From positions 124,001-188,000 of the forward strand of contig CANRJY010000002.1 in NCBI GenBank assembly GCA_947631085.1: 64,000 bases of DNA, given 5' to 3'. A model generated the notes under the pieces. The model was not told where the DNA came from. It searched no databases and saw only the letters and a list, made by a program, of their open reading frames with translations. Origin of the DNA: an uncultured Clostridia bacterium. Lineage in GTDB: Bacteria > Bacillota > Clostridia > UBA1381. The position numbers and the translations under genes are program-made. This document shows, piece by piece, positions 1 to 64,000 of the stretch (positions are counted from its first letter, which is position 1; every line of letters begins with the position of its first letter).

Positions 1-344
1 TGCTTTATCTGTTCGCCGATAGCCTTCGCTTCTCTTTTTTCGTTTTCGATATGACTGTTGATCTCCTTGATATAATCAAGCATTTCACTTGCCGTGCGCT
101 CGCCGCATTCGGTTGTTTTGTCCTTCGGTATGCCGCCCGACAGACGGAAAATATTTTCCGCGCTTTTTACGACCGCGTCATACTCGCTCGCTTCGTCGAA
201 GGCGCGCAGACGCTTTATTCCCGTCAGCACCGACATCGCGTTTTCGAGGTGAATATCCCTGCCGTAGACGTATTTTTCAACAACCGTGTCAAAATCCGCG
301 ATTTTGCCGGAAATCGTCACCGCCTTCAGCTTCATTATCGCCAT
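1..344 (-). CDS. ntpI: V-type ATP synthase subunit I, N-terminal part (runs off window)
   Basis: Partial gene; only about the first 114 codons are inside the window, so the ORF track does not list it. The reading frame starts MAIMKLKAV and continues open to base 1. Subunit I is the membrane-embedded a-type subunit that couples ion flow to rotation of the proteolipid ring. The visible part corresponds to the cytoplasmic N-terminal arm, charged and mixed alpha/beta, with no membrane segments yet. The ATG at 344 is preceded by a GGGGAG ribosome site and lies 15 bases after the stop of subunit C, so the two are in one operon. The call rests on the N-terminal motif plus its position after subunit C. 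Confidence 0.85.
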   Translation of the reverse strand, partial: MAIMKLKAVTISGKIADFDTVVEKYVYGRDIHLENAMSVLTGIKRLRAFDEASEYDAVVKSAENIFRLSGGIPKDKTTECGERTASEMLDYIKEINSHIENEKREAKAIGEQIK

Positions 345-359
345 TGATAACTCCCCTTC

Positions 360-1397
360 CTATATACCGACGTGCTTTCTGATGGCGTCGGTATTCAGTC
401 CGTATCGAACGCCCTCGACTATCGTCGTTATTCTCTGTAATTCCATTTCCTTTAAATATAAATACGCGTACACCGCCGCAAGCGACTGAGTGTGATTTGC
501 GAATATGGTCTTTGCCGCTTTACCGAGAAGCTTGTAATAGTTTTCCTCCACAAACCTCTCGCCGAGATTTTCAAAAAGCACGGCGTAATGCGTGTGAGAG
601 ACAAGCTCCAAAAATTTGTCGACCGTCTCCGCTCCGACAAGAGCGCTTATGTCGTCGGCTGACAATCTGTGCCGCACCGGCAGCAGATACGGGAAAATCA
701 GCTCGTTCGAGAACGAGAAATATTTCTTGCCGCGGTAGATCCACATGAGGTTTAGCATATCTATCTTGCTTCCGATAAGCTGCTTGAAAAGCTCGCGCTG
801 CTTCGGCGCCGCATTGCGGTTTATCGCGCGCCAAAGAGCGTCGTAATAGAAGCCGTCGAGCATCATGCCGGTGGTGAAAAAATCCGCCTCAAGATTTTCG
901 GCTCGCGCGAGCGTTTTGCTGTACGGCGTTTCCGAGCAAGCCGCGATACAGTCCGAAAGACTTGTCGCGTTTAGTATCAAATCGCGTTTTATGCGCGTGT
1001 GAGTGTTGAAAAACGCCTCGAACCTGCCGAGCTCCACCTCGTCGTCGGTTACGCTCTCGTGCGTGTAGAGGTGGCGTATCATGCGCTTTAAAAAGTCTAT
1101 TTCCTGACGCATGAACCAGAAATTAAGTATGCCGCGATTGGAGCGGTCTACGAAATTATAGAGCCTAACATATTCCTCGTACATCTCGTTCCTGACTGTA
1201 ATTTCCATCTGCCCTCGGTGGATATTGTTCACGTCCGTGTCCGCGAAGGTTTCGCCGTACGCGTCCGTGGCTTTGAGGTATATACAGATATCCTTAACGC
1301 TTTTCTTACTCAAAAGCTCCTCGAAATCCTCATGCGTGAGAAAACGCGCGTGCATGGCTTTGAGCTTCGCGGCAACCGCGCTGTATTCGTCGCCCAT
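360..1397 (-). CDS. ntpC: V-type ATP synthase subunit C
   Basis: 345 residues, the normal length for the AC39/subunit C family. This subunit forms the funnel that links the central stalk of the V1 part to the membrane ring. The protein is almost entirely helical and charged, with the family's internal pattern of repeated helical bundles (for example MRQEIDFLKRMIRHLY near residue 105). It starts at an ATG three bases after the stop of the small coiled-coil subunit and ends 15 bases before subunit I, showing tight operon packing. The order small coiled-coil, C, I matches common clostridial V-ATPase operons. Whether it pumps H+ or Na+ cannot be decided without the K subunit, which is outside the window. 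Confidence 0.92.
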   Translation of the reverse strand: MGDEYSAVAAKLKAMHARFLTHEDFEELLSKKSVKDICIYLKATDAYGETFADTDVNNIHRGQMEITVRNEMYEEYVRLYNFVDRSNRGILNFWFMRQEIDFLKRMIRHLYTHESVTDDEVELGRFEAFFNTHTRIKRDLILNATSLSDCIAACSETPYSKTLARAENLEADFFTTGMMLDGFYYDALWRAINRNAAPKQRELFKQLIGSKIDMLNLMWIYRGKKYFSFSNELIFPYLLPVRHRLSADDISALVGAETVDKFLELVSHTHYAVLFENLGERFVEENYYKLLGKAAKTIFANHTQSLAAVYAYLYLKEMELQRITTIVEGVRYGLNTDAIRKHVGI

Positions 1398-1400
1398 AGC

Positions 1401-1721
1401 TTAACTCATCTGCCTTCCGATCACGTTTTCGACTATTCTGTTTATCCATGTTTCCCTGTTAGCCTTGTATTTATCCTCCAGCGCCGCGATTTTTTCGTCG
1501 AGCCCTTTCTTTATTGCCGCGATTTTTTCCTCGGTTTCGGTTTCTTCGACGTTTTTGAGGTATTCCTCGCGCTTTTTGGCGCGTTTTTCGATATCCTCCT
1601 CAAGCTCCTTCGTCTTTTCGGCTATGGTTTCCTCGAGGTCGCCGTCGGCTTTTTTCGCGTCGGAGATAATCTCCTGGGCTTTGTCCTCGATTTCAATAAT
1701 TTTCATGATAAGTTCTTCCAT
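1401..1721 (-). CDS. V-type ATPase small coiled-coil subunit (subunit H/G-like)
   Basis: 106 residues, nearly all Glu, Lys, Ala and Ile in a heptad-like pattern (EDIEKRAKKREEYLKNVEE), so a continuous coiled coil after a short N-terminal helix. Small proteins of this kind form the peripheral stalk of bacterial and archaeal A/V-type ATPases together with subunit E. Assignment is mainly from context: it is the first gene of the run leading into subunits C and I. The ATG at 1721 has an AAAGGAGA ribosome site. An internal ATG at codon 6 is possible, but the first one has the better spacing. Low-complexity composition makes homology by eye weak. Confidence 0.75.
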   Translation of the reverse strand: MEELIMKIIEIEDKAQEIISDAKKADGDLEETIAEKTKELEEDIEKRAKKREEYLKNVEETETEEKIAAIKKGLDEKIAALEDKYKANRETWINRIVENVIGRQMS

Positions 1722-1736
1722 TATGAAACATCTCCT

Positions 1737-3104
1737 TTAATTTTTCAAACTCTGTAACGGCGCGGGGATCCTGCCGCCTCTGGAGACAAATTCCTCGCTC
1801 GAATATCCGCTTACCTTCATGACCGGTCCCGTTCCGAGAAGTCCGCCGAACTCTACCTCGTCGCCGACTTTTTTGCCCGGAGCGGGGATCACGCGCACCG
1901 CCGTTGTTTTTGTGTTGATCATACCTATCGCGGCTTCGTCCGCTATTATCGCGGATATGGTGGACGGGGGAGTGTCGCCGGGAATTACTATCATGTCAAG
2001 CCCCACCGAGCATACGCACGTCATGGCTTCGAGCTTTTCAAGGCTCAGCGCGCCCGCCTTAGCCGCGCTTATCATGCCCGCGTCCTCGCTAACCGGTATA
2101 AACGCGCCCGACAAGCCGCCGACGTAGCCCGACGCCATAATTCCGCCCTTTTTGACCGCGTCGTTCAAAAGCGCCAGCGCCGCCGTAGTGCCGTGCGCGC
2201 CGCACTTTTCTATTCCCATTTCCTCCAATATATACGCAACGCTGTCGCCGACCGCGGGAGTTGGCGCGAGCGATAAATCGACTATTCCGAACGGAACATT
2301 CAGCCGCTTCGACGCTTCCTGCGCCACGAGCTGTCCCATGCGCGTTATCTTGAACGCCGTCTTTTTAATAGTTTCCGCGACCGTTCCGAAGTCCGCGCCC
2401 TTTACCTTTTCGAGCGCGCATTTCACAACCCCGGGTCCCGAAACGCCGACGTTTATTACACATTCTCCCTCGCCCTCGCCGTGGAACGCGCCCGCCATGA
2501 ACGGGTTATCCTCGACGGCGTTGCAGAATACCACGAGCTTCGCGCACGCAAAGCCCTGCGTGTCGGCGGTAAGCTCAGCCGCTTTTTTCACGACCTCGCC
2601 CATCTGCTTTACCGCGTCCATATTAATTCCCGCGCGTGTCGAGCCGACGTTTACGCTCGAGCAAACGAGATCCGTTTCCGCGAGTGCGCGCGGAATTGAT
2701 TCGATAAGTACCTTTTCGCCTTCGGTGTAGCCCTTATGAACAAGCGCGGAATATCCGCCGATGAAGTTTACTCCCGTAGTTTTCGCGGCTCTGTCGAGCG
2801 TTTTCGCGAGCTTAACGCAATTGTCAACCGTAGGATTATCCAAAGCGTCAACGAGCGACGCGATAGGCGTTACCGATATGCGCTTGTTTATGATAGGTAT
2901 TCCGAACTGCTCCTCTATGTCCTCTCCGACCTTTACGAGGTCTTTAGCATATGTCGTGATTTTATTATATACCTTTTCGCAGACCTCGTCTATATCTGGT
3001 CCGGCGCAGCTTTTCAAGGAAATACCCATCGTGATCGTACGCACGTCAAGGTTTTCCTTGTCTATCATGTTTATTGTTTCGATTATTTCAAACGGATTTA
3101 TCAT
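1737..3104 (-). CDS. UPF0210 / DUF711 (PFL) family protein
   Basis: 455 residues, the usual length for this conserved family. It begins [15 protein letters not shown] and has glycine-rich stretches such as [22 protein letters not shown] and [12 protein letters not shown] that are characteristic of it. The biochemical function is not established; known structures show a barrel fold related to glycyl-radical enzymes but without their radical machinery. In many Firmicutes the gene lies next to the UPF0237 ACT-domain gene, as it does here, suggesting that the pair works together, with the ACT protein as a possible ligand sensor. It lies 15 bases upstream of the V-ATPase genes, so read-through into them is possible. 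Confidence 0.9.
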
Positions 3105-3131
3105 AAATTTTATACATCTCCCTTTAAGGAT

Positions 3132-3239
3132 AAAAGTTTGAAAGAAAATCGTTCAGATTGCCGTTTTGCAGACAGGGTGCTGTACGGAGGTACCGCCCCT
3201 GTCGAAAAATGGTGAGCTGGGCGATTTTACTCAAACTTT
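3132..3239. repeat. Nested intergenic palindrome
   Basis: The 137-base gap between the ACT gene and the UPF0210 gene is a nested inverted repeat. Outer arms AAAGTTTGAAAGAAAATCG and CGATTTTACTCAAACTTT are complementary apart from a 3-base mismatch. Inside lie GACAGGG and CCCTGTC arms and an innermost CGG/CCG hairpin. There is no T-run, so it is not a simple terminator. It could be a structured RNA in the operon transcript or a small palindromic repeat element. Confidence 0.6.
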
Positions 3240-3241
3240 GT

Positions 3242-3511
3242 TTATATGCGGTGCATGGAGCTGAATATTTCTTCTCTCTGCACATGGATGGACAGCTCCA
3301 TGTCCTGTTCGATAATATGCAGCTTATCGCTGAGCTGCTTTACGGCAAGCTCCGAGCCTTCCAGATCCACGAGCATTATCATTGTGAACATATCCTGCAT
3401 GATGGTTTGGGATATATCGAGTATATTGATATCGTTTTCAAACAAGGCGCCGCTGACGCGCGCGATTATGCCTTTCTTGTCCTTGCCTACTACGGTTACG
3501 ACTGCTTTCAT
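3242..3511 (-). CDS. UPF0237 ACT-domain protein
   Basis: 89 residues forming a single ACT domain: a beta-alpha-beta pattern starting MKAVVTVVGKDKKGIIARVSG, then DINILDISQTI and the strand FTMIMLVDL. ACT domains bind amino acids or related small ligands and act as dimeric regulators. Members of this family stand alone and usually precede the UPF0210 gene, as here. Its start ATG overlaps the rlmB stop by four bases (ATGA), so translation is coupled to rlmB. The ligand is not known. Confidence 0.9.
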   Translation of the reverse strand: MKAVVTVVGKDKKGIIARVSGALFENDINILDISQTIMQDMFTMIMLVDLEGSELAVKQLSDKLHIIEQDMELSIHVQREEIFSSMHRI

Positions 3512-4251
3512 GGTTTTTGTTCTCCTTTTCTTTGTCTCAAAGCCTCATACATCAGCACGCCGGCGGCTACCGAGGCGTTTAGGGAATTTATTTCTCCGCT
3601 CATCGGGATGCTTACGATAAAATCGCACCGCTCCTTTACGAGCCTGCCTATTCCTTCGCCCTCGCTGCCTATCACAAGAGCGAGCGCGCCCTTTAAATCG
3701 GCTTCGTACATACTGCCGCCGTCCATGTCCGCCGCGGCTATCCATAAGCCCTCTTTTTTGAGCGTCTCTATCGTTTCGGCGATATTCGTCACCTTCGCTA
3801 CCGGCGTGTACTCTACAGCGCCCGCAGACGTTTTCGCGGCGACGCTGTTAAGTCCCGCCGCGCCGCGCTTCGGGATTATTATTCCGTGCGCTCCGACGCA
3901 GTTCGCGGTTCGTATGATCGCGCCCAAATTATGCGGGTCGGTTATTTTGTCGCAGATGATCACAAACGGCGGCTCGTTTTTTTCTCTCGCTTTTGCGAGT
4001 ATATCGTTCACCGTCGAATACTCGTACGCGCTCACATACGCGATTATTCCCTGATGGTTCCCGCCCTCGGCGATCGCGTCGAGCTTTGCCTTGTCTACCT
4101 CCTGAATGATTATCCCCGCCGCCTTCGCCTGCTTTATCACGGGAATTATATTCGAGGCATATTTCCCCTTTTTTATCAATATCTTATCTATCGAGCGCCC
4201 CGCTTTTATCGCTTCGAGCACCGGATTTCTGGCTATGATTTTATCGTCCAT
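3508..4251 (-). CDS. rlmB: 23S rRNA (guanosine-2'-O)-methyltransferase RlmB-type, SpoU family
   Basis: 247 residues. N-terminal substrate-binding domain (IIARNPVLEAIKAG) followed by the SpoU knot domain: motif 1 CDKITDPHNLGAIIRTA, motif 2 ALVIGSEGEGIGRLV and motif 3 ISIPM-like IVSIPMSGEINSLNASVAAG. These enzymes methylate a ribose 2'-OH in rRNA using S-adenosylmethionine, the cofactor sitting in the C-terminal knot. The ORF track starts ten codons earlier, but the ATG at 4251 has an AGGAGT ribosome site and begins at the conserved domain, so that start is chosen. RlmB (G2251) is the best fit; a related tRNA/rRNA methyltransferase cannot be fully excluded. Confidence 0.9.
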   Translation of the reverse strand: MDDKIIARNPVLEAIKAGRSIDKILIKKGKYASNIIPVIKQAKAAGIIIQEVDKAKLDAIAEGGNHQGIIAYVSAYEYSTVNDILAKAREKNEPPFVIICDKITDPHNLGAIIRTANCVGAHGIIIPKRGAAGLNSVAAKTSAGAVEYTPVAKVTNIAETIETLKKEGLWIAAADMDGGSMYEADLKGALALVIGSEGEGIGRLVKERCDFIVSIPMSGEINSLNASVAAGVLMYEALRQRKGEQKP

Positions 4252-4275
4252 TTTTACTCCTAAAAATATTACAAA

Positions 4276-4324
4276 AACCACAAGAAAGCACCAAATAGCA
4301 AAATCCGGCCACTCCCTTGTGGTT
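4276..4324 (-). terminator. Candidate terminator after lysC
   Basis: Nine-base arms AACCACAAG and CTTGTGGTT enclose a 31-base loop. On the minus strand the second arm runs into TTTTTGTAATATTTTT. It lies between lysC and rlmB and would partly separate the threonine/aspartate genes from the genes below. The long loop makes this a moderate call. Confidence 0.45.
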
Positions 4325-4341
4325 GGCTTGTCGATATTCTA

Positions 4342-5547
4342 TTATTTCAGGAACTTGTCGTGAATAGCCACAACAGCTCTTTCAGCGTCTTTTCTGTCTA
4401 CGAGTACGGAAATCTTTATCTCGGACGTCGCGATCATATTGATGTTGATGTGCGCGTCGTAGAGAGCCTCGAACATCTTCGCCGCGACTCCGGCGTTGTT
4501 TACCATGCCCGCGCCGACTATCGAAACCTTTGATACGTCGGTTGTCGATTTGACCTCGTTCGCGTTTATAACGTCCTTGTTTTCCTCAAGAAGCTTGAGC
4601 GTCAGCGGCAGATCCTCCTCGGTTACCGTGAAGCTTATATCCTTCTTGCCGTTGTTTCCGATCGACTGAATTATGAGATCAACGCTTATTCCGCTCTTCG
4701 CAAGCAGACTGAATACAGTAAACGCTTTTCCCGGAGTGTCCTCAACTCCGCAAAGCGCGATACGCGCGACGTCGTTATCTCTCGCTACACCTCTTACAAG
4801 CATCTTCTCCACTTGCTTTACCTCCTTAACATATGTGCCTTCGTTATTGTTCAGACTTGATCTTACGCATAATTTCACATTATATTTTTTCGCCATTTCA
4901 ACGCTTCTGTTGTGGAGCACGTTCGCTCCGAGCGACGCGAGTTCGAGCATTTCGTCATACGAAATATCGTCGAGCTTATACGCGTCCTTCACTATTCTCG
5001 GATCGGCTGTGTACACTCCGTCAACGTCGGTGTAGATCTCGCACACGTCCGCGTGCAGAGCCGCCGCCAAAGCGACCGCCGATGTATCCGAGCCGCCTCT
5101 GCCGAGCGTCGTTATATCGTCGTATCTGTTTATTCCCTGGAAGCCCGCGACTATCACTATTCTGCGCCTGTCAAGCTCCGCCTGGATTCTTTCCGTGTCT
5201 ATCGTTTTTATTCTTGCGTTCGAGTGCTTTCTGTCCGTATGGAAACCCGCCTGCCAGCCGGTGAGCGATATTACCGGATATCCCAATTTTTCTATCGCCA
5301 TCGCCAAAAGCGCTATTGAAATTTGCTCGCCCGTGGCAAGAAGCATATCCATTTCTCTTTTTGACGCATTCGGATTTATCTCCTTCGCCTTTTCTATCAA
5401 ATCGTCGGTCGTGTCACCCTGAGCGCTTACGGCTACGACAATGTTTTTGCCCGATTTATACACGTCCGTGATGCGCCGCGCGACGTTCATTACGCGCTCG
5501 GCGTCTTTGACCGACGTGCCGCCGTATTTCTGAACTATAAGCTCCAT
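4342..5547 (-). CDS. lysC: Aspartate kinase (aspartokinase)
   Basis: 401 residues, the length of a monofunctional class II aspartokinase. It phosphorylates aspartate, the first step to lysine, threonine, methionine and diaminopimelate. The kinase signature VQKYGGTSVKDAERV is at the N-terminus, with SLTGWQAG and GFQG in the amino acid kinase fold and GRGGSDTSAVALAAAL in the catalytic part. Two C-terminal ACT domains (from about residue 265) give feedback control; the effector cannot be told from sequence alone. The ATG at 5547 has an AAGGAG site. It follows thrB by 50 bases in the order hom-thrB-lysC, pointing to a threonine-branch role. Confidence 0.96.
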   Translation of the reverse strand: MELIVQKYGGTSVKDAERVMNVARRITDVYKSGKNIVVAVSAQGDTTDDLIEKAKEINPNASKREMDMLLATGEQISIALLAMAIEKLGYPVISLTGWQAGFHTDRKHSNARIKTIDTERIQAELDRRRIVIVAGFQGINRYDDITTLGRGGSDTSAVALAAALHADVCEIYTDVDGVYTADPRIVKDAYKLDDISYDEMLELASLGANVLHNRSVEMAKKYNVKLCVRSSLNNNEGTYVKEVKQVEKMLVRGVARDNDVARIALCGVEDTPGKAFTVFSLLAKSGISVDLIIQSIGNNGKKDISFTVTEEDLPLTLKLLEENKDVINANEVKSTTDVSKVSIVGAGMVNNAGVAAKMFEALYDAHININMIATSEIKISVLVDRKDAERAVVAIHDKFLK

Positions 5548-5597
5548 ATTTATTCTCCTTTTTTCATATATATGCGGAAAATTATCCCCGCTGTATA

Positions 5598-6494
5598 TTA
5601 TATTTCACAAAGCGCCGCGCCGACATTATCGACCGATAAAATCATGCACGTCCATTGATGTGAATTTTTCTCGAAAAATCCGCGCATACCGTTGTTAAAT
5701 TCCGTGTAGTCCTTATCGAGCACCGATACTATCGTAGGACCCGAACCGCACAGGTAGGTCGCGCATGAGCCGAGTTCGTATGTCTTTTCAAAAATCTCGT
5801 CCATGCCGTCGATATACGCTTTTCTGTAGCTCTGATGCATTCTGTCCTCGACGGCGTACCGAAGCGTTTTCATATCGCCCGATATCAGGCAGTCGCGGAA
5901 CATCAGTGCGCGCGATATGTTGAACGCCGCGTCCCTGACCAGAATTTCCTCCGGCAGTGCGCCGCGCGATTTCCTTGTGGCAACGAAGTAATCGGGGATC
6001 ATCACGGCGAATTTTATCGTCGGACGGAGCTTCGCGCTTTTTACAATCGTTTCCGTTTCCTCCGTCATTGAAACGCAAAAGCCGCCGTAAAGAGCGGGAC
6101 CGGCGTTATCGGGATGACCTTCCATTTTCGCGGCTAGGTGCATTATCTCTTTATATGAAAGCTTCCTGCCCGACATCACGTTCGCGGCTAGCATTCCGCC
6201 CACGATACAGGCGCTGCTGCTGCCCAAGCCTCGCGTCATAGGTATGCGGCTGTTTTGGACTATTTTTATCCCCGTCGGCTCGTAGCCCGTTTCGTCGAAC
6301 ACGCTTCTCATGGCGCGGTAAATCAGATTATTTTCATCTCTCGGAGCGTGCTCGGACGCGCTCGCGCTGTAGATCCGCAAGCCCTCGGGAATTTCCTCAA
6401 ACTCCATGCGGCTGTACAAATTGAGCGCCACGCCTAACGTATCAAACCCCGCGCCCATATTCGCGCTCGTCGCGGGAACTCTAACCTTTATCAT
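5598..6494 (-). CDS. thrB: Homoserine kinase
   Basis: 298 residues, a GHMP kinase that phosphorylates homoserine on the way to threonine. Motif 1 is VRVPATSANMGAGFDTLG at the N-terminus, the ATP loop is TRGLGSSSACIVGG near residue 90 and the C-terminal GHMP motif is CGSGPTIVSV. The ORF track starts with a TTG one codon earlier; the ATG at 6494 is preferred because it overlaps the hom stop as TGATG, the usual arrangement for translational coupling. No threonine synthase gene (thrC) follows in this window, so it must be elsewhere. Confidence 0.95.
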   Translation of the reverse strand: MIKVRVPATSANMGAGFDTLGVALNLYSRMEFEEIPEGLRIYSASASEHAPRDENNLIYRAMRSVFDETGYEPTGIKIVQNSRIPMTRGLGSSSACIVGGMLAANVMSGRKLSYKEIMHLAAKMEGHPDNAGPALYGGFCVSMTEETETIVKSAKLRPTIKFAVMIPDYFVATRKSRGALPEEILVRDAAFNISRALMFRDCLISGDMKTLRYAVEDRMHQSYRKAYIDGMDEIFEKTYELGSCATYLCGSGPTIVSVLDKDYTEFNNGMRGFFEKNSHQWTCMILSVDNVGAALCEI

Positions 6495-7705
6495 CAATCC
6501 AATATCCTGTAGCTTGAAACCACGCCGCCAAGCTGTGATAATTTTTCCTTTGCTTCCGTGCCGGTGAGCTTTTCCGTCACAAACGCGGACTCGCCCGAAA
6601 CCATTTCATCGACGAACTCGCACTTACCGAACGCCTTTGAAACCGCGTCGGCGGAATTTGTCGTTCTGACGAAATAACGGAACATTACCTCGTCGTCACC
6701 AGCCATAATATTTCCCTCGGGCTTTTCCCAGAAGAAGTGCTTGCTTCTTACCCTGTGCTTTACCGCGTCAACTATATCCGCGACAACGGCGCTCGCGGTC
6801 GGGAGCTTGCCCGCGCCGCGTCCGTAGAACATTACGTCGCCCACGCAGTCGCCCTTTACCATTATGGCGTTGAACACGCCGTTTACGCCCGCCAGCGGGC
6901 TTGAATTATTCACTATCATCGGGCATACGGTCGAGTAAATTTTGCCGTTTTCGAAGAATTTAGCGTAGCCTATCAGCTTTATCACGCTGTCCATCTCGTC
7001 CGCGTATTTCACGTCGTCGAGCGTCACGTTCGTTATGCCCTCTGTTTCGATATCGTTATAGTCAACGGCTTTTCCCGACGCGAGCGACGCCAAAATCGCG
7101 ATTTTCCTGCAAGCGTCATGTCCCTCTATATCCGCGGCGGGATTTCTCTCGGCATAGCCCTTTTCCTGAGCGTCTTTGAGCGCCGTTTCAAAAGCCTTGC
7201 CCTTCGAAATCATTTCATTTAAAATATAATTTGTCGTGCCGTTTAAGATGCCCGCTATCGTCACAATGTTATTTGCCGTAAGGCACTGGTGCATCGGGCG
7301 GATGATAGGGATACCGCCGCCGACGCTCGCCTCGAACATATAGTTTACGTTCTTTTCGCGCGCGATCTCGAGAAGCTCTGTGCCGTATGTCGCGACAAGC
7401 TCCTTATTCGACGTTACCACGCTCTTTCCCGCTTCGAGAAGCGCCTTTGTGAACTCGTACGCCGGATGAAGCCCGCCCATTACCTCGGACACGACAGTTA
7501 CCTCGCCGTCGTTTAATATATCGTTAAAATCCTTTGTAAAAAGCTCCTTTTCCGGGTGGTCGTCAAAATCACGTATATCAAGAATATGTTTAATGTCGAT
7601 AGTCTCGCCCTCGGTCGAGCGCGCAAGCGTACCGCCGTTTTTCCTGATAATATCGTATACGCCGCTGCCGACAGTGCCGTAGCCGATGATTGCAATTTTT
7701 GCCAT
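6494..7705 (-). CDS. hom: Homoserine dehydrogenase
   Basis: 403 residues. It reduces aspartate semialdehyde to homoserine with NAD(P)H. The Rossmann motif is IAIIGYGTVGSGVYD at the N-terminus, the substrate region contains GILNGTTNYILNEM and AERNPAADIEGHDACRKIAILA, and a short C-terminal extension of about 80 residues looks ACT-like (FVRTTNSADAVSKAFG), consistent with threonine feedback inhibition. It is the first gene of hom-thrB-lysC, with a clear promoter upstream at 7748-7776. Confidence 0.96.
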   Translation of the reverse strand: MAKIAIIGYGTVGSGVYDIIRKNGGTLARSTEGETIDIKHILDIRDFDDHPEKELFTKDFNDILNDGEVTVVSEVMGGLHPAYEFTKALLEAGKSVVTSNKELVATYGTELLEIAREKNVNYMFEASVGGGIPIIRPMHQCLTANNIVTIAGILNGTTNYILNEMISKGKAFETALKDAQEKGYAERNPAADIEGHDACRKIAILASLASGKAVDYNDIETEGITNVTLDDVKYADEMDSVIKLIGYAKFFENGKIYSTVCPMIVNNSSPLAGVNGVFNAIMVKGDCVGDVMFYGRGAGKLPTASAVVADIVDAVKHRVRSKHFFWEKPEGNIMAGDDEVMFRYFVRTTNSADAVSKAFGKCEFVDEMVSGESAFVTEKLTGTEAKEKLSQLGGVVSSYRILD

Positions 7706-7747
7706 TCCGGTTTCCTCCCAAATAAAATTGTTATATTTCAGTAGTAT

Positions 7748-7776
7748 ATTCTATCACAACGCATTTTTAAAGTCAA
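7748..7776 (-). promoter_or_regulatory. Promoter of hom-thrB-lysC
   Basis: TTGACT, a 17-base spacer and TAGAAT on the minus strand, about 43 bases upstream of the hom ATG. This is a good vegetative sigma-70 (SigA) match. Confidence 0.75.
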
Positions 7777-7777
7777 G

Positions 7778-7818
7778 AACAGACGCGACAAAACTTATGT
7801 GGTTTTGCCGCGCCTGTT
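7778..7818 (-). terminator. Hairpin after radC (probable terminator)
   Basis: AACAGACGCG and CGCGCCTGTT arms with one mismatch, extended inside by ACAAAAC/GTTTTG pairing, lie between the end of radC and the hom promoter. The T-run on the minus strand is interrupted (CTTGACTTTAAA) and overlaps the hom -35 box, so termination strength is uncertain. Confidence 0.45.
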
Positions 7819-7832
7819 TTGTATATTTTTTA

Positions 7833-8543
7833 TTAAAATTTGTATACTTTTCTCACATTATTGCGCCGTTCCATATCCTTAACGCCTATACAGCCCTCAT
7901 CAGTGGCGATTACATGCTCGATAAGCTTTACGCCCACGTTCGCGAGCGCCTTCTCCACCATATTCGTTACGGAGATGTCCGGTCCGGATGCTTCAAGCCT
8001 GCCGCTCGGGTGATTGTGCGCCAAAACGACTCCCGCCGCATCGCACATTACCGCGTCTCTGACTATGCTTGTAATATTCACGTTTGCGCTTTCAAATCCG
8101 CCCTCGGACATGAGCTTTTCCTTGATTATGCGCCCTTTCGCGTTCAGGCATATCAGATACAAAGCTTCATTTGCCCTGCCGTAAAACAGATTTTTAAAAT
8201 ATTTTATGACGTTGTCCGACTTTAGCTTGGACATATCAGTAACCTCATAGCTATTGCAGTACCGCACGAAAGCCGATAAAATGTCTATGTAATCGCATAC
8301 CTTGTCCCCCACGCCGTCAACCGCTTTCAACTGCTCCCTGGGAGCTGTGAAAACCCTGTCAAGACCACGGCATTCATTTATCAGCTCGTGAGCGATTATG
8401 TTGGTGTTGACTCTCGGAAGCGCGTAGAACAGCAAAAGCTCCAATATTTCATGCTCCTCCATATTTGAGAAATCTTTGTTTTTAAGAAATTTTTTTCTTA
8501 GCTTTTCTCTGTGTCCGGCGTGGACATTTTTAGGCTCAGACAT
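7833..8543 (-). CDS. radC: RadC family protein (UPF0758, JAB/MPN domain)
   Basis: 236 residues. An N-terminal helix-hairpin-helix-like region (LKAVDGVGDKVCDYIDIL) is followed by an MPN/JAMM-type domain with the metal motif AHNHPSG and a downstream S-x-x-D (ASGPDISVT). The JAMM metalloprotease fold suggests hydrolase activity, but its cellular role is not settled; the old link to DNA repair is not supported by later work. The gene stands alone between terminators. The sequence of the fold's active site looks complete. Confidence 0.92.
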   Translation of the reverse strand: MSEPKNVHAGHREKLRKKFLKNKDFSNMEEHEILELLLFYALPRVNTNIIAHELINECRGLDRVFTAPREQLKAVDGVGDKVCDYIDILSAFVRYCNSYEVTDMSKLKSDNVIKYFKNLFYGRANEALYLICLNAKGRIIKEKLMSEGGFESANVNITSIVRDAVMCDAAGVVLAHNHPSGRLEASGPDISVTNMVEKALANVGVKLIEHVIATDEGCIGVKDMERRNNVRKVYKF

Positions 8544-8575
8544 TTAAACACCTCTGTCATTAATTTATTGTGCAA

Positions 8576-8603
8576 AAAAAGCCCGACATAAGCCGGGCTT
8601 TTT
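8576..8603. terminator. Intrinsic terminator
   Basis: Perfect 10-base arms AAAAAGCCCG and CGGGCTTTTT with an 8-base loop. It ends the ABC ATPase gene on the minus strand; the symmetry makes it work on both strands. Confidence 0.9.
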
Positions 8604-8612
8604 GATGGCATA

Positions 8613-9722
8613 TTAGTGAATAATAGCAAGCTCTGTTTCCTTGTCGAATATATGGAGCTTGTTTGTCTCGAACGCAACCTTTATCGTGTCGCCGAGCTTA
8701 GCTGTTGAACGCTGATTTACTCTTGCCGTAAACGGAACGCCCGCGATTGTCAAATACAGATATGTCTCCGCGCCCATCATTTCCGTAACGTCAACGTATG
8801 CCGACGCAACAGCTTCGGGTCTTGACGCGAGGAACGCCTCATCGTCATGGATATCCTCGGGTCTGATACCGAGTACAACAGTCTTGCCTATGTACTTCTT
8901 CAGCTCCGGAGTAACCTTTCCGTCAGGAATTTTAATCGTGTCGTTAGCAAATGTAGCGTATAAGCCGTCTCCTTTTTCCGAAAGAACAGCGTCAACGAAG
9001 TTCATCTGCGGCGAGCCGATAAAGCCTGCTACGAAGATGTTATCGGGCTTTGAATAGAGGTTAGACGGTGTGTCAACCTGCTGGATAACGCCGTCCTTCA
9101 TAACAACGATACGCGTACCCATTGTCATAGCCTCTGTCTGGTCATGCGTTACATAGATGAACGTTGTCTGAAGTCTGTTATGGAGCTTCTTAATCTCGGT
9201 TCTCATCGCAACTCTCAGCTTAGCGTCGAGGTTTGAAAGAGGTTCGTCCATAAGGAATACCTTAGGATTTCTTACGATAGCACGACCCATCGCAACACGC
9301 TGTCTCTGACCGCCCGAAAGAGCCTTCGGCTTTCTGTCGAGAAGATGCTCGATATCGAGGATCTTAGCAGCCTCTGTAACGCGCTTCTTGATCTCATCCT
9401 TCGGAGTCTTTCTCAGCTTCAGACCGAACGCCATGTTCTCAAATACCGTCATATGCGGATACAGAGCGTAGTTCTGGAAAACCATCGCGATATCTCTGTC
9501 CTTCGGAGCAACGTCGTTAACGAGTCTGCCGCCGATGTAGAGTTCGCCGTCCGAAATTTCCTCAAGGCCCGCAACCATTCTCAATGTGGTTGACTTACCG
9601 CAGCCCGAAGGTCCTACCAAGATGATAAATTCCTTGTCTTCGATATCGAGACAGAAGTCGCCTACAGCCGTTACGCCTCCCGGATATCTCTTATAAATGT
9701 GCTTTAATTGTAAATCTGCCAT
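8613..9722 (-). CDS. ugpC: Sugar ABC transporter ATP-binding protein, UgpC/MsmX type
   Basis: 369 residues, the standard length for the shared ATPase of CUT1 carbohydrate importers. Walker A GPSGCGKST at about residue 37, Q-loop FQNYALYPHMTV, signature LSGGQRQRVAMGRA, Walker B VFLMDEPLSNLD and switch VTHDQTEAMTMG are all intact. The C-terminal third is the MalK-like OB/TOBE domain (VLGIRPEDI). It stands alone without permease or binding-protein genes, which is typical of MsmX-type ATPases that serve several oligosaccharide transporters. Here it would logically energise uptake of the sugars released by the secreted lyases at 28-37 kb, an inference from context. Confidence 0.93.
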   Translation of the reverse strand: MADLQLKHIYKRYPGGVTAVGDFCLDIEDKEFIILVGPSGCGKSTTLRMVAGLEEISDGELYIGGRLVNDVAPKDRDIAMVFQNYALYPHMTVFENMAFGLKLRKTPKDEIKKRVTEAAKILDIEHLLDRKPKALSGGQRQRVAMGRAIVRNPKVFLMDEPLSNLDAKLRVAMRTEIKKLHNRLQTTFIYVTHDQTEAMTMGTRIVVMKDGVIQQVDTPSNLYSKPDNIFVAGFIGSPQMNFVDAVLSEKGDGLYATFANDTIKIPDGKVTPELKKYIGKTVVLGIRPEDIHDDEAFLASRPEAVASAYVDVTEMMGAETYLYLTIAGVPFTARVNQRSTAKLGDTIKVAFETNKLHIFDKETELAIIH

Positions 9723-9948
9723 GTCTTATAATCCCCTCTCGTCTTTATAAATTTTTTTAATTAAAAGCGAATCCGTCCGCTTATTTTCTATACTAATATG
9801 ATAACACATTTTTCTTGAAATTGTTAGTCGTATATTATACAAAATTACTTTTAAAAGTTTGGTAAAATTCACTAAACATAACTGTCGCTTGTCAAAAATA
9901 ATAGTTAGTTTTTATGAAAAATTACCAAAAAGCATTTATTATTATGCA

Positions 9949-12015
9949 TTATCCCTTTTTAGCGTTTTCGATGATCTTATCGGCAACGTTCTGCGGCGCC
10001 TGCTCGTAGCGGGAGAACTCGAACTTGAATATTCCCCTGCCCTGGCTCATGGAGCGAAGGTCGGTAGCGTATTTGAACATCTCCGACATCGGAACCTCCG
10101 CCTCGACCATGTTAAGACCTTCCATATCGCTTTCGCCCATTCCCATAATCTGACCGCGGCGCTTGTTGATATCGCCGATTATATCGCCCATGATGCTCTC
10201 GGGGATATAAACCTTGAGATTTCCGAGAGGCTCGAGGATAACGGGGTCAGCCTTTGAAAGACCATCCTTATACGCGAGTGAAGCCGCGGTTTTGAACGCC
10301 ATTTCCGACGAGTCGACCGGATGGTACGAACCGTCGAGAAGCGTAGCCTTCAGATTAACAACAGGATAACCTGCCAAAACGCCCTTCTGACATGAATCTC
10401 TCAGACCCTTTTCAACCGCGGGGAAGTAGTTCTTCGGAACCGAGCCGCCGAATACCTTCTCCTCGAAAATCATATCCTCGGAAATACCCGGCTCAAACTC
10501 TATCTTAACATGTCCGTACTGACCGTGTCCGCCCGACTGCTTCTTATGCTTTCCTTCAACCGTTACCTTCTTGCGTATCGTCTCGCGGTACGGAACGATC
10601 GGATCTTCGAGTACAACGTCCGCGCCGTACTTCGACTTTAATTTGCTTATGATAACGTCGATATGCTGTTCGCCCTGACCGTTTATCAAAGTTTGCTTTG
10701 TCTCGGAATTGTTCGAGATGCTGAATGTCGGATCCTCCTCGGTGAGCCTTGTAAGACCGCTTACGATTTTTTCCTCGTCGCCCTTTGCCTTCGGCAGAAC
10801 AGCCATAGAAAGCACGGGATCGGGGAACTCAATGCCCGTTAGGATTATGTTCTTGTTTCTGTCGCAGAGCGTGTCGCCCGTCTGCGTCTTGTCGAGCTTC
10901 GCCGTACAGCCTATATCGCCCGCGGTTATCTTGCCCGTTTCAGTCTGCTTTTTACCGCATATCGTGTATACCTTGCCGATTTTTTCGTTTACGCCCTTGT
11001 TCGGATTATAAAGAACGGAATCCCCCTTTATCTCGCCCGAATATACTCTGAACAGCGACATTTTTCCAACATACGGGTCGGCGATAGTCTTGAACACTAT
11101 AGCCGCGGTCGTTTCCTCGGCGCTTTGAACGAGCTCAACCGGCTCTGCAGTGTCGGCAACTCTCGCGATTTCCTCTATTTCCGACGGAGCGGGCAGATAC
11201 TTGCCTATTCCATCCATGAGCGAGCGAACGCCTATATTGTCCTGACCGCTTCCGCAGTAAACGGGATAAATGCTGCCGTCCTTAATACCCTTTCTTATAG
11301 CGCCCTTTATCTCGTCAACGGTGAACTCCTCGCCCTCGAAATATTTAACCATTAATTCCTCGTCGGTGTCCGCTACGGCTTCCATAATCATCTCGCGAAG
11401 CGGAGCGACTGTTTCAGCCATACCCTCGGGAACGTCCATTTCAACTCTGTGCTTGCCGTCGTAGCGGCGCGCCGTCATGTCAACTATATCAACGAAGCCC
11501 TTGAACTCTCCGTCCTCCTGAATCGGATAAACGAATGGAGTTACAGCCTTGCCGAATACGTCTTTCATCTGCTCAAGAACCTTCTGATAATCGGCGTGAT
11601 CATCGTCGATTTTATTTACGAAGAACATCGTCGGGATCCCGCGCGTTTTCGCGTATTTGAACACATGCTCGGTACCTACCGATACGCCGCTTCTGCCGCT
11701 CAGAACGATAAGAGCGGAATCCGCCGCGCGCAAGCCCTCTTTAACTCCGCCGACGAAATCGAAAAATCCCGGCGTGTCGATAATATTATACTTCATATCC
11801 TTCCACTCTATCGGAGCAACCGCCGTAGAAATAGAAAACTGGCGCTTGATCTCCTCGGGGTCATAGTCGGTTGTGGTAGTGCCGTCCATAACCTTGCCGA
11901 ATCTGTCGATAGCGCCGGCATTAAACAGCATAGCCTCCGTAAGCGTTGTCTTGCCGCATTTTCCGTGTCCCATCACGACAACATTACGAATGGCGTTCAT
12001 TTGATAATTTTTCAT
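9949..12015 (-). CDS. Elongation factor G-like GTPase
   Basis: 688 residues with the five domains of EF-G, but of the paralogous EF-G-like class. G1 is MGHGKCGKTTLTEAML, G3 is DTPGFFDF and G4 is NKIDDD. Canonical EF-G has DTPGH; here the catalytic His is replaced by Phe, which is usual for this paralog and suggests altered GTP hydrolysis. Domain IV is present (GGSVPKNYFPAVEKG) as is domain V (LGNLKVYIPESIMGDIIGDINKRRGQIMG). It is not the housekeeping fusA, which would lie with rpsL/rpsG/tuf. The ATG has a TAAGGAGG site. Its exact role in translation is not known. Confidence 0.92.
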   Translation of the reverse strand: MKNYQMNAIRNVVVMGHGKCGKTTLTEAMLFNAGAIDRFGKVMDGTTTTDYDPEEIKRQFSISTAVAPIEWKDMKYNIIDTPGFFDFVGGVKEGLRAADSALIVLSGRSGVSVGTEHVFKYAKTRGIPTMFFVNKIDDDHADYQKVLEQMKDVFGKAVTPFVYPIQEDGEFKGFVDIVDMTARRYDGKHRVEMDVPEGMAETVAPLREMIMEAVADTDEELMVKYFEGEEFTVDEIKGAIRKGIKDGSIYPVYCGSGQDNIGVRSLMDGIGKYLPAPSEIEEIARVADTAEPVELVQSAEETTAAIVFKTIADPYVGKMSLFRVYSGEIKGDSVLYNPNKGVNEKIGKVYTICGKKQTETGKITAGDIGCTAKLDKTQTGDTLCDRNKNIILTGIEFPDPVLSMAVLPKAKGDEEKIVSGLTRLTEEDPTFSISNNSETKQTLINGQGEQHIDVIISKLKSKYGADVVLEDPIVPYRETIRKKVTVEGKHKKQSGGHGQYGHVKIEFEPGISEDMIFEEKVFGGSVPKNYFPAVEKGLRDSCQKGVLAGYPVVNLKATLLDGSYHPVDSSEMAFKTAASLAYKDGLSKADPVILEPLGNLKVYIPESIMGDIIGDINKRRGQIMGMGESDMEGLNMVEAEVPMSEMFKYATDLRSMSQGRGIFKFEFSRYEQAPQNVADKIIENAKKG

Positions 12016-12095
12016 TTTATTTCCTCCTTAAACCGAACATAGTCCGGCAATATTCCATATATATTATTTACCCTTATTATATATAAACGAAACAT

Positions 12096-12136
12096 AAAAA
12101 CAACCGTCATATTACAAAAATATAACGGTTGTTTTT
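12096..12136. terminator. Terminator of the RHH gene
   Basis: AAAAACAACCGT and ACGGTTGTTTTTT arms are almost perfectly complementary and extend further through ATAT. It lies 30 bases downstream of the ribbon-helix-helix gene stop on the minus strand. Confidence 0.8.
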
Positions 12137-12165
12137 TGTGAAAAATGACGAAAATTCAGTATGTT

Positions 12166-12342
12166 TTACTCGTCCAAATTATCTAAAGCGTACTCTAAAC
12201 ACTGATTTACGACCTTATTGAATGAAATTCCGTTTTTTTCGCTCAATTCCATCAGCTTGTCAAAGCATTCCGGTTTTATACGGATAGTGCGGTTGATAGA
12301 TGATATTTTTTGCGTTTCTTTTTTTATTTTAAGCTTCTCCAT
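12166..12342 (-). CDS. Small ribbon-helix-helix (Arc-type) protein
   Basis: 58 residues, too short for the ORF track. After a basic N-terminus comes a beta strand INRTIRIKPECFDKL, then two helices (LMELSEKNG and SFNKVVNQCLEYALDNL), the pattern of a minimal RHH DNA-binding fold that works as a dimer. The ATG at 12342 follows an AAGGGG ribosome site at 8 bases. It is transcribed divergently from the stalk-domain gene region, whose promoter carries a perfect inverted repeat at 12461-12494, a plausible operator. Whether it represses that promoter is inference. A toxin-antitoxin pairing is not supported because no toxin gene follows it. Confidence 0.75.
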   Translation of the reverse strand: MEKLKIKKETQKISSINRTIRIKPECFDKLMELSEKNGISFNKVVNQCLEYALDNLDE

Positions 12343-12427
12343 GTCAATTACCCCTTGAAATTGTATTGTGTAATTGTATTATTTATTAAGAAATTATTAA
12401 TTTTTTAATATTTTTTTAATAATTACG

Positions 12428-12456
12428 TTGACAATCAGTAAAAATGGTGCTATAAT
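12428..12456 (+). promoter_or_regulatory. Consensus promoter of the stalk-protein region
   Basis: TTGACA, 17 bases, TATAAT: a perfect SigA consensus. The inverted repeat at 12461-12494 begins at the predicted start of transcription. Confidence 0.88.
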
Positions 12457-12460
12457 ATTA

Positions 12461-12494
12461 TTACAAAGTTGTTAATAATTTAATAACTTTGTAA
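12461..12494. promoter_or_regulatory. Inverted repeat at the transcription start (possible operator)
   Basis: TTACAAAGTT and AACTTTGTAA are perfect 10-base arms, with TTA/TAA continuing the symmetry inside. Position at +1 suits either a repressor operator or a 5' stem-loop protecting the mRNA. The adjacent divergent RHH protein is a candidate binder. Confidence 0.6.
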
Positions 12495-12523
12495 CTAATT
12501 TCGATATAAAGGAGATGATGCCT

Positions 12524-12736
12524 ATGAAAAGCGGCTGATTATGTAAACAACACATAAATTTTTGGAGATATGTATGAAGAAGGGAGAAAATCGTTATGAA
12601 AAACAATACTGCATTTAAGTGAATGAAACTGTTTATTTGTACTCAAAACCGACCGAATATGCGCGAGCTGCTGATTTTTTTGACAGCCGAAAACGCGGAA
12701 CCGAAGGAAAAGAATTTGAAATTCAAAAAGAATTAA
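12524..12736 (+). other. Leader with TGA-interrupted frame (decayed gene or short ORFs)
   Basis: This stretch between the promoter and the stalk-protein gene holds one frame broken only by three TGA codons and closed by TAA. Pieces read MKSG, then a middle part, then MKNNTAFK, then a 37-residue piece starting MKLFICTQNRPN. Several pieces have their own GGAG-like sites (before 12524, 12574 and 12596), and the last two are joined as TGA-ATG. An overlapping frame from GTG 12619 is also open but runs into the next gene. A decayed small gene is the simplest reading; coupled leader ORFs are possible. TGA is used as a normal stop elsewhere in the window. Confidence 0.4.
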
Positions 12737-12751
12737 AAGGAGTGAGTTACA

Positions 12752-13756
12752 ATGAAAAAAGCGGTTACATTCATAATAACAATAATGGCGGCTATGTCGG
12801 TTTGCGCCGCGGCGTATGCGGCAGACGCCGGAAATATTGCAAGGCTCGTCGAAGAAAAAGCTCCCGCGGAGGACAAGCCCGAAGCGTCCGAAACGCCCGC
12901 AGCTACGGCGGAACCGACGGCTCAGACGAAAAAATTTATAGTGAAATCGGTCAACGGAAGCGTGGAAATATCGGCTGACGGGAAAACCGTAATTTTTCCC
13001 GACGCGAAGCCGTTTATTGACGAAAACGGACGCACTCAAATACCGGTGCGCGCCGTAACCGAAGCTCTTGACGCGGCGGTAAACTGGAACGACGCGGAAC
13101 AGGTTGTTACAATAAAAAAAGACGGTCTGCTTCTCACTCTGAAAATAGGCTCAGATATAATGACCGTCAACGGCAGACAAATAAAAATGGACACATCTGC
13201 GGTTATTATTGACGACCGTACATATGTGCCGCTGCGTTATATCGCGGAGGCTTTGGGTATGAGCGTCGAATGGGAGAGCAATACCCTGCCCGAAACCACG
13301 CCCGCTCCCGACAGCGATTTCGGCGGCGAAATAATTCTCCCTCCATATACAGGTGATCTGACAATACCGGAGGACTATATAATTGACGCAAACCTTATAG
13401 GAATTTCATGTTTTGAAGGCTTGAGATATAACATGACCTTCGACGAAGCGGCGGCATTTATCAATCCGGAATACGGATATGTAAATGAACCCGATACGTC
13501 GCATAAAACGGTTATGTATAATATAGGAGCCGGAAAATATGTCACACTCATATTTGTCAGCACAGACAGCGATTATCGCCTGACGGAGGCGAGAAGAATA
13601 AGCCGCAGCGGCGAAACTAAAACATATGCCTGGAACGATGACGGCAGCCTGAAGCTTTACGAAAGCGCTTATGACGATAACGCTTCCGGCACAGCCGACA
13701 AGGTTCCCTCCGGCGGTTTCGGCGCGGCAGCTTCCGGCGCGGCGGATAAAGCTTAG
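12752..13756 (+). CDS. Secreted protein with copper amine oxidase N-terminal-like (stalk) domain
   Basis: 334 residues. Signal peptide MKKAVTFIITIMAAMSVCAAAYA with an AxA cleavage site, then a Glu/Pro/Ala-rich spacer. Residues about 80-180 match the stalk domain often found in clostridial surface proteins, named after the copper amine oxidase N-terminus: IFPDAKPFIDENGRTQIPVR, VNGRQIKMDTSAVIIDDRTYVPLRYIAEALG. No oxidase domain follows. The C-terminal 150 residues (FDEAAAFINPEYG, YVTLIFVSTDSDY) were not recognised and may be a small beta-rich domain. The ATG has an AAAAGGAGTG site. A likely role is as an extracellular or wall-associated binding protein; the ligand is unknown. Confidence 0.85.
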   Translation: MKKAVTFIITIMAAMSVCAAAYAADAGNIARLVEEKAPAEDKPEASETPAATAEPTAQTKKFIVKSVNGSVEISADGKTVIFPDAKPFIDENGRTQIPVRAVTEALDAAVNWNDAEQVVTIKKDGLLLTLKIGSDIMTVNGRQIKMDTSAVIIDDRTYVPLRYIAEALGMSVEWESNTLPETTPAPDSDFGGEIILPPYTGDLTIPEDYIIDANLIGISCFEGLRYNMTFDEAAAFINPEYGYVNEPDTSHKTVMYNIGAGKYVTLIFVSTDSDYRLTEARRISRSGETKTYAWNDDGSLKLYESAYDDNASGTADKVPSGGFGAAASGAADKA

Positions 13757-13795
13757 GAAAACCGATAAGCGCAAAAAGGATAGGAGGAAACGATT

Positions 13796-13903
13796 ATGAT
13801 AAGTGTAATTTCTTTTATAGTAGCTGTGATAACCGCCGTAACGATGGGCGGCACGGTAAACGCCGACGAGGACGAGCCGTCCGATATAAATTTCGGGGAT
13901 TGA
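13796..13903 (+). CDS. 35-residue hydrophobic/acidic micropeptide
   Basis: ATG at 13796 follows an excellent TAGGAGG ribosome site. The product has a hydrophobic segment (SVISFIVAVITAVTMGGT) followed by an acidic tail NADEDEPSD, so it is either a single-pass membrane peptide or a signal-peptide-like secreted peptide with cleavage near VNA-DE. It lies 39 bases after the stalk-domain gene and before a terminator, so it is probably the last cistron of that operon. No homolog is recognised. The strong ribosome site and sensible topology argue for a real gene. Confidence 0.6.
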   Translation: MISVISFIVAVITAVTMGGTVNADEDEPSDINFGD

Positions 13904-13953
13904 TATCACTCATATCGGTCGGCGGTATATAAAATTTAATAAAGGGTTGAGAG

Positions 13954-13991
13954 TTTTCAGGCGGTCTGTTTCGGACCGTCTGAAATTTTTT
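13954..13991 (+). terminator. Intrinsic terminator
   Basis: TTTCAGGCGGTC and GGACCGTCTGAAA arms followed by ATTTTTT, about 50 bases after the micropeptide stop. Confidence 0.88.
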
Positions 13992-13996
13992 GAAAG

Positions 13997-14176
13997 GGCA
14001 AAACCAATCTGTACCGCGCGCTGATTTCGCGCTCGGAGTACAAAAACGAGCTGACGCGCGAGTTTCTCGACGAGATCCACCACGGCTCAAAACACAGCCT
14101 GTTCGCCGCGTTATACGGAGGATACTGTCGGAGCGGCTTTCTTTGTTGTTTACTTTTTACTGTTACTGAGTTTTGA
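13997..14176 (+). pseudogene. Gene remnant without a start
   Basis: Between the terminator and the next promoter a frame reads TNLYRALISRSEYKNELTREF and continues to a stop at 14174-14176. It is GC-rich and codon-biased like coding DNA while the flanks are AT-rich, but there is no start codon or ribosome site. The motif resembles the 'LYRAL...F...F' part of CotH-type spore-coat kinase-like or related surface proteins, a weak resemblance only. The C-terminal part (SGFLCCLLFTVTEF) looks like non-coding read-through. Probably a fragment left by deletion. Confidence 0.4.
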
Positions 14177-14283
14177 CGTTGAATATATCAATTATGTAAG
14201 CATTATTGTACTTTTTCCACTATCGGCATAAATTTACGCAATAAATTTCTACATTTTCTACAAGCAAAATCACTGAATTTATC

Positions 14284-14311
14284 TTGTATTTTCGCTCAAC
14301 TGTGCTATAAT
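14284..14311 (+). promoter_or_regulatory. Probable promoter of the methyltransferase-STAS gene
   Basis: TTGTAT, 16 bases, TATAAT, about 75 bases before the ATG at 14386. The -10 box is perfect; the -35 box is weaker. Confidence 0.55.
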
Positions 14312-14385
14312 AAATTGTAATTAAGAAGTAATTAAAGAAGTAAATACTTTCGGCTAATGAAAATATATAAAAGGAGGCACACAAA

Positions 14386-15633
14386 ATGGAAGAAAAACAA
14401 GATTTAAGAGAACAAACAAATCCGATATACAACACGGCGAAAGCCGTTCTGCTGCATTACTGCATAGCGGGCGATAAGGACGCGCCGGTATTGGCGAAAA
14501 AACTTGGTATAGACGCCGACTCGCTTATCGGAACGGAGGAACAGAAGGTGGCGCTCAGCCTTGAACTGACCTTATTGCTGGAATCGCGTTTCCGCTCAAC
14601 AAACAAAATTGCAGGCAATTATAAAAACAGCACAGTTTTAGACATTCCGTGCGGATATGCGCCGCGGGCGCTATGTGAAACGTTTAGGGATATGCGTTAC
14701 ATAGGCTGCGATTTGCCTATCGTAACGGACGAGATTGCGCCGGTTATCGGTGAAATCTGCGCCGAACGCGGAATAAAGGACACGGAGTACCACAGTGCGG
14801 ACGCGACGAATTACCGTTCGCTTCGTGACGCGCTCAACACGGTTGACGGAGAAATTACCATATTAACCGACGGACTGCTCACATATTTCAGCAACTCCGA
14901 GCTTACCGAGCTTTGCACGAATATCCGCCGTTTGCTCAAGGAGTTCGGCGGTCGATGGATAACGTCCGATCCGGACATGAACCCGCTGTTCATGGCGGCG
15001 CTTAAGGCTGTCCACGGTAAAGCGGCGTTCGAGGATTTGATAAAGACTATGGATGTATACTCCGAGAAGTCGGACACAAACATAGAGGTGCAGAACATGA
15101 CCGTTTTGGCGTACGATTACGAAAACAGCATGAAAACGGTAACGGATTTCCTGCGCTCGGTAGGCTTAAAATGGGAGCGCGTTCCGATGTCTAATTATAT
15201 AACGGAGATCCACAGCCTCGCGGATTATTCCGACGAAGTAAAAATGGATTATATAAAATCGCTTGAAAATGTATACATCTGGATTTTCACGCCCGACGAG
15301 GACTACAAAGAAACAGAGGAAAACTATGATAGCGACAGCTTCGGCGTTAAAGCAAAGGCGCACGGCGGCAAAATGGAGATAACGCTGCGCGGCAGACTCG
15401 ATTCGATAACTGCACCGGAGCTGCTGGGAATTTATGAAAAAACAACGGCTGCGGAAAAGGTTGAAAAAATCGTCGTTGACGCGTCCGAGCTCGAATATAT
15501 TTCGTCGGCGGGACTGCGCGTGCTGCTTATTATGATTAAGCAGGTTGGAAACGGCAATCTCGCCGTCACCGGACAAAACGAAGCGGTTCAGACTATCTTC
15601 GACCAAACGGGATTTGCCGATTTGATAGCATAA
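14386..15633 (+). CDS. SAM-dependent methyltransferase (LCM-like) fused to a STAS domain
   Basis: 415 residues in two parts. Residues about 15-305 form a class I methyltransferase resembling the leucine carboxyl methyltransferase group: the S-adenosylmethionine loop is VLDIPCGYAPRAL, followed by YIGCDLPIV and ITILTDGLLTYFS. Residues about 325-415 are a STAS domain (GGKMEITLRGRLDSITAPEL, VDASELEYISSAGLRVLL) with the Ser-Ser-Ala-Gly pattern where anti-anti-sigma factors such as SpoIIAA are phosphorylated. The STAS part could place the enzyme under a serine kinase/phosphatase switch or dock it to a partner. The ATG has an AAGGAGG site. It has its own promoter and no co-transcribed partner. The methyl acceptor cannot be told. 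Confidence 0.85.
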   Translation: MEEKQDLREQTNPIYNTAKAVLLHYCIAGDKDAPVLAKKLGIDADSLIGTEEQKVALSLELTLLLESRFRSTNKIAGNYKNSTVLDIPCGYAPRALCETFRDMRYIGCDLPIVTDEIAPVIGEICAERGIKDTEYHSADATNYRSLRDALNTVDGEITILTDGLLTYFSNSELTELCTNIRRLLKEFGGRWITSDPDMNPLFMAALKAVHGKAAFEDLIKTMDVYSEKSDTNIEVQNMTVLAYDYENSMKTVTDFLRSVGLKWERVPMSNYITEIHSLADYSDEVKMDYIKSLENVYIWIFTPDEDYKETEENYDSDSFGVKAKAHGGKMEITLRGRLDSITAPELLGIYEKTTAAEKVEKIVVDASELEYISSAGLRVLLIMIKQVGNGNLAVTGQNEAVQTIFDQTGFADLIA

Positions 15634-15699
15634 TTTCCACAGACAAACCAAATATTTAATTATAAAAGCAGGAGTTATAAAATACGATACGCTCTTTTG

Positions 15700-17355
15700 T
15701 TATCTGTATTTTCCGAACAGCTCCGCTACCGTATCATAGGCGATTTTCGGGCGGCGGTACTCGTCTACCACGCCTTTGTTGTTGTGGCAGCGCGCGCGGC
15801 TTTGAAACCAGTCCCCCTCCTCGGTTACGCGACAGTCGGCAAACTGCCACACAAATACGCCGCTTATTCTGTCATCGTTCATATATACTTCAAGATTATC
15901 ACGAATTATATCGGACTGCCCTTCCTCGCTCCATTTGCAGCGCGTTCTGTCGCGGTATCCGTAAATCGCCGCCGCGCCAAGCTCGCTTACTATAACCGGC
16001 TTGTTTTCGCCGCCGGATTTGTATATCCAGTCCAATTCCTCGTTATTTCTTTCGGCTATATCGCAGTCTATATACCAGTTTGAATACATATTAAACGACA
16101 CTATATCGGGCAAATCGAGACAAATATCGGTAAAGTGGCGGCAGGTAGCAGAAGTGGTCGGACGGGTTTTATCCATTGACTTTATCTGCCCGTACTGCTT
16201 TTTATACATTTGCCTGCCCTCGTCCGTTTCCGACGCGCACTCGTTTAAAATGCCCCAGATTATGATTGACGGGTGGTTATAATGATTTTCAATCATTTCG
16301 CGTATGCAGTCCTCGCACTGACGCTCAAAATTCGGATTTTGCATATCCTTTAAGCCGAGCCCGCGCGCGTGATTTTCCTCCCAAACCATTATTCCGCGCT
16401 CGTCGCAAAGGTCGAGAAAGCGCTCGTCGTTCGGGTAGTGACAAGTGCGCACGGCGTTCGCGTTCGCCGCCTGCATCAAGTCCATATCCTGAACCATATG
16501 CTGCACCGATACCGCGCAGCCGTCTACGGCGTAATCCTCGTGGCGGTTGAAGCCTTTCATATATACGGGCTTATCGTTTATAAAAATTTTTGCGTCTCTC
16601 ACCTCGACCGTTCGGAAGCCCACGCGCTCGATCAAATCGTCTGTCGGCACGCCGTTTATGAAAATCTCCGATGTGAGCTCGTACAAATTCGGTTCTCCCA
16701 CGAACCACGGCTTTATGCCGTCAAAATCCTGTTCGAACGCCACGGTCGTCCCCGACGCGGCGGGTATTTCCGCTTCACGCTCCGCTTCTGCGCCTGCGAG
16801 AGCGGTTTTTACCGTAACGGTTTTTGCGGTCTCGGATAAATTTTTTATCATAACCTCGGTTTCGGCGCTCCATTTGCCGTCTTTGAGCGACGGCGTGAAG
16901 CGTATGCGCTCTATGTAAACGTCAGGCAGATACTCAAGCGCTGCCGAACGCGTTATCCCGCCGTATGTGTAATAATCGTTCGGAATATGCAGCGCGCTGC
17001 TCTCGCCAAAGGAATTATCCACATCGACACGCAGCTCATGCGCGCCCTCGTTTACATTTTTCACGACCGCCGAAAACGGCGTGAACGCATTATAGTGATG
17101 CGTTATTTTCTCCCCGTCGAGGTACACGTCCGCGGTATGGCTAACGCCCTTAAATTCAAGGCGGATATTGCCGGATTTTTTTATGTTTATCGTTTTTTTA
17201 TATGTTCCCCGTCCGCGGTAATTGAGCAGATCGGGGTGCTGCTCCCAGCAGGCGGGAACAGGAAGCCTGTAGGTTTTTCCGCCGGCTGTGAAATCCCACA
17301 TTCCGTCAAGCTCCCGCGTTTCTCTTATTTTGTGCGTGTCAAACAAACGAATCAT
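15700..17355 (-). CDS. uidA: Beta-glucuronidase-like glycoside hydrolase family 2
   Basis: 551 residues with the family 2 order: jelly-roll sugar-binding domain (GRGTYKKTINI, FKGVSHTADVYLDG), Ig-like middle domain and a TIM barrel from about residue 270 (YMKGFNRHEDYAVDG, AVRTCHYPNDERFLDLCDERG). The acid/base Glu is in WGILNECAS and the nucleophile Glu in VIVSELGAAAI. Near the C-terminus CHNNKGVVDEYRRPK carries an Asn-x-Lys that lines up with the carboxylate-binding NxK of beta-glucuronidases, favouring a uronic acid substrate over galactose. No signal peptide, so intracellular. It lies 15 bases after apbE with an AGGAGG site. A substrate released from pectin or other uronic acid glycans fits the nearby lyases. 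Confidence 0.85.
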   Translation of the reverse strand: MIRLFDTHKIRETRELDGMWDFTAGGKTYRLPVPACWEQHPDLLNYRGRGTYKKTINIKKSGNIRLEFKGVSHTADVYLDGEKITHHYNAFTPFSAVVKNVNEGAHELRVDVDNSFGESSALHIPNDYYTYGGITRSAALEYLPDVYIERIRFTPSLKDGKWSAETEVMIKNLSETAKTVTVKTALAGAEAEREAEIPAASGTTVAFEQDFDGIKPWFVGEPNLYELTSEIFINGVPTDDLIERVGFRTVEVRDAKIFINDKPVYMKGFNRHEDYAVDGCAVSVQHMVQDMDLMQAANANAVRTCHYPNDERFLDLCDERGIMVWEENHARGLGLKDMQNPNFERQCEDCIREMIENHYNHPSIIIWGILNECASETDEGRQMYKKQYGQIKSMDKTRPTTSATCRHFTDICLDLPDIVSFNMYSNWYIDCDIAERNNEELDWIYKSGGENKPVIVSELGAAAIYGYRDRTRCKWSEEGQSDIIRDNLEVYMNDDRISGVFVWQFADCRVTEEGDWFQSRARCHNNKGVVDEYRRPKIAYDTVAELFGKYR

Positions 17356-17370
17356 AATTTTCCTCCTGTT

Positions 17371-18348
17371 TTACGGGTTTTTAAGCTCAATTTTTCCGTC
17401 CATTCCGTCAGTGCAGCTGATTTCATTTTCGGTGTTTATAAAAATCGCTTCAAAGTCATTATGTTCTTTTCGGTATTGCTCCGCTTTCTCGGCGCCCATT
17501 ACGAACAGCGCGGTCGACAGCGCATCCGCACGCGTCGGGTCGCTGCAGATTACGGAAACGGACGTCAGTCCGCTTTCCGCCGGACAGCCTGTCAACGGGT
17601 CGATTATATGATGATATTTCCTGCCGTTTTCCTCAAACACCTGCTCGTATGAACCCGATGTGGACATACACTCATCCGAAATCGTTACCACCGCAATATA
17701 TTCGTCGGGATTTTGCGGGTCGGCAAGCCCTATCGTCCAGCCGGAGCCGTCCGGCTTCTTCCCTATCGCCCGAATCGTGCTGCCGAACGAGACAAGCGCC
17801 GATTCTACTCCGCACTTTCGCAGCACATCCGCCGCCGCTTCGCTTGCGTAGCCTTTAGCTATGCCTCCCAAATCAAGCTTGGCTCCGTTTTTGAGCGTAA
17901 CGTGCGTTCCGTCAAGCGAGACATTTTCATAGCCCACATATTTCAGAGCCTCGGATATTTCTCCGTCCGAGGGTACGCGGTATTTCTGCCCGAAAAAGCC
18001 CCATGCATCCATCAGCGGCGTAACTGTGGGGTCAAACGCGCCGTCAGCGGAACGGCTTATATCGAGCGCGGTTTTGATGACCTCGGCGGTTTCCGTGCTG
18101 ACGTCTCCCGAGCCCGACTCGTTGAGCGGATAAATATCGCCGTTTTCGTTTGAGCGCGACATGAGCTTATCGAGCCTGTAAATTTCCTCTTCCGCGCTCT
18201 CGATTCCGGCCGCGGCGTTTTTACCGTAGGCGGTTACGGTCACTGCTGTATCCATCGCGTATATCGTTTTCCGCTCCGGCGTATTCGCGCACGAACAAAG
18301 CGCCGCGCATAAAAGCGCGCTCAGCGCGGCTATTCCAATTTTTTTCAT
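17371..18348 (-). CDS. apbE: FAD:protein FMN transferase, lipoprotein
   Basis: 325 residues. It attaches FMN covalently to Thr of Rnf/Nqr subunits. Lipoprotein signal MKKIGIAALSALLCAALCSC puts it outside the membrane, where RnfG and RnfD carry their FMN. Family motifs include YAMDTAVTVTAYG, LDLGGIAKGYASE and DALSTALFVMG. The ORF track starts ten codons upstream; the ATG at 18348 is chosen because it has an AAAGGAGT site and begins at the signal peptide. It follows rnfB after a terminator-like hairpin and precedes the beta-glucuronidase gene by 15 bases. Serving RnfD and RnfG is the obvious role. Confidence 0.95.
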   Translation of the reverse strand: MKKIGIAALSALLCAALCSCANTPERKTIYAMDTAVTVTAYGKNAAAGIESAEEEIYRLDKLMSRSNENGDIYPLNESGSGDVSTETAEVIKTALDISRSADGAFDPTVTPLMDAWGFFGQKYRVPSDGEISEALKYVGYENVSLDGTHVTLKNGAKLDLGGIAKGYASEAAADVLRKCGVESALVSFGSTIRAIGKKPDGSGWTIGLADPQNPDEYIAVVTISDECMSTSGSYEQVFEENGRKYHHIIDPLTGCPAESGLTSVSVICSDPTRADALSTALFVMGAEKAEQYRKEHNDFEAIFINTENEISCTDGMDGKIELKNP

Positions 18349-18365
18349 TTCTGACTCCTTTAACG

Positions 18366-18392
18366 AAAAACCACTCAATTTGAGTGGTTTTT
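18366..18392. terminator. Terminator between rnfB and apbE
   Basis: AAAAACCACTCAA and TTGAGTGGTTTTT are perfect 13-base arms with a 1-base centre. On the minus strand it would end the rnf transcript or reduce read-through into apbE. Confidence 0.85.
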
Positions 18393-18402
18393 CACTGTTT
18401 CA

Positions 18403-19251
18403 TTATGATACCGCCGCTTCCTCGGGCTGCTCAACAACAGGCTTCGCGCCCGGGCGCGGTTCGGAATGAATTACTCCGCGCGGACACTTTTTAGCGCAAA
18501 GTCCGCAGTTTTTGCACTTATCATAATCTATTATCGCATGATTGTTCACAACATGAATAGCGTCAAAATTGCACGCCTTCTCGCAGAGATGGCAGCCGAT
18601 ACAGCCCTTCTTGCAGTACTGGTTCACGAACTTGCCCGTTTCGGGGTTCGAGCAAAGCACCCAGTGTCTCTGATTTTTCGGAACGAGCTGAATAAGTCCC
18701 TTCGGACATGATTTTACGCACTTGCCGCACGCCTGACACTTATCGCCGTCGATCACCGCTACTCCGTCAACGATGCTTATCGCGCCGAACTGACACTCGC
18801 TTACGCAGTGACCGAGCCCCAAACAGCCGCTCGCGCAGCGCTTTAAGCCGCCCGCGAATTTTGACGCCGCGATACAGTCGTCTATGCCCTCGTAGTCGTA
18901 TTTATAAACCGCGTTTGCGCAGTCGCCGCCGCACATAACGCGCGCAACGACCTCCTCTACCTCGCCGGCTTCAGTCCCCATAATATCGGCTATTTTCGCC
19001 GCGACAGGGGCTTTTCCGACGGTACAGCCGTTTACCGGAGCTTCGCCGCTTGTGACAGCGTCCGCGTATGCCGCGCAGCCCGCGTAGCCGCACGAGCCGC
19101 AGTTCGCGCCCGGAAGCACCGCTATTATCTGCTCCGTCCGCTCATCGACCTTGACCGCGAACACGTGCGCCGCGAACGCGAGAAGCAGTCCGAAAACAAG
19201 ACCTGTTCCGCCAACGACGCATACGGGTATGATTATACTTGTTATATCCAT
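18403..19251 (-). CDS. rnfB: Electron transport complex subunit RnfB
   Basis: 282 residues. One N-terminal membrane segment (IIIPVCVVGGTGLVFGLLLAF), then the GANCGSCGYAGCAAYA cluster-binding motif and several 4Fe-4S ferredoxin motifs (CQACGKCVKSCP, CIGCHLCEKACNFDA, CKNCGLCAKKCPRG). RnfB takes electrons from ferredoxin at the cytoplasmic side. The ORF track begins two codons earlier at 19257, but that ATG is only about 3 bases from the AGGAGGG site; the ATG at 19251 has proper spacing and is preferred. Last subunit gene of rnfCDGEAB. Confidence 0.95.
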   Translation of the reverse strand: MDITSIIIPVCVVGGTGLVFGLLLAFAAHVFAVKVDERTEQIIAVLPGANCGSCGYAGCAAYADAVTSGEAPVNGCTVGKAPVAAKIADIMGTEAGEVEEVVARVMCGGDCANAVYKYDYEGIDDCIAASKFAGGLKRCASGCLGLGHCVSECQFGAISIVDGVAVIDGDKCQACGKCVKSCPKGLIQLVPKNQRHWVLCSNPETGKFVNQYCKKGCIGCHLCEKACNFDAIHVVNNHAIIDYDKCKNCGLCAKKCPRGVIHSEPRPGAKPVVEQPEEAAVS

Positions 19252-19266
19252 TATCATTACCCTCCT

Positions 19267-19851
19267 TTATATTGAAAATCCGGAAAATCCCATAAATGCT
19301 ATTGACATCAACCCTGCCGTTAAAAGTGCGATCGGGAAGCCTCTGAACGCCTTCGGGATCGCGTTCTCGTCCATCGCCTCGCGTATGCCCGCCATCAGCA
19401 CTATCGCCAATGTGAAGCCGAGCGCCGCGAATATGCCGTAGAGCAGAGCGAACAGGAAGTTGTCCGGATAGTTCTGAACGTTTAAGAGCGCCGCGCTCAG
19501 TACCGCGCAGTTTGTGGTGATAAGCGGAAGATAAATTCCGAGCGCGTTGTACAGCGACGGCATAGACTTCTTCACGAACATCTCAACAAACTGAACAAGT
19601 CCCGCGATGATAAGGATAAACAGAATAGTCTGCAAATACTCCAGTCCGAACGGGATAAGCAGAAACTTATTCGCTACCCATGTAATCGCGGAGGAAAGCG
19701 CCATAACGAACGTTACAGCCATGCCCATGCCCACAGCCGTGTCGATCTTTTTCGACACGCCGAGGAACGGGCATATTCCGTAGAATTTAACCATTACAAA
19801 GTTTTCCGTCAGAAGCGCGGAAAGTAAAATCGAAATTATCTGTACAGCCAT
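19267..19851 (-). CDS. rnfA: Electron transport complex subunit RnfA
   Basis: 194 residues with six hydrophobic membrane segments. It starts [31 protein letters not shown], which contains the conserved Cys of the RnfA/RnfE family; a second half-site Cys lies in [14 protein letters not shown]. RnfA and RnfE form inverted halves in the membrane and hold an iron-sulfur centre. It starts three bases after the rnfE stop. Confidence 0.96.
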
Positions 19852-19854
19852 TTT

Positions 19855-20472
19855 TTACTCCCCTTTCTTCGCCTTAGACGTTATAAAGTTTATAATTCCC
19901 ACAAGCAGTCCGAGCACGATGAATCCGCCCGGAGCCATTATCATGATCGTAGCCGGCTGAACGTGCGTTCCGTAAAGCTCGATACCCATGATCGTACCCG
20001 CGCCGAGAATTTCGCGTATTGACGAAATTATGCAAAGCGCGCCCGTGAAGCCCAGTCCCATGCCAAGTCCGTCTACCGCGCTCAGGAGCGGTCCGTTCTT
20101 CGACGCGAAAGACTCGGCTCTTGCCAAGATTATACAGTTTACAACTATAAGCGGTATAAACAATCCCAGTGACGCGGACAAGTCCGGCAGATACGCCGAA
20201 AGGCACATCTGAACGAGCGTTACAAACGCCGCGATTATTACTATATAAGCCGCTATTCTGACCTTATCGGGTATTATCTTCCGAAGAAGCGATATAAGCA
20301 GGTTCGAGCATATCAGAACCGCCGTAGCCGATAAGCCCATACCGATACCGTTCTGCAAACTCGTCGTGACCGCCAGTGTCGGACACATACCCAAAAGCTG
20401 TACGAACGTCGGGTTTTCCTTCAATATGCCGTTCATAAATACCGACGGCACTGTTTTCTTGTTTTCAGCCAT
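19855..20472 (-). CDS. rnfE: Electron transport complex subunit RnfE
   Basis: 205 residues, membrane-embedded and paralogous to RnfA. MNGILKENPTFVQLLGMCPTLAVTT carries the first conserved Cys and LIVVNCIILARAE the second. A cytoplasmic N-terminal tail precedes the first segment. The start overlaps the rnfG stop by one base, so translation is coupled. Confidence 0.96.
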   Translation of the reverse strand: MAENKKTVPSVFMNGILKENPTFVQLLGMCPTLAVTTSLQNGIGMGLSATAVLICSNLLISLLRKIIPDKVRIAAYIVIIAAFVTLVQMCLSAYLPDLSASLGLFIPLIVVNCIILARAESFASKNGPLLSAVDGLGMGLGFTGALCIISSIREILGAGTIMGIELYGTHVQPATIMIMAPGGFIVLGLLVGIINFITSKAKKGE

Positions 20473-21077
20473 TATTCCGCTCCCCCTTCCAGAAGAATTT
20501 CAGTAGCGTCGAGAGCTATATTTACGCCCCTCGTAACGCCGTTGGACGTTTTTGTCGCGCCCGCTATCGCCTGTATGTCGTTATCTCCCGGCGACGCTTT
20601 TACAACATTTACGTCGTCCTTTTTGCCCTCGTACTGGTCGCGGAACTCCTCTTTGTCCGCGTTCGCACCAAGACCCGGAGTTTCGTTCATGCTTATAATG
20701 TCAACTCCCGTGACGGTAAGCTCCTTGTCAACGCCGGTCATTGTTTCAATTCCGACGTCGTAGCCGGACGTAACTGTTTTCACGCATACGCCCATATCCG
20801 CGCCGGAGCTGTCCTTCGCGATAAACGCCTTGCTTATCTCGCCGCCGTTATCCTCGGCTATATCGGTAAGCTCCGCCGTAAGCTCGGTTTCCTCAAACTC
20901 CGCCGCGTCGGGCATAACCGTTTTCATCGCCTCCTGCTCCGCGATAAGAGAGTTCTGCTCTATCAAAGGAGCGGTCACTCCGTTTACAAAGGCTAAAATC
21001 GCGGCAAGTATCGCGGTTATCAGGAATAATATGATACCTACCTTTATGATCTCGCCCACATTCATTTTCTCTTTCAT
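20472..21077 (-). CDS. rnfG: Electron transport complex subunit RnfG
   Basis: 201 residues. One N-terminal membrane anchor (VGIILFLITAILAAILAFVNG) and an extracytoplasmic flavin domain. The covalent FMN site is IAGATKTSNGVTRGVN near residue 175, in which ApbE would modify a Thr. GLGANADKEEFRDQY is the usual preceding loop. It overlaps rnfD by four bases (ATGA). Confidence 0.95.
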   Translation of the reverse strand: MKEKMNVGEIIKVGIILFLITAILAAILAFVNGVTAPLIEQNSLIAEQEAMKTVMPDAAEFEETELTAELTDIAEDNGGEISKAFIAKDSSGADMGVCVKTVTSGYDVGIETMTGVDKELTVTGVDIISMNETPGLGANADKEEFRDQYEGKKDDVNVVKASPGDNDIQAIAGATKTSNGVTRGVNIALDATEILLEGGAE

Positions 21078-22030
21078 CTCTTAACCGCACCTCCTCTGTT
21101 GCCGAACGACTTCGGAACGGTGTAATTTTCAATAAGCGGCGCGGCAACGTTCATAAGGAGTATCGAGAACGACACGCCCTCGGGATAGCCGCCGAAGCGC
21201 CTTATCAAAAATGTCAGAACACCGCAGCCTATCGCGAATATCACCATGCCCTTCGGCGTGGTCGGCGTGGTGGTGTAGTCGGTCGCCATAAACACAGCGC
21301 CGAGCAGCAAGCCGCCGGTCAAAACCTGATACGCGAGATACTCAACGTTCATCGCTTCCTTGCCGAAGAAGAACGTCAGCACCGCGAACGAAGCCACATA
21401 CACGACCGGAATCGTCGGCTTTATGACGCGTTTTATCAGAAGATACGCGAAGCCCGCAAGAATTGCAATTCCCGAAACCTCGCCGATAGTTCCCGCCTTA
21501 ACGCCCGCGAAGCACTGCAAAAGCGAGGGAAGCATACCCTGCGCGCCGTCCTTCATTATAGCGAGCGGCGTAGCCGACGCGACAGCGTCAACGAGCGGCT
21601 CACGGAACGTTGTCATCGCGCCTGTCCATGCGATAAGCATGAAGCAGCGCGCCGCGAGAGCGGGGTTTACGAAGTTTTTGCCCAAGCCGCCGAAAAGCTG
21701 TTTTACTATTATGATAGCGAACGCCGAGCCCACGCAAACCATCCAAATCGGGATCCGCGGCGGCATATTGAGCGCCAATAAAAGTCCCGTTACCGCCGCG
21801 CTTAAATCGCCCACGGTATTCGGCTTTTTCGCCAATAAATTGAATATCCACTCAGCCAATACAGCCGAAACGATCGCCGCGCCGATAACCACCGACGCGT
21901 ACCAGCCGAACATAAATCCGCCGACAACCGCCGACGGTATGAGCGCGATTATAACGTCGCGCATTATGCTCTGAACGGTAGCGTCGGTATGTACATGCGG
22001 TGACGATGAAACCTTATAATTACCTGCCAT
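21074..22030 (-). CDS. rnfD: Electron transport complex subunit RnfD
   Basis: 318 residues, polytopic. The N-terminus (YKVSSSPHVHTDATVQSIMRDV) and the covalent FMN site VASATPLAIM are typical of the family. The ORF track starts six codons upstream, but the ATG at 22030 has an AGGAGG site eight bases before it and matches the usual N-terminus. It overlaps the end of rnfC by 11 bases. RnfD carries the second covalent FMN and helps form the ion path. Confidence 0.95.
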   Translation of the reverse strand: MAGNYKVSSSPHVHTDATVQSIMRDVIIALIPSAVVGGFMFGWYASVVIGAAIVSAVLAEWIFNLLAKKPNTVGDLSAAVTGLLLALNMPPRIPIWMVCVGSAFAIIIVKQLFGGLGKNFVNPALAARCFMLIAWTGAMTTFREPLVDAVASATPLAIMKDGAQGMLPSLLQCFAGVKAGTIGEVSGIAILAGFAYLLIKRVIKPTIPVVYVASFAVLTFFFGKEAMNVEYLAYQVLTGGLLLGAVFMATDYTTTPTTPKGMVIFAIGCGVLTFLIRRFGGYPEGVSFSILLMNVAAPLIENYTVPKSFGNRGGAVKR

Positions 22031-23348
22031 TTTTCTGCGCCTCCTCACGCTGCTTCTTAAGTACCTCCGGCTTGATCATTCGGATATACTGGAGCAGATT
22101 TTTATTCGCCGGACAGATGTACGAGCACAGTCCGCACTCGATACACTCCGTCGCGTAATATTTCGCCGCCATATCCACGTCGCCCTTTCTCGCCGCCTGA
22201 CGCAGTCTGTACGGCATGAGCTGCATCGGACAATGGTCAACGCAGCGCCCGCACTTGATGCACGGCGTGACGGGGTCGTAGGTTTTCGGTGCGTGCAGAA
22301 GCGCCAAAATCGACGACGTTGTCTTGACGATAGGATAATCCGTGTTGTATTCCGCGATACCCATCATAGGACCGCCCGAAATAACCTTTTCCGGTTCTTC
22401 GATAAATCCGCCCGCCTGCTCTATTACGAACGACGCGGGAACGCCCGTGCGTACGCGGAAATTGGAAGGCTCTTTAACAGCGTCGCCCGAAACCGTGACG
22501 TTTCTCTCGATAAGCGGCATACCCGTCGTTATCGCCTTAGCTATCGTAACTGCGGTCGCGCCGTTTACGACTACCGCTCCCGCGTCTGCGGGCAGCTTTC
22601 CCGCCGGAACTCTGCGTCCCGTAACAGCTTTTATGAGCTGCTTCTCCGCGCCCTGCGGGTACTTTACCTTCAAAGGCACAATATGGATATGCTCGTTGCA
22701 CTCGGGCGAGGCTTTCAGAGCCGCTATCGCGTCGGGCTTGTTAAGCTCCACGCCGATATAGCCGTCCCTGAGGTTTAAAATTCTCATTACTATTTTAAGT
22801 CCGATGATCATCTCGTCAGTGTTTTCGAGCATATATCTGTGATCCGCCGTGATATACGGCTCGCACTCGGCGCAGTTTATTATCGCGTAGTCCACCTTTG
22901 TTTTAGGGCTGAGCTTAACGTGCGTCGGGAAGCCCGCGCCTCCCATGCCGACTATGCCCGCCTCTCTTACCGCGTCAAGCAAATCCTTGTCGAGCATTTT
23001 CTTGTAATCTCTCGGCTTTACCGTGTCCGCGACGGTGTACTTTTTGTCGTTTTCAACGAAAATAGCGTCCGTCATGCTGCCCGATGCGTCGTAATACGGC
23101 TCAATTTTAATGACCGCGCCCGAAACCGACGAATGAACAGGAGCGCATACATACGCGTCCGCGTCGGCGATTTTCTGTCCGACGCATACCGTGTCGCCGA
23201 CGGCAACAAGCGGAGTAAGCGGCACGCCTATGTGCTGGCGGAGCGGATAAATATGAATATCGCAGTCCGGCAGCGGCTTTGTGGCGCGGCTGTTGGTCAG
23301 ATCCTTATGGTCGGGAACATGATGACCGCCCTTGAATGTTGATGCCAT
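22020..23348 (-). CDS. rnfC: Electron transport complex subunit RnfC
   Basis: 442 residues. Peripheral NADH-reacting subunit: the central part has GMGGAGFPTHVK, the NADH/FMN-binding glycine-rich motif shared with NuoF, and two ferredoxin-type clusters follow near the C-terminus (CIKCGRCVDHCPMQL, CIECGLCSYICP). It begins TFKGGHHVPDHKDLT, the standard RnfC start. First gene of the operon behind a clear promoter. The complex oxidises ferredoxin, reduces NAD+ and pumps Na+ or H+. Confidence 0.96.
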   Translation of the reverse strand: MASTFKGGHHVPDHKDLTNSRATKPLPDCDIHIYPLRQHIGVPLTPLVAVGDTVCVGQKIADADAYVCAPVHSSVSGAVIKIEPYYDASGSMTDAIFVENDKKYTVADTVKPRDYKKMLDKDLLDAVREAGIVGMGGAGFPTHVKLSPKTKVDYAIINCAECEPYITADHRYMLENTDEMIIGLKIVMRILNLRDGYIGVELNKPDAIAALKASPECNEHIHIVPLKVKYPQGAEKQLIKAVTGRRVPAGKLPADAGAVVVNGATAVTIAKAITTGMPLIERNVTVSGDAVKEPSNFRVRTGVPASFVIEQAGGFIEEPEKVISGGPMMGIAEYNTDYPIVKTTSSILALLHAPKTYDPVTPCIKCGRCVDHCPMQLMPYRLRQAARKGDVDMAAKYYATECIECGLCSYICPANKNLLQYIRMIKPEVLKKQREEAQKNGR

Positions 23349-23393
23349 GTCTAAATATCCTTCCTTTCATTGTAATCTCTGTAAACTTTGTTA

Positions 23394-23419
23394 AATTTTC
23401 GTCATTTTCGACGAAAATT
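23394..23419. promoter_or_regulatory. Hairpin in the rnf 5' leader
   Basis: AATTTTCGTC and GACGAAAATT, perfect 10-base arms with a 6-base loop, lie between the rnf promoter and the rnfC start. There is no T-run, so it may be an mRNA stem-loop or an operator. Confidence 0.5.
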
Positions 23420-23443
23420 ATCGAATTTTATAACATTGTGTAT

Positions 23444-23472
23444 ATTATATCATACAAAGCGGAATATTTCAA
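23444..23472 (-). promoter_or_regulatory. Promoter of the rnf operon
   Basis: TTGAAA, 17 bases, TATAAT on the minus strand, about 95 bases before rnfC. Confidence 0.8.
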
Positions 23473-23492
23473 TTATATTTAATCAATTTTAC

Positions 23493-23521
23493 TTGAAAAA
23501 ATTTTTTAATTTTACTATAAT
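23493..23521 (+). promoter_or_regulatory. Promoter of the RseC-like gene
   Basis: TTGAAA, 17 bases, TATAAT on the plus strand, about 50 bases before the ATG at 23571 and back to back with the rnf promoter. Confidence 0.8.
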
Positions 23522-23570
23522 ATATTAAAGAATACAAAAAATTTGTCCGATTTTTTAAGGAGAATACAAA

Positions 23571-23975
23571 ATGGAACAAATGGGAATTATTCAGGAATGT
23601 ACGGGCAGAACGGCGAAGGTCATGATCATCCGCTCGTCCGCCTGCGGAGATAACTGCGCGTCGTGCGGTATGTGTCCGGGACGCGAAACGGTTATAGAGG
23701 CGCGAAACGAATGCGGCGCGCAAAAGGGCGACAGCGTGATAATAAACATGAGCGGCGGCAGAGTGCTGCGCGCGGCGTTTTTGGTGTATATAGTGCCTAT
23801 TATATTTCTTTTGCTCGGCTGCGTTTTGGGAAATTATATTTTCGGCACGGAAACGGCGGGAATAATCTGCGGCTTCGCGCTGACGGCATTGTCGCTGTTT
23901 ACGATACACCTGTTCGATAAAAAGCTGAAGCCGAAATACAGTCCGTCTATCATACGGATAAACAATCAGGAATAA
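23571..23975 (+). CDS. rseC: RseC/SoxR-reducing-system family membrane protein
   Basis: 134 residues. An N-terminal soluble part with the four-Cys pattern CGDNCASCGMC (residues about 25-35) is followed by two membrane segments (AAFLVYIVPIIFLLLGCVLG and AGIICGFALTALSLFTIHLF). RseC proteins are tied to Rnf/Rsx complexes, where they help reduce SoxR in enterobacteria; in clostridia the partner is not established. Divergent orientation from rnfC with back-to-back promoters supports a functional link. The ATG has an AAGGAGAA site. Confidence 0.9.
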   Translation: MEQMGIIQECTGRTAKVMIIRSSACGDNCASCGMCPGRETVIEARNECGAQKGDSVIINMSGGRVLRAAFLVYIVPIIFLLLGCVLGNYIFGTETAGIICGFALTALSLFTIHLFDKKLKPKYSPSIIRINNQE

Positions 23976-24007
23976 AAAACAGGCAGTCAATTATGACTGC
24001 CTGTTTT
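23976..24007. terminator. Bidirectional terminator
   Basis: AAAACAGGCAGTCA and TGACTGCCTGTTTT, perfect 14-base arms, shared by the convergent RseC-like gene and ackA. Confidence 0.92.
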
Positions 24008-24014
24008 GTTATTG

Positions 24015-25208
24015 TCAGCCTTCAACAAGTCTGCAGGTGTCGATCGCTATCATCAATTCCTCGTTTGTCGGAATAACGAGCGTCTTAACCGCAGCGCCAT
24101 CAGCGGAAATGTCTACCGTTCCTCTCACCGCGTTCTTTTCGGGATCTATCTTAATTCCCATAAACTCAAGTCCGTCAACGATTGCAGCTCTCGTCTGCGC
24201 GTCGTTCTCGCCTACGCCGGCGGTGAATACGACCGCGTCGATTCCGCCCATAGCCGCCGCGTACGAGCCGATGTATTTCTTTACCTGATACGCGAACATA
24301 TCAAGCGCCAGCTTCGCTCTTTCGTTGCCCTCCTCGGCGGCCGCGGTCAAATCGCGGAAGTCGGACGAAACGCCTGAAACGCCCTGAACGCCGCTCTTTT
24401 TGTTCATCAGATTGTCAACCTCTTTCGCGCTCATGCCCTTGTTTACGAGATACGTAACAACAGCGGGATCCATTGAGCCTGTTCTCGTTCCCATAGGAAC
24501 GCCGTCGAGCGGAGTAAATCCCATTGACGTGTCAACGCACTTTCCGCCGTCAACAGCCGTGATCGACGAGCCGTTTCCGAGGTGGCACGTAACGATTTTC
24601 AATTCCTCGGGCTTCTTGCCGAGCACCTTCGCCGCCTCGCCCGCAACGTATTTGTGGCTCGTGCCGTGGAAGCCGTACTTTCTTATTCTGTCCTGCTCAT
24701 AACACTCATACGGAAGCGCGTACATATACGCCTTCGGCGGCATTGTCTGATGGAACGCCGTGTCGAACACCGCTACCTGCGGAACGTTCGGCATGATTTT
24801 TGTGCAGGCTTCGATACCGATGATGTTCGGCGGATTGTGAAGCGGAGCAAGCGGCGTACATTTCTCGAGCGCCTTCATAACAGCCTCGGTTATAATGCAC
24901 GAATCGGCAAACTCCTCCGCGCCGTGTACAACTCTGTGACCGACCGCGCCTATCTCGTCCATCGACGAAATAACGCCGATCTCACCGTCAACGAGCGCGT
25001 CGATAACCATCTGAATAGCGTCGCCGTGATCCTTCATCGGCTTTTCGATCTTGGTCTTTGTACCCTTGCCCACATTTGTATGCTGGAGATTAGAACCGTC
25101 GATACCGATCCTCTCGCAAAGTCCCTTTGCCATAACGTCGTGGCTTGTCATATCGATAAGCTGATACTTAAGCGACGAGCTGCCGGCGTTTATAACTAAT
25201 ATTTTCAT
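24015..25208 (-). CDS. ackA: Acetate kinase
   Basis: 397 residues, full length. It converts acetyl phosphate and ADP to acetate and ATP. The N-terminal phosphate motif [17 protein letters not shown] and the second motif [17 protein letters not shown] are intact, as is [12 protein letters not shown]. It follows pta by 37 bases and is the second gene of the operon, supplying ATP by substrate-level phosphorylation. Confidence 0.98.
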
Positions 25209-25245
25209 TTGGTTTTGTTCCTTTCTGTTAGAATTTTCGCACCCC

Positions 25246-26244
25246 TTAATTATTCTGCGCCTGTATAGCCGTGATCGCTATTACGCCCGCAATATCCTCG
25301 GCGCTGCAGCCTCTTGATAAATCGTTTACCGGCTTCGCTATGCCCTGGAGCATCGGTCCGTATGCTTCCGCTTTTGCGAGACGCTGAACCAGCTTGTAGC
25401 CGATGTTTCCGGCGTTCAGATCCGGGAAAATAAGTACATTCGCGGTGCCGGCTACATTCGACGCGGGAGCCTTCTGCTTGCCTACGCTCTCAACTATCGC
25501 CGCGTCAAGCTGTAATTCGCCGTCGAGCTTTAAATCGGGAGCTTTTTCTTTCGCCAGCTTCGTCGCCTCCTGAACCTTGTCAACAAGCTCGCTCTTAGCG
25601 CTGCCGTATGTCGAGTATGAAAGCATCGCTACTCTCGGATCGTCGCCTACAAGGCTCTTGTACGAAGCAGCCGACGAAATTGCGATTTCCGAAAGCTCGT
25701 CCGCTGTCGGGTTCTGATTGAGCGCGCAGTCGCCGAATACAAATGTTCCGTTGTCGCCGAACTCGCAGTTGGGTACGTTCATGATAAAGAACGTCGAAAC
25801 TATCTTCGTGCCGGGAGCTGTCTTTAAAATCTGAAGCGACGGTCTTATCGTGTCGGCGGACGAGTGGACCGCGCCCGAAACCATGCCGTCCGCGTCGCCC
25901 TGCTTAACCATCATAACCGCGTAATACGACGGGTCTTTTATCGTTTCCGCCGCCTGCTCGGGAGTTACTCCCTTTTTCTTTCTCAGCTCATAGAACGCGT
26001 TCGCATATTCCTCGTTCTTCGGGCTGTTTTCGGGATCGACTATCTCAATTCCCTCTATGTCCAAATTCTCCGTTGCCGCGACAGCCTTTACCTTGTCGGG
26101 ATTGCCGACGAGAATAAGCTTCGCATAGCCTTCCTTTTTAACCGTGTCCGCAGCTCTGAGCGTTCTGATTTCCTCGCCCTCGGCAAGCACGATTGTCTTG
26201 ATGTCCTTTTTTGCTCTTTCCTTTAAAGCGTCAATAAATGCCAT
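25246..26244 (-). CDS. pta: Phosphate acetyltransferase
   Basis: 332 residues, the short Pta form with only the catalytic phosphotransacetylase domain and no N-terminal DRTGG/P-loop part. Motifs include [35 protein letters not shown] and [19 protein letters not shown]. It makes acetyl phosphate from acetyl-CoA for AckA. It has its own promoter at 26295-26323 downstream of the terminator that ends the candidate RNA at 26368. Confidence 0.98.
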
Positions 26245-26294
26245 TGTTTATACCTCTTTTCTTTTTTTCGGTATGCCCCGATTATTCTGATTAT

Positions 26295-26323
26295 ATTATA
26301 TATCATTTGGGACGCGTTTTCAA
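26295..26323 (-). promoter_or_regulatory. Promoter of pta-ackA
   Basis: TTGAAA, 17 bases, TATAAT on the minus strand, about 50 bases before the pta ATG. Confidence 0.8.
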
Positions 26324-26367
26324 GGGTTATTTGCCAAAAATTTCATAGCGCGGAAATTTCTTCGCAC

Positions 26368-26476
26368 AAAAAAAGTTCCGGTCAGGTCTTCTCTGCCGGA
26401 ACTTGTTCAGGTATATGGATTTAGAAAAAAAGGGGGATAGAAATGTATTATTTTTCAATGTCTGTAATAATTCCCA
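26368..26476 (-). ncRNA. Candidate small RNA between hydG and pta
   Basis: A promoter lies just after the hydG stop and an intrinsic terminator about 75 bases further on: arms AAGTTCCGG and CCGGAACTT, 14-base loop, then seven T. The pta promoter begins only after this terminator. The transcript would be about 109 nt with no long ORF; a 9-codon frame starting MGIITD sits almost at the 5' end without a ribosome site. It did not match the SRP RNA core or other RNAs recognised by eye. The alternative is simply the hydG terminator plus a chance promoter. Confidence 0.5.
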
Positions 26477-26482
26477 TATAAT

Positions 26483-26511
26483 ATAATACCACATTAATTG
26501 GAATAAGTCAA
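26483..26511 (-). promoter_or_regulatory. Promoter of the candidate small RNA
   Basis: TTGACT, 17 bases, TATTAT on the minus strand, starting 9 bases after the hydG stop codon. Confidence 0.6.
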
Positions 26512-26519
26512 TACATTTT

Positions 26520-27938
26520 TTAAAATCTAAAATCTCTTTTTCCTGATTCTATCTCTTTTATATAATTTTCAGCAATTTTTCTGACGTTTTCGTTCGGAAT
26601 TTTCTTAAGCTCCGTCTCTATAAGCTTCTCTCCCACCGCTTTTGTGTCCTCCGACGCATAATCAACAAGATATTCCTTAAGCGTCATAAGCGCGTTTGGC
26701 TGACAGCAGTTCTGTATCGCGCCCGTTTTCGCGAGCGACATAAATCTGTCTCCCGTTCTTCCCTCGCGGTAGCAAGCGGTACAGAACGACGGAATATATC
26801 CGAGCTTCATGAGCCAATTTACGACCTCGTCGAGCGTGCGGGTGTCGCTTCTGTCAAACTGCGCCGTGTTGTTTTCTTCTGTTTCCGGCTCAACATATCC
26901 GCCCACGCTCGTGCTCGACGCGCCGCTTATCTGCGATATGCCGAGCTCCAAAGCCTTTCTGCGATTTTCCTCTGTCTCTCTCGTTGAAACTATCATTCCG
27001 GTGTACGGAACGGCGATTCTGATAATCGCGATTATCTTTTGCCAAACCTTGTCGGGGACGGCGTTTGAGAAATCGCCAACGTCTATATCGTCTGCGGGAC
27101 AAATTCTCGGCACGCTTATCGTGTGCGGTCCTACGCCGAATACGGCTTCGAGATGCTCCGCGTGCATGAGAATGCCGACAAGCTCGTAGCGGTACATTTC
27201 AAGCCCGAACAGAACGCCCAGTCCCACGTCGTCGATACCGCCCTGCATAGCCCTGTCCATAGCCTCGGTATGATAGCAATAGTCATGCTTCGGTCCCGCC
27301 GGATGCAGTTTTTCGTAGTTTTCCCTGTTATACGTCTCCTGGAACAGGATATATGTGCCTATTCCCGCGTCCTTGAGGCGCTTGTAGTTTTCAACGGTAG
27401 TAGCCGCGATATTGACGTTTACGCGCCTTATCGCGCCGTTTTTGTGCTTTATTGAATATATGGTGTTTATACATTCGAGTATATATTCGAGAGGATTATT
27501 TACCGGATCCTCGCCCGCCTCGAGCGCGAGACGCTTGTGTCCCATGTCCTGGAGCGCGATCGTCTCCGCCTTTACCTCCTCCTGTGTGAGCTTTTTGCGG
27601 CAGATATGCTTGTTTTTTACATGATACGGACAGTATACGCAGCTGTTTATACAGTAGTTCGACAGATACAGCGGCGCGAACATCACTATTCTCGTACCGT
27701 AAATTTTCTGCTTTATTTCCCTTGCGAGAGCGTACATCTCCTCGTTTAAATCATCCATTTCACATTCGAGCAGCAGCGCCGCCTCGCGGTGAGTGATACC
27801 CTTGCAGACGCGGGCGCGGTCGATTATGGATTTTATCAGCTCCCTGTTGTCTTTGTTGTTTTTTGCATATTCCAATGAGGCGAGAATTTCCTCGTGATTT
27901 ATAAAATCGTCCGCCTTCATAGATTTGGGATTATACAT
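26520..27938 (-). CDS. hydG: [FeFe]-hydrogenase maturase HydG
   Basis: 472 residues. Radical SAM enzyme that cleaves tyrosine to give CO and cyanide ligands of the H-cluster. The radical SAM Cys motif is CINSCVYC (CX3CX2C) near residue 85, and the C-terminal cluster motif is FCTACYREGRTGDRFM followed by CCQPNALMTL, which separates HydG from ThiH. The ORF track begins 25 codons earlier; the ATG at 27938 has a GAAAGGAAG site and gives the normal length. No hydE, hydF or hydrogenase genes are in the window. It implies an [FeFe] hydrogenase in the genome. Confidence 0.95.
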   Translation of the reverse strand: MYNPKSMKADDFINHEEILASLEYAKNNKDNRELIKSIIDRARVCKGITHREAALLLECEMDDLNEEMYALAREIKQKIYGTRIVMFAPLYLSNYCINSCVYCPYHVKNKHICRKKLTQEEVKAETIALQDMGHKRLALEAGEDPVNNPLEYILECINTIYSIKHKNGAIRRVNVNIAATTVENYKRLKDAGIGTYILFQETYNRENYEKLHPAGPKHDYCYHTEAMDRAMQGGIDDVGLGVLFGLEMYRYELVGILMHAEHLEAVFGVGPHTISVPRICPADDIDVGDFSNAVPDKVWQKIIAIIRIAVPYTGMIVSTRETEENRRKALELGISQISGASSTSVGGYVEPETEENNTAQFDRSDTRTLDEVVNWLMKLGYIPSFCTACYREGRTGDRFMSLAKTGAIQNCCQPNALMTLKEYLVDYASEDTKAVGEKLIETELKKIPNENVRKIAENYIKEIESGKRDFRF

Positions 27939-28009
27939 TTGTACTCGCTTCCTTTCAATGGCATTATACCACAAGGAATCGGCATAGTCAATCTGAATTG
28001 TTAAAAAAA

Positions 28010-28498
28010 TCACACATAATAATCGGGGATAAATGTTTCGCGCATATCTATGAAGCCTTTGAAATCCTTTTGCCGTTTTCCGTCTATGGTAAAACGTACG
28101 CTGTCTATCCCGTCTATGCTTGTCAGACTGTTTACTATGGAATAAATCGTGAGTATCTCCAAATCGCGCCCGTCGGGATGATTTTCCGCCATTTTGCTTT
28201 TTATATTCACATATGCCATTTTCCCGTCTGTCTTAACGCTCATACAGTTTTTTATATCGGGGATGAGCCGCCTTATTTTCGGATTGTCGTCCCTGCCGCG
28301 GATGAGCTCGTCCAAAACGATTTTTGCTTCCTTCTGCGGAGTGGAGTCTCTTATGTAAACCTTTAGCGGGATCAAACGCAGCATTTGCGCGTCTACAAAA
28401 TACAATTTCACCCCTACCATCGGTTTTTCGCTTCCGCACGACAAAAACAGCGTAGATATGGTTAACATAATTACCACCGCGGATATAATTCTTTTCAT
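28010..28498 (-). CDS. GerMN-domain lipoprotein
   Basis: 162 residues. Signal MKRIISAVVIMLTISTLFLSC with a lipobox-like LSC, then a single GerMN domain: VGVKLYFVDAQMLRLIPLKVYI, KEAKIVLDELIRG, MSVKTDGKMAYVNI and LTIYSIVNSLTSIDGIDSVRFTIDG. GerMN domains occur in the sporulation/germination protein GerM and in cell-envelope lipoproteins. The ATG at 28498 has a GGAGG site, but that site lies in the 3' arm of a strong hairpin (28501-28553). It lies between the TSCPD and hydG genes. Confidence 0.85.
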   Translation of the reverse strand: MKRIISAVVIMLTISTLFLSCGSEKPMVGVKLYFVDAQMLRLIPLKVYIRDSTPQKEAKIVLDELIRGRDDNPKIRRLIPDIKNCMSVKTDGKMAYVNIKSKMAENHPDGRDLEILTIYSIVNSLTSIDGIDSVRFTIDGKRQKDFKGFIDMRETFIPDYYV

Positions 28499-28500
28499 AG

Positions 28501-28553
28501 CAAAAACCTCCATAACTGTATAGGTGGGTATATACAGTATATGAAGGTTTTTG
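28501..28553 (-). promoter_or_regulatory. Hairpin covering the GerMN ribosome site
   Basis: On the minus strand CAAAAACCT pairs with AGGTTTTTG, CAT with ATG and ACTGTATA with TATACAGT around an 8-base loop, about 22 pairs with one bulge. The 3' arm contains GGAGG, the Shine-Dalgarno of the GerMN gene, and ends in five T, so it can act as terminator of the TSCPD gene and as a translation block. Confidence 0.65.
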
Positions 28554-28571
28554 CCATTTTATTCCTCTAAA

Positions 28572-28820
28572 TTATTGCTGCAAGCTAAGCTCCAGCGCGC
28601 GGGCGAGCTGATCCGGACAGGATGTTCCGCGGCCGTTGCAGTTTGTGCCTTTCAGACGTTTTATAACCTCTTCGGCGCGCATTCCTTCAACGAGAGCCGC
28701 TATTCCCTGTGTGTTTCCGTTGCAGCCGCGGACGAAATGAACATTTTTTACTATTCCGTCCTCGAGCTCGAAGCTTATCTGCGACGAGCATGTACCCTGT
28801 GTATCATAGGTATATTTCAT
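28572..28820 (-). CDS. TSCPD-domain protein
   Basis: 82 residues. A small family named for its C-terminal motif, seen here as GRGTSCPDQLARAL; it also has GTCSSQISFEL and VHFVRGCNGNTQGIAALVEG. The domain resembles the C-terminal zinc-binding region of some ribonucleotide reductases; its function alone is not known. The ORF track starts 26 codons upstream inside the preceding gene; the ATG at 28820 has an AAGGAGT site. It begins 11 bases after the PL11 gene stop, so it may be read through from it. Confidence 0.88.
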   Translation of the reverse strand: MKYTYDTQGTCSSQISFELEDGIVKNVHFVRGCNGNTQGIAALVEGMRAEEVIKRLKGTNCNGRGTSCPDQLARALELSLQQ

Positions 28821-28831
28821 TTTTGCACTCC

Positions 28832-31800
28832 TTACTTTTGCGGAACATATTCGGCTGTGCTTCCGAGCGTCGGCGTCATACCCGCCGCGCTGTTCCATAT
28901 AAATACTCTTACGGTGTAATCCGCCGCGTTATTCTTGAATTTAAGCTGCTTTTCAAATGTTATGTTCGTATTGACCTCCTGAGGCTCAATAATACATTCC
29001 ACAAGCTTATTGTCCGAGCTGTAAAGCGCGCCTATTATCGAGATGCTTTCGTCTTTATCCGCCGTACCGAGCACAGATACCGTGTCGCCCTCGACGCCGC
29101 TTATCACATATGTTCCCACAGCGGGCAGCTGAGGCTGAGGCGTGGGTACCGGCGTTTCTTCGGGCGCGGGTGTTTCGTCAGGCGCTGTTGTTTCCTCGGG
29201 CGCAGCCGTTTGATCAGGCGCGGTTGTTTCGTCGGGTGCAGCCGTTTGATCAGGTGCGGTTGTTTCGTCGGGTGCCTGTGTTTGATCCGGCGCTGTCGTC
29301 TCGGACGGCGCCGATGTTTCATCAGGCGCACCCGTTTCCTCGGGCGCGGTCGTTTCATCAGGAATATTTGTCGGTTCCGGCGTTATTTGCGGCTCCTCGC
29401 TCGGAACGGGCGTGGGTGCCGGCGTTGGTACAGGTGTGGGTACCGGAGTCGGTACAGGTGTGGGTACCGGTGTGGGTACCGGCGTTGGTACAGGTGTGGG
29501 TACCGGCGTTGGCACCGGAGTCGGTACAGGTGTGGGTACCGGCGTCGGCTTAGACGTTGGTACCAGCGTGGGTACCGGCGTTGGTTTCGCCGTTGGTACC
29601 GGAGTTGGAACAGGCGTAGGTGTTGTTTCTACGATGTCATTTTGTCTTACTCCTATTAAAATATTATCAACACCAAGATTTGCCGTCGCACTTCCTCTTG
29701 TGCATCCGCTTACTCCGGTCACGCTAAGCTTCGGAACAGTGCCTTTTGTTGTTCCCGAACCAAGTGTAAATGTATTTTGAAGCGTGTATTGTCCGCCTCC
29801 GGTTTTTGTATATACATTTACCTCGTTGCTTGCTCTCATATATTCAACCTTGATTCCGTACCACCATGATGTCTGTGAATATGAAAAGTTTTGAATCGTA
29901 GTGTCAAGCGGCTTCGTGTCCGACGAACCCTTTGAGAAATAATCGCTGAACACAAGCTTACCGCTGTCCGCGGTTTTTATTTCAAACGCTCTGCCGTCCG
30001 CAGCTGTCGTATATGTATTGCTTGCGCTGACGCTTTTTGTGTCTGCAACTCTAAGCAAAATATTATCCTTATTCGTGTCGCCCGGTTTAAAATCAACCTG
30101 GAAAACGAGCTTGCCCGAGCTCAGCGGGGTTTCCGGATTATATGCCCATCCGTCCTGTCCGTTACCCGCGTCATTGAAGTGCAGATAATTTCCGCTGCCG
30201 TTATCCGGAGATTCAATCTTCGGCTTATTTGTTGATGTTTTGAACATTACAGAGAGTTCTTTTCCTGCTCCGTTGGCAATCTTTTCGCCGTCGTTATATT
30301 CCGTTCCCGAAGTTATATTGTCAAAATTCCATGTTTCGCTTGATATTGTCTCGGCGGTAAGCTTTATTTCGGCAGTAGTTCCAAGTTCCTCGTTTGAAAC
30401 GGTGATTTTTCCGCTTGCTTCCATATATCCGTCACATTTTGCGGTATAATCATAAGAACCGTTCTGAAGCTTTATTTTTACATTACCGCTTGAATCCGTA
30501 ACATAATTTTTTGCATTTATGTTGACCGTCGCATTTGCAAGAGCCTTTCCGGTGCTGTCCTTAACGGTTATTGTGGACTCTGCTATGAACAACTCCGCGC
30601 CGAGATAATAGCTGAGATGCGGAGGCTGATTATATGCCGTATTCTGCCATGCTATCGCGCAGCGATATTGACTGTCGTGCATAAGCGTTGTCAACATATA
30701 CTTTGTCGGGCAAAGCGAAAGGAAAACTCTCAGTCCCGTATTGTCGGATTTTCTCAAAATAATTTCCTCGCGCCAGTCGCCGAACAAATCAGCCTGCAGA
30801 CACGGATTATACTTTGTATCGTTATTGGTAGATACCCCGTCTAAAGGCAGTAATCTGCCGAAAGACAAGGAATTATCGTCCCATTTCTGTATTCTGCCTT
30901 TGTCATAATGCTCACGGTATATATCCCCGTCCCAATATATCGGAAAGTTACCATATGACTGTTTGTTGTCATGCAGTGTTGTACTTGTTAAAAGAGTACC
31001 GTCAATAGTACGAACTCCAAATGCCGAGTCCCAAGCGAGAACGCCGTATTTCGGACTGAAATTATCCATTACGCCTCTGCCATCGTCATCGGTGGAGGTA
31101 TAATGCCAAAACGCCTTACCGTCCGCCGAGCGGAATCCGATTCCCCAGTTTGGACTGTCCTCAAGCGGAGCGAATATTTCCTGCTTACCGTCATTGTTGA
31201 AGTCGGAAACGTGCAGAGCGTCTCCATGACCCCAACCCATTGAATGCAAAAGCGATCCGTTATCGTCAAGAGCCGCGCTTCCGTAAACTATTTCATCCTT
31301 GCCGTCGTTATCCAAATCGGCTATCGACAGGTTATGATTTCCCTGTCCGTAAAATGGGTCGCTCTTGTTGCTGCCGCTGTCTTTTTTCCAAACCTCGGTA
31401 AGGTTTGTTCCGTCCCAATTATATGCCACAACAACAGACTTTGCATAATAACCTCTGCACATAATAAGACTCGGTTTCTTTCCGTCAAGATATGCCGTGC
31501 CGGCAAGGAAACGATCCATTCTGTTAGAGCTGCTCTTGTCTCCCCAATCACTTAATTGTCCTCTTTGGGGATCGTAATCGATCGTCTGCATCGCCTTTCC
31601 AGTTTCTCCGTTGAATATCGTCAGATATTCGGGACCTTGTATTATTCTTCCGTCCGAGCCCACATAAGATTTTTCATTATCGGTGGCATTTTTTATTGTA
31701 TCCGTATTTCCCGCCGCGGTAACATATGCGCCCGTGCCGTCTTTCGAGCCTGGAGCCGTTTTCATAGCTACCTCCGCCTTACCGTCGCAGTCGTAGTCGT

Positions 31801-32521
31801 AAACCTGGAACTGCGTATAGTGCGCGCCGGCGCGGATATTTTGACCGAGATCTATGCGCCATTTTTTTGTTCCGTTCATTTCGTAACAGTCTATATATAC
31901 GTTTCCTGTTACTCCGCCGCCTGCGTTATCTTTGGAATTGCTGGGATCCCATTTTAAAATAATCTCATACTCGCCGTCGCCGTCAACATCGCCGACGGAA
32001 GCGTCGTTTGCCGTATATGTACAGCCGCCTGTTCCGTTAGGGGGAGTTTCCGTGGCTATATCAAAATACGCATACGGAGCATTTTTATAAGAAGAATTTA
32101 CCGCTCCCGTATATACGGGAAACACATCTGACCGGGCTCCTACCGTGCTGCCCGAGACCGCCGCAACGGTATATTTTGAGGACGTATTTCCTGCCGTATC
32201 AATATAGTTTGTGTTATGCAGCTTCTCTTTTATAAGGGTTCCGTCTCTGTAAATATTAAAGCATGTTGACGCTGATTCATTACCCAATAATCTCCAGCTC
32301 AAATACATACCGCTTCCGTTTGAAACATTCGAGCTCTGATTTTTAGCCGCAAATCCGCCTCTTGATATTGTTTCCATTTTGCGCGAATTATAGTCGGAAT
32401 GCACATATGCGGTTCCGTCACTTCTCACATCCACGGTACCGGCAGTTACCGCCATAGCTGGTACCGCGCCGGAGAACATCATCGCTGCGCATGTCATTAA
32501 ACTGATAAATCGTTTCTTCAT
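28832..32521 (-). CDS. Secreted rhamnogalacturonan lyase, PL11-type, with Pro/Thr linker
   Basis: 1229 residues. Signal peptide [24 protein letters not shown]. Residues about 30-640 are a PL11 beta-propeller ([67 protein letters not shown]), rich in Ca-binding DxDxDG loops. It cleaves rhamnogalacturonan I by beta-elimination. Next come a small beta domain ([18 protein letters not shown]), a jelly-roll-like domain ending VDNILIGV, a long PVPT repeat (about 960-1040), an Ala/Pro/Glu/Thr repeat (about 1050-1120) and a C-terminal 90-residue module also found in two other secreted proteins here. No SLH or sortase signal is visible. It has its own promoter. Confidence 0.92.
29160..29375. repeat. 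Degenerate tandem repeat coding Thr-Ala-Pro-Asp-Glu-Thr
   Basis: Roughly 24-base units within the PL11 gene encode variations of [14 protein letters not shown]. It is an acidic linker next to the PVPT repeat. Confidence 0.85.
29404..29625. repeat. Tandem repeat coding (Pro-Val-Pro-Thr)n
   Basis: Repeating 12-base units of the type GGTACCGGCGTT / GGTACAGGTGTG encode PVPT on the minus strand. Unit-to-unit synonymous changes are present. The repeat also opens a spurious Gly/Val ORF on the plus strand. Confidence 0.92.
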
Positions 32522-32561
32522 AAAAATACTCCCTTCATAAAAATAATATCATAATAAATTA

Positions 32562-32590
32562 ATTATATACTATTAATAATAATTTTTCAA
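32562..32590 (-). promoter_or_regulatory. Promoter of the first PL11 gene
   Basis: TTGAAA, 17 bases, TATAAT on the minus strand, about 40 bases before the ATG at 32521. Confidence 0.8.
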
Positions 32591-32640
32591 GCATAAAATT
32601 TCAAATTTTCGTCAGTTTTTACAAATTCATGATTTAAAAC

Positions 32641-32670
32641 GAGCCGCCCTTTATTGCAGGGCGGCTCGCT
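32641..32670 (-). terminator. Terminator of the second PL11 gene
   Basis: GAGCCGCCCT and AGGGCGGCTC arms with a 7-base loop; the minus strand then reads GTTTTAAAT. Strong stem, short T-run. Confidence 0.7.
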
Positions 32671-32687
32671 GTCTGATTTTTGGGATT

Positions 32688-35600
32688 TTATTTAGCTTCT
32701 TTTTCAAGCTTGATGTTATCGTAATAATTATCTCCGCCGGCAGTTCTTCTGAATTTAATTTGCTTCAGCTTCCTGTCGCGTCCTTCGGTGAAATAGCCGT
32801 TTGCGGATATTATCGGAGTCGTCATATCGGGAGCTTCGCTGTATTTATCGCCGTGAGCGTAGATGCTTACAACGACTACATTGTCGGTAAGGTCGCCGTC
32901 TATAACCACACGGTACCATTTCTCGCCTTCAAGCTTCGTTTCCGAAAGCGCCGCCGCCTTGGGCGGTACCAAGTCGCTCGAATTATTCTGCGTCGCGCCG
33001 AGCAGGGTTTCATCACTCGTTGTATATAAAGCGTCCTGATAATCCATCATATGGAAGAACGAAGCGCTCGTGTCCTCCGCCGCCGCGACTCCGGTCGCCG
33101 CGTCAAACGCGTGAGCCGCATTGTCGAGATATGTTCTGAAATATCTTCCGTATCCCGAATTTACCGTAGTCTTGTCGATGTACATATCATACGAGAGCTT
33201 AAAACGTCCGTCTGATATCTCGTCGTCAAGAACATACTGAACACCCTTATCCGCGAGATGTATTTTCGGCGTGGCGTTTCCGCCTATGTCATCGCCGGTT
33301 TCCGACAAAGGCTCAAAATCTGTTCTTGTGGTCGTCGCCGAATCAGATGAGGTAACCCACTTGTTCTCAGCGTTATCTTCCATAAGGAAGTTTTCCGTTG
33401 ACTCAAACACCGTTTCAAATTCAGCGGGTTTGAGCGTGGGCGCAGGAGTGGGCGTCGGGGTCGGAGTCGGGGTCGGAGTCGGCTCCGGCGTAGGAGTCGG
33501 AACCGGCGTCGGCGTAGGCTCCGGCGTCGGCGTTACAACCGGCGTGGGAGTCGGAGGAGCGGGCGTCGGCGCGGGCGATGCAGCCGCAGCCGCGCTTATG
33601 GGCTCAACGCCCTCCGCTGTTTTCCACAGGAATACCTTCACCGTGTAATCCTTCGCTTTGTTGTCAAACTCTATCGTGTCCGAAACGGCTTTTTGAATTT
33701 CGGGATTTTCCGCCTTCTTTATCTTTGTTTCAACGAGCGTGCCGCCGTCGTAAAGCGCGCCTATGAGAGCAACGCTTTCATGCGCTTCCGATACCGCGTA
33801 CGAAACATTTACCTTGCTGCCCGATACGCTTGTTATTCTTACGTTGTCCGTCTCAGGCTCGGGAGTGATCTCAGGTATGTATGTCGGAGCAGGTCCGTCC
33901 GCCGCTACGCGCTTGTATGTGAGGTCGGAAATTCTCGGACTTGTCGTGATTCCGCCGGTGCCGTCCTTTTTAATATAGAAACGCATCGTCTCGAAGCTCG
34001 CGCCGTTCAGGTCGAATGTCTTTGTGTAAATATATCCGTCCGAGCTGAATGTATCATCCGAGCATCCCGAAATCGTTGCCGTGCATTTGCCGGCGCTGTA
34101 GTCGAAATCAAGAACCACATGCCATCTTACAAAGCTTCTGCCGAAGGTGTTTTCGCCTTCCGCTCTCAGTCTTTCCCAATTTGAAGCGCTTTCCGCTTCA
34201 CCGTCTCCGATTTTACTCATCGTACCTTGAGCCTTACCCGTCTGAGCCTGCGACAATTCGAGAATATTACTTCCGTCTTTGCCTATGAACTGCAAACCGA
34301 AGGTATACTCGTGTCCGTTCCAGCTCCAGCCGGAACCGCCTACATTCTTTATTCCGCCGTTTGTGAAGTTGAACGTCAGCGTAGCTCTGTTGTCGCTGTA
34401 GGCTTCGAATTTTTTCGTTATGTTCATGCCGTCCGCAGCGTCCTTCATGTCAAGAACAAGACCATTTTCGGTGCCGGTAAACGTTGCTCCCGAAGGTGCG
34501 GCAGCGTCGGCCGCGAAGGGGGTATCATTCGTCATATCGGTTTCCGAAAGCGGATATACAACAACATAGCAGTACGCTTTACGTCCGCCGTCATTGGTGC
34601 TTGCCTGAATGTATGTGGAGCCTTCCTTGCCCACCGCGGTAACATTTCCGTCCTGATCGACCGTTACAACACTGTCATCGCCGGATGACCATGTTACTGT
34701 CTTATCGGTCGCGTTTTCGGGCTCAATTATAGTCTTTACCTGTGACGTCATGCCCGCGCCGAGCTCCATCTGCGTCGGTGTTACGCTTATTTTTGTTACA
34801 TGGTTCTGATAGACGGTAACCTCGCACGCTGCCGAGAATGTTCCGTTTGTCGTGTCGTCCGCCGTAGCGGTTATTGTAGCCTTACCTTCCGAAACCGCCG
34901 TGATATGACCGCCGTCAACCGTCGCAACGTCCTCGTCCGACGACGTCCATGTGACCGCCTTATTCGTAGCCGCAAACGGGCTGAGCTGCGCGACAACGGA
35001 TACGTCTTTTCCTTTTTCTATTTCAACGCTGCTTTGCGAAAGCGTTATTCCGTCAACCGCAACTATGCCCGGTTTTTCGTATGTCACCTTTGTATACGGA
35101 TATGCCGGCGCGAGATAGTTGAGCTTATTGCCCGCCTCGTCCGTAGCGAGAGCCGCCGAGCCTATGTAGTAGCTCGTGTGCGGGGGCTGGTTATAGCCTA
35201 CGTTCTGCCATGCGATAGACTCTCTGTACTGCGCGTCGTGCATGAGCGTTGTAAGACGGTATGTCGTCGGTGACGTCGGAGCGATAATTCTCAAAACCGT
35301 GTCGTCATCGGCAGGCATGATTATTTCTTCTCTCCAGTCGCCCAAGACATCCGCGACAAGCGACGGATTACGTTTCGTGCTGTTGTTTGAATTTCCGGGG
35401 AGATAGCCCTGACCGTTAAAGAATATTCTGTCCGTGCCGCCTGTTGACGCATTATATTTAGCCATCTGGTTATCGTCCAAAAGCTCGCGTCCGAGATCCG
35501 CGTCCCAATATACGAGGAAATTACAGAAGCTTCTTGAGTTGCCGTTAGGCTTATTTCCCACAGAATTTCCCTTTAAATCATACGCGCCCGGATTTGACGC

Positions 35601-37133
35601 GTCCCAGCCGAGAGCGAGCGCGTCCGGATGAGTTGACGCGTACGCGTCGTCGATATTGTCCATTACGCCTCTGCCGTTATCGCTTGAAACCTTGTTGCTC
35701 CATATGGTTTGACCGGTTGCCGCCACTCTGAGCTGCTGACCTTCCTTGAAGCCCTCGCTGTCCTCCTTAACGGAGTATACCTCTGTGATACCGTCGTTGT
35801 TGAAGTCGGAAACGTGCATCGCGTCGCCGTGACCGAGCTGCGTGTTTCCGAGAACGGTCACGCCGTCGTCGTCAAGGCAAGCCGAGCCGTACACGATTTC
35901 GTCTCTGCCGTCATTGTCTATATCGGCAACCGAAAGGTTGTGGTTGCCCTCGCCGTACATCGTCGTGCCTTTTGTGCCGCCGTTATGCTCCCAAACGAGC
36001 GCTAGCTTTTCGCCGTCCCAGTTGTACGCGCGGATCATGGCTCTGTTGTAGTAGCCGCGGCACGCGATATAACTCGGGTGTACGCCGTCGAGATACGCGA
36101 CCGCCGCGAGATATCTTTCGCTTCGGTTCATCTTGTTGTCGCCGTAGTAGGAGCCGTCTTCGGGGCCGAGCGGGATCGCGTCCGTCGTGTATAACGGTCT
36201 GCCCGTTTCGCCGTCGAATATCGTGTAATACTCGGGACCGTTGTTGTTTCCCTTTCTTAACGTCGTCGCGTTATTGTCGGCATTTTTGATTTCATCCGTG
36301 TCGCCGACGGTGGTTACAAAAATCTTATCCCAGCCGCCGCTTGCGTTTTTAACGAGCGAATACGAGCCCGGAGCGGTGATCGTCGCCATTTCCGACTTGC
36401 CGTCGCCATCGAAATCGTAAACTATAAACTGCGCGTAATGCGCGCCCGCGGCGATATTGTTGCCAAGGTCTATGCGCCACATATAGCCGCCGCTGTCCGC
36501 GCTGATTTCATATGCGTCAAAAACGCAGTGACCGGTCGTATTTCCGCTTGCCGAATCCTTGGAATCATTAGGATCCCATTTTAAAACGATCTCATAATCG
36601 CCGTCGCCGTCGAGATCGCCGAGGCTCGCGTCATTGGCGCCGCCGCTGTCCTTGCCTCTTGTATAGTCCGAAAGAGCCGTTGTGTTCGCGTGAGCGATAT
36701 CTGTCGGCTTTGATATGGGAACGTCGTAATATGTAAAATTCGCGTCTCCCTTTGTCTGTACAGCCTGAACCTGCGGCTCGTTCGACGCGTCCTCGCCGGT
36801 GGGAACAACGGCGTATTTGTCGTTTACCGTACCCGTCTTGTCCGTGTAGCAGGTAGCGTCGTGAACGCCCGTCGTAGCGAGCAGCTCGCCGTTCTTGTAA
36901 ATGTCAAACGCCTGATTTTCAAGACTTTCCGTTCCGAACAGACGCCATGACAGATACACTCCCGTTGTGTTTTTTACCGCTATAAGTCCGCGGTTGAGCT
37001 TTTCCATCTGCCGCTCGTGCTCCTGATACTGCGGCGTTATCGCTTCCGCAGCCGATACACTTGCTGCCGCCGGTATAAGCGATACCACCATCGCGGCGCT
37101 CACCGCCGCGCTTAAAATTCTTTTTCTCAGCAT
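32688..37133 (-). CDS. Secreted multidomain rhamnogalacturonan lyase, PL11-type, with Big_2 domains
   Basis: 1481 residues. Signal peptide MLRKRILSAAVSAAMVVSLIPAAASVSA. PL11 catalytic region about 35-680 ([74 protein letters not shown]). Then two bacterial Ig-like Big_2 domains (about 690-870: AVTWTSSDEDVATVDGG, TVTWSSGDDSVVTVD), a beta-sandwich region (about 875-1080), the 90-residue shared module (about 1088-1178), a PTPTP linker and a final jelly-roll-like domain (about 1240-1481). The ORF track starts 11 codons upstream; the ATG at 37133 has a GAGAGGAG site. It differs from its neighbour in everything but the catalytic part and the shared module, so the two may act on different pectin regions. 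Confidence 0.92.
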   Translation of the reverse strand: MLRKRILSAAVSAAMVVSLIPAAASVSAAEAITPQYQEHERQMEKLNRGLIAVKNTTGVYLSWRLFGTESLENQAFDIYKNGELLATTGVHDATCYTDKTGTVNDKYAVVPTGEDASNEPQVQAVQTKGDANFTYYDVPISKPTDIAHANTTALSDYTRGKDSGGANDASLGDLDGDGDYEIVLKWDPNDSKDSASGNTTGHCVFDAYEISADSGGYMWRIDLGNNIAAGAHYAQFIVYDFDGDGKSEMATITAPGSYSLVKNASGGWDKIFVTTVGDTDEIKNADNNATTLRKGNNNGPEYYTIFDGETGRPLYTTDAIPLGPEDGSYYGDNKMNRSERYLAAVAYLDGVHPSYIACRGYYNRAMIRAYNWDGEKLALVWEHNGGTKGTTMYGEGNHNLSVADIDNDGRDEIVYGSACLDDDGVTVLGNTQLGHGDAMHVSDFNNDGITEVYSVKEDSEGFKEGQQLRVAATGQTIWSNKVSSDNGRGVMDNIDDAYASTHPDALALGWDASNPGAYDLKGNSVGNKPNGNSRSFCNFLVYWDADLGRELLDDNQMAKYNASTGGTDRIFFNGQGYLPGNSNNSTKRNPSLVADVLGDWREEIIMPADDDTVLRIIAPTSPTTYRLTTLMHDAQYRESIAWQNVGYNQPPHTSYYIGSAALATDEAGNKLNYLAPAYPYTKVTYEKPGIVAVDGITLSQSSVEIEKGKDVSVVAQLSPFAATNKAVTWTSSDEDVATVDGGHITAVSEGKATITATADDTTNGTFSAACEVTVYQNHVTKISVTPTQMELGAGMTSQVKTIIEPENATDKTVTWSSGDDSVVTVDQDGNVTAVGKEGSTYIQASTNDGGRKAYCYVVVYPLSETDMTNDTPFAADAAAPSGATFTGTENGLVLDMKDAADGMNITKKFEAYSDNRATLTFNFTNGGIKNVGGSGWSWNGHEYTFGLQFIGKDGSNILELSQAQTGKAQGTMSKIGDGEAESASNWERLRAEGENTFGRSFVRWHVVLDFDYSAGKCTATISGCSDDTFSSDGYIYTKTFDLNGASFETMRFYIKKDGTGGITTSPRISDLTYKRVAADGPAPTYIPEITPEPETDNVRITSVSGSKVNVSYAVSEAHESVALIGALYDGGTLVETKIKKAENPEIQKAVSDTIEFDNKAKDYTVKVFLWKTAEGVEPISAAAAASPAPTPAPPTPTPVVTPTPEPTPTPVPTPTPEPTPTPTPTPTPTPAPTLKPAEFETVFESTENFLMEDNAENKWVTSSDSATTTRTDFEPLSETGDDIGGNATPKIHLADKGVQYVLDDEISDGRFKLSYDMYIDKTTVNSGYGRYFRTYLDNAAHAFDAATGVAAAEDTSASFFHMMDYQDALYTTSDETLLGATQNNSSDLVPPKAAALSETKLEGEKWYRVVIDGDLTDNVVVVSIYAHGDKYSEAPDMTTPIISANGYFTEGRDRKLKQIKFRRTAGGDNYYDNIKLEKEAK
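33430..33585. repeat. Tandem repeat coding a Pro-Thr linker
   Basis: Short 6- and 12-base units (GGAGTCGGGGTC type) encode [13 protein letters not shown] on the minus strand between the shared module and the last domain of the second PL11 protein. Confidence 0.88.
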
Positions 37134-37173
37134 ATTTTTTCTCCTCTCTCTTGTAAAAAATAGCATATATATT

Positions 37174-37202
37174 ATTTTACACTATATTTATATTTTTTTC
37201 AA
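37174..37202 (-). promoter_or_regulatory. Promoter of the second PL11 gene
   Basis: TTGAAA, 17 bases, TAAAAT on the minus strand, about 40 bases before the ATG at 37133. The -35 box lies about 30 bases downstream of the micropeptide stop at 37231. Confidence 0.75.
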
Positions 37203-37230
37203 GTGTTTTTTCGTCATTATTCATGAAAAA

Positions 37231-37326
37231 TCAGGCTTGTATCCCGCCCATTACGGCTGCGACTATACACGGCACCACAAGCGTTATGAAAATCACCGCG
37301 GCAACAGTTAAAATCACCTTTTTCAT
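37231..37326 (-). CDS. 31-residue hydrophobic micropeptide
   Basis: ATG at 37326 after a strong AAGGAGG site. The product, starting MKKVILTVAAVIFITLVV, is one hydrophobic helix with a basic N-terminus, Cys in the middle and a MGGIQA end. It could be a membrane micropeptide or a signal-peptide-like leader. It is just upstream of the second PL11 gene, on the same strand. Like the peptide at 13796 it pairs an excellent ribosome site with a single membrane-like segment ending near MGG. No homolog is recognised. Confidence 0.55.
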   Translation of the reverse strand: MKKVILTVAAVIFITLVVPCIVAAVMGGIQA

Positions 37327-37404
37327 TTCCCCGCCTCCTTGTCTTATTAATAACTATGCCGCGTAAAATCATGAAATGACCGCGCGCGGGCGATATTTAT
37401 TGTG

Positions 37405-37449
37405 AAAATTATACAAAAGCCGCATAGGCAAAATATAAAATTATACAAA
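37405..37449. repeat. Direct repeat upstream of the histidine kinase promoter
   Basis: AAAATTATACAAA occurs twice with starts 32 bases apart (three helix turns), ending 16 bases before the -35 box; a related TTTATACACA follows. The spacing fits an activator or repressor binding to one face of the DNA. The rest of the gap 37327-37546 shows nothing else. Confidence 0.5.
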
Positions 37450-37465
37450 TTTATACACAATTTAC

Positions 37466-37494
37466 TTGACTATATCCCGATTTTATCTTATAAT
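37466..37494 (+). promoter_or_regulatory. Promoter of the histidine kinase-GGDEF pair
   Basis: TTGACT, 17 bases, TATAAT. It overlaps the start of the ORF-track frame and so argues for the downstream ATG at 37547. Confidence 0.82.
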
Positions 37495-37546
37495 TAAATT
37501 AATGAATCATAAAGCGGGCTTTATCGCTTGCGCAAGGAGCTATAAT

Positions 37547-40468
37547 ATGCAGTCAGATAATAAAATAACACGCAGTATTCTTCCGGTGGCAGCACTGATA
37601 ACGGCTATTATAATCGCGTTTGTGCTGTTTACGCATCAAACACGCGAACGAACCATAGAGCAGAACGCGATTTATGTTGAGGATTCGGTTACTCAAAACG
37701 CGCGCCATATCGACAGGATGCTTCTCAATATGCGCAACAGCATATCGTCAATGGCGTATGTGTGCAGCAACACTATGGACCCTGCGGAAATAAATAAGGA
37801 AAGACTCGATACCATAGCCGAAAATTCGTATTTTATGTTCTTGAATTTTATTGACGACAAGCAGCAAAGCCGCGGTATTTCCGGCAGCAAGCTGGACGTG
37901 TCGCAGAGGCGCTACTATCTCGACGGCATGAATGGAAATGTCGGTATCGATGTTATATTTGATTCCACCATGTCCGACGAAACGCTTGTGGTGTTCTATT
38001 CTCCCGTAAAAAACGGCGACAAGGTGAGCGGCGTGCTTGTCGGATACTGTAACGAAAGCCAGATGCGCGATGTTTTATCAGCGTCGTTTTTCGGCGAGAC
38101 ATCGGAGACATACTTATGCATGGACGACGGAAGCATCATAGCGCAGTCCACAAACAACGATGACCGCGAAAACATATTCGATACGCGCTACGGCATGACG
38201 GACGAGGAGCATAACGATTTGATCCGCGCGTTTGAAAATCACGAGCCAAAGGGCTTTACATATCAAGGCTCGAAGGGCAGAGGCAACGCCTATGTGACTA
38301 AGCTTTCGAATGTGGACTGGATGCTGATGCAGACATTCCCCTCGACCGTAACGAGCCGCATGGTGAGCGACGCAAACCGCGCGGGATTTATTCTCGAAAG
38401 CATACTGCTCGGCCTTTTCGCCATATATATCGCGGCTATCCTTATTTCGGCAAGACGCAAGCAAAAGGCGATTTTAAAGGAAAACCAAAAATTCACGAGC
38501 ATAGTGGACGGCGTAACAAATCTGTTTACGCGCTTTATTGTAGTGGATTTGGAAAACAACTCCTATGAATATCTCCGTAATTTTTCGGAGTACGACGTGC
38601 CGAAGAGCGGCGTATATACCGACATGCATCACCGCATGATACATCTGTACCGATATGACGCAAACAGCACCGTAAATCCGGAAACTGTATTTTCAAAGGA
38701 ATATCTGCAGCAGCATCTTGACGCAAACACACCGTATCTGCAGTTCGAATACATGACCGAGGACGGCAAGCATTGGGATAATGTGTCTGTAATTGCTATG
38801 AGCCGCGAAAACGGCGTTTCTCAGACTGTTCTGTTCGCCATTCAGGATATAACCGACCTTAAACGCGAGGAGCTGCGCACGCGCACGGCTTTGCAGGAGG
38901 CGTACAATGCGGCCGATTTCGCGAACCACGCAAAGAGCGACTTCCTGTCGAGAATGTCGCACGACATAAGAACGCCGATGAACGCGGTTATGGGCATGAC
39001 GGCGATCGCCGCCATGCATCTCGACGATACCGAGCGCGTCAGGGACTGCCTGAACAAGATAACAATCTCAAGCCGTCATCTGCTAGGGCTTATAAACGAG
39101 ATTCTCGATATGTCAAAAATAGAGAGCGGAAAGTTTACGCTGAATGAAGAGGAAATAGATCTCTCGTCGATGATCGACGATCTGCTCACGATAATGCACC
39201 CGCAAATCGCGGCGAAAAATCAGCATTTAAAAATTAACGTGACTAATATAACTCACGAAAAGGTAATCGGCGACTCAATGCGCATACAGCAGGTATTTGT
39301 AAACATCATGGGCAACGCCGTGAAATTCACGCCCGAGGGCGGAAATATTGTAATGACGCTCACCGAAAAGCCTTCGGGCGTTTCCGGAAGCGGCTGTTAT
39401 GAATTTATCTTCGAGGATACCGGCATAGGTATGAGCAAGGATTTTATCGGGCGCATTTTTGAGCCGTTTGCCCGCGCAAGCGATTCGCGCACGGGACGCA
39501 TCGAGGGCTCAGGACTCGGTATGCCGATAGCGCAGAATATAGTTCGTCTTATGAACGGCGACATAAAGGTGGAGAGCGAGCTCGGCAAGGGTTCAAAATT
39601 CACCGTTACGCTCTATCTCCCGCTCTGCGGCGAGGATTCGGGCGACATATCGCATCTGAAGGATCTGTCGGTGCTCGTTGTGGACGACGACCAAATCACC
39701 TGTGAAAACGCGTGTGATTTGCTCGCGAGCATCGGTATGCAGTCGGAATGGGTAACCTCGGGCGACGACGCCATAGAGCGGCTCACGGCTGCACAGGAGG
39801 CAAACAGACATTATGCGGCTGTTATTCTCGACTGGAAGATGCCCGGCAAGGACGGCGTGCAGACGGCAAGGGAGATCCGCCACAAGATAAACAAGGATAT
39901 ACCCATTATAATCCTCTCCGCATATGATTGGTCCGCAATCGAGCATGAGGCGAGAGCTGCCGGCGTAAACGCGTTTATCACAAAGCCGCTGTTTAAATCA
40001 AGGCTCACTTACGTTATGAAAAATCTCGTAACACCCGATTCCATACCCGATAATTCCGACGTAAATCAGCTTCGCAGCGCAAATTATGAAAATAAGAGAA
40101 TACTTTTGGTCGAGGATAACCAGCTCAATATGGAAATAGCCGAAGAAATCCTCTCGACTACCGGCGTGACGGTGGAAAAGGCTTACGACGGCAAGGAGGC
40201 TGTCGATAAAATCATGGCGATGCCGGAAAATTACTACGATCTGATATTTATGGATATACAGATGCCGAATATGAACGGCTATGAGGCCACTTCGGCGCTG
40301 CGTATGTCCGAGCGCGAAGATCTTAAGAAAATACCGATTATCGCGATGACGGCGAACGCTTTCTCGGATGACGTATACCAGTCCAAGGCGGTCGGTATGA
40401 ATGAGCATATTTCCAAGCCCATAGATATTTCAACGCTTCTTAAGGTACTTGATACCTGGCTTAAATAA
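37547..40468 (+). CDS. Hybrid sensor histidine kinase with two receiver domains
   Basis: 973 residues. Membrane segment 1 at about 10-30, an extracytoplasmic sensor of about 250 residues resembling a Cache-type fold (AENSYFMFLNFIDDKQ, VVFYSPVKNGDKVSGVLVGYC), membrane segment 2 at about 290-312, a PAS-like region, then HisKA (MSHDIRTPMNAVMG, His about 471), the ATPase (NAVKFTPEGG, EDTGIGMS) and two receivers: REC1 (VLVVDDDQ, Asp in VILDWKMPGKDG) and REC2 (ILLVEDNQLNMEIAEEIL, Asp in IFMDIQMPNMNG). Both receivers keep their Asp. The ATG at 37547 has an AAGGAG site; the earlier ORF-track start lies in the promoter. It is followed after 27 bases by a GGDEF gene, so the output is probably c-di-GMP or shared signalling. 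Confidence 0.93.
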   Translation: MQSDNKITRSILPVAALITAIIIAFVLFTHQTRERTIEQNAIYVEDSVTQNARHIDRMLLNMRNSISSMAYVCSNTMDPAEINKERLDTIAENSYFMFLNFIDDKQQSRGISGSKLDVSQRRYYLDGMNGNVGIDVIFDSTMSDETLVVFYSPVKNGDKVSGVLVGYCNESQMRDVLSASFFGETSETYLCMDDGSIIAQSTNNDDRENIFDTRYGMTDEEHNDLIRAFENHEPKGFTYQGSKGRGNAYVTKLSNVDWMLMQTFPSTVTSRMVSDANRAGFILESILLGLFAIYIAAILISARRKQKAILKENQKFTSIVDGVTNLFTRFIVVDLENNSYEYLRNFSEYDVPKSGVYTDMHHRMIHLYRYDANSTVNPETVFSKEYLQQHLDANTPYLQFEYMTEDGKHWDNVSVIAMSRENGVSQTVLFAIQDITDLKREELRTRTALQEAYNAADFANHAKSDFLSRMSHDIRTPMNAVMGMTAIAAMHLDDTERVRDCLNKITISSRHLLGLINEILDMSKIESGKFTLNEEEIDLSSMIDDLLTIMHPQIAAKNQHLKINVTNITHEKVIGDSMRIQQVFVNIMGNAVKFTPEGGNIVMTLTEKPSGVSGSGCYEFIFEDTGIGMSKDFIGRIFEPFARASDSRTGRIEGSGLGMPIAQNIVRLMNGDIKVESELGKGSKFTVTLYLPLCGEDSGDISHLKDLSVLVVDDDQITCENACDLLASIGMQSEWVTSGDDAIERLTAAQEANRHYAAVILDWKMPGKDGVQTAREIRHKINKDIPIIILSAYDWSAIEHEARAAGVNAFITKPLFKSRLTYVMKNLVTPDSIPDNSDVNQLRSANYENKRILLVEDNQLNMEIAEEILSTTGVTVEKAYDGKEAVDKIMAMPENYYDLIFMDIQMPNMNGYEATSALRMSEREDLKKIPIIAMTANAFSDDVYQSKAVGMNEHISKPIDISTLLKVLDTWLK

Positions 40469-40495
40469 ATAGTAAAACAAAAGGAGGAATGCTTT

Positions 40496-42427
40496 ATGGA
40501 AATAGATTTTTCCGTTTACGATTCGCTGCCCTGCTGCGCTGTTGTTTTTCTGATTGACGATGAACTGCGGATTGTACATTCGAACAGGATCTATGATAAG
40601 TTATTCGACAACGAATACATTCATATGCAAAATGATGATAAACAAAAGTTTTTGGAATCGGTAAGACTCGCCGATTCTCCGCGTCAGATTGCGATAAAAC
40701 TCGTAAATTTGGCTGACACGCCGGTTTTCGTAAACGTTGTTACCGTAAAGCTGTCCGACACTCACGCGCTCGCGATAATGATCGACGATACCGAGCGGCA
40801 GGAGGAAATGAAACGGCTTCGAGAAAAATCGACCATAGACCCGCTTTCAAAGGTTTACAACCGCGTTACGGCTATAGACATGATCAACGAGCGGCTCGAA
40901 AATATGGAGCCGTATACCGAATGCGCTTTTGTTGTGCTCGATATAGATAATTTCAAAAACGTGAACGACACGTTCGGTCATTTATACGGCGACGCGGTAA
41001 TTTCCATGGCGGCGCAGCACATAAAGAGCGCACTTGACGACAAAGCGATCGTAGGACGTTTCGGCGGCGACGAGTTTTTCTTCTTTATCGATAACGTGAA
41101 CCGCGACGCACTTGAAGCGAGAGCCGAAAATATCCGTTTGGAAATACTCAGAATGAGAAACAACCCCGACGATGACAGCGATATTTCGTGCAGTATGGGT
41201 ATAGCGATAGGTCACGACGGCGCTACTTACACCGAGCTTTTCAAGCAGGCGGACAGCGCGCTTTACTCCGCTAAATCAAACGGAAAAAACCGCTACGAAT
41301 ATTTCAGCGGCGAGTATTTTGACGAGCATGCTATAGGCTACATAGGCGAGGAGGACGAAAGCGCACAGATTCAGGCGACGGAGGAAACGCAGGATATCAC
41401 AAAGGTTGCCCTTGAAATCGCGTCGAAGTCCGTCACCAACGAAAGCGCTATCGTAAATATTATGCGCCATGTCGGAATGGTTTTGGGACTTGACTGCGTC
41501 CAGATAATGAAATTTGATACCGTCGAGGATAAGGTCGGAATCGAGTTTCAGTGGTGGAAGGAATACAATGGCGCGTATAACGTGGTAAGCGCGGACAAAA
41601 AGGCGGGATACTATATGCACAGCGATTTGATGCTTTTCAGAGACAGATTCCTCAAAGACAATATATTCCGCTACACTCCCGATTTCAAGGAGGGATTTTC
41701 GCCGAAGTACCGCGACGTGTTTGTCGCGTCCGAAAAGTTCAGCATGTTTTACGCTTCAAACACCGCGAACGAGGAAATTTTCTACGTTGTCTGCTTCCAC
41801 AACTACGACAAGCTGCGCGTATGGGAGCCGAATGAAACAAACGATATGTTCGAGATAACAAAAATCATATCGATGTTTATGAAATCCTCGCACACGATGT
41901 CGGAACGCGAAAAACAGCTTGAAAGAAATCTCGACTTTACTCCCGACGGACTTTACACCTTGGCAAAATTCGACGAGGAGGCGGGACGCGTAAACCGCGA
42001 GGCGCGCAAAAACGGCAACAGGATCGCCATTATTCATTTTGACTTTAAATACTTCTACAAATTCAACAGAATATACGGCAAGCCCGAAGGCGACAGGCTC
42101 ATATCCCTGTTCTCAAAATTCCTTCTCACGGGCGACAAAACGAAGGTGGTTTCCGCAGGTATAAAAGGCACTGATATATTTATATCATTCGTGCGCTATC
42201 CGAAAGGCATGAACATATGCCCGATAGTCGAGGCGAAGCTGAACGAGTTTTGCGACAGCGTCGGAAAATACAAATCATTTCCGCCTGTCATAAAAGCGGG
42301 CGTATGCTCGTTTGACCCGGGCGATCCTATTTATAAGGCAATAGACATCGCAAAGAACGCAAAGCGCGGCTTGCAGCCTGACAGATGCGTGTGCGTTGAG
42401 GAAACCGACGTGGACTTTGATTTTTAA
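40496..42427 (+). CDS. Diguanylate cyclase with a second, degenerate GGDEF domain
   Basis: 643 residues, no membrane segments. A PAS-like N-terminus (about 1-110) is followed by an intact GGDEF domain (LDIDNFKNVNDTFGHLYGD, VGRFGGDEFFFF at about 190). The RxxD inhibitory site is absent before GGDEF. A GAF-like region spans about 300-460. Residues about 480-640 look like a decayed second GGDEF fold (IIHFDFKYFYKFNRIYGKPEGD, with KGTDIF where GGDEF should be), probably a regulatory or binding domain. The ATG has an AAGGAGG site, 27 bases after the hybrid kinase gene, so the pair forms one operon. Confidence 0.9.
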   Translation: MEIDFSVYDSLPCCAVVFLIDDELRIVHSNRIYDKLFDNEYIHMQNDDKQKFLESVRLADSPRQIAIKLVNLADTPVFVNVVTVKLSDTHALAIMIDDTERQEEMKRLREKSTIDPLSKVYNRVTAIDMINERLENMEPYTECAFVVLDIDNFKNVNDTFGHLYGDAVISMAAQHIKSALDDKAIVGRFGGDEFFFFIDNVNRDALEARAENIRLEILRMRNNPDDDSDISCSMGIAIGHDGATYTELFKQADSALYSAKSNGKNRYEYFSGEYFDEHAIGYIGEEDESAQIQATEETQDITKVALEIASKSVTNESAIVNIMRHVGMVLGLDCVQIMKFDTVEDKVGIEFQWWKEYNGAYNVVSADKKAGYYMHSDLMLFRDRFLKDNIFRYTPDFKEGFSPKYRDVFVASEKFSMFYASNTANEEIFYVVCFHNYDKLRVWEPNETNDMFEITKIISMFMKSSHTMSEREKQLERNLDFTPDGLYTLAKFDEEAGRVNREARKNGNRIAIIHFDFKYFYKFNRIYGKPEGDRLISLFSKFLLTGDKTKVVSAGIKGTDIFISFVRYPKGMNICPIVEAKLNEFCDSVGKYKSFPPVIKAGVCSFDPGDPIYKAIDIAKNAKRGLQPDRCVCVEETDVDFDF

Positions 42428-42436
42428 AATTAAACT

Positions 42437-42475
42437 AAAAAAAGCGGACTGCATCGCTGCAGTCCGCTTAATTTT
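42437..42475. terminator. Bidirectional terminator
   Basis: AAGCGGACTGCA and TGCAGTCCGCTT, perfect 12-base arms with a 4-base loop, flanked by A-rich and T-rich runs. Shared by the GGDEF gene and the convergent leuA. Confidence 0.93.
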
Positions 42476-42477
42476 TA

Positions 42478-44139
42478 CTATCTCGCCAGCATTCTGTTTA
42501 CGGCGCTTATCAGCGCGTAAATCGACGCGGTGTTTATGTTGTGGTCAACGCCCGCGCCCCAGTAAATACGCTTGCCGCCGTGCTCCTTTATGCCGATGTA
42601 TGTCGCCGCCTTTGAATCCGACGAGCGCGTGAGCGCGTGCTCGGTGTAGTCACTTATCTCGAAATCGAGATTGAGGAAGCGTCTCAAACCGTTACACAGC
42701 GCGTCGAGAGGACCGTTGCCTATGCCCTCTATCGACGAAACCTTGCCGTTATATTCAAGCGTGGCGGTGAGTATCGTAGACGCGTCCTCCGACTCGCTCG
42801 AACGGTAAAAACGCGTTTTTATCGGCTTTCCGACGTTCACATATGTATCCTTGAACGCCTGATGTATTTCGTGGTTCGTGAGCACCGTCTGCTTCTCGTC
42901 CGACATATCGTTTATCAGCGCCGAAAACTCGATAAGCATCTTCTTCGGCAGCACATAGCCGTACTTCTTTTCGAGTATATAGCTTACGCCGCCCTTTCCC
43001 GACTGGCTGTTTATCAAAATCGGCTCATATTTTCTGCCGATATCGGTCGGGTCTATCGTCAGATACGGGTTCGCCCACATATGCGACTCGTCGTGCTCGT
43101 ACTCGTCCATGCTCTTTTTTATCGCGTCCTGATGCGAGCCGGAGAACGCGACGTACGCCATCTCGCCCGCGTATGGGTGACGCGGATTTATCGGGAGCTT
43201 GTTGTATTTCTCAAATACCTCTATGATCTCGTCAATATGCTCGATATTCAGCTTCGGATCAATGCCCTGACAGAACATATTAAGCGCGACCGTGATAATA
43301 TCGGTGTTGCCCGTGCGCTCGCCGTTGCCGAAAAGCGTTCCCTCGATTCTGTCCGCTCCCGCCAAAAGCGCCAGCTCGCTCGAAGCCACGCCCGTACCTC
43401 GGTCGTTGTGCGCGTGAACGCTTATGACGAGGTTTTCACGGTTGTTCAGGTGCTTGCACATATATTCTATCTGATCCGCGTATACGTTAGCCGTCGCGAC
43501 CTCGATCGTCGAAGGCAGATTTATTATGACCTTCCTGTCGGGAGTGGGCTTGAACACGTCAAGAACGGCGTTCGTGATCTCAACCGCGTATTCGGGCTCG
43601 GTGCAGGTAAAGCTCTCCGGAGAATACTCGTAGCGGATATTGCCCTCGAGCTGCCCCTCGACGAGACTTGTCACCAGCTTCGCCCCGTCAACCGCGAGCT
43701 GCTTTATCTCTTCCTTATTCTTATGGAAAACTACGCGTCTCTGCAAGGTCGAGGTCGAGTTGTACAGATGCACGATAGCGTTTTTCGCGCCCTTCAGAGC
43801 CTCTATCGTTTTCGCGATAATATGCTCGCGCGCCTGAGTGAGCACCTGAATGGTAACGTCGTCGGGAATGAGGTTTTCGTCGATCAGACGGCGCACGAAA
43901 TCAAACTCCGTGTTCGACGCGGCGGGAAAGCCGACCTCTATCTCCTTGAAGCCGAGCTTTACGAGGAACGTGAAAAACTCGATCTTTTCGTCTATCGTCA
44001 TAGGCGAATAAAGCGCCTGGTTTCCGTCGCGCAGGTCGACGCTGCACCATATCGGCGCGTGGGTTATTTCCTTATCGGGCCATTCGCGGTTCTCCAGCGG
44101 AACCGGATGGTACATCTTTCTGTATTTCTTGTAATTCAT
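42478..44139 (-). CDS. leuA: 2-isopropylmalate synthase
   Basis: 553 residues, the longer LeuA type 2 form. It condenses acetyl-CoA with 2-oxoisovalerate in leucine synthesis. Catalytic barrel motifs: IWCSVDLRDGNQAL, VISVHAHNDRGTGVA, GNGERTGNTDIITVAL. A C-terminal regulatory LeuA dimer domain (about 420-553) binds leucine for feedback inhibition. The ORF track begins five codons earlier; the ATG at 44139 has a GGAGGG site. Expression is controlled by a leucine leader-peptide attenuator (44172-44309). It stands alone, without leuBCD. Confidence 0.96.
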   Translation of the reverse strand: MNYKKYRKMYHPVPLENREWPDKEITHAPIWCSVDLRDGNQALYSPMTIDEKIEFFTFLVKLGFKEIEVGFPAASNTEFDFVRRLIDENLIPDDVTIQVLTQAREHIIAKTIEALKGAKNAIVHLYNSTSTLQRRVVFHKNKEEIKQLAVDGAKLVTSLVEGQLEGNIRYEYSPESFTCTEPEYAVEITNAVLDVFKPTPDRKVIINLPSTIEVATANVYADQIEYMCKHLNNRENLVISVHAHNDRGTGVASSELALLAGADRIEGTLFGNGERTGNTDIITVALNMFCQGIDPKLNIEHIDEIIEVFEKYNKLPINPRHPYAGEMAYVAFSGSHQDAIKKSMDEYEHDESHMWANPYLTIDPTDIGRKYEPILINSQSGKGGVSYILEKKYGYVLPKKMLIEFSALINDMSDEKQTVLTNHEIHQAFKDTYVNVGKPIKTRFYRSSESEDASTILTATLEYNGKVSSIEGIGNGPLDALCNGLRRFLNLDFEISDYTEHALTRSSDSKAATYIGIKEHGGKRIYWGAGVDHNINTASIYALISAVNRMLAR

Positions 44140-44171
44140 AATTATTCCCTCCATATCGCAATCGTTTAACT

Positions 44172-44202
44172 AAAAAAGCTGAGTCACGCAACATGACCCA
44201 GC
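44172..44202 (-). terminator. Attenuator terminator of leuA
   Basis: On the minus strand GCTGGGTCA and TGACTCAGC arms (one G-U pair) are followed by TTTTTT, between the leucine leader peptide and leuA. Together they make a transcription attenuator. Confidence 0.88.
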
Positions 44203-44258
44203 CCATAAATCCATACTTCACGCACAGAAAAACAAAACTGACGACCACATTGCCGGCT

Positions 44259-44309
44259 TCAGCTTAGTAGAAGTAATAGCATATTATTGTTAAATACCGC
44301 TTTTTTCAT
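44259..44309 (-). CDS. leuL: Leucine leader peptide (attenuation control of leuA)
   Basis: 16 codons, too short for the ORF track: MKKAVFNNNMLLLLLS. Five consecutive leucine codons (CTA TTA CTT CTA CTA) lie just before the stop. When charged tRNA-Leu is scarce, the ribosome stalls there, the alternative RNA fold forms and the terminator at 44172-44202 does not. An AGAGG ribosome site precedes the ATG and a TTGACA-N17-TAGAAT promoter lies upstream. Confidence 0.9.
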   Translation of the reverse strand: MKKAVFNNNMLLLLLS

Positions 44310-44338
44310 AGTACTCTACCTCTTTCCGTGTTGAATAT

Positions 44339-44367
44339 ATTCTACAATAAATTCCTCAATATGTCAA
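44339..44367 (-). promoter_or_regulatory. Promoter of leuL-leuA
   Basis: TTGACA, 17 bases, TAGAAT on the minus strand, about 30 bases before the leader peptide. Confidence 0.85.
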
Positions 44368-44406
44368 TATCTTTTTTTCGAAAAATTGAAAATTTTTTGT
44401 CAATCT

Positions 44407-45456
44407 CTAATCCCCGAACGTATCCGCTATGCAGAAGAACGGCGTATAACCCATTTTATTTTCATAATCGAATTGCAGCGCTCTTATAACTCTGTCGGCG
44501 CGATCCTCCTCAACCACCGCTATTATGCCGTTTTTCCATGCCCGCGCGCATTTTACGCCTGTGTATTCCATAATTTTATCCGCCATAAAAAGCTGTTCGC
44601 GGTTAAGTCCCCACAGCCGTTTCAGCGATTGCTGCGACGCGTTTATCACTTTGAAAAGCGCGTCCGTTCCGTACCGTTTAAGTCCCTCGACGGCCGCGTC
44701 TATGCGGTCGTTCTCGTCAACGATATGCATGAGTCTCATAAACTGCACCTTGTCCTTTATAAACCGCCGAAGCACCTCGACCTGTTCCCTTGTCACTTCC
44801 GAAAACGACGTGATATGCGGATATACCGCGCGCACGCTTTCAAGCAGGGCGGCAGCCTCCGCCGAGCGTGAACGCGCTTTTTTCCTGCCTTGAACTGACA
44901 ATAATTTAAATCCCGTCAGCGGAAGCGGCACTCGCTCGGCTGTAACTCCGGACGTGTCGGTACACCAGCCCTTTTTATTCGCGAACAGCGACGCGTACGC
45001 GGACGGGTTTTCCCCGCCGGCGCAAAGCTCGGGCAGGTTTTCACATTCCATATCGTTGATTTTAAGAACCGCTCCAACCACCGCCGCTCTGTATTCACGC
45101 TCTGAATCGAAAAAGTCGGGTATGGATGAGCACGCCAAAAGCTCCGCGCCGGAAATCCCCATCGGAGCAAGACGCGAAATCGCCTGTAATGTGCGGTTTT
45201 TCGCAGGAAACGGGCTCAGAAGATGATGCGAGCGGCAGTTATTGCTGTCGCTGTCCTCAAGCTTTATTATATCGCCCCCGACCGCTCTGCCGCAGACCTG
45301 CACGCACATGGAAAGCGAACAGTTGAGCGAGCGGCTCTTCGGTATGTCAACGTCGCCGAGCAGGCTGCATAAGAGTCCCGACCGAAAAAAGCACAGATAC
45401 GAGGCTGATTCGCTGTACCGTCTGTAAAAATCTGTTTTCAGCTCTGTTAAATTCAA
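44407..45456 (-). CDS. Galactokinase-like GHMP protein with degenerate active site
   Basis: 349 residues from a TTG start; the ORF track gives 374. The ATG at 45477 lacks a ribosome site, whereas TTG 45456 sits 7 bases after AAGGAG. The C-terminal half resembles galactokinases (VQFMRLMHIVDENDRIDAAVEG, LFKVINASQQSLKRL). But the galactose/ATP motif PGRVNLIGEHTDY is replaced by LLCSLLGDVDIPKSRSLNC and the GLSSSA phosphate loop is reduced to PMGISGAELLACSS. It is therefore probably not an active kinase and may be a regulator (like Gal3-type paralogs) or a decaying gene; the frame is intact, which favours selection. No sugar genes adjoin it. Confidence 0.6.
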   Translation of the reverse strand: MNLTELKTDFYRRYSESASYLCFFRSGLLCSLLGDVDIPKSRSLNCSLSMCVQVCGRAVGGDIIKLEDSDSNNCRSHHLLSPFPAKNRTLQAISRLAPMGISGAELLACSSIPDFFDSEREYRAAVVGAVLKINDMECENLPELCAGGENPSAYASLFANKKGWCTDTSGVTAERVPLPLTGFKLLSVQGRKKARSRSAEAAALLESVRAVYPHITSFSEVTREQVEVLRRFIKDKVQFMRLMHIVDENDRIDAAVEGLKRYGTDALFKVINASQQSLKRLWGLNREQLFMADKIMEYTGVKCARAWKNGIIAVVEEDRADRVIRALQFDYENKMGYTPFFCIADTFGD

Positions 45457-45535
45457 AAAATCACTCCTTTTTCTCATTATTTCCAAATACCGCGGATTAA
45501 TGCGGAGAGCGCGGAAATATATATTTCCCAAACAC

Positions 45536-45564
45536 TGGACAAATTCACGGCAAAATGTTATAAT
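45536..45564 (+). promoter_or_regulatory. Promoter of the DUF445 gene
   Basis: TGGACA, 17 bases, TATAAT. The conserved leader motif begins 9 bases after the -10 box. Confidence 0.78.
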
Positions 45565-45572
45565 AACCTCAC

Positions 45573-45621
45573 GGCGTTACCAAAAGCAAAGCTTTTGACG
45601 CCTGAGAGAACATTGTATCAT
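45573..45621 (+). ncRNA. Conserved leader RNA motif, copy 1
   Basis: GGCGT...ACGCC outer stem, TACC internal loop, inner stem AAAAGC/GCTTTT with an AAA loop, then GAGAACATTGTAT. The same arrangement occurs at 61579. Here a second hairpin (ATCATAAC...GTTATGAT) follows. The motif starts at the predicted start of transcription of the DUF445 gene. It was not matched by eye to any riboswitch class I know. It could be a riboswitch, a protein-binding leader or an mRNA-stabilising 5' structure. Confidence 0.65.
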
Positions 45622-45712
45622 AACGCTGCGGCGACGCTGCCGCCTTGCAGTTATGATATAATATTCAAAATGAGACAATATTAGAGAAAATTTTTGAGAA
45701 AAGGTGTTATAT

Positions 45713-46609
45713 ATGAATTTTTCATTTCTTATACCGCCTCTGATCGGCGGAGTTATAGGCTATATCACAAACGCCGTGGCGATTAAAATGCTGTTCAGGC
45801 CTCGCCGCGCCGTTTATATCGGCAAGCATCGGCTTCCTTTTACGCCCGGACTTATCCCGCGCGAGAAGGCGCGTGTGGCGAGATCCGTCGGAAATGTGAT
45901 AAGCACTCAGCTTCTTAATACCGAGACTTTAGCCGCTGTTCTGACGTCGGAAAATACTACTTCAAAAATAAGAAACGGCATAAAGGAATTTGTGGAGAAA
46001 AATAAAGATAATAATACCTCTCTCGGGAACGCCATGCTTTGGTTCATGTCCGAGAGCGACGCGGACGCCGTTACTTCAAAAGTCCAAAACGAGGCGGCGC
46101 GGTTTATTTACAATAAAATCACGGGAACACAGGCGCGCGAAGCAATCTCCTCGGGCATATCGAATCTTATAAAGAAAAAGATGGGCTCGATAGGGCTCGG
46201 AGTGCTCGATAAGCTGTTCGATCCCATCGCGCGCGGAATCGGCAGCGCGGTCAACGACGCTATTTACGAAAACGGATACGAGATCGTCGAAGAGCTTATT
46301 TCGTCGGAAACCGATAAGCTGAAAAAGCTGAAAATATGCGATGTGATCGATATGAATAAGGACAAAATGTCGTCGATCGCGGATTTTGTTATGAATATTT
46401 ATATGCGCGTTATCAGAGAACGGCTCGGACAGATACTTGAGAGCATAGATATAGCCAAGATCGTCGAGGACCGCATAGCCTCGTTCGACGTTATTCAGCT
46501 TGAAAATATGATTTTCGGAATCATGAAAAAGGAATTAAACGCAATCGTATATTTGGGGGCGCTGCTGGGCTTTATTATGGGCTGGCTCAATCTTCTTGTT
46601 AAATTCTGA
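45713..46609 (+). CDS. DUF445 family membrane protein
   Basis: 298 residues. An N-terminal membrane segment and the family signature IPPLIGGVIGYITNAVAIKMLFRP, then LPFTPGLIPREKARVARSVG, a long helical middle and a C-terminal membrane segment (IVYLGALLGFIMGWLNLLVKF). The function is unknown; the topology suggests a protein anchored at both ends, with the middle on one side of the membrane. The ORF track uses a GTG three codons upstream; the ATG at 45713 is better spaced from AAAGG. The long leader (about 140 bases) carries the conserved RNA motif. Confidence 0.9.
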   Translation: MNFSFLIPPLIGGVIGYITNAVAIKMLFRPRRAVYIGKHRLPFTPGLIPREKARVARSVGNVISTQLLNTETLAAVLTSENTTSKIRNGIKEFVEKNKDNNTSLGNAMLWFMSESDADAVTSKVQNEAARFIYNKITGTQAREAISSGISNLIKKKMGSIGLGVLDKLFDPIARGIGSAVNDAIYENGYEIVEELISSETDKLKKLKICDVIDMNKDKMSSIADFVMNIYMRVIRERLGQILESIDIAKIVEDRIASFDVIQLENMIFGIMKKELNAIVYLGALLGFIMGWLNLLVKF

Positions 46610-46611
46610 TA

Positions 46612-46637
46612 AAAAAGGACGCCGCGGCGTCCTTTTT
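46612..46637. terminator. Bidirectional terminator
   Basis: AAAAAGGACGCCG and CGGCGTCCTTTTT are perfectly complementary with no loop spare, so the closing loop comes from the GC centre. Shared by the DUF445 and carbonic anhydrase genes. Confidence 0.9.
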
Positions 46638-46639
46638 AC

Positions 46640-47206
46640 CTATATAAATTCCACTTTGCCGTCATCGACATGATATATGGCGCCGAGCACCTTAGGCGCG
46701 TCCTCTCCCCCGCCGAATATGTTCAGGCTTTCTTTTATTATTCTGACGCTTTGCTCCACGTTCAGCCGGCACGCTTTGTAACCGTCGGTTTCGCCTGCCG
46801 CGGCGCGGAGAATTTCATCGGTTATGAATTTGATATACCCGTCCGGATCGTGATTTACAGCCGCGTCAACCGCCCCGCAGCATGTGTGTCCCAGCACCAC
46901 AACAAGTCTGCATCCCAAATGCTCGAGGGCGTATTCCACGCTTCCTATTTGGTGCTTATCCATTACGTTGCCGGCAACGCGTATCACAAACAGCTCGCCT
47001 ATTCCCGCCATAAATATACTTTCCGGAATCACTCTCGAATCGGAGCAGGAAATTATTACCGCATACGGCGACTGCCCCTCTCTGTATGTTTTTTCCCTTA
47101 CGGCAGGCGAGATATCACCCGTGCATATGAGCGCGTCCATATACGCGGCATTCCCCGCTTTGAGCTTTTCCAGCGCCGCATCCGCCGATATTGCGTTATT
47201 GTGCAT
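46640..47206 (-). CDS. Beta-class carbonic anhydrase
   Basis: 188 residues. It interconverts CO2 and bicarbonate. Zinc ligands and the catalytic dyad are in ISCSDSRVIPE (Cys, Asp-Arg) and VLGHTCCGAV (His, Cys). VIRVAGN and GSVEYALEHLGC are also typical. No signal peptide, so cytoplasmic. Bicarbonate supply for carboxylation reactions is the usual role in anaerobes. It is divergent from the ABC exporter genes and has a perfect consensus promoter. Confidence 0.95.
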   Translation of the reverse strand: MHNNAISADAALEKLKAGNAAYMDALICTGDISPAVREKTYREGQSPYAVIISCSDSRVIPESIFMAGIGELFVIRVAGNVMDKHQIGSVEYALEHLGCRLVVVLGHTCCGAVDAAVNHDPDGYIKFITDEILRAAAGETDGYKACRLNVEQSVRIIKESLNIFGGGEDAPKVLGAIYHVDDGKVEFI

Positions 47207-47240
47207 AGCTTTATCCTCCCGTCTGATTTATGCTGTAAAA

Positions 47241-47269
47241 ATTATATATTTTTTTACGGAGTCTGTCAA
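47241..47269 (-). promoter_or_regulatory. Promoter of the carbonic anhydrase gene
   Basis: TTGACA, 17 bases, TATAAT on the minus strand, a perfect consensus. Confidence 0.88.
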
Positions 47270-47311
47270 CTTTGTTTTGCAAAATTCCGTATAAAACCTT
47301 GCGCCGAAATA

Positions 47312-47340
47312 TTGACTGCATTTTAAAAATGTATTAAAAT
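47312..47340 (+). promoter_or_regulatory. Promoter of the ABC exporter pair
   Basis: TTGACT, 17 bases, TAAAAT, about 35 bases before the TTG start of the first exporter gene. Confidence 0.78.
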
Positions 47341-47375
47341 AGTAATGTAAAACCGCAAAAAAGGAGGGAAACGCG

Positions 47376-49073
47376 TTGAAATGGTTTATTTCGTATGTAA
47401 AGCCGTATAAGCTCAGGATCGCGCTGGAGCTTATCATTAAAACCATAGCCACCACTATGGATCTGTGCATACCGTGGATACTCGGGCATATCATCGACGT
47501 TGTTATCCCCTCCGAAAATACAGCGTTTATCGCGATTTGGGGCGCGCTGATGATAGTTTGCTCGTTTGTGTGCGTCGCGGGGAACATATCGGCGAACAGG
47601 CTCGCCTCGTCGATCGCGCGCGATACGACAATGAACGTGCGCCACGATTTATTTGAAAAAATCATGTCGCTTTCGTCTCAGCGTACGGATTATTTTACAG
47701 TTCCCTCGCTCGTTTCGAGAATTACCACCGATACATATAACCTAAACAGCATGACGGGAATGCTTCTGCGTCTCGGCATACGCGCGCCGATACTGCTATT
47801 CGGCGGTATGATAATAACGCTTTCAATGGACGTGCCGCTCGCGCTTATATGGATAGCGGTTCTGCCGCTCGCGATAGGCGTGTTCACCGCCGTTTCCATG
47901 CACGGCGTACCGCTTTTCTCAAGACTGCAAAAATCAATCGACGAGATGGTTCAGGTAATACGCGAAAACATCTCCGGAGTGCGCGTGATAAAGGCTCTTT
48001 CAAAAACCGAATACGAAAAGGAGCGCTTTTCGCGGGTGAACGAGCGCGTTTCGGTCAACGAGGAAAAGGCGAACGTAGCGATGAGCCTTACAAATCCGAC
48101 GATAAATATGCTTTTAAATCTCGCGCTGTCAATAGTTATTTTTATCGGCGCGTACAGAGTGAGCGCGGGGCAGACGGGAGTGGGGACTATCGTCGCGTTT
48201 ACCTCGTATTTTACTGTTATTCTGAACGCCGTAATGGGCATTACGCGAATTTTCGTGGTAGTGTCGCGCGCCGCCGCCTCGTCCAAGCGAATAAGCGAGG
48301 TGCTCTATGACGCGAAGGATTTGGAAAGAGTCGATACGGACAATACCTGTGATGATTTTATAAAATTCGATAACGTCAGCTTTTCGTACAACAAAAAGAA
48401 AAACAATCTCAGCAATATTTCGTTTGCCATGAAAAAGGGCGAATCTCTCGGCATAATCGGCGCGACGGGCTCGGGGAAAACGACGCTTATAAATCTTTTG
48501 ATGCGCTTTTACGACGCGGACAGCGGGAATGTGTACATAGACGGCAGGGACATACGCTCCTACGACAACGAGGTTCTCAGAAAGAAATTCGGCGTTGTGT
48601 TCCAAAACGACATAATTTTTGCCGACAGCGTGAGAAACAACGTCGATTTCGGGCGAAATTTGAGCGAAAAAGACATAATTTCCGCGTTAAAAAGCGCGCA
48701 GGCTTACGATTTTGTAAGCAATCTACGCGGCGGGCTTGACACAGTTTTAAACCCGAAGGGCAACGACCTTTCCGGCGGACAGAAACAGCGGCTCCTGATT
48801 GCCCGAGCGCTCGCGGCGAAGCCGGATATACTGGTGCTCGACGATTCCTCGTCCGCACTCGACTACAAAACCGACGCGGCGTTCAGGGAAGCGCTCAAGA
48901 AAAATTACGGCAATTCCACGGTTATAATAGCACAGCGAATAAGCTCGGTCAAGGATTCGGACAATATAATTTTTCTCGACAACGGCGAGATCGAGGGCAT
49001 GGGCAAGCATGAGGATTTAATGCGAAATTGCGCGATGTATAAGGAAACGGCGGATTTGCAGATGGGAGTGTGA
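47376..49073 (+). CDS. ABC exporter half-transporter with degenerate ATP site
   Basis: 565 residues: six membrane segments (1-310) then a nucleotide-binding domain. Walker A GATGSGKTT, signature DLSGGQKQRLL, Walker B ILVLDDSSSALD and an H-loop position filled by Gln (IIAQRISS). The catalytic Glu after Walker B is Asp and the H-loop His is lost, so this half cannot hydrolyse ATP normally. It starts at TTG 47376, seven bases after an AAGGAGGG site. It lies three bases from its partner gene, whose site is complete, the arrangement of heterodimeric exporters such as BmrCD or TM287/288. Substrate unknown; drug or lipid-like compounds are usual. Confidence 0.93.
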   Translation: MKWFISYVKPYKLRIALELIIKTIATTMDLCIPWILGHIIDVVIPSENTAFIAIWGALMIVCSFVCVAGNISANRLASSIARDTTMNVRHDLFEKIMSLSSQRTDYFTVPSLVSRITTDTYNLNSMTGMLLRLGIRAPILLFGGMIITLSMDVPLALIWIAVLPLAIGVFTAVSMHGVPLFSRLQKSIDEMVQVIRENISGVRVIKALSKTEYEKERFSRVNERVSVNEEKANVAMSLTNPTINMLLNLALSIVIFIGAYRVSAGQTGVGTIVAFTSYFTVILNAVMGITRIFVVVSRAAASSKRISEVLYDAKDLERVDTDNTCDDFIKFDNVSFSYNKKKNNLSNISFAMKKGESLGIIGATGSGKTTLINLLMRFYDADSGNVYIDGRDIRSYDNEVLRKKFGVVFQNDIIFADSVRNNVDFGRNLSEKDIISALKSAQAYDFVSNLRGGLDTVLNPKGNDLSGGQKQRLLIARALAAKPDILVLDDSSSALDYKTDAAFREALKKNYGNSTVIIAQRISSVKDSDNIIFLDNGEIEGMGKHEDLMRNCAMYKETADLQMGV

Positions 49074-49076
49074 GAA

Positions 49077-50846
49077 ATGGCGCGGCGCGGACTAAGTGAC
49101 AAAACTGATAAACCTAAGGATATAAAATACGTTTTAAAGCGCTTATGGGGCTATCTTATGCAGTATAAGCTTTGGCTTCTCGCGGCTCTCGTTCTGACGG
49201 GCGCGGGGAATGTTTGCGCGCTTATCGGACCGAGCTTGTCGGGGCGGGCGATCGACGCTATTCATCTCGAAGGGACGGATTTTAAAGAGGTCGGATTTTA
49301 TGTTGTGCTGATGATAATTTTGTATATTCTCTCGTCGGTGCTGTCGTATCTTTTATCGGTGCTGATGATCCATGTGACGCGAAAAATCGTGTTCGCGATG
49401 CGGCGGGACGCTTTTAACAGTCTCGCGTCTCTGCCGGTGAATTATTTCGACTCGAATTACGCGGGCAATATTATAAGTAAGCTCTCATACGATATAGACA
49501 CGGTCAACACGTCGCTCTCGTCCGATTTGGTGCAGATTTTCGCGAGCGCCATAACTATCATCGGAGCATTTGTGATGATGGTCGTGATATCGCCGGTGCT
49601 CGTTACGATTTTCCTTGTGACTATTCCTCTTTCGATATTCGTCACAAGCTATATCGCGAAAAAGGTTCACCCGCTTTTTAAAAAGCGCTCGGCGGCTCTG
49701 GGCGATTTGAACGGCTACGCCGAGGAAATGATCACGGGGCAGAAAACTATCCGCGCGTATTCGGGTGAGGAAAATATAATCGGCAAATTCGACGAGAAAA
49801 ACGAATACGCGTGCCGCTCGTTTTACAACGCCGAGTATTACGGCAGTATGTCGGGGCCGTCAATGGGATTTATAAACAATCTGTCGCTGTCGCTTATAAG
49901 CATTTTCGGCGCTGTTCTGTATCTTTTCGGGAATATCAGTATCGGCTCGATCTCGTCCTTCGTGCTGTATTCGCGCAAATTCGCCGGACCTATTAACGAG
50001 CTTGCGAACATCATAAACGAGCTTCAGTCCTCGTGCGCGGCGGCGGAGCGCGTGTTCAAGCTGATCGACGAGGAAAAGGAAAACGCGCGCGACGTAATTG
50101 ACAAAACGGCTGTGATAAACAACACGGACGTGAGCCTTGAGCACGTTAAATTTGGCTATATCCCAGGCAGGACGGTAATCCACGATTTGAGCCTTGAGGT
50201 AAACGAGGGCGCGCTTATCGCTATAACCGGCCCGACGGGAGCGGGCAAAACGACGCTTATAAATCTTTTGATGCGCTTCTACGACGCTGACAGCGGCAGT
50301 ATAAAAATCGACGGCGTGAGCATAAAATCAATCAGCCGCGAGGATCTGCGCCGCCTTTACGCTATGGTTCTGCAGGACACTTGGCTTTTTAACGGCACGG
50401 TCTACGAGAACATAGCCTACGCGAAGCCCGACGCGTCGAAGGAGGAGGTGATCGCGGCTGCGAAGGCGGCGAAAATACACGAGTTCATAGTGCGCCTTCC
50501 CGACGGCTACGACACGGTTTTGAGCGAAAACGGAATAAATATTTCGAAGGGACAAAAACAGCTTCTGACGATAGCGCGCGCTATGCTCTGCGACGCGAGA
50601 ATGCTGATACTCGACGAGGCGACCTCGAACGTAGATACGCGCACGGAGCAGTACATATCAAACGCGATGCGCTCTCTTATGAGCGACAAAACGTGCTTCG
50701 TTATCGCGCACAGGCTTTCCACTATACGCAACGCCGATATGATACTCGTCGTGAACGACGGCGACATAACCGAAACCGGCACGCATGACGAGCTGATGGC
50801 GAAAAAAGGCGCGTATTACAATATGTATATGTCCCAATACAGATAA
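49077..50846 (+). CDS. ABC exporter half-transporter with complete ATP site
   Basis: 589 residues: membrane domain then nucleotide-binding domain. Walker A GPTGAGKTT, Walker B LILDEATSNVD with the catalytic Glu, and H-loop FVIAHRLSTI are intact, but the signature is ISKGQKQLL instead of LSGGQ. That deviation pairs with the faulty Walker B region of the first gene to form the degenerate site of a heterodimer, while this protein's Walker motifs face the partner's LSGGQ in the active site. The ATG follows the first gene by three bases. Charged N-terminal extension of about 20 residues. Confidence 0.94.
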   Translation: MARRGLSDKTDKPKDIKYVLKRLWGYLMQYKLWLLAALVLTGAGNVCALIGPSLSGRAIDAIHLEGTDFKEVGFYVVLMIILYILSSVLSYLLSVLMIHVTRKIVFAMRRDAFNSLASLPVNYFDSNYAGNIISKLSYDIDTVNTSLSSDLVQIFASAITIIGAFVMMVVISPVLVTIFLVTIPLSIFVTSYIAKKVHPLFKKRSAALGDLNGYAEEMITGQKTIRAYSGEENIIGKFDEKNEYACRSFYNAEYYGSMSGPSMGFINNLSLSLISIFGAVLYLFGNISIGSISSFVLYSRKFAGPINELANIINELQSSCAAAERVFKLIDEEKENARDVIDKTAVINNTDVSLEHVKFGYIPGRTVIHDLSLEVNEGALIAITGPTGAGKTTLINLLMRFYDADSGSIKIDGVSIKSISREDLRRLYAMVLQDTWLFNGTVYENIAYAKPDASKEEVIAAAKAAKIHEFIVRLPDGYDTVLSENGINISKGQKQLLTIARAMLCDARMLILDEATSNVDTRTEQYISNAMRSLMSDKTCFVIAHRLSTIRNADMILVVNDGDITETGTHDELMAKKGAYYNMYMSQYR

Positions 50847-50867
50847 TCATTCTGTGAAATAAATGAT

Positions 50868-50887
50868 ATGCGCCGTAACCGGCGCAT
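50868..50887 (+). terminator. Hairpin after the exporter genes (weak terminator)
   Basis: ATGCGCCG and CGGCGCAT arms with a 4-base loop, 21 bases after the stop. No T-run follows, so it may only stabilise the mRNA end. Confidence 0.35.
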
Positions 50888-50949
50888 TGAAGATTACGGC
50901 GTTGTGATATATGACCGCCATTCGGCAAATTATGAAAGGATACATAATA

Positions 50950-51753
50950 ATGAATATAAATAATATTGTTGATATCGCGGTATTTGCCGGACAATCCAAT
51001 ATGTCCGGACGCGGAAACGCGGCGGAAGCGCCATACTGCGGCACGGACGCGGGATTGGAGTATAAAGCTGTCAGCAATCCCGCCGCGCTCGTACCCATAA
51101 CCGAGCCCTTCGGACTCAACGAGGATAAAGCGGGCGCTATCGACGACCGAGACGGCAGCGGCGGCACAAAACGGCGCGGAAGTCTTGTGTCATGCGCCGT
51201 TAACGAATACTACAGGCTGACAAAAAGGCAAACTGTGGCTGTGTCCGCATCAGTCGGCGGCACGTCTACAGAGGAATGGAAAAAATATTATATCAGCGAC
51301 GCCGCTGCGCGGCTCGATATGGCGGTAAGCTTTTTAAACAGCATAAATGTGAGCATAGGTCATATATTCGTGGTATGGTGTCAAGGCGAAACCGACGGCG
51401 ACTTAAACGTCTCTGCTGACAGGTATATAAAAAATACGATCGAGCTGTTTGAAGAATTAAAAAAACACGGCGCGGAAAAATGTTTCCTGATACAAACCGG
51501 TCATTTCAACTATATAGATTATCCCGACAGCGGCGTAGGCATCTCCGCCCTTGAGCACGACCGTCGCTACGGCGTAATTCGCGCCGCGCAGGAGGAATTG
51601 TGCGCGTGTAATAAGGATTTTATCCTTGCCGGCAGCTTTAAGGGACATATAAAAAATATGATCGACGAGTTTCATTATAACCAAACCGCATATAATGAGG
51701 TGGGTAAAAACGCGGGCAGGATCATCGCGGAATTTGTTAACGGCAGCGGCTGA
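50950..51753 (+). CDS. SGNH/sialate O-acetylesterase-like carbohydrate esterase
   Basis: 267 residues. Block I is VFAGQSNMSGRG (nucleophile Ser in GQSN), the middle block is VVWCQGETDGDL and the C-terminal block is MIDEFHYNQTAYNEVG with the catalytic Asp and His. This pattern fits the SASA/CE6-type esterases that remove acetyl groups from xylan, pectin or sialic acid. There is no signal peptide, so it probably acts inside the cell on imported oligosaccharides. The ORF track begins 13 codons earlier; the ATG at 50950 has an AAAGGA site and directly precedes the domain. Confidence 0.85.
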   Translation: MNINNIVDIAVFAGQSNMSGRGNAAEAPYCGTDAGLEYKAVSNPAALVPITEPFGLNEDKAGAIDDRDGSGGTKRRGSLVSCAVNEYYRLTKRQTVAVSASVGGTSTEEWKKYYISDAAARLDMAVSFLNSINVSIGHIFVVWCQGETDGDLNVSADRYIKNTIELFEELKKHGAEKCFLIQTGHFNYIDYPDSGVGISALEHDRRYGVIRAAQEELCACNKDFILAGSFKGHIKNMIDEFHYNQTAYNEVGKNAGRIIAEFVNGSG

Positions 51754-51764
51754 TTACCGCTGCC
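51742..51764. terminator. Hairpin at the end of the esterase gene
   Basis: GGCAGCGG and CCGCTGCC, perfect 8-base arms spanning the stop codon. No T-run on either strand, so a terminator call is tentative. Confidence 0.4.
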
Positions 51765-51782
51765 GCAGGTACATGGCAAAAT

Positions 51783-52193
51783 TCATATTTTTTCAATTAC
51801 ATATTTCATTACAAAGAAGTTTAACACCATCGTAATCGGCGTTACAAAAATTTTTGAAATAAGCGTTGAAAATCTTTGAACGAGCTCTATGGATATATTC
51901 GTTATAATTACATTGTTTATTACGCCCAAAAGCTTTGATACAAAGAAAATCAACACGCATTGATATAACAGGTAGATTACATATTTCCACTTTAACGGGA
52001 TTTTGCTGTTATTTTTAAATACCTTGCGCGTCGCGAATATAAAAACAAACGTGACCCCGACCCAAGAGCTGATTATGTTGTTTAATACAATATTATCCGA
52101 TACAAAACCCAATATTGTATATATACAAAAATCCATTATCCATCCTATACCGCTCAATCCCACAAATTTAACGGCCTGCATCAATAAATTCTT
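51783..52193 (-). CDS. GtrA-like membrane protein
   Basis: 136 residues with four membrane segments (FVGLSGIGWIMDFCIYTIL; IISSWVGVTFVFIFATRKVF; YVIYLLYQCVLIFFVS; ITMVLNFFVMKYVI). The GtrA family is linked to moving lipid-linked sugars or to glycosylation of surface polymers. The ORF track start is a TTG at 52238; the internal TTG at 52193 is preferred because AAAGGA lies nine bases upstream and it matches the usual GtrA N-terminus. No glycosyltransferase gene adjoins it here. Confidence 0.82.
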   Translation of the reverse strand, partial: KNLLMQAVKFVGLSGIGWIMDFCIYTILGFVSDNIVLNNIISSWVGVTFVFIFATRKVFKNNSKIPLKWKYVIYLLYQCVLIFFVSKLLGVINNVIITNISIELVQRFSTLISKIFVTPITMVLNFFVMKYVIEKI

Positions 52194-52347
52194 CAATGTT
52201 ATACTTCCTTTATCTTTATTTTCCTTACAATAATTCAACCGTACCGCATATTGAACGGCGGAATTTTTAATTTCATAATTAATTATACTACCATATTCAT
52301 ATCAAATTGTCAATATAAATCGAATCGTACACAGATAATCAATTATA

Positions 52348-52376
52348 TGGACAAACGGGAAAAGCTGTGATACAAT
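52348..52376 (+). promoter_or_regulatory. Promoter of the glycosidase-like gene
   Basis: TGGACA, 17 bases, TACAAT, about 35 bases before the ATG at 52411. Confidence 0.7.
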
Positions 52377-52410
52377 AAGTATATAATTACAATATCAAGG
52401 AGGAAAAAAT

Positions 52411-55400
52411 ATGAAAGGGAAAAGATTTATAAGCGCGTGTCTCGCGGCAGTGACAGCGGCGGCATTTGCCTTTTCGGTAAGCGCGAACGAGACAACCGCG
52501 CTTGACGGTTTGAGCGAAAACGGCGCGGAAATTCATTTTGACATGAGCAAGCGCGAAACGCTCTGCCACGGTTCGACGGGATTTTTGTACGGCGCGGCCG
52601 AGATAAACGTACCGTCGATAGATCTGCTCTACGGCTTAAAGCCCGACACAATGGTGCAGAAGGCGTACGGCGGCTTGCAGCACCCGACGGGCGACGCGGT
52701 CAGGACAAGGTCGGCTCTCGAAGCGGCGGGCGTGCGCGATATGCAGGTTTATCTGCAGGACATCTACCTCGAATGGCCCTACAACGCGCCGATGAAAAAC
52801 GGCTCGCTCGACGTTGACGGCTACACGAAAACGTGCGAGGAGATCCTCTACGCGATGATTTGCGACAAAGCCGACGCGAGCACCGAGGGCGCTTTCCTCG
52901 GCAGCGACGGAAGCTATTATAAGCTCAACGAAACGGAAGCGGCAAGATACAGCTACGTTTTGTTCAACGAGCCCGACAACATCTGGTACGGAAGAAATCT
53001 CGCGGGACTTGAGAAGGCATGGAAGCAGGTTTACGAGGCGGTTCATAAAATAGATCCGAACGCGCGCTGCGCGGGTCCGAACTTCGCGGGCTTCAACGCG
53101 GGCACATACGACAGCTTCCTGTCCTACTGCTATGACAACAACTGTCTGCCCGAGCTTATAACATGGCACGAGCTCGGCGACAGCTCGCTGACATCATTTT
53201 TCAACAACTACGATTCCGTTAAAAGCTCGGCGGCAAAATATTATACCGACGCATACGCTGCAAAATCGGGCAGAAGCTATCAGCCTGAGCTGCTCGTAAA
53301 CGAGTACGCGCGTCATTACGACATAGCCACGTCGGGCGGGCTTGTGAAGTGGCTTTCAATGTTCGAGGACAAGGACATGAGCGGCTGTATGGCGTACTGG
53401 GGCATGGCAAACTCGCTTAACGAGGTCGCAGCCGACCAGAACAGCCCCTCGTCAACGTGGTGGGTATATCACTGGTACGCGCAGATGACGGGCGAGCAGT
53501 GTCCGCTTACGTCTCCCGCGTTCGCCGCGACGCGCTTTTACGGCGTGACCTCGTATGACGAGGAAATAAACACAGCCTACGCGCTTTTCGGCGGCAGCGA
53601 GGATAAACGCGGCAAGGAAACGGTGTATCTTGACAATATGAACGCGACGTCGCTCGCGAACGCAAACGGCGCGGTCAATGTAAAGATTTACGCGGTCGGG
53701 TTCTCGGGTCAGCAGGGCGCGAACTACAAGCCCGAGGTGATATTCAACGGAGCGGTCAATGTTACGGACAACTCGCTTAAGATCCAAATTACCGATACGG
53801 ACGAAATGAACGCGTATTTCGCGGTTATAACGCCCGCTCCCATTCCCTCGGAAACGACCGAAACAGAAAACGTAAAGCTCTCGACCGATCCCTACGAGGC
53901 GGAGGACGCACAGCTTCTGGGCGGCGCGAAGGCGTACACGCAGACCGGCTGGAGCACATGGGCGGTTTCGGGTCGCAGAGATGTGGGCAGCATCAACAAT
54001 AACGGCGACGGATTGAAATTTACTATCAGCGTCCCCGAGGACGGAGATTACGATTTAAGCCTTTTCTACTCGCTCCAGGCTCCGTATGTAAATCCGCAGA
54101 CGCTCCGACCCGACGCGGGCGGACAGAACCGCGCGCAGGGCAAAATGCTGCCGTTCGGTATGCAGATCGACGGCGGCGATGTTGAAACGATTTATCTCGA
54201 ATCGACCGTAACGTGGAACTACCGCAGGCATTACGACATGATCCGCACCCTTACGGCGGGCGAGCATACCGTCACGTTCACGCAGATAAACGGCGACGAG
54301 GGCAGTAAGGGCAATTTACAGCTCGCAGCCGCGGTCGATAAGCTGGACGTTAAAAAGCACGACGCAAGCTTCCGCGATTTTGAAATAGACTTATCCGAAA
54401 TGGCGGCGTTTAAGGAGGACGGTAGGTATATCGTAACGGCTGTCGCGCCCGAGAGCGGATATTATAAGGTTTCGGGCGGCGATTTCAAAATCTCGCGCCG
54501 TCTTATAGATTATGCTCCCGACGCGGATTCATACTCGACGATATCAACCTACGACACGCCCGTTTCCGATACGTTCTATCTCTCGAAGGGCGCGAACACG
54601 CTCGTTATAGAGGGAAACGCGTCAACGGTCGGATTTGCGTATGTCCCCGACGCTTCGGGCGCGGCGATCGAGGCAAAGAACATAGCGATACACGGTCCCA
54701 ACGCGTATTGCGCGGAGAACGGCTTTGCCGAGGGCGGACATGTTATAAGAGATCTCGGCGTAGGCACGGACGCGGACGAAACGGCGGCGGACAACTATAT
54801 CGAATTTAACGTGAATGTGAAATCGGACGGAATGTACAATTTTGAGATAGAGTATTCCAACGACGAGCCCGCGCCCGTAATGCTCAAGGACAACGGCGAC
54901 ACATATGTGCATCCGTACAATATCGATCTCGTCGAGCGGTACGCGCAGATCAAGGTAAACGACGCGGAGCCGGAGACGGTATATTTCAGGAACACGTTCA
55001 GCTGGGACACGTTCCGCGCCGTCAGCGTGCCGCTCAAATTAAAGGCGGGCGATAACACGATAAGGATTTACAACGACAATTCCTATCATTTCAGCCCGAT
55101 AGTAAATTCTACCGCGCCGGAAATAAGCGCCGTTGCGGTCAAGAGCCTGAACAGGTCTGAGGACATTATCACAATAACCTCCGCCGGCACGGATATTGAC
55201 ACTTCCGCGCTCGACAAAACCATATCCGAAGCGAATGAAATTCTCGCTCATTCGGACGAATACTCGGCAGCCACCGTCGCCGCGTTAAAATCCGCTCTTG
55301 AAAACGTGAGCCGCGAAACTCAGAGCGACGTGAACAAATCGCGCAAAAACATACTTGACGCGATAGACGGACTAAAGCCCGAATCTCTTAATTTGGCGGA

Positions 55401-56121
55401 CTATTATGCGACCTCTTTCGCTTCCACGAGTATCGGAAACCCCGAATACTCATACGACCAAAATCCGTCAACCGCATGGACAGCGAAACGAACCGCGTCT
55501 CCGTACGCGGCGTACGAGGTGTTCTACGCGGGCGACGGAAAGGTATTTGATTTAACGGAAATAACAATGACCGGAAACGGCAATACGCGCGTCGTATATC
55601 TCGGAACGGACAGCGACGATATTTTGAAAACGCCGGCAGAAATGGGTTCAAAATCAGATCTCGCTTCAAAGGACTCAAATTTGTACGTTCCGTTCGCCAA
55701 TCTCTACAGTGCGAAAATATTAGGTACGACCTCCGGCGCGAACGTTACCACCGCTCTCACGGGCAAATACAGGTATTTCATAGTAGCGGCGGCGACATGG
55801 GAGGAGACGAGCGTAAACGAGCTTGAACTTTCGGCGAAGATATCCGCCGAAGAACCGAAGCTCAAAACTCATATAGATATAACCTCGGACGCCGACACGG
55901 TATACGCGGATTACACTATCATAAACGAACATGGAAATTTGCGCGCATACCTCGCGAAATACAAGGATAACGCTCTCGTTGAGGTTACATCCGGAGAAGC
56001 TACCGAAAACGCGTTAAGACTCTCGATCCCCGCGGACGAAGGAAATTTCGAATACAAGGCGTTCCTTTGGGACGATAAGCAGTCGCCGATATGCGATTGC
56101 GCCGAATTATCCGAAAAATAA
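52411..56121 (+). CDS. Secreted multidomain glycosidase-like protein
   Basis: 1236 residues. Signal peptide MKGKRFISACLAAVTAAAFAFSVSA. Residues about 45-480 look like a clan GH-A retaining glycosidase barrel: VLFNEPDN (acid/base Glu about 186) and ELLVNEYARHYD (nucleophile Glu about 298); family could be GH39-like but is not certain. Next come two carbohydrate-binding-like beta domains (YEAEDAQLLGGAKAYTQTGWSTW; TVTFTQING; a second with YIEFNVNVKSDGMYNFEIEYS), a FIVAR-like helical piece (about 930-990), an F5/8-type region (SIGNPEYSYDQNPSTAWTAKR) and the C-terminal module shared with both PL11 proteins. The target is likely a plant cell-wall glycan. No surface anchor is visible. Confidence 0.82.
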   Translation: MKGKRFISACLAAVTAAAFAFSVSANETTALDGLSENGAEIHFDMSKRETLCHGSTGFLYGAAEINVPSIDLLYGLKPDTMVQKAYGGLQHPTGDAVRTRSALEAAGVRDMQVYLQDIYLEWPYNAPMKNGSLDVDGYTKTCEEILYAMICDKADASTEGAFLGSDGSYYKLNETEAARYSYVLFNEPDNIWYGRNLAGLEKAWKQVYEAVHKIDPNARCAGPNFAGFNAGTYDSFLSYCYDNNCLPELITWHELGDSSLTSFFNNYDSVKSSAAKYYTDAYAAKSGRSYQPELLVNEYARHYDIATSGGLVKWLSMFEDKDMSGCMAYWGMANSLNEVAADQNSPSSTWWVYHWYAQMTGEQCPLTSPAFAATRFYGVTSYDEEINTAYALFGGSEDKRGKETVYLDNMNATSLANANGAVNVKIYAVGFSGQQGANYKPEVIFNGAVNVTDNSLKIQITDTDEMNAYFAVITPAPIPSETTETENVKLSTDPYEAEDAQLLGGAKAYTQTGWSTWAVSGRRDVGSINNNGDGLKFTISVPEDGDYDLSLFYSLQAPYVNPQTLRPDAGGQNRAQGKMLPFGMQIDGGDVETIYLESTVTWNYRRHYDMIRTLTAGEHTVTFTQINGDEGSKGNLQLAAAVDKLDVKKHDASFRDFEIDLSEMAAFKEDGRYIVTAVAPESGYYKVSGGDFKISRRLIDYAPDADSYSTISTYDTPVSDTFYLSKGANTLVIEGNASTVGFAYVPDASGAAIEAKNIAIHGPNAYCAENGFAEGGHVIRDLGVGTDADETAADNYIEFNVNVKSDGMYNFEIEYSNDEPAPVMLKDNGDTYVHPYNIDLVERYAQIKVNDAEPETVYFRNTFSWDTFRAVSVPLKLKAGDNTIRIYNDNSYHFSPIVNSTAPEISAVAVKSLNRSEDIITITSAGTDIDTSALDKTISEANEILAHSDEYSAATVAALKSALENVSRETQSDVNKSRKNILDAIDGLKPESLNLADYYATSFASTSIGNPEYSYDQNPSTAWTAKRTASPYAAYEVFYAGDGKVFDLTEITMTGNGNTRVVYLGTDSDDILKTPAEMGSKSDLASKDSNLYVPFANLYSAKILGTTSGANVTTALTGKYRYFIVAAATWEETSVNELELSAKISAEEPKLKTHIDITSDADTVYADYTIINEHGNLRAYLAKYKDNALVEVTSGEATENALRLSIPADEGNFEYKAFLWDDKQSPICDCAELSEK

Positions 56122-56147
56122 ACGATTTTAAACAAAACAACATCAAA

Positions 56148-56197
56148 AAAACAGCCTCGGCAGTGGATCAAAGGATGACCCGCCCTGAGGCTGTTTT
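56148..56197. terminator. Bidirectional terminator
   Basis: AAAACAGCCTC and GAGGCTGTTTT, perfect 11-base arms with GGC/GCC pairing inside, between the glycosidase-like gene and the convergent protease gene. Confidence 0.82.
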
Positions 56198-56234
56198 CTT
56201 TATATTTTATCTGTATTTACTCCGTGATTATCAA

Positions 56235-59200
56235 TTATATATCTGAACCGCTGAGTGAAATTGCGCTTATCATCGATGTGAACTCGGCGCGTGTGATGCT
56301 TGACTTCGGCGCAAGTGTGCCGTCGGGATAACCTTTGATCACGCCCGCTCCGCACGCCCACTGTATCGCGGGTACCGCGTATTCGCTTATATCAGCCGCG
56401 TCGGGATAACTTAATATATTCGTGTTCTCGCCGATTGATACATCAGCGCCTATGTAATTCTTCATGTATCTGTACAGGATCGCCGCCGTCTGCTCGCGCG
56501 TAACGTTTTCCTCGGGCCTGAATATTCCTTCTCCGTAGCCCGTAACTATGCCGTTTTCAGCCGCCCATGCCACATATGGAGCGTAGTACGCGTTCGCGTC
56601 AACGTCGGTGAACGGCGAGGCTTTAGTTGTTTCAGCCGCGCCCATACGGCCTACGATAGTCACAAGCATTCCGCGTGTAAGCGTTGCATCCGGAGCGAAC
56701 TCCGTATCGGTCACGCCGTTTATAAGTCCCTCGGTATATGCCGCCTTTACCGCGTTATAGAACCAATCCGTCGGCTTTACGTCCGTAAACGGCAAGCTGC
56801 CGGTTGACGGAGCGGCCGTAGGCTCGGGCTGCTGTGTCGCCGCGGGAGCGGTTGTTTCCGCGGGAGCCGCTGTTGCTTCGGGAGCGGTTGTTTCCGCCGG
56901 AGCGGCTGTAGGCTCAGTCGTCGGTGCGGGCGATGCTGTCGGTGTCGCAGCCGACGAAGAAGGCTTAAATCCTCCGCCGCCATGCGTGGTCGGAGCGGCT
57001 GTCGCCGCTGGCGTTGCCGTCGGCTCAGCTGTTGCTTCCGGTGTTTGTATCGGTTCCGCTGATGCCTCGGGAGTTTGCGTCGGTTCTGCTGATGACGGGC
57101 GGAAGGATAAATTCTTTATAGGATTTCCGTCCTCGTCGGCGTAACATCCTATCTCACCATCGAATGTCACAACCTCACCATCGGATATTGCCGTTACTCC
57201 TTTAAGATTGGCGAATCCCGCCACGCCCGCGTCCGAGGTAAAGGTGCAGGTGTCGTCCATTTCCGTTTTTATGGGGCCCTCGAACGGTCCGTCGGCCTGA
57301 TAAATACCGTATTTGCATTCCGTGTTGGCAGCCCTTACCTTGAGAGTGCTGTTGTTTTCAAGCTTAATTCTGCCATTATATGTTGTGCCGTTATCATCGG
57401 CAGCTTCACTATTCATATTAAGTCCTACGTTAAGTATTCCCTTATTGCTGACTGCCGAGGCGGTCAGGCTTGAATTGTCCTTTATGACGATTTCGCTGAC
57501 CTCACAGCCGATAGCCGCGTGCACGAACTCTGTATCCGCAGTTGAACCGCCTTCCGCCTTAACCTGCGCGCCGCCGCTTATTGTCAGGGAACCACCCGGC
57601 CACGTCGCTATTCCTTCGCTGTCTTCGTATGCGTCTCCACCGTAGGCGTTGACCTCCGCGTTTGATATATCGATATTTTTATAGACGAGTATGCCGTCTG
57701 AGTCTGTTTGAGCGTCTTGTTCCGATTCGTCATACGAGGTGTTTCCTCCGAAGGCGTTAAGAGTGCCTTTTCCGGTTATTGTCAGATTGCCTTCGCAGGC
57801 AACGCCAAAGCTGTCAACGTTTACTCCGTCGCCCGAGATTACCGTAAGAGTGCCGTCTATGTCAAGCGTTAAGTCGCCGCGCACATTTATTCCCGACGTG
57901 CAAATGCTGGTATCGTTTCGCGTAAATCCTGCCGCGGCGCTTTTAATATACGGAGCTTCGCCCTCGGGGACGTAAAGCGTTGAGCCCGCGCTCATGTAAA
58001 GTCCGTCCTCGTGCGTTGTAACAAAACGGAAATCCGAGGTGAGCGTCAGCTTATTTTGCTCGCATATCGCGCCCGGCACTTCGACAGGGTCGGACTTTTC
58101 GCCGGTGTGAAAGTCGTATTTTGAATACAGCGTGCCGGTTTCGCCGTCGAAATAGAGTATCTTGTCACCCTCGGCAACATCCGCCGAGTTTTTAAATTCG
58201 ATATACTTCGCGATGTTTCCGTCAGTGTCAACATAGCTGTTTGTCAATTTGTCAGTTCCCCTTGTGTATGCCAGCACTTCGCCGTCCGCCGACGTTGCCG
58301 TAACACCGACAAGATCGGCGCCTGACGCTTTCATTTCTCCCGCGGCGATAAACGTGCAGGTGCTGTCCATTTCTACGGGAAGAACCGCGTTTGGAAAGTG
58401 TGAAATGCCGACGCCGCGGTCAGAACCATCGGCGCTCACTATGATTGAACTGTTGTTTTTAAGCGTAATACCGCCGTTATAAATCGTGCCGTTACCGAAA
58501 GGTTCGCCGCAAATCATGATCAAGCCGCAGACGTCGTCTTCCTCTCCTCCCGTCGCCGAGGCGACAAAACTCGAATTGTCCTTGACTGTAAGATAGCTCG
58601 TCACGCACGCGTAGCTGTAGAATCGATCGTAAAAATCTCCTTCTCCTCGATTTTCACCGCTTTGCGCCGTGACAGAGGCTCCTTCGCCTATGGTAACGGA
58701 GTGCTCCGGATCGGTCAATATACCATGACTCAGTCCGTACGCATCGCCGCCGATAAAACGGGCGTTGGCAACGGATATATCCAAATCTCCGTATATGTAT
58801 ATACCGAATGAGTCCCATCTGCCGGATTCCGCCGCCTCGTCGTCCTTCGTGTCACCGCATATCGCTTCAAGACTGCCTTTTCCGGTTATTTTAAGGTCGC
58901 CGTCCGAAAGAATGGCGCGTCCGGAAGCGTCCGTACCCGTTCCCGATTGCACGGTCAAAGTTCCGTCTATGTCTATCGTGCTGCCGTCTGCGGCAAATAT
59001 TCCGGTGTACTCGTTAAGTTTATCGTCTCCTGTAAATCCGCCGGCAGCGCTCAGTATCGACGGGTGCTCACCCTCGGGAACATAGAGCGTAGTGTTGGAG
59101 TCTATGAAAAGTCCGTCCTTAGCCGTCGTCACAAACTGGAAGTCCGATGTGAGCGTCAGCTTGTTTCCCTCACATATCGCGCCCGGGAAGCTGTCTATCG

Positions 59201-61361
59201 GCTCGGAAAACTCCTTGGTGTCATAGTCCATCTTTGTGTACAGCTTGCTCGTTGCGCTGTCGTAGTATAGGATATGGTCTTTTATCGCGGCGTCCGCTAT
59301 GACCGTTATCGGGAAGTTGTCCCTCGCATAGAAAGCCGCGTCGCTGAAGCTTGACGCATCTTCGGGAGCCATGCCCAAAGCTTCCGGATTGCCGCTCATG
59401 ATTACAATCATCATCGCGTCAAGAACTACACTTTTTTGCCTCCATTGATTGTAAGCCGTTTCAAGGTCTGCAGGGATCCCCTCGCCTATCTCCTCGGGGT
59501 GAGCATTATAGTATTCGACGACGCTGTTGTACGCTTTAAGAGCGTCTTCGGTTTGTGCGAGTACGTCCATAAATCCTACCTGCTCAAGGTACGCTTCGCT
59601 TATTTCTTTGTCCGCTGCGATCGTCTCGCCCCAGTCGGCCCACTCGGCTTCGTTATTTTCGCTTGTGGTTTTTATAAAGCTTTCGCCTTCGTTCACTACG
59701 CCCTTCGCATATTTGCTCTGAGCATTATTTACAGCTTCATAGGACCTCATACAAATCTCGGACGGAAACTCCTGATTTGTTATCTCGTATTTTCCGTCGG
59801 CGGTCTTGTTGGTCACGACAACGGAAAATTTTGCGTTTGCGGGTATGTATACGGGCTCCTCCAAATCGAAACGGTGATAACCGCCGTACTCATACGTTTT
59901 TTTGCCGCTCGCAACAAGCTCTCCGTCGGTCGGAGAAGCGCTTTGGTCGCTGAGCATATATATTTCGAATGTTGTTTCCGTACCCGGGAGCTCCGTGTAA
60001 AATGTCAGTGTTTTTGCCGTTAAATCCACATCGTCGTTTTTAAATGTATTCGCCATGGAGGTCGGTTCGTCAAAGACATTATTCTTGTACGAGCTGTAAA
60101 CGGGCATATAATCATACTTAAAGCTGCGGTAAGCGCCGCTTGCGCTCTCGTCGGGGGTGACGTCAAAATCAAATGCCTCCGGAGTCTCTAAGGTATGGTC
60201 GTAGTAAGATAAATAGAAATATCCGTGGTCGCCCCAGATGTTTTTATTCGGAAATTCGCTCTCATCGCTGCCCCAGCTGTTTTTTACTATCCACGCTCCG
60301 TTTCCCGGAGGTTCTTCAAAGAAATTTTCCTTCGGGAAGCTGTCGTCCCAGCCTACTATCATGACGGCGTGATCCATATGTTCTCCGTTTTCGCTGTCCT
60401 CCTTATTACTCAACGGCGTATAATGCGCCCATGACGCGGGATTGATATTGTGGTGTTCGCTCTTCTCCGGCTCTGATGACGTGTCGGCGGCATAAAGGAT
60501 ATGTACCGCGCGTCCCTTCATGAGCTGCTCCTTTATCGCGTCCGTTCCCGCTTGATTATAGACGTAATTATATTTTTTCTCAGTCTCATCGTATTCGAAT
60601 TGAGCCGGAGACGGCAGCATGAAGCTCTCCTCGAGCGGATATACCTGTCCGAAGCGGTCCTGCTCGTCAATGCTCCAATCGTCAAAAGGGCTGTATAAAT
60701 AGGGTTCAAACCCTTCCACATACTCCAAATAATTTTTGCCCGTTTCGGGATCCCTGTATACTATAGTTTCTTCCTTGCCGCGGTAGGGGAATTGCTCTTC
60801 CAGCATAGGACCTATTCCCGCCGAGTATATAGACGTTGCGGTCGTGCCGCCGCCGCCTTTATCCATTTTTCCGCTGCTGCTTATGTCGGGATCTGTAAAG
60901 TATATTCCCTCTCCGCCCTGATCGCCGAAATCCTCGGGAAGAGCGTTATTTGCAAACCACGCGAGATGATGCTCGGATAAGTCCATTTCCCAAGGCATAC
61001 TTTTGTTCCATTCATCATACGACATTCCGAGATCCGTTAAAATACTCGTTTCCGCCGCGGCGGTTGCCGCAAAACCCCAGCAAGTGCCTAAAAATCCTTG
61101 GTTCTTTACGGGTGTGACGTAATTCTTTTTCACTCCGCTTCCGTCAAGATCCGCGTTTCGCAAATCGAACGTCTCGGGATATTCGTTTTCCGAAGCGAGA
61201 CTTATATCCGACGGGTTATAGAAATATTTTCGGCTTTCTATAAGTCTTTTCGCCGCGTCCTCGGCAGCGCTGTCCGCCAAATCGAACGCAAGCGCCGGTA
61301 CCGCCGAAGAAACCATGGCGGACGCCAGCATCATTGACAGAAATCTTTTCAGATATTTCAT
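56235..61361 (-). CDS. SLH-anchored papain-family (C1A) cysteine protease with repeat region
   Basis: 1708 residues. Signal peptide MKYLKRFLSMMLASAMVSSAVPALA, a short pro-region, then the C1A peptidase: NQGFLGTCWGFAA (Cys about 94), HMDHAVMIVGWDD (His about 330) and WIVKNSWG (Asn about 360). A helical insertion follows near 600-680. Residues about 727-1096 and 1097-1400 are two long repeats, each with ICEGNKLTLTSDFQFVTT followed by beta-helix-like strands (GTLTVQSGTG, GDLKITGKGSLEA). A Pro/Thr/Ala linker leads to three SLH domains (about 1515-1708) that bind the secondary cell-wall polymer. So it is a wall-displayed protease, probably for surface protein turnover or dietary protein. It is divergent from a C11 protease gene. 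Confidence 0.92.
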   Translation of the reverse strand: MKYLKRFLSMMLASAMVSSAVPALAFDLADSAAEDAAKRLIESRKYFYNPSDISLASENEYPETFDLRNADLDGSGVKKNYVTPVKNQGFLGTCWGFAATAAAETSILTDLGMSYDEWNKSMPWEMDLSEHHLAWFANNALPEDFGDQGGEGIYFTDPDISSSGKMDKGGGGTTATSIYSAGIGPMLEEQFPYRGKEETIVYRDPETGKNYLEYVEGFEPYLYSPFDDWSIDEQDRFGQVYPLEESFMLPSPAQFEYDETEKKYNYVYNQAGTDAIKEQLMKGRAVHILYAADTSSEPEKSEHHNINPASWAHYTPLSNKEDSENGEHMDHAVMIVGWDDSFPKENFFEEPPGNGAWIVKNSWGSDESEFPNKNIWGDHGYFYLSYYDHTLETPEAFDFDVTPDESASGAYRSFKYDYMPVYSSYKNNVFDEPTSMANTFKNDDVDLTAKTLTFYTELPGTETTFEIYMLSDQSASPTDGELVASGKKTYEYGGYHRFDLEEPVYIPANAKFSVVVTNKTADGKYEITNQEFPSEICMRSYEAVNNAQSKYAKGVVNEGESFIKTTSENNEAEWADWGETIAADKEISEAYLEQVGFMDVLAQTEDALKAYNSVVEYYNAHPEEIGEGIPADLETAYNQWRQKSVVLDAMMIVIMSGNPEALGMAPEDASSFSDAAFYARDNFPITVIADAAIKDHILYYDSATSKLYTKMDYDTKEFSEPIDSFPGAICEGNKLTLTSDFQFVTTAKDGLFIDSNTTLYVPEGEHPSILSAAGGFTGDDKLNEYTGIFAADGSTIDIDGTLTVQSGTGTDASGRAILSDGDLKITGKGSLEAICGDTKDDEAAESGRWDSFGIYIYGDLDISVANARFIGGDAYGLSHGILTDPEHSVTIGEGASVTAQSGENRGEGDFYDRFYSYACVTSYLTVKDNSSFVASATGGEEDDVCGLIMICGEPFGNGTIYNGGITLKNNSSIIVSADGSDRGVGISHFPNAVLPVEMDSTCTFIAAGEMKASGADLVGVTATSADGEVLAYTRGTDKLTNSYVDTDGNIAKYIEFKNSADVAEGDKILYFDGETGTLYSKYDFHTGEKSDPVEVPGAICEQNKLTLTSDFRFVTTHEDGLYMSAGSTLYVPEGEAPYIKSAAAGFTRNDTSICTSGINVRGDLTLDIDGTLTVISGDGVNVDSFGVACEGNLTITGKGTLNAFGGNTSYDESEQDAQTDSDGILVYKNIDISNAEVNAYGGDAYEDSEGIATWPGGSLTISGGAQVKAEGGSTADTEFVHAAIGCEVSEIVIKDNSSLTASAVSNKGILNVGLNMNSEAADDNGTTYNGRIKLENNSTLKVRAANTECKYGIYQADGPFEGPIKTEMDDTCTFTSDAGVAGFANLKGVTAISDGEVVTFDGEIGCYADEDGNPIKNLSFRPSSAEPTQTPEASAEPIQTPEATAEPTATPAATAAPTTHGGGGFKPSSSAATPTASPAPTTEPTAAPAETTAPEATAAPAETTAPAATQQPEPTAAPSTGSLPFTDVKPTDWFYNAVKAAYTEGLINGVTDTEFAPDATLTRGMLVTIVGRMGAAETTKASPFTDVDANAYYAPYVAWAAENGIVTGYGEGIFRPEENVTREQTAAILYRYMKNYIGADVSIGENTNILSYPDAADISEYAVPAIQWACGAGVIKGYPDGTLAPKSSITRAEFTSMISAISLSGSDI

Positions 61362-61410
61362 AATAACTGTATTCCTCCTTAAAAAAATTTAAATAAAGCT
61401 CAATAGATTA

Positions 61411-61439
61411 ATTTTATCATTTTGAATAAAAAAAATCAA
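61411..61439 (-). promoter_or_regulatory. Promoter of the C1A protease gene
   Basis: TTGATT, 17 bases, TAAAAT on the minus strand, about 50 bases before the ATG at 61361. Confidence 0.65.
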
Positions 61440-61543
61440 TAAAACGTCATAAAAATCATTTTTTAGAGCGTAAATGTTGGCTGACCGATATTTTACGGCA
61501 TATAAAATTTCGTAAAACTCCGAATTTACGACGCAAATGTAAA

Positions 61544-61572
61544 TTGATTTATTTTAAGATATGTGCTATAAT
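61544..61572 (+). promoter_or_regulatory. Promoter of the clostripain-family gene
   Basis: TTGATT, 17 bases, TATAAT. The conserved leader motif begins seven bases after the -10 box. Confidence 0.75.
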
Positions 61573-61578
61573 GATTTT

Positions 61579-61627
61579 GGCGTTACCTAAATCGTAGATT
61601 TTGACGCCTGTGAGAACATTGTATTAT
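61579..61627 (+). ncRNA. Conserved leader RNA motif, copy 2
   Basis: Same layout as at 45573: GGCGT/ACGCC outer stem, TACC internal loop, inner stem AAATC/GATTT with a GTA loop, then GAGAACATTGTAT. The inner stem differs from copy 1 by a compensatory G-C to T-A change. A short TGCC/GGCA hairpin follows and then the ribosome site of the protease gene. Confidence 0.65.
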
Positions 61628-61658
61628 GCCTTCTACGGCAAAAGGAAGGAGAATGAAG

Positions 61659-64000
61659 ATGAAAAAGATGAATAAATTTATTTCGGCGGTTTTGGCGCTG
61701 TCTTTGACGCTCGGCGCATCAATTTTGCCCGTATATGCGGACGAAACGGCGGCTTACGACATATCTCCCTCGTCAAATACGGCGGCGAGGACGCTGAAAA
61801 GCAAAAATGAAAGCGACTGGACAATATGCGTGTATCTCTGCGGCACAAATCTTGAAAGCGGCGCAAGCAGCGGTACATATAACCTTTTGCAGATGCTCGA
61901 GGCGGACATTCCCGAGAATGTGACGGTTCTCGTAATGACCGGCGGCGCGCGCGAATGGGATCCTTTGGGACTGGCGGACAGCGCGGTAAAGGACAGAACA
62001 ATAAAAAGAGGCGCTTATTACAAGCCCGATCCCGATCACACGCAGATTTTTGAAGTTACCGACGACAAAATGAAGCTGCTTTATACCTATAAGGAAAATA
62101 TGGCGATGAACGACATGGCGACGGCGGCGGAATTTATGGAATTTGCGCTGCGTTACGCGCCGTCCGAGCATCTTATGATAGATTTTTGGGATCACGGCGG
62201 CGGTCCGCTGGGCGGAGCTATTCAAGACGAATACACGAGAAAAATAGCGTCCGTTCCCGAAATAGCGGATCTTGCGGAGGCGGTAAGCGACGCGCGCGGC
62301 GATAAGATAGATATTTTCGGCTTTGACGCTTGTATGATGTCAAGTATTGAAATCGCCAATGTTTTGTCGCCTTACGCCGATTATCTTGTAGCCTCCGAGG
62401 AGATCGAACCCGGCAACGGCTGGAATTACAAATGGCTGAGCGGCGTCGGCGGCAGCGCCGAGGACGTGGGCAAAAGAATTGTGGATTACTTCGGCAAAAC
62501 CTACAGCGACGAGGATGAATGGTCAGACGCTCTTGATATAACTCTCGCGCTGACCGATCTTTCTCAGATGGGCGAAGTGAGGGACGCGTTTAACAAAATG
62601 GCGGAGGAATTAAACGACGCGCTCGTTAACGACCCGAAGGAGTACGCTCTTATCGCAAGAGAAGTGATGCACGCCAAAACCATGTATGACGGTTCGGACG
62701 GTCTTATTGATTTATATGATTTCGCGGACGAAATGAAGGACATTCTTCCTTCCGCACAGGGCGTTATTGACGCGCTAGGAACGCCCCCGGGAAGCACTCC
62801 CGAATCTGCCGTGGGCGAAGCGACGGGCGAAAGCCCCGCCGTAGTATACAGAGGCGTAGGCTCGAGCTACAGCGAATGTCTGGGAATGTCATTCTATTAT
62901 CCGACCGTTAAGACGCATTTCGGAACGAACAAGAGAAATAAAAAAAATATAGAATTATATAGGAGCTTTGGTCTGTCCGATACATACAGCGATTATATAG
63001 ACGCGCATATAAAGGAAACAAGCGCGCTTCAGACGTTTAAAGGCGAATTTGTTGTCGGTTACGACTCCGAAACATACGATCCCGTGCTGACGATACCAAA
63101 TATCGACGATGCGCTCGCGATTAAATCCGTTTATTTAAAGATGCTCTATATTCCGAACACGGAGGACGATGAGGAAAGCTCGTATCTTCTCGGCACGGAA
63201 TCGGTAACGGAGGACTGGGACAACGCGAGCTTTACCGCCGCTGTTCCGGAGGAATGGTTCTCTCTGAACAACGAAATATTTACCATTGAAAAGGTCTCAG
63301 AAGATTTGTACGGCACATACGAAATATACACAATGCCTGTGGTCATCGGCGATAACGACTTTTTATCCTATATGTCGCTTTACAAGCCGGCCGACGACTC
63401 GAATTATTACATAGTCGGCATAATAGACAATGACGGCAGCAGCAACGCGGCGGACAGATCGTATATGCCCGAGGGTGATTTTACATTCAGTCCCGTGCTT
63501 ATCAACGACGAGAACGAGGAGGATTATATCGTAAACAAGCCCTATACAATAACCGAAGCCGCAGCCGAAAAAGCAGAGGGCTATGCTCTGCTTCCCGAAT
63601 ACACGGAGCTTGAGGACGGCAGCGACGCGTCATACACAGTGTATTTTGTGGCAACCGACATGAAGGACAACGAATACGAAACGAACGCCTCAAACTACAT
63701 AATAATCAACGATTTCAGCGAAATTTCGATTAACGCTCTGCCGCCGCAGATCTACACCGGCAGCGAGATCACTCCGAGGCTTTCATACAGCTATAATGAC
63801 GAAGGCAATCTGTTTATCAATTTAATCGACGTGCGTTACGAGAACAACGTAAACGTCGGCACGGCGACCGTCACGGCAACATCACTCGACGAGGAGCTGC
63901 CCGGTTCTCTCACCACTGAATTTGAAATCAAGCCGCTCGAGGAAATTTTCGGCGACCTCAGCTATGACGACTGGGATTTTGACGCTGTGAATTATATGTA
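61659..64000 (+). CDS. Clostripain-family (C11) protease, secreted, SLH start at window edge (partial)
   Basis: About 780 residues visible, open to the window end. Signal peptide MKKMNKFISAVLALSLTLGASILPVYA. The C11 domain starts WTICVYLCGTNLESGASSG; the catalytic His is in IDFWDHGGG (about 178) and Cys in FGFDACMMSS (about 225). After the protease part comes a long beta-rich region of unknown fold (from about 440). The last residues, FGDLSYDDWDFDAVNYM, look like the beginning of an SLH domain, so it would be wall-anchored like its divergent C1A neighbour. ATG 61659 is preferred over 61653 because AAGGAG then lies at normal spacing. C11 enzymes cleave after Arg or Lys in known cases. Confidence 0.9.
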   Translation, partial: MKKMNKFISAVLALSLTLGASILPVYADETAAYDISPSSNTAARTLKSKNESDWTICVYLCGTNLESGASSGTYNLLQMLEADIPENVTVLVMTGGAREWDPLGLADSAVKDRTIKRGAYYKPDPDHTQIFEVTDDKMKLLYTYKENMAMNDMATAAEFMEFALRYAPSEHLMIDFWDHGGGPLGGAIQDEYTRKIASVPEIADLAEAVSDARGDKIDIFGFDACMMSSIEIANVLSPYADYLVASEEIEPGNGWNYKWLSGVGGSAEDVGKRIVDYFGKTYSDEDEWSDALDITLALTDLSQMGEVRDAFNKMAEELNDALVNDPKEYALIAREVMHAKTMYDGSDGLIDLYDFADEMKDILPSAQGVIDALGTPPGSTPESAVGEATGESPAVVYRGVGSSYSECLGMSFYYPTVKTHFGTNKRNKKNIELYRSFGLSDTYSDYIDAHIKETSALQTFKGEFVVGYDSETYDPVLTIPNIDDALAIKSVYLKMLYIPNTEDDEESSYLLGTESVTEDWDNASFTAAVPEEWFSLNNEIFTIEKVSEDLYGTYEIYTMPVVIGDNDFLSYMSLYKPADDSNYYIVGIIDNDGSSNAADRSYMPEGDFTFSPVLINDENEEDYIVNKPYTITEAAAEKAEGYALLPEYTELEDGSDASYTVYFVATDMKDNEYETNASNYIIINDFSEISINALPPQIYTGSEITPRLSYSYNDEGNLFINLIDVRYENNVNVGTATVTATSLDEELPGSLTTEFEIKPLEEIFGDLSYDDWDFDAVNYM

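Follow-up and report, generated by a model that had tools for sequence, protein, structure and literature searches.

STAS domains normally flip stress and sporulation switches upon phosphorylation of a serine, a partner switching for which most known cases involve sigma factors. A gene in the 64,000-nucleotide stretch of DNA from a gut Clostridia bacterium analysed here (hereafter ‘the window’) ends in such a domain, joined to a protein part that resembles the leucine carboxyl methyltransferases (LCM). This raises the question of whether the joined gene is a genuine unit and, if it is, what throws its switch and what the switch controls. The reading we favour, to which we assign roughly an even chance (0.5), is that the LCM-like part is an effector switched by reversible phosphorylation of the STAS serine, written and erased by a 945-aa sensor of which this protein would be one of several outputs. 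Literature searches on STAS fusions and architectures returned no title or abstract that describes an LCM–STAS fusion.

Architecture of the fused protein

The open reading frame (14386-15633, forward strand) starts with ATG and encodes 415 aa; its features are listed in Table 1. The first-pass annotation had read the protein as an LCM-like N-terminal part followed by a STAS domain, and both the assignment and the order are correct by Pfam and NCBIfam, Foldseek and profile–profile evidence. The architecture, an LCM-fold methyltransferase-like part joined to a C-terminal STAS domain with an SSAG serine, is confirmed.

Table 1. Features of the window and of loci elsewhere (locus handles precede the positions of the latter)
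Feature	Position	Strand	Basis or remark
Promoter-like site, TTGTAT-16 bp-TATAAT	14284..14311	+	Sequence reading; predicted
Ribosome-binding site, AGGAGG	14372..14377	+	Sequence reading; conserved among copies
LCM-fold (class I SAM methyltransferase-like) part, residues 1-305 (approximate)	14386..15300	+	Foldseek, profile–profile match, conserved columns
STAS domain, residues 319-414	15340..15627	+	PF01740, TIGR00377, model rmsd to SpoIIAA
S374 codon, predicted phosphoacceptor	15505..15507	+	Alignment with SpoIIAA Ser58
Remnant of terminator hairpin, rearranged in window copy	15667..15700	+	Hairpin closing the unit in near copies
Unit common to near copies at other genomic places	14216..15690	+	Pairwise blastn
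Frameshifted copies at G-rich stretch	L005:8001-8200, L007:6517-6720, L064
945-aa membrane protein with 5TM-LYT, SpoIIE-type PP2C and HATPase_c_2	L132:7704-10541		Adjoins lone STAS
STAS-APH kinase fusion	L132:6104-7279		Same locus as sensor
204-aa protein beside sensor	L132:10564-11178		No Pfam family

The STAS domain is matched by Pfam PF01740 over residues 323-414 (E 1.3e-12) and by STAS_2 (2e-8), and it passes NCBIfam TIGR00377, anti-sigma factor antagonist (59.4 bits versus a cut-off of 53.45). In an AlphaFold model of the whole protein (pLDDT 77), this part lies 1.5 A rmsd from SpoIIAA of the SpoIIAB complex (1tid), and the STAS fold claimed for the C-terminus holds. S374 aligns with Ser58 of Bacillus subtilis SpoIIAA, the residue phosphorylated there, and the positions of the acceptor serine, Asp23 and Gly95 are all filled (S374, D339 and G409). 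The B. subtilis sequence used for numbering agrees with the PDB alignment wherever the two overlap. By this alignment, S374 would be the residue that is phosphorylated. The expectation that the serine is conserved stood for all intact Clostridia copies read and for most Selenomonadaceae; it failed in three Selenomonadaceae genomes of a single genus or clade, in which SSAG has become SRAG (L208, L209 and L210) and arginine takes the acceptor position. Four copies have TSAG, which retains the acceptor.

The N-terminal part of the window sequence matches no Pfam family above cut-off, and Pfam LCM is found below threshold in five of 10 homologues (best E 0.034). Its likeness to LCM proteins rests instead on three observations. 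First, when the model was compared with the PDB by Foldseek, ranks 1-18 were all LCM-fold proteins (PPM1, TYW4, ML2640 and LCMT1), followed by SpoIIAA in complex with SpoIIAB. Second, a profile–profile comparison (hhalign) with canonical bacterial LCM proteins gave a probability of 97% (E 1.1e-10, residues 73-200). Third, an unfused Clostridia relative that matches the profile of the fusion family (E 3.2e-19) itself passes PF04072 LCM (32.4 bits versus a cut-off of 22.3). The family alignment displays the motifs D86-x-x-C89-G90, D109-L-P, D139-A-T-N142 and G163/Y167, and D109, G90, G163 and Y167, which correspond to the acidic and glycine residues of LCM proteins, are invariant. The first glycine of the usual SAM loop varies within the fusion family (Pro, Ala or Gly). 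The window protein therefore shares fold and conserved SAM-site positions with the LCM family (PPM1/LCMT1, TYW4, ML2640, Rv0731c; PF04072), and differs from it in falling under the Pfam cut-off and in bearing a C-terminal STAS domain.

The N-terminal part may be an active methyltransferase. Whether the family at large is catalytic is doubtful, because the unfused Selenomonadaceae relatives have signal-peptide-like N termini, judged by eye, and thus look exported to a location where SAM is not expected. Two unfused LCM-like genes with such starts (L157:1417-2367 and L213:1423-2382) are overlapped by a sodium:dicarboxylate symporter gene (L157:2346-3864; L213:2361-3879), and in L157 the symporter has an N-terminal HATPase-like part (weak match, E 0.022). 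To our knowledge, the substrates of bacterial LCM-family proteins are largely unknown.

The main rival to our reading starts from these same facts. RsbR stressosome proteins have an N-terminal domain and a C-terminal STAS domain, with a threonine phosphorylated by RsbT. The window protein has the same order, and its LCM-like part might be non-catalytic, sensing SAM or a substrate and thereby controlling the STAS domain, just as variable N-terminal sensors do in RsbR. The apparent export of the unfused relatives and the SAM loops that frequently lack the first glycine favour such a sensor; the invariant LCM positions, a methyltransferase-like part constrained as strongly as the STAS part, and the anti-sigma-antagonist type of the NCBIfam class weigh against it. 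RsbR also differs in that its sensor domain is not LCM-like and its acceptor is threonine. We consider the sensor explanation unlikely, at well under even odds, and retain the switched effector as the better account.

Distribution, selection and movement

Members of at least four Clostridia families carry the fusion, as do Selenomonadaceae. A scan of genome contigs yielded 25 distinct loci, all on contigs titled Lapin MAGs, which we read as rabbit gut. Among 391 genomes drawn from the class Clostridia, 12 match the methyltransferase-like part; 11 of these carry it fused (one copy being frameshifted) and are spread over four families (f1, f19, f54 and f57), and the twelfth (G198) has an unfused LCM protein. 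Selenomonas ruminantium TAM6421 has a plasmid-borne fusion of 410 aa (WP_014430897.1), annotated only as a STAS domain-containing protein. In the family of that organism, 39 of 121 genomes match: there are 13 intact full-length fused copies and several with breaks or internal deletions, while unfused relatives of 24-36% identity occur in about two dozen genomes. Fusion-bearing genomes frequently have two copies; the second in the window's own genome is on contig C16 (54% identity).

The first-pass annotation had named random splitting of the two parts among homologues as the case against it. In a tree of 52 STAS rows, the fused domains instead form one old clade (99/97). Its neighbours are the lone STAS proteins encoded at the sensor loci described below (80/75); the STAS domains of STAS-APH proteins and SpoIIAA form separate groups, and the exact positions of the long branches (G378, Selenomonas and G015) are unsure. 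Between copies, the methyltransferase-like part has a dN/dS of 0.08-0.21 and the STAS part one of 0.07-0.20. Judged by these ratios, both domains are under purifying selection and the fusion is a real protein. Chance joining of two genes is excluded by the single fused clade, which spans two classes, together with dN/dS; on the tree, the joined gene is old and common to two bacterial classes.

The gene is found in many unrelated genomic places, and no conserved operon partner was present in the neighbourhoods read. Homology between most copies comprises the gene and 20-230 bp upstream, with unrelated genes on both sides; the few pairs of copies that share context occupy the same site in related genomes. 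Near copies additionally share a terminator hairpin (-12.2 kcal/mol in L004 and -14.3 kcal/mol in L001; z about -4), and by pairwise blastn their shared unit extends beyond the gene by about 170 bp on the upstream side and about 55 bp on the downstream side. The homology of the window copy to these copies stops around 15667..15700, and its hairpin remnant is no better than shuffles. TTGAAT-17-TAAAAT-type sites lie upstream of many other copies. A conserved 120-bp segment upstream of L003, L005, L012 and L021 holds a promoter-like site together with a direct repeat spaced about 21 bp, a possible operator.

The window protein is 95% identical to that of an f19 copy (L004, the same gene as G249), whereas the PP2C–HATPase parts of the sensors of these two genomes are only 65% identical; transfer between families is therefore likely, and the fused gene has likely moved as a single gene. 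Assignment of the f19 contig to its genus follows from its galU region, which is 92% identical in three genus mates, and in one genus mate (G289) the unit is absent next to galU. For the window locus, a genome of the window's own genus (G001) has the neighbouring beta-glucuronidase-like gene and lacks the unit, but its flanking context differs and it therefore does not provide a clean empty site. No transposase accompanying the unit was seen in the loci read. A defence role was set aside since the protein has no PADLOC match, as was phage or viral carriage, there being no phage record and no confirmed viral contig.

Movement of this kind suits a second alternative, that a single-gene unit is spreading and decaying in gut Clostridia for some other benefit, STAS phosphorylation now being unimportant. 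Homology that ends at the unit's borders, the many contexts, and broken and internally deleted copies all fit. One internally deleted copy is at the galU site of G820; in L023 (1662-2270) an internal deletion has removed the middle, including SSAG, and in L166 (1195-1878) the first half of the methyltransferase-like part is joined directly to an intact STAS domain. Against decay stand a dN/dS of about 0.1 in both domains and retention of the serine in nearly all intact copies, and we regard this alternative as improbable, more so than the sensor explanation.

A candidate kinase and phosphatase

The first-pass annotation had suggested looking near homologues for RsbW/SpoIIAB-like kinase or PP2C genes. 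No such kinase gene adjoins the fusion at any of the loci read. The sole PP2C-like gene near any copy, judged by eye in those loci, belongs to a hydrogenase cluster of L002 and lies 2.7 kb downstream. A cognate kinase gene next to a STAS gene is usual, though not strictly required.

Contig C7 of the window's own genome (L132) holds together a STAS-APH fusion, a lone STAS protein, the 945-aa sensor and a 204-aa protein. The model of the last (pLDDT 68) has a weak fold likeness to SpoIIAB and SiaB (best E 2.4e-3). STAS-APH-type kinase fusions are also found at L133:5665-6885 and at L135:6066-7265 and 8240-9415, beside a tyrosine-phosphatase-like gene in both loci (Pfam Y_phosphatase3 in L133, by resemblance in L135).

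We took the equivalents of SpoIIAA residues 18-30, 50-66 and 89-98, our own choice, as the presumed docking face. In these segments the window STAS domain matches the lone STAS protein of its own genome at 30/40 positions, and elsewhere at 10/55; with the SpoIIAA of the same genome it agrees at 11/40 and 11/61, respectively. The match is support, not proof, because these segments are the best conserved across STAS domains generally. The genome does hold SpoIIAA, SpoIIAB and SpoIIE genes, and the sporulation pair SpoIIAB/SpoIIE might be the partner instead of the sensor, but the tree, which sets the fusion apart from SpoIIAA, and the poor match of the docking segments make this very improbable.

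Sensor and fusion tend to occur together. A close sensor is present in seven of the 11 fused genomes and in 16 of all 391 genomes in the sample (Fisher test, 1e-8 when counted by genome and 0.002 by genus; relatedness uncorrected). An intact fusion occurs in one genome without a close sensor (G267), and the four Selenomonadaceae genomes tested have fused proteins and only more distant PP2C/HATPase proteins. The state of the gene differs as well: in Clostridia genomes without a close sensor (G029, G422, G378 and G267), four of six copies are broken, by frameshifts (G029 and G422), an internal stop (G029) and a truncated STAS domain (G378), versus none of 12 full-length copies in genomes with a sensor (that of G015 being more distant). 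The comparison (P 0.005) is post hoc and uncorrected for relatedness, and frameshifts in MAGs may be assembly errors. One G-rich stretch, near codon 50, is the site of two frameshifts in copies from two families, perhaps through slippage or assembly error.

We infer that the kinase part of the sensor acts on the STAS domain of the window protein. In the mechanism we propose, the HATPase (RsbW-like) domain of the membrane sensor would be the writer and its PP2C (SpoIIE-like) domain the eraser; the phosphorylation state of the STAS serine would gate the methyltransferase-like part, setting its activity or its binding of a partner; and the STAS-APH kinases would be another of the STAS-tethered outputs. 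This mechanism is favoured by the tree, in which the fused clade neighbours the lone STAS proteins from sensor loci, by the docking match and co-occurrence, and by the broken copies where the sensor is missing, serine retention in intact Clostridia copies and purifying selection. It is weakened by the lack of an adjacent kinase, by G267, by the distant Selenomonadaceae proteins and the SRAG clade, and by the uncertain catalysis of the wider family and the variable first glycine. More tentatively, and at somewhat less than even odds, the sensor may control enzymes directly through a set of fused STAS domains (methyltransferase and APH-type kinase), with the methyltransferase output travelling between families as a single-gene unit.

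Relation to known switches

The window protein shares the STAS fold and the position of the phosphoacceptor serine with SpoIIAA and RsbV, which are served by SpoIIAB/RsbW kinases and SpoIIE/RsbU PP2C phosphatases; kinases and phosphatases of these types are also present in its own genome. Unlike SpoIIAA and RsbV, its STAS domain is fused to an LCM-fold domain and has no known sigma factor output, and the candidate kinase and phosphatase are non-adjacent and joined in one membrane protein. In the SiaABCD system of Pseudomonas aeruginosa, a PP2C, the SiaB kinase and a partner-switch protein directly control an enzyme. Direct control of an enzyme would be alike, and the 204-aa protein beside the sensor weakly matches the SpoIIAB/SiaB fold, but the SiaABCD output is a diguanylate cyclase that is a separate protein. 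The nearest described logic is that of Vibrio fischeri, in which a single protein, SypE, both Ser kinase and phosphatase, controls the downstream STAS protein SypA (PMC10120452); SypA is a lone STAS domain without a fused enzyme.

A conserved enzyme–STAS fusion would show that a phospho-switch can gate an enzyme within the same chain. The fusion gives a ready test of this, with candidate kinase, STAS domain and enzyme all defined, and it offers a handle on the bacterial LCM-family proteins.
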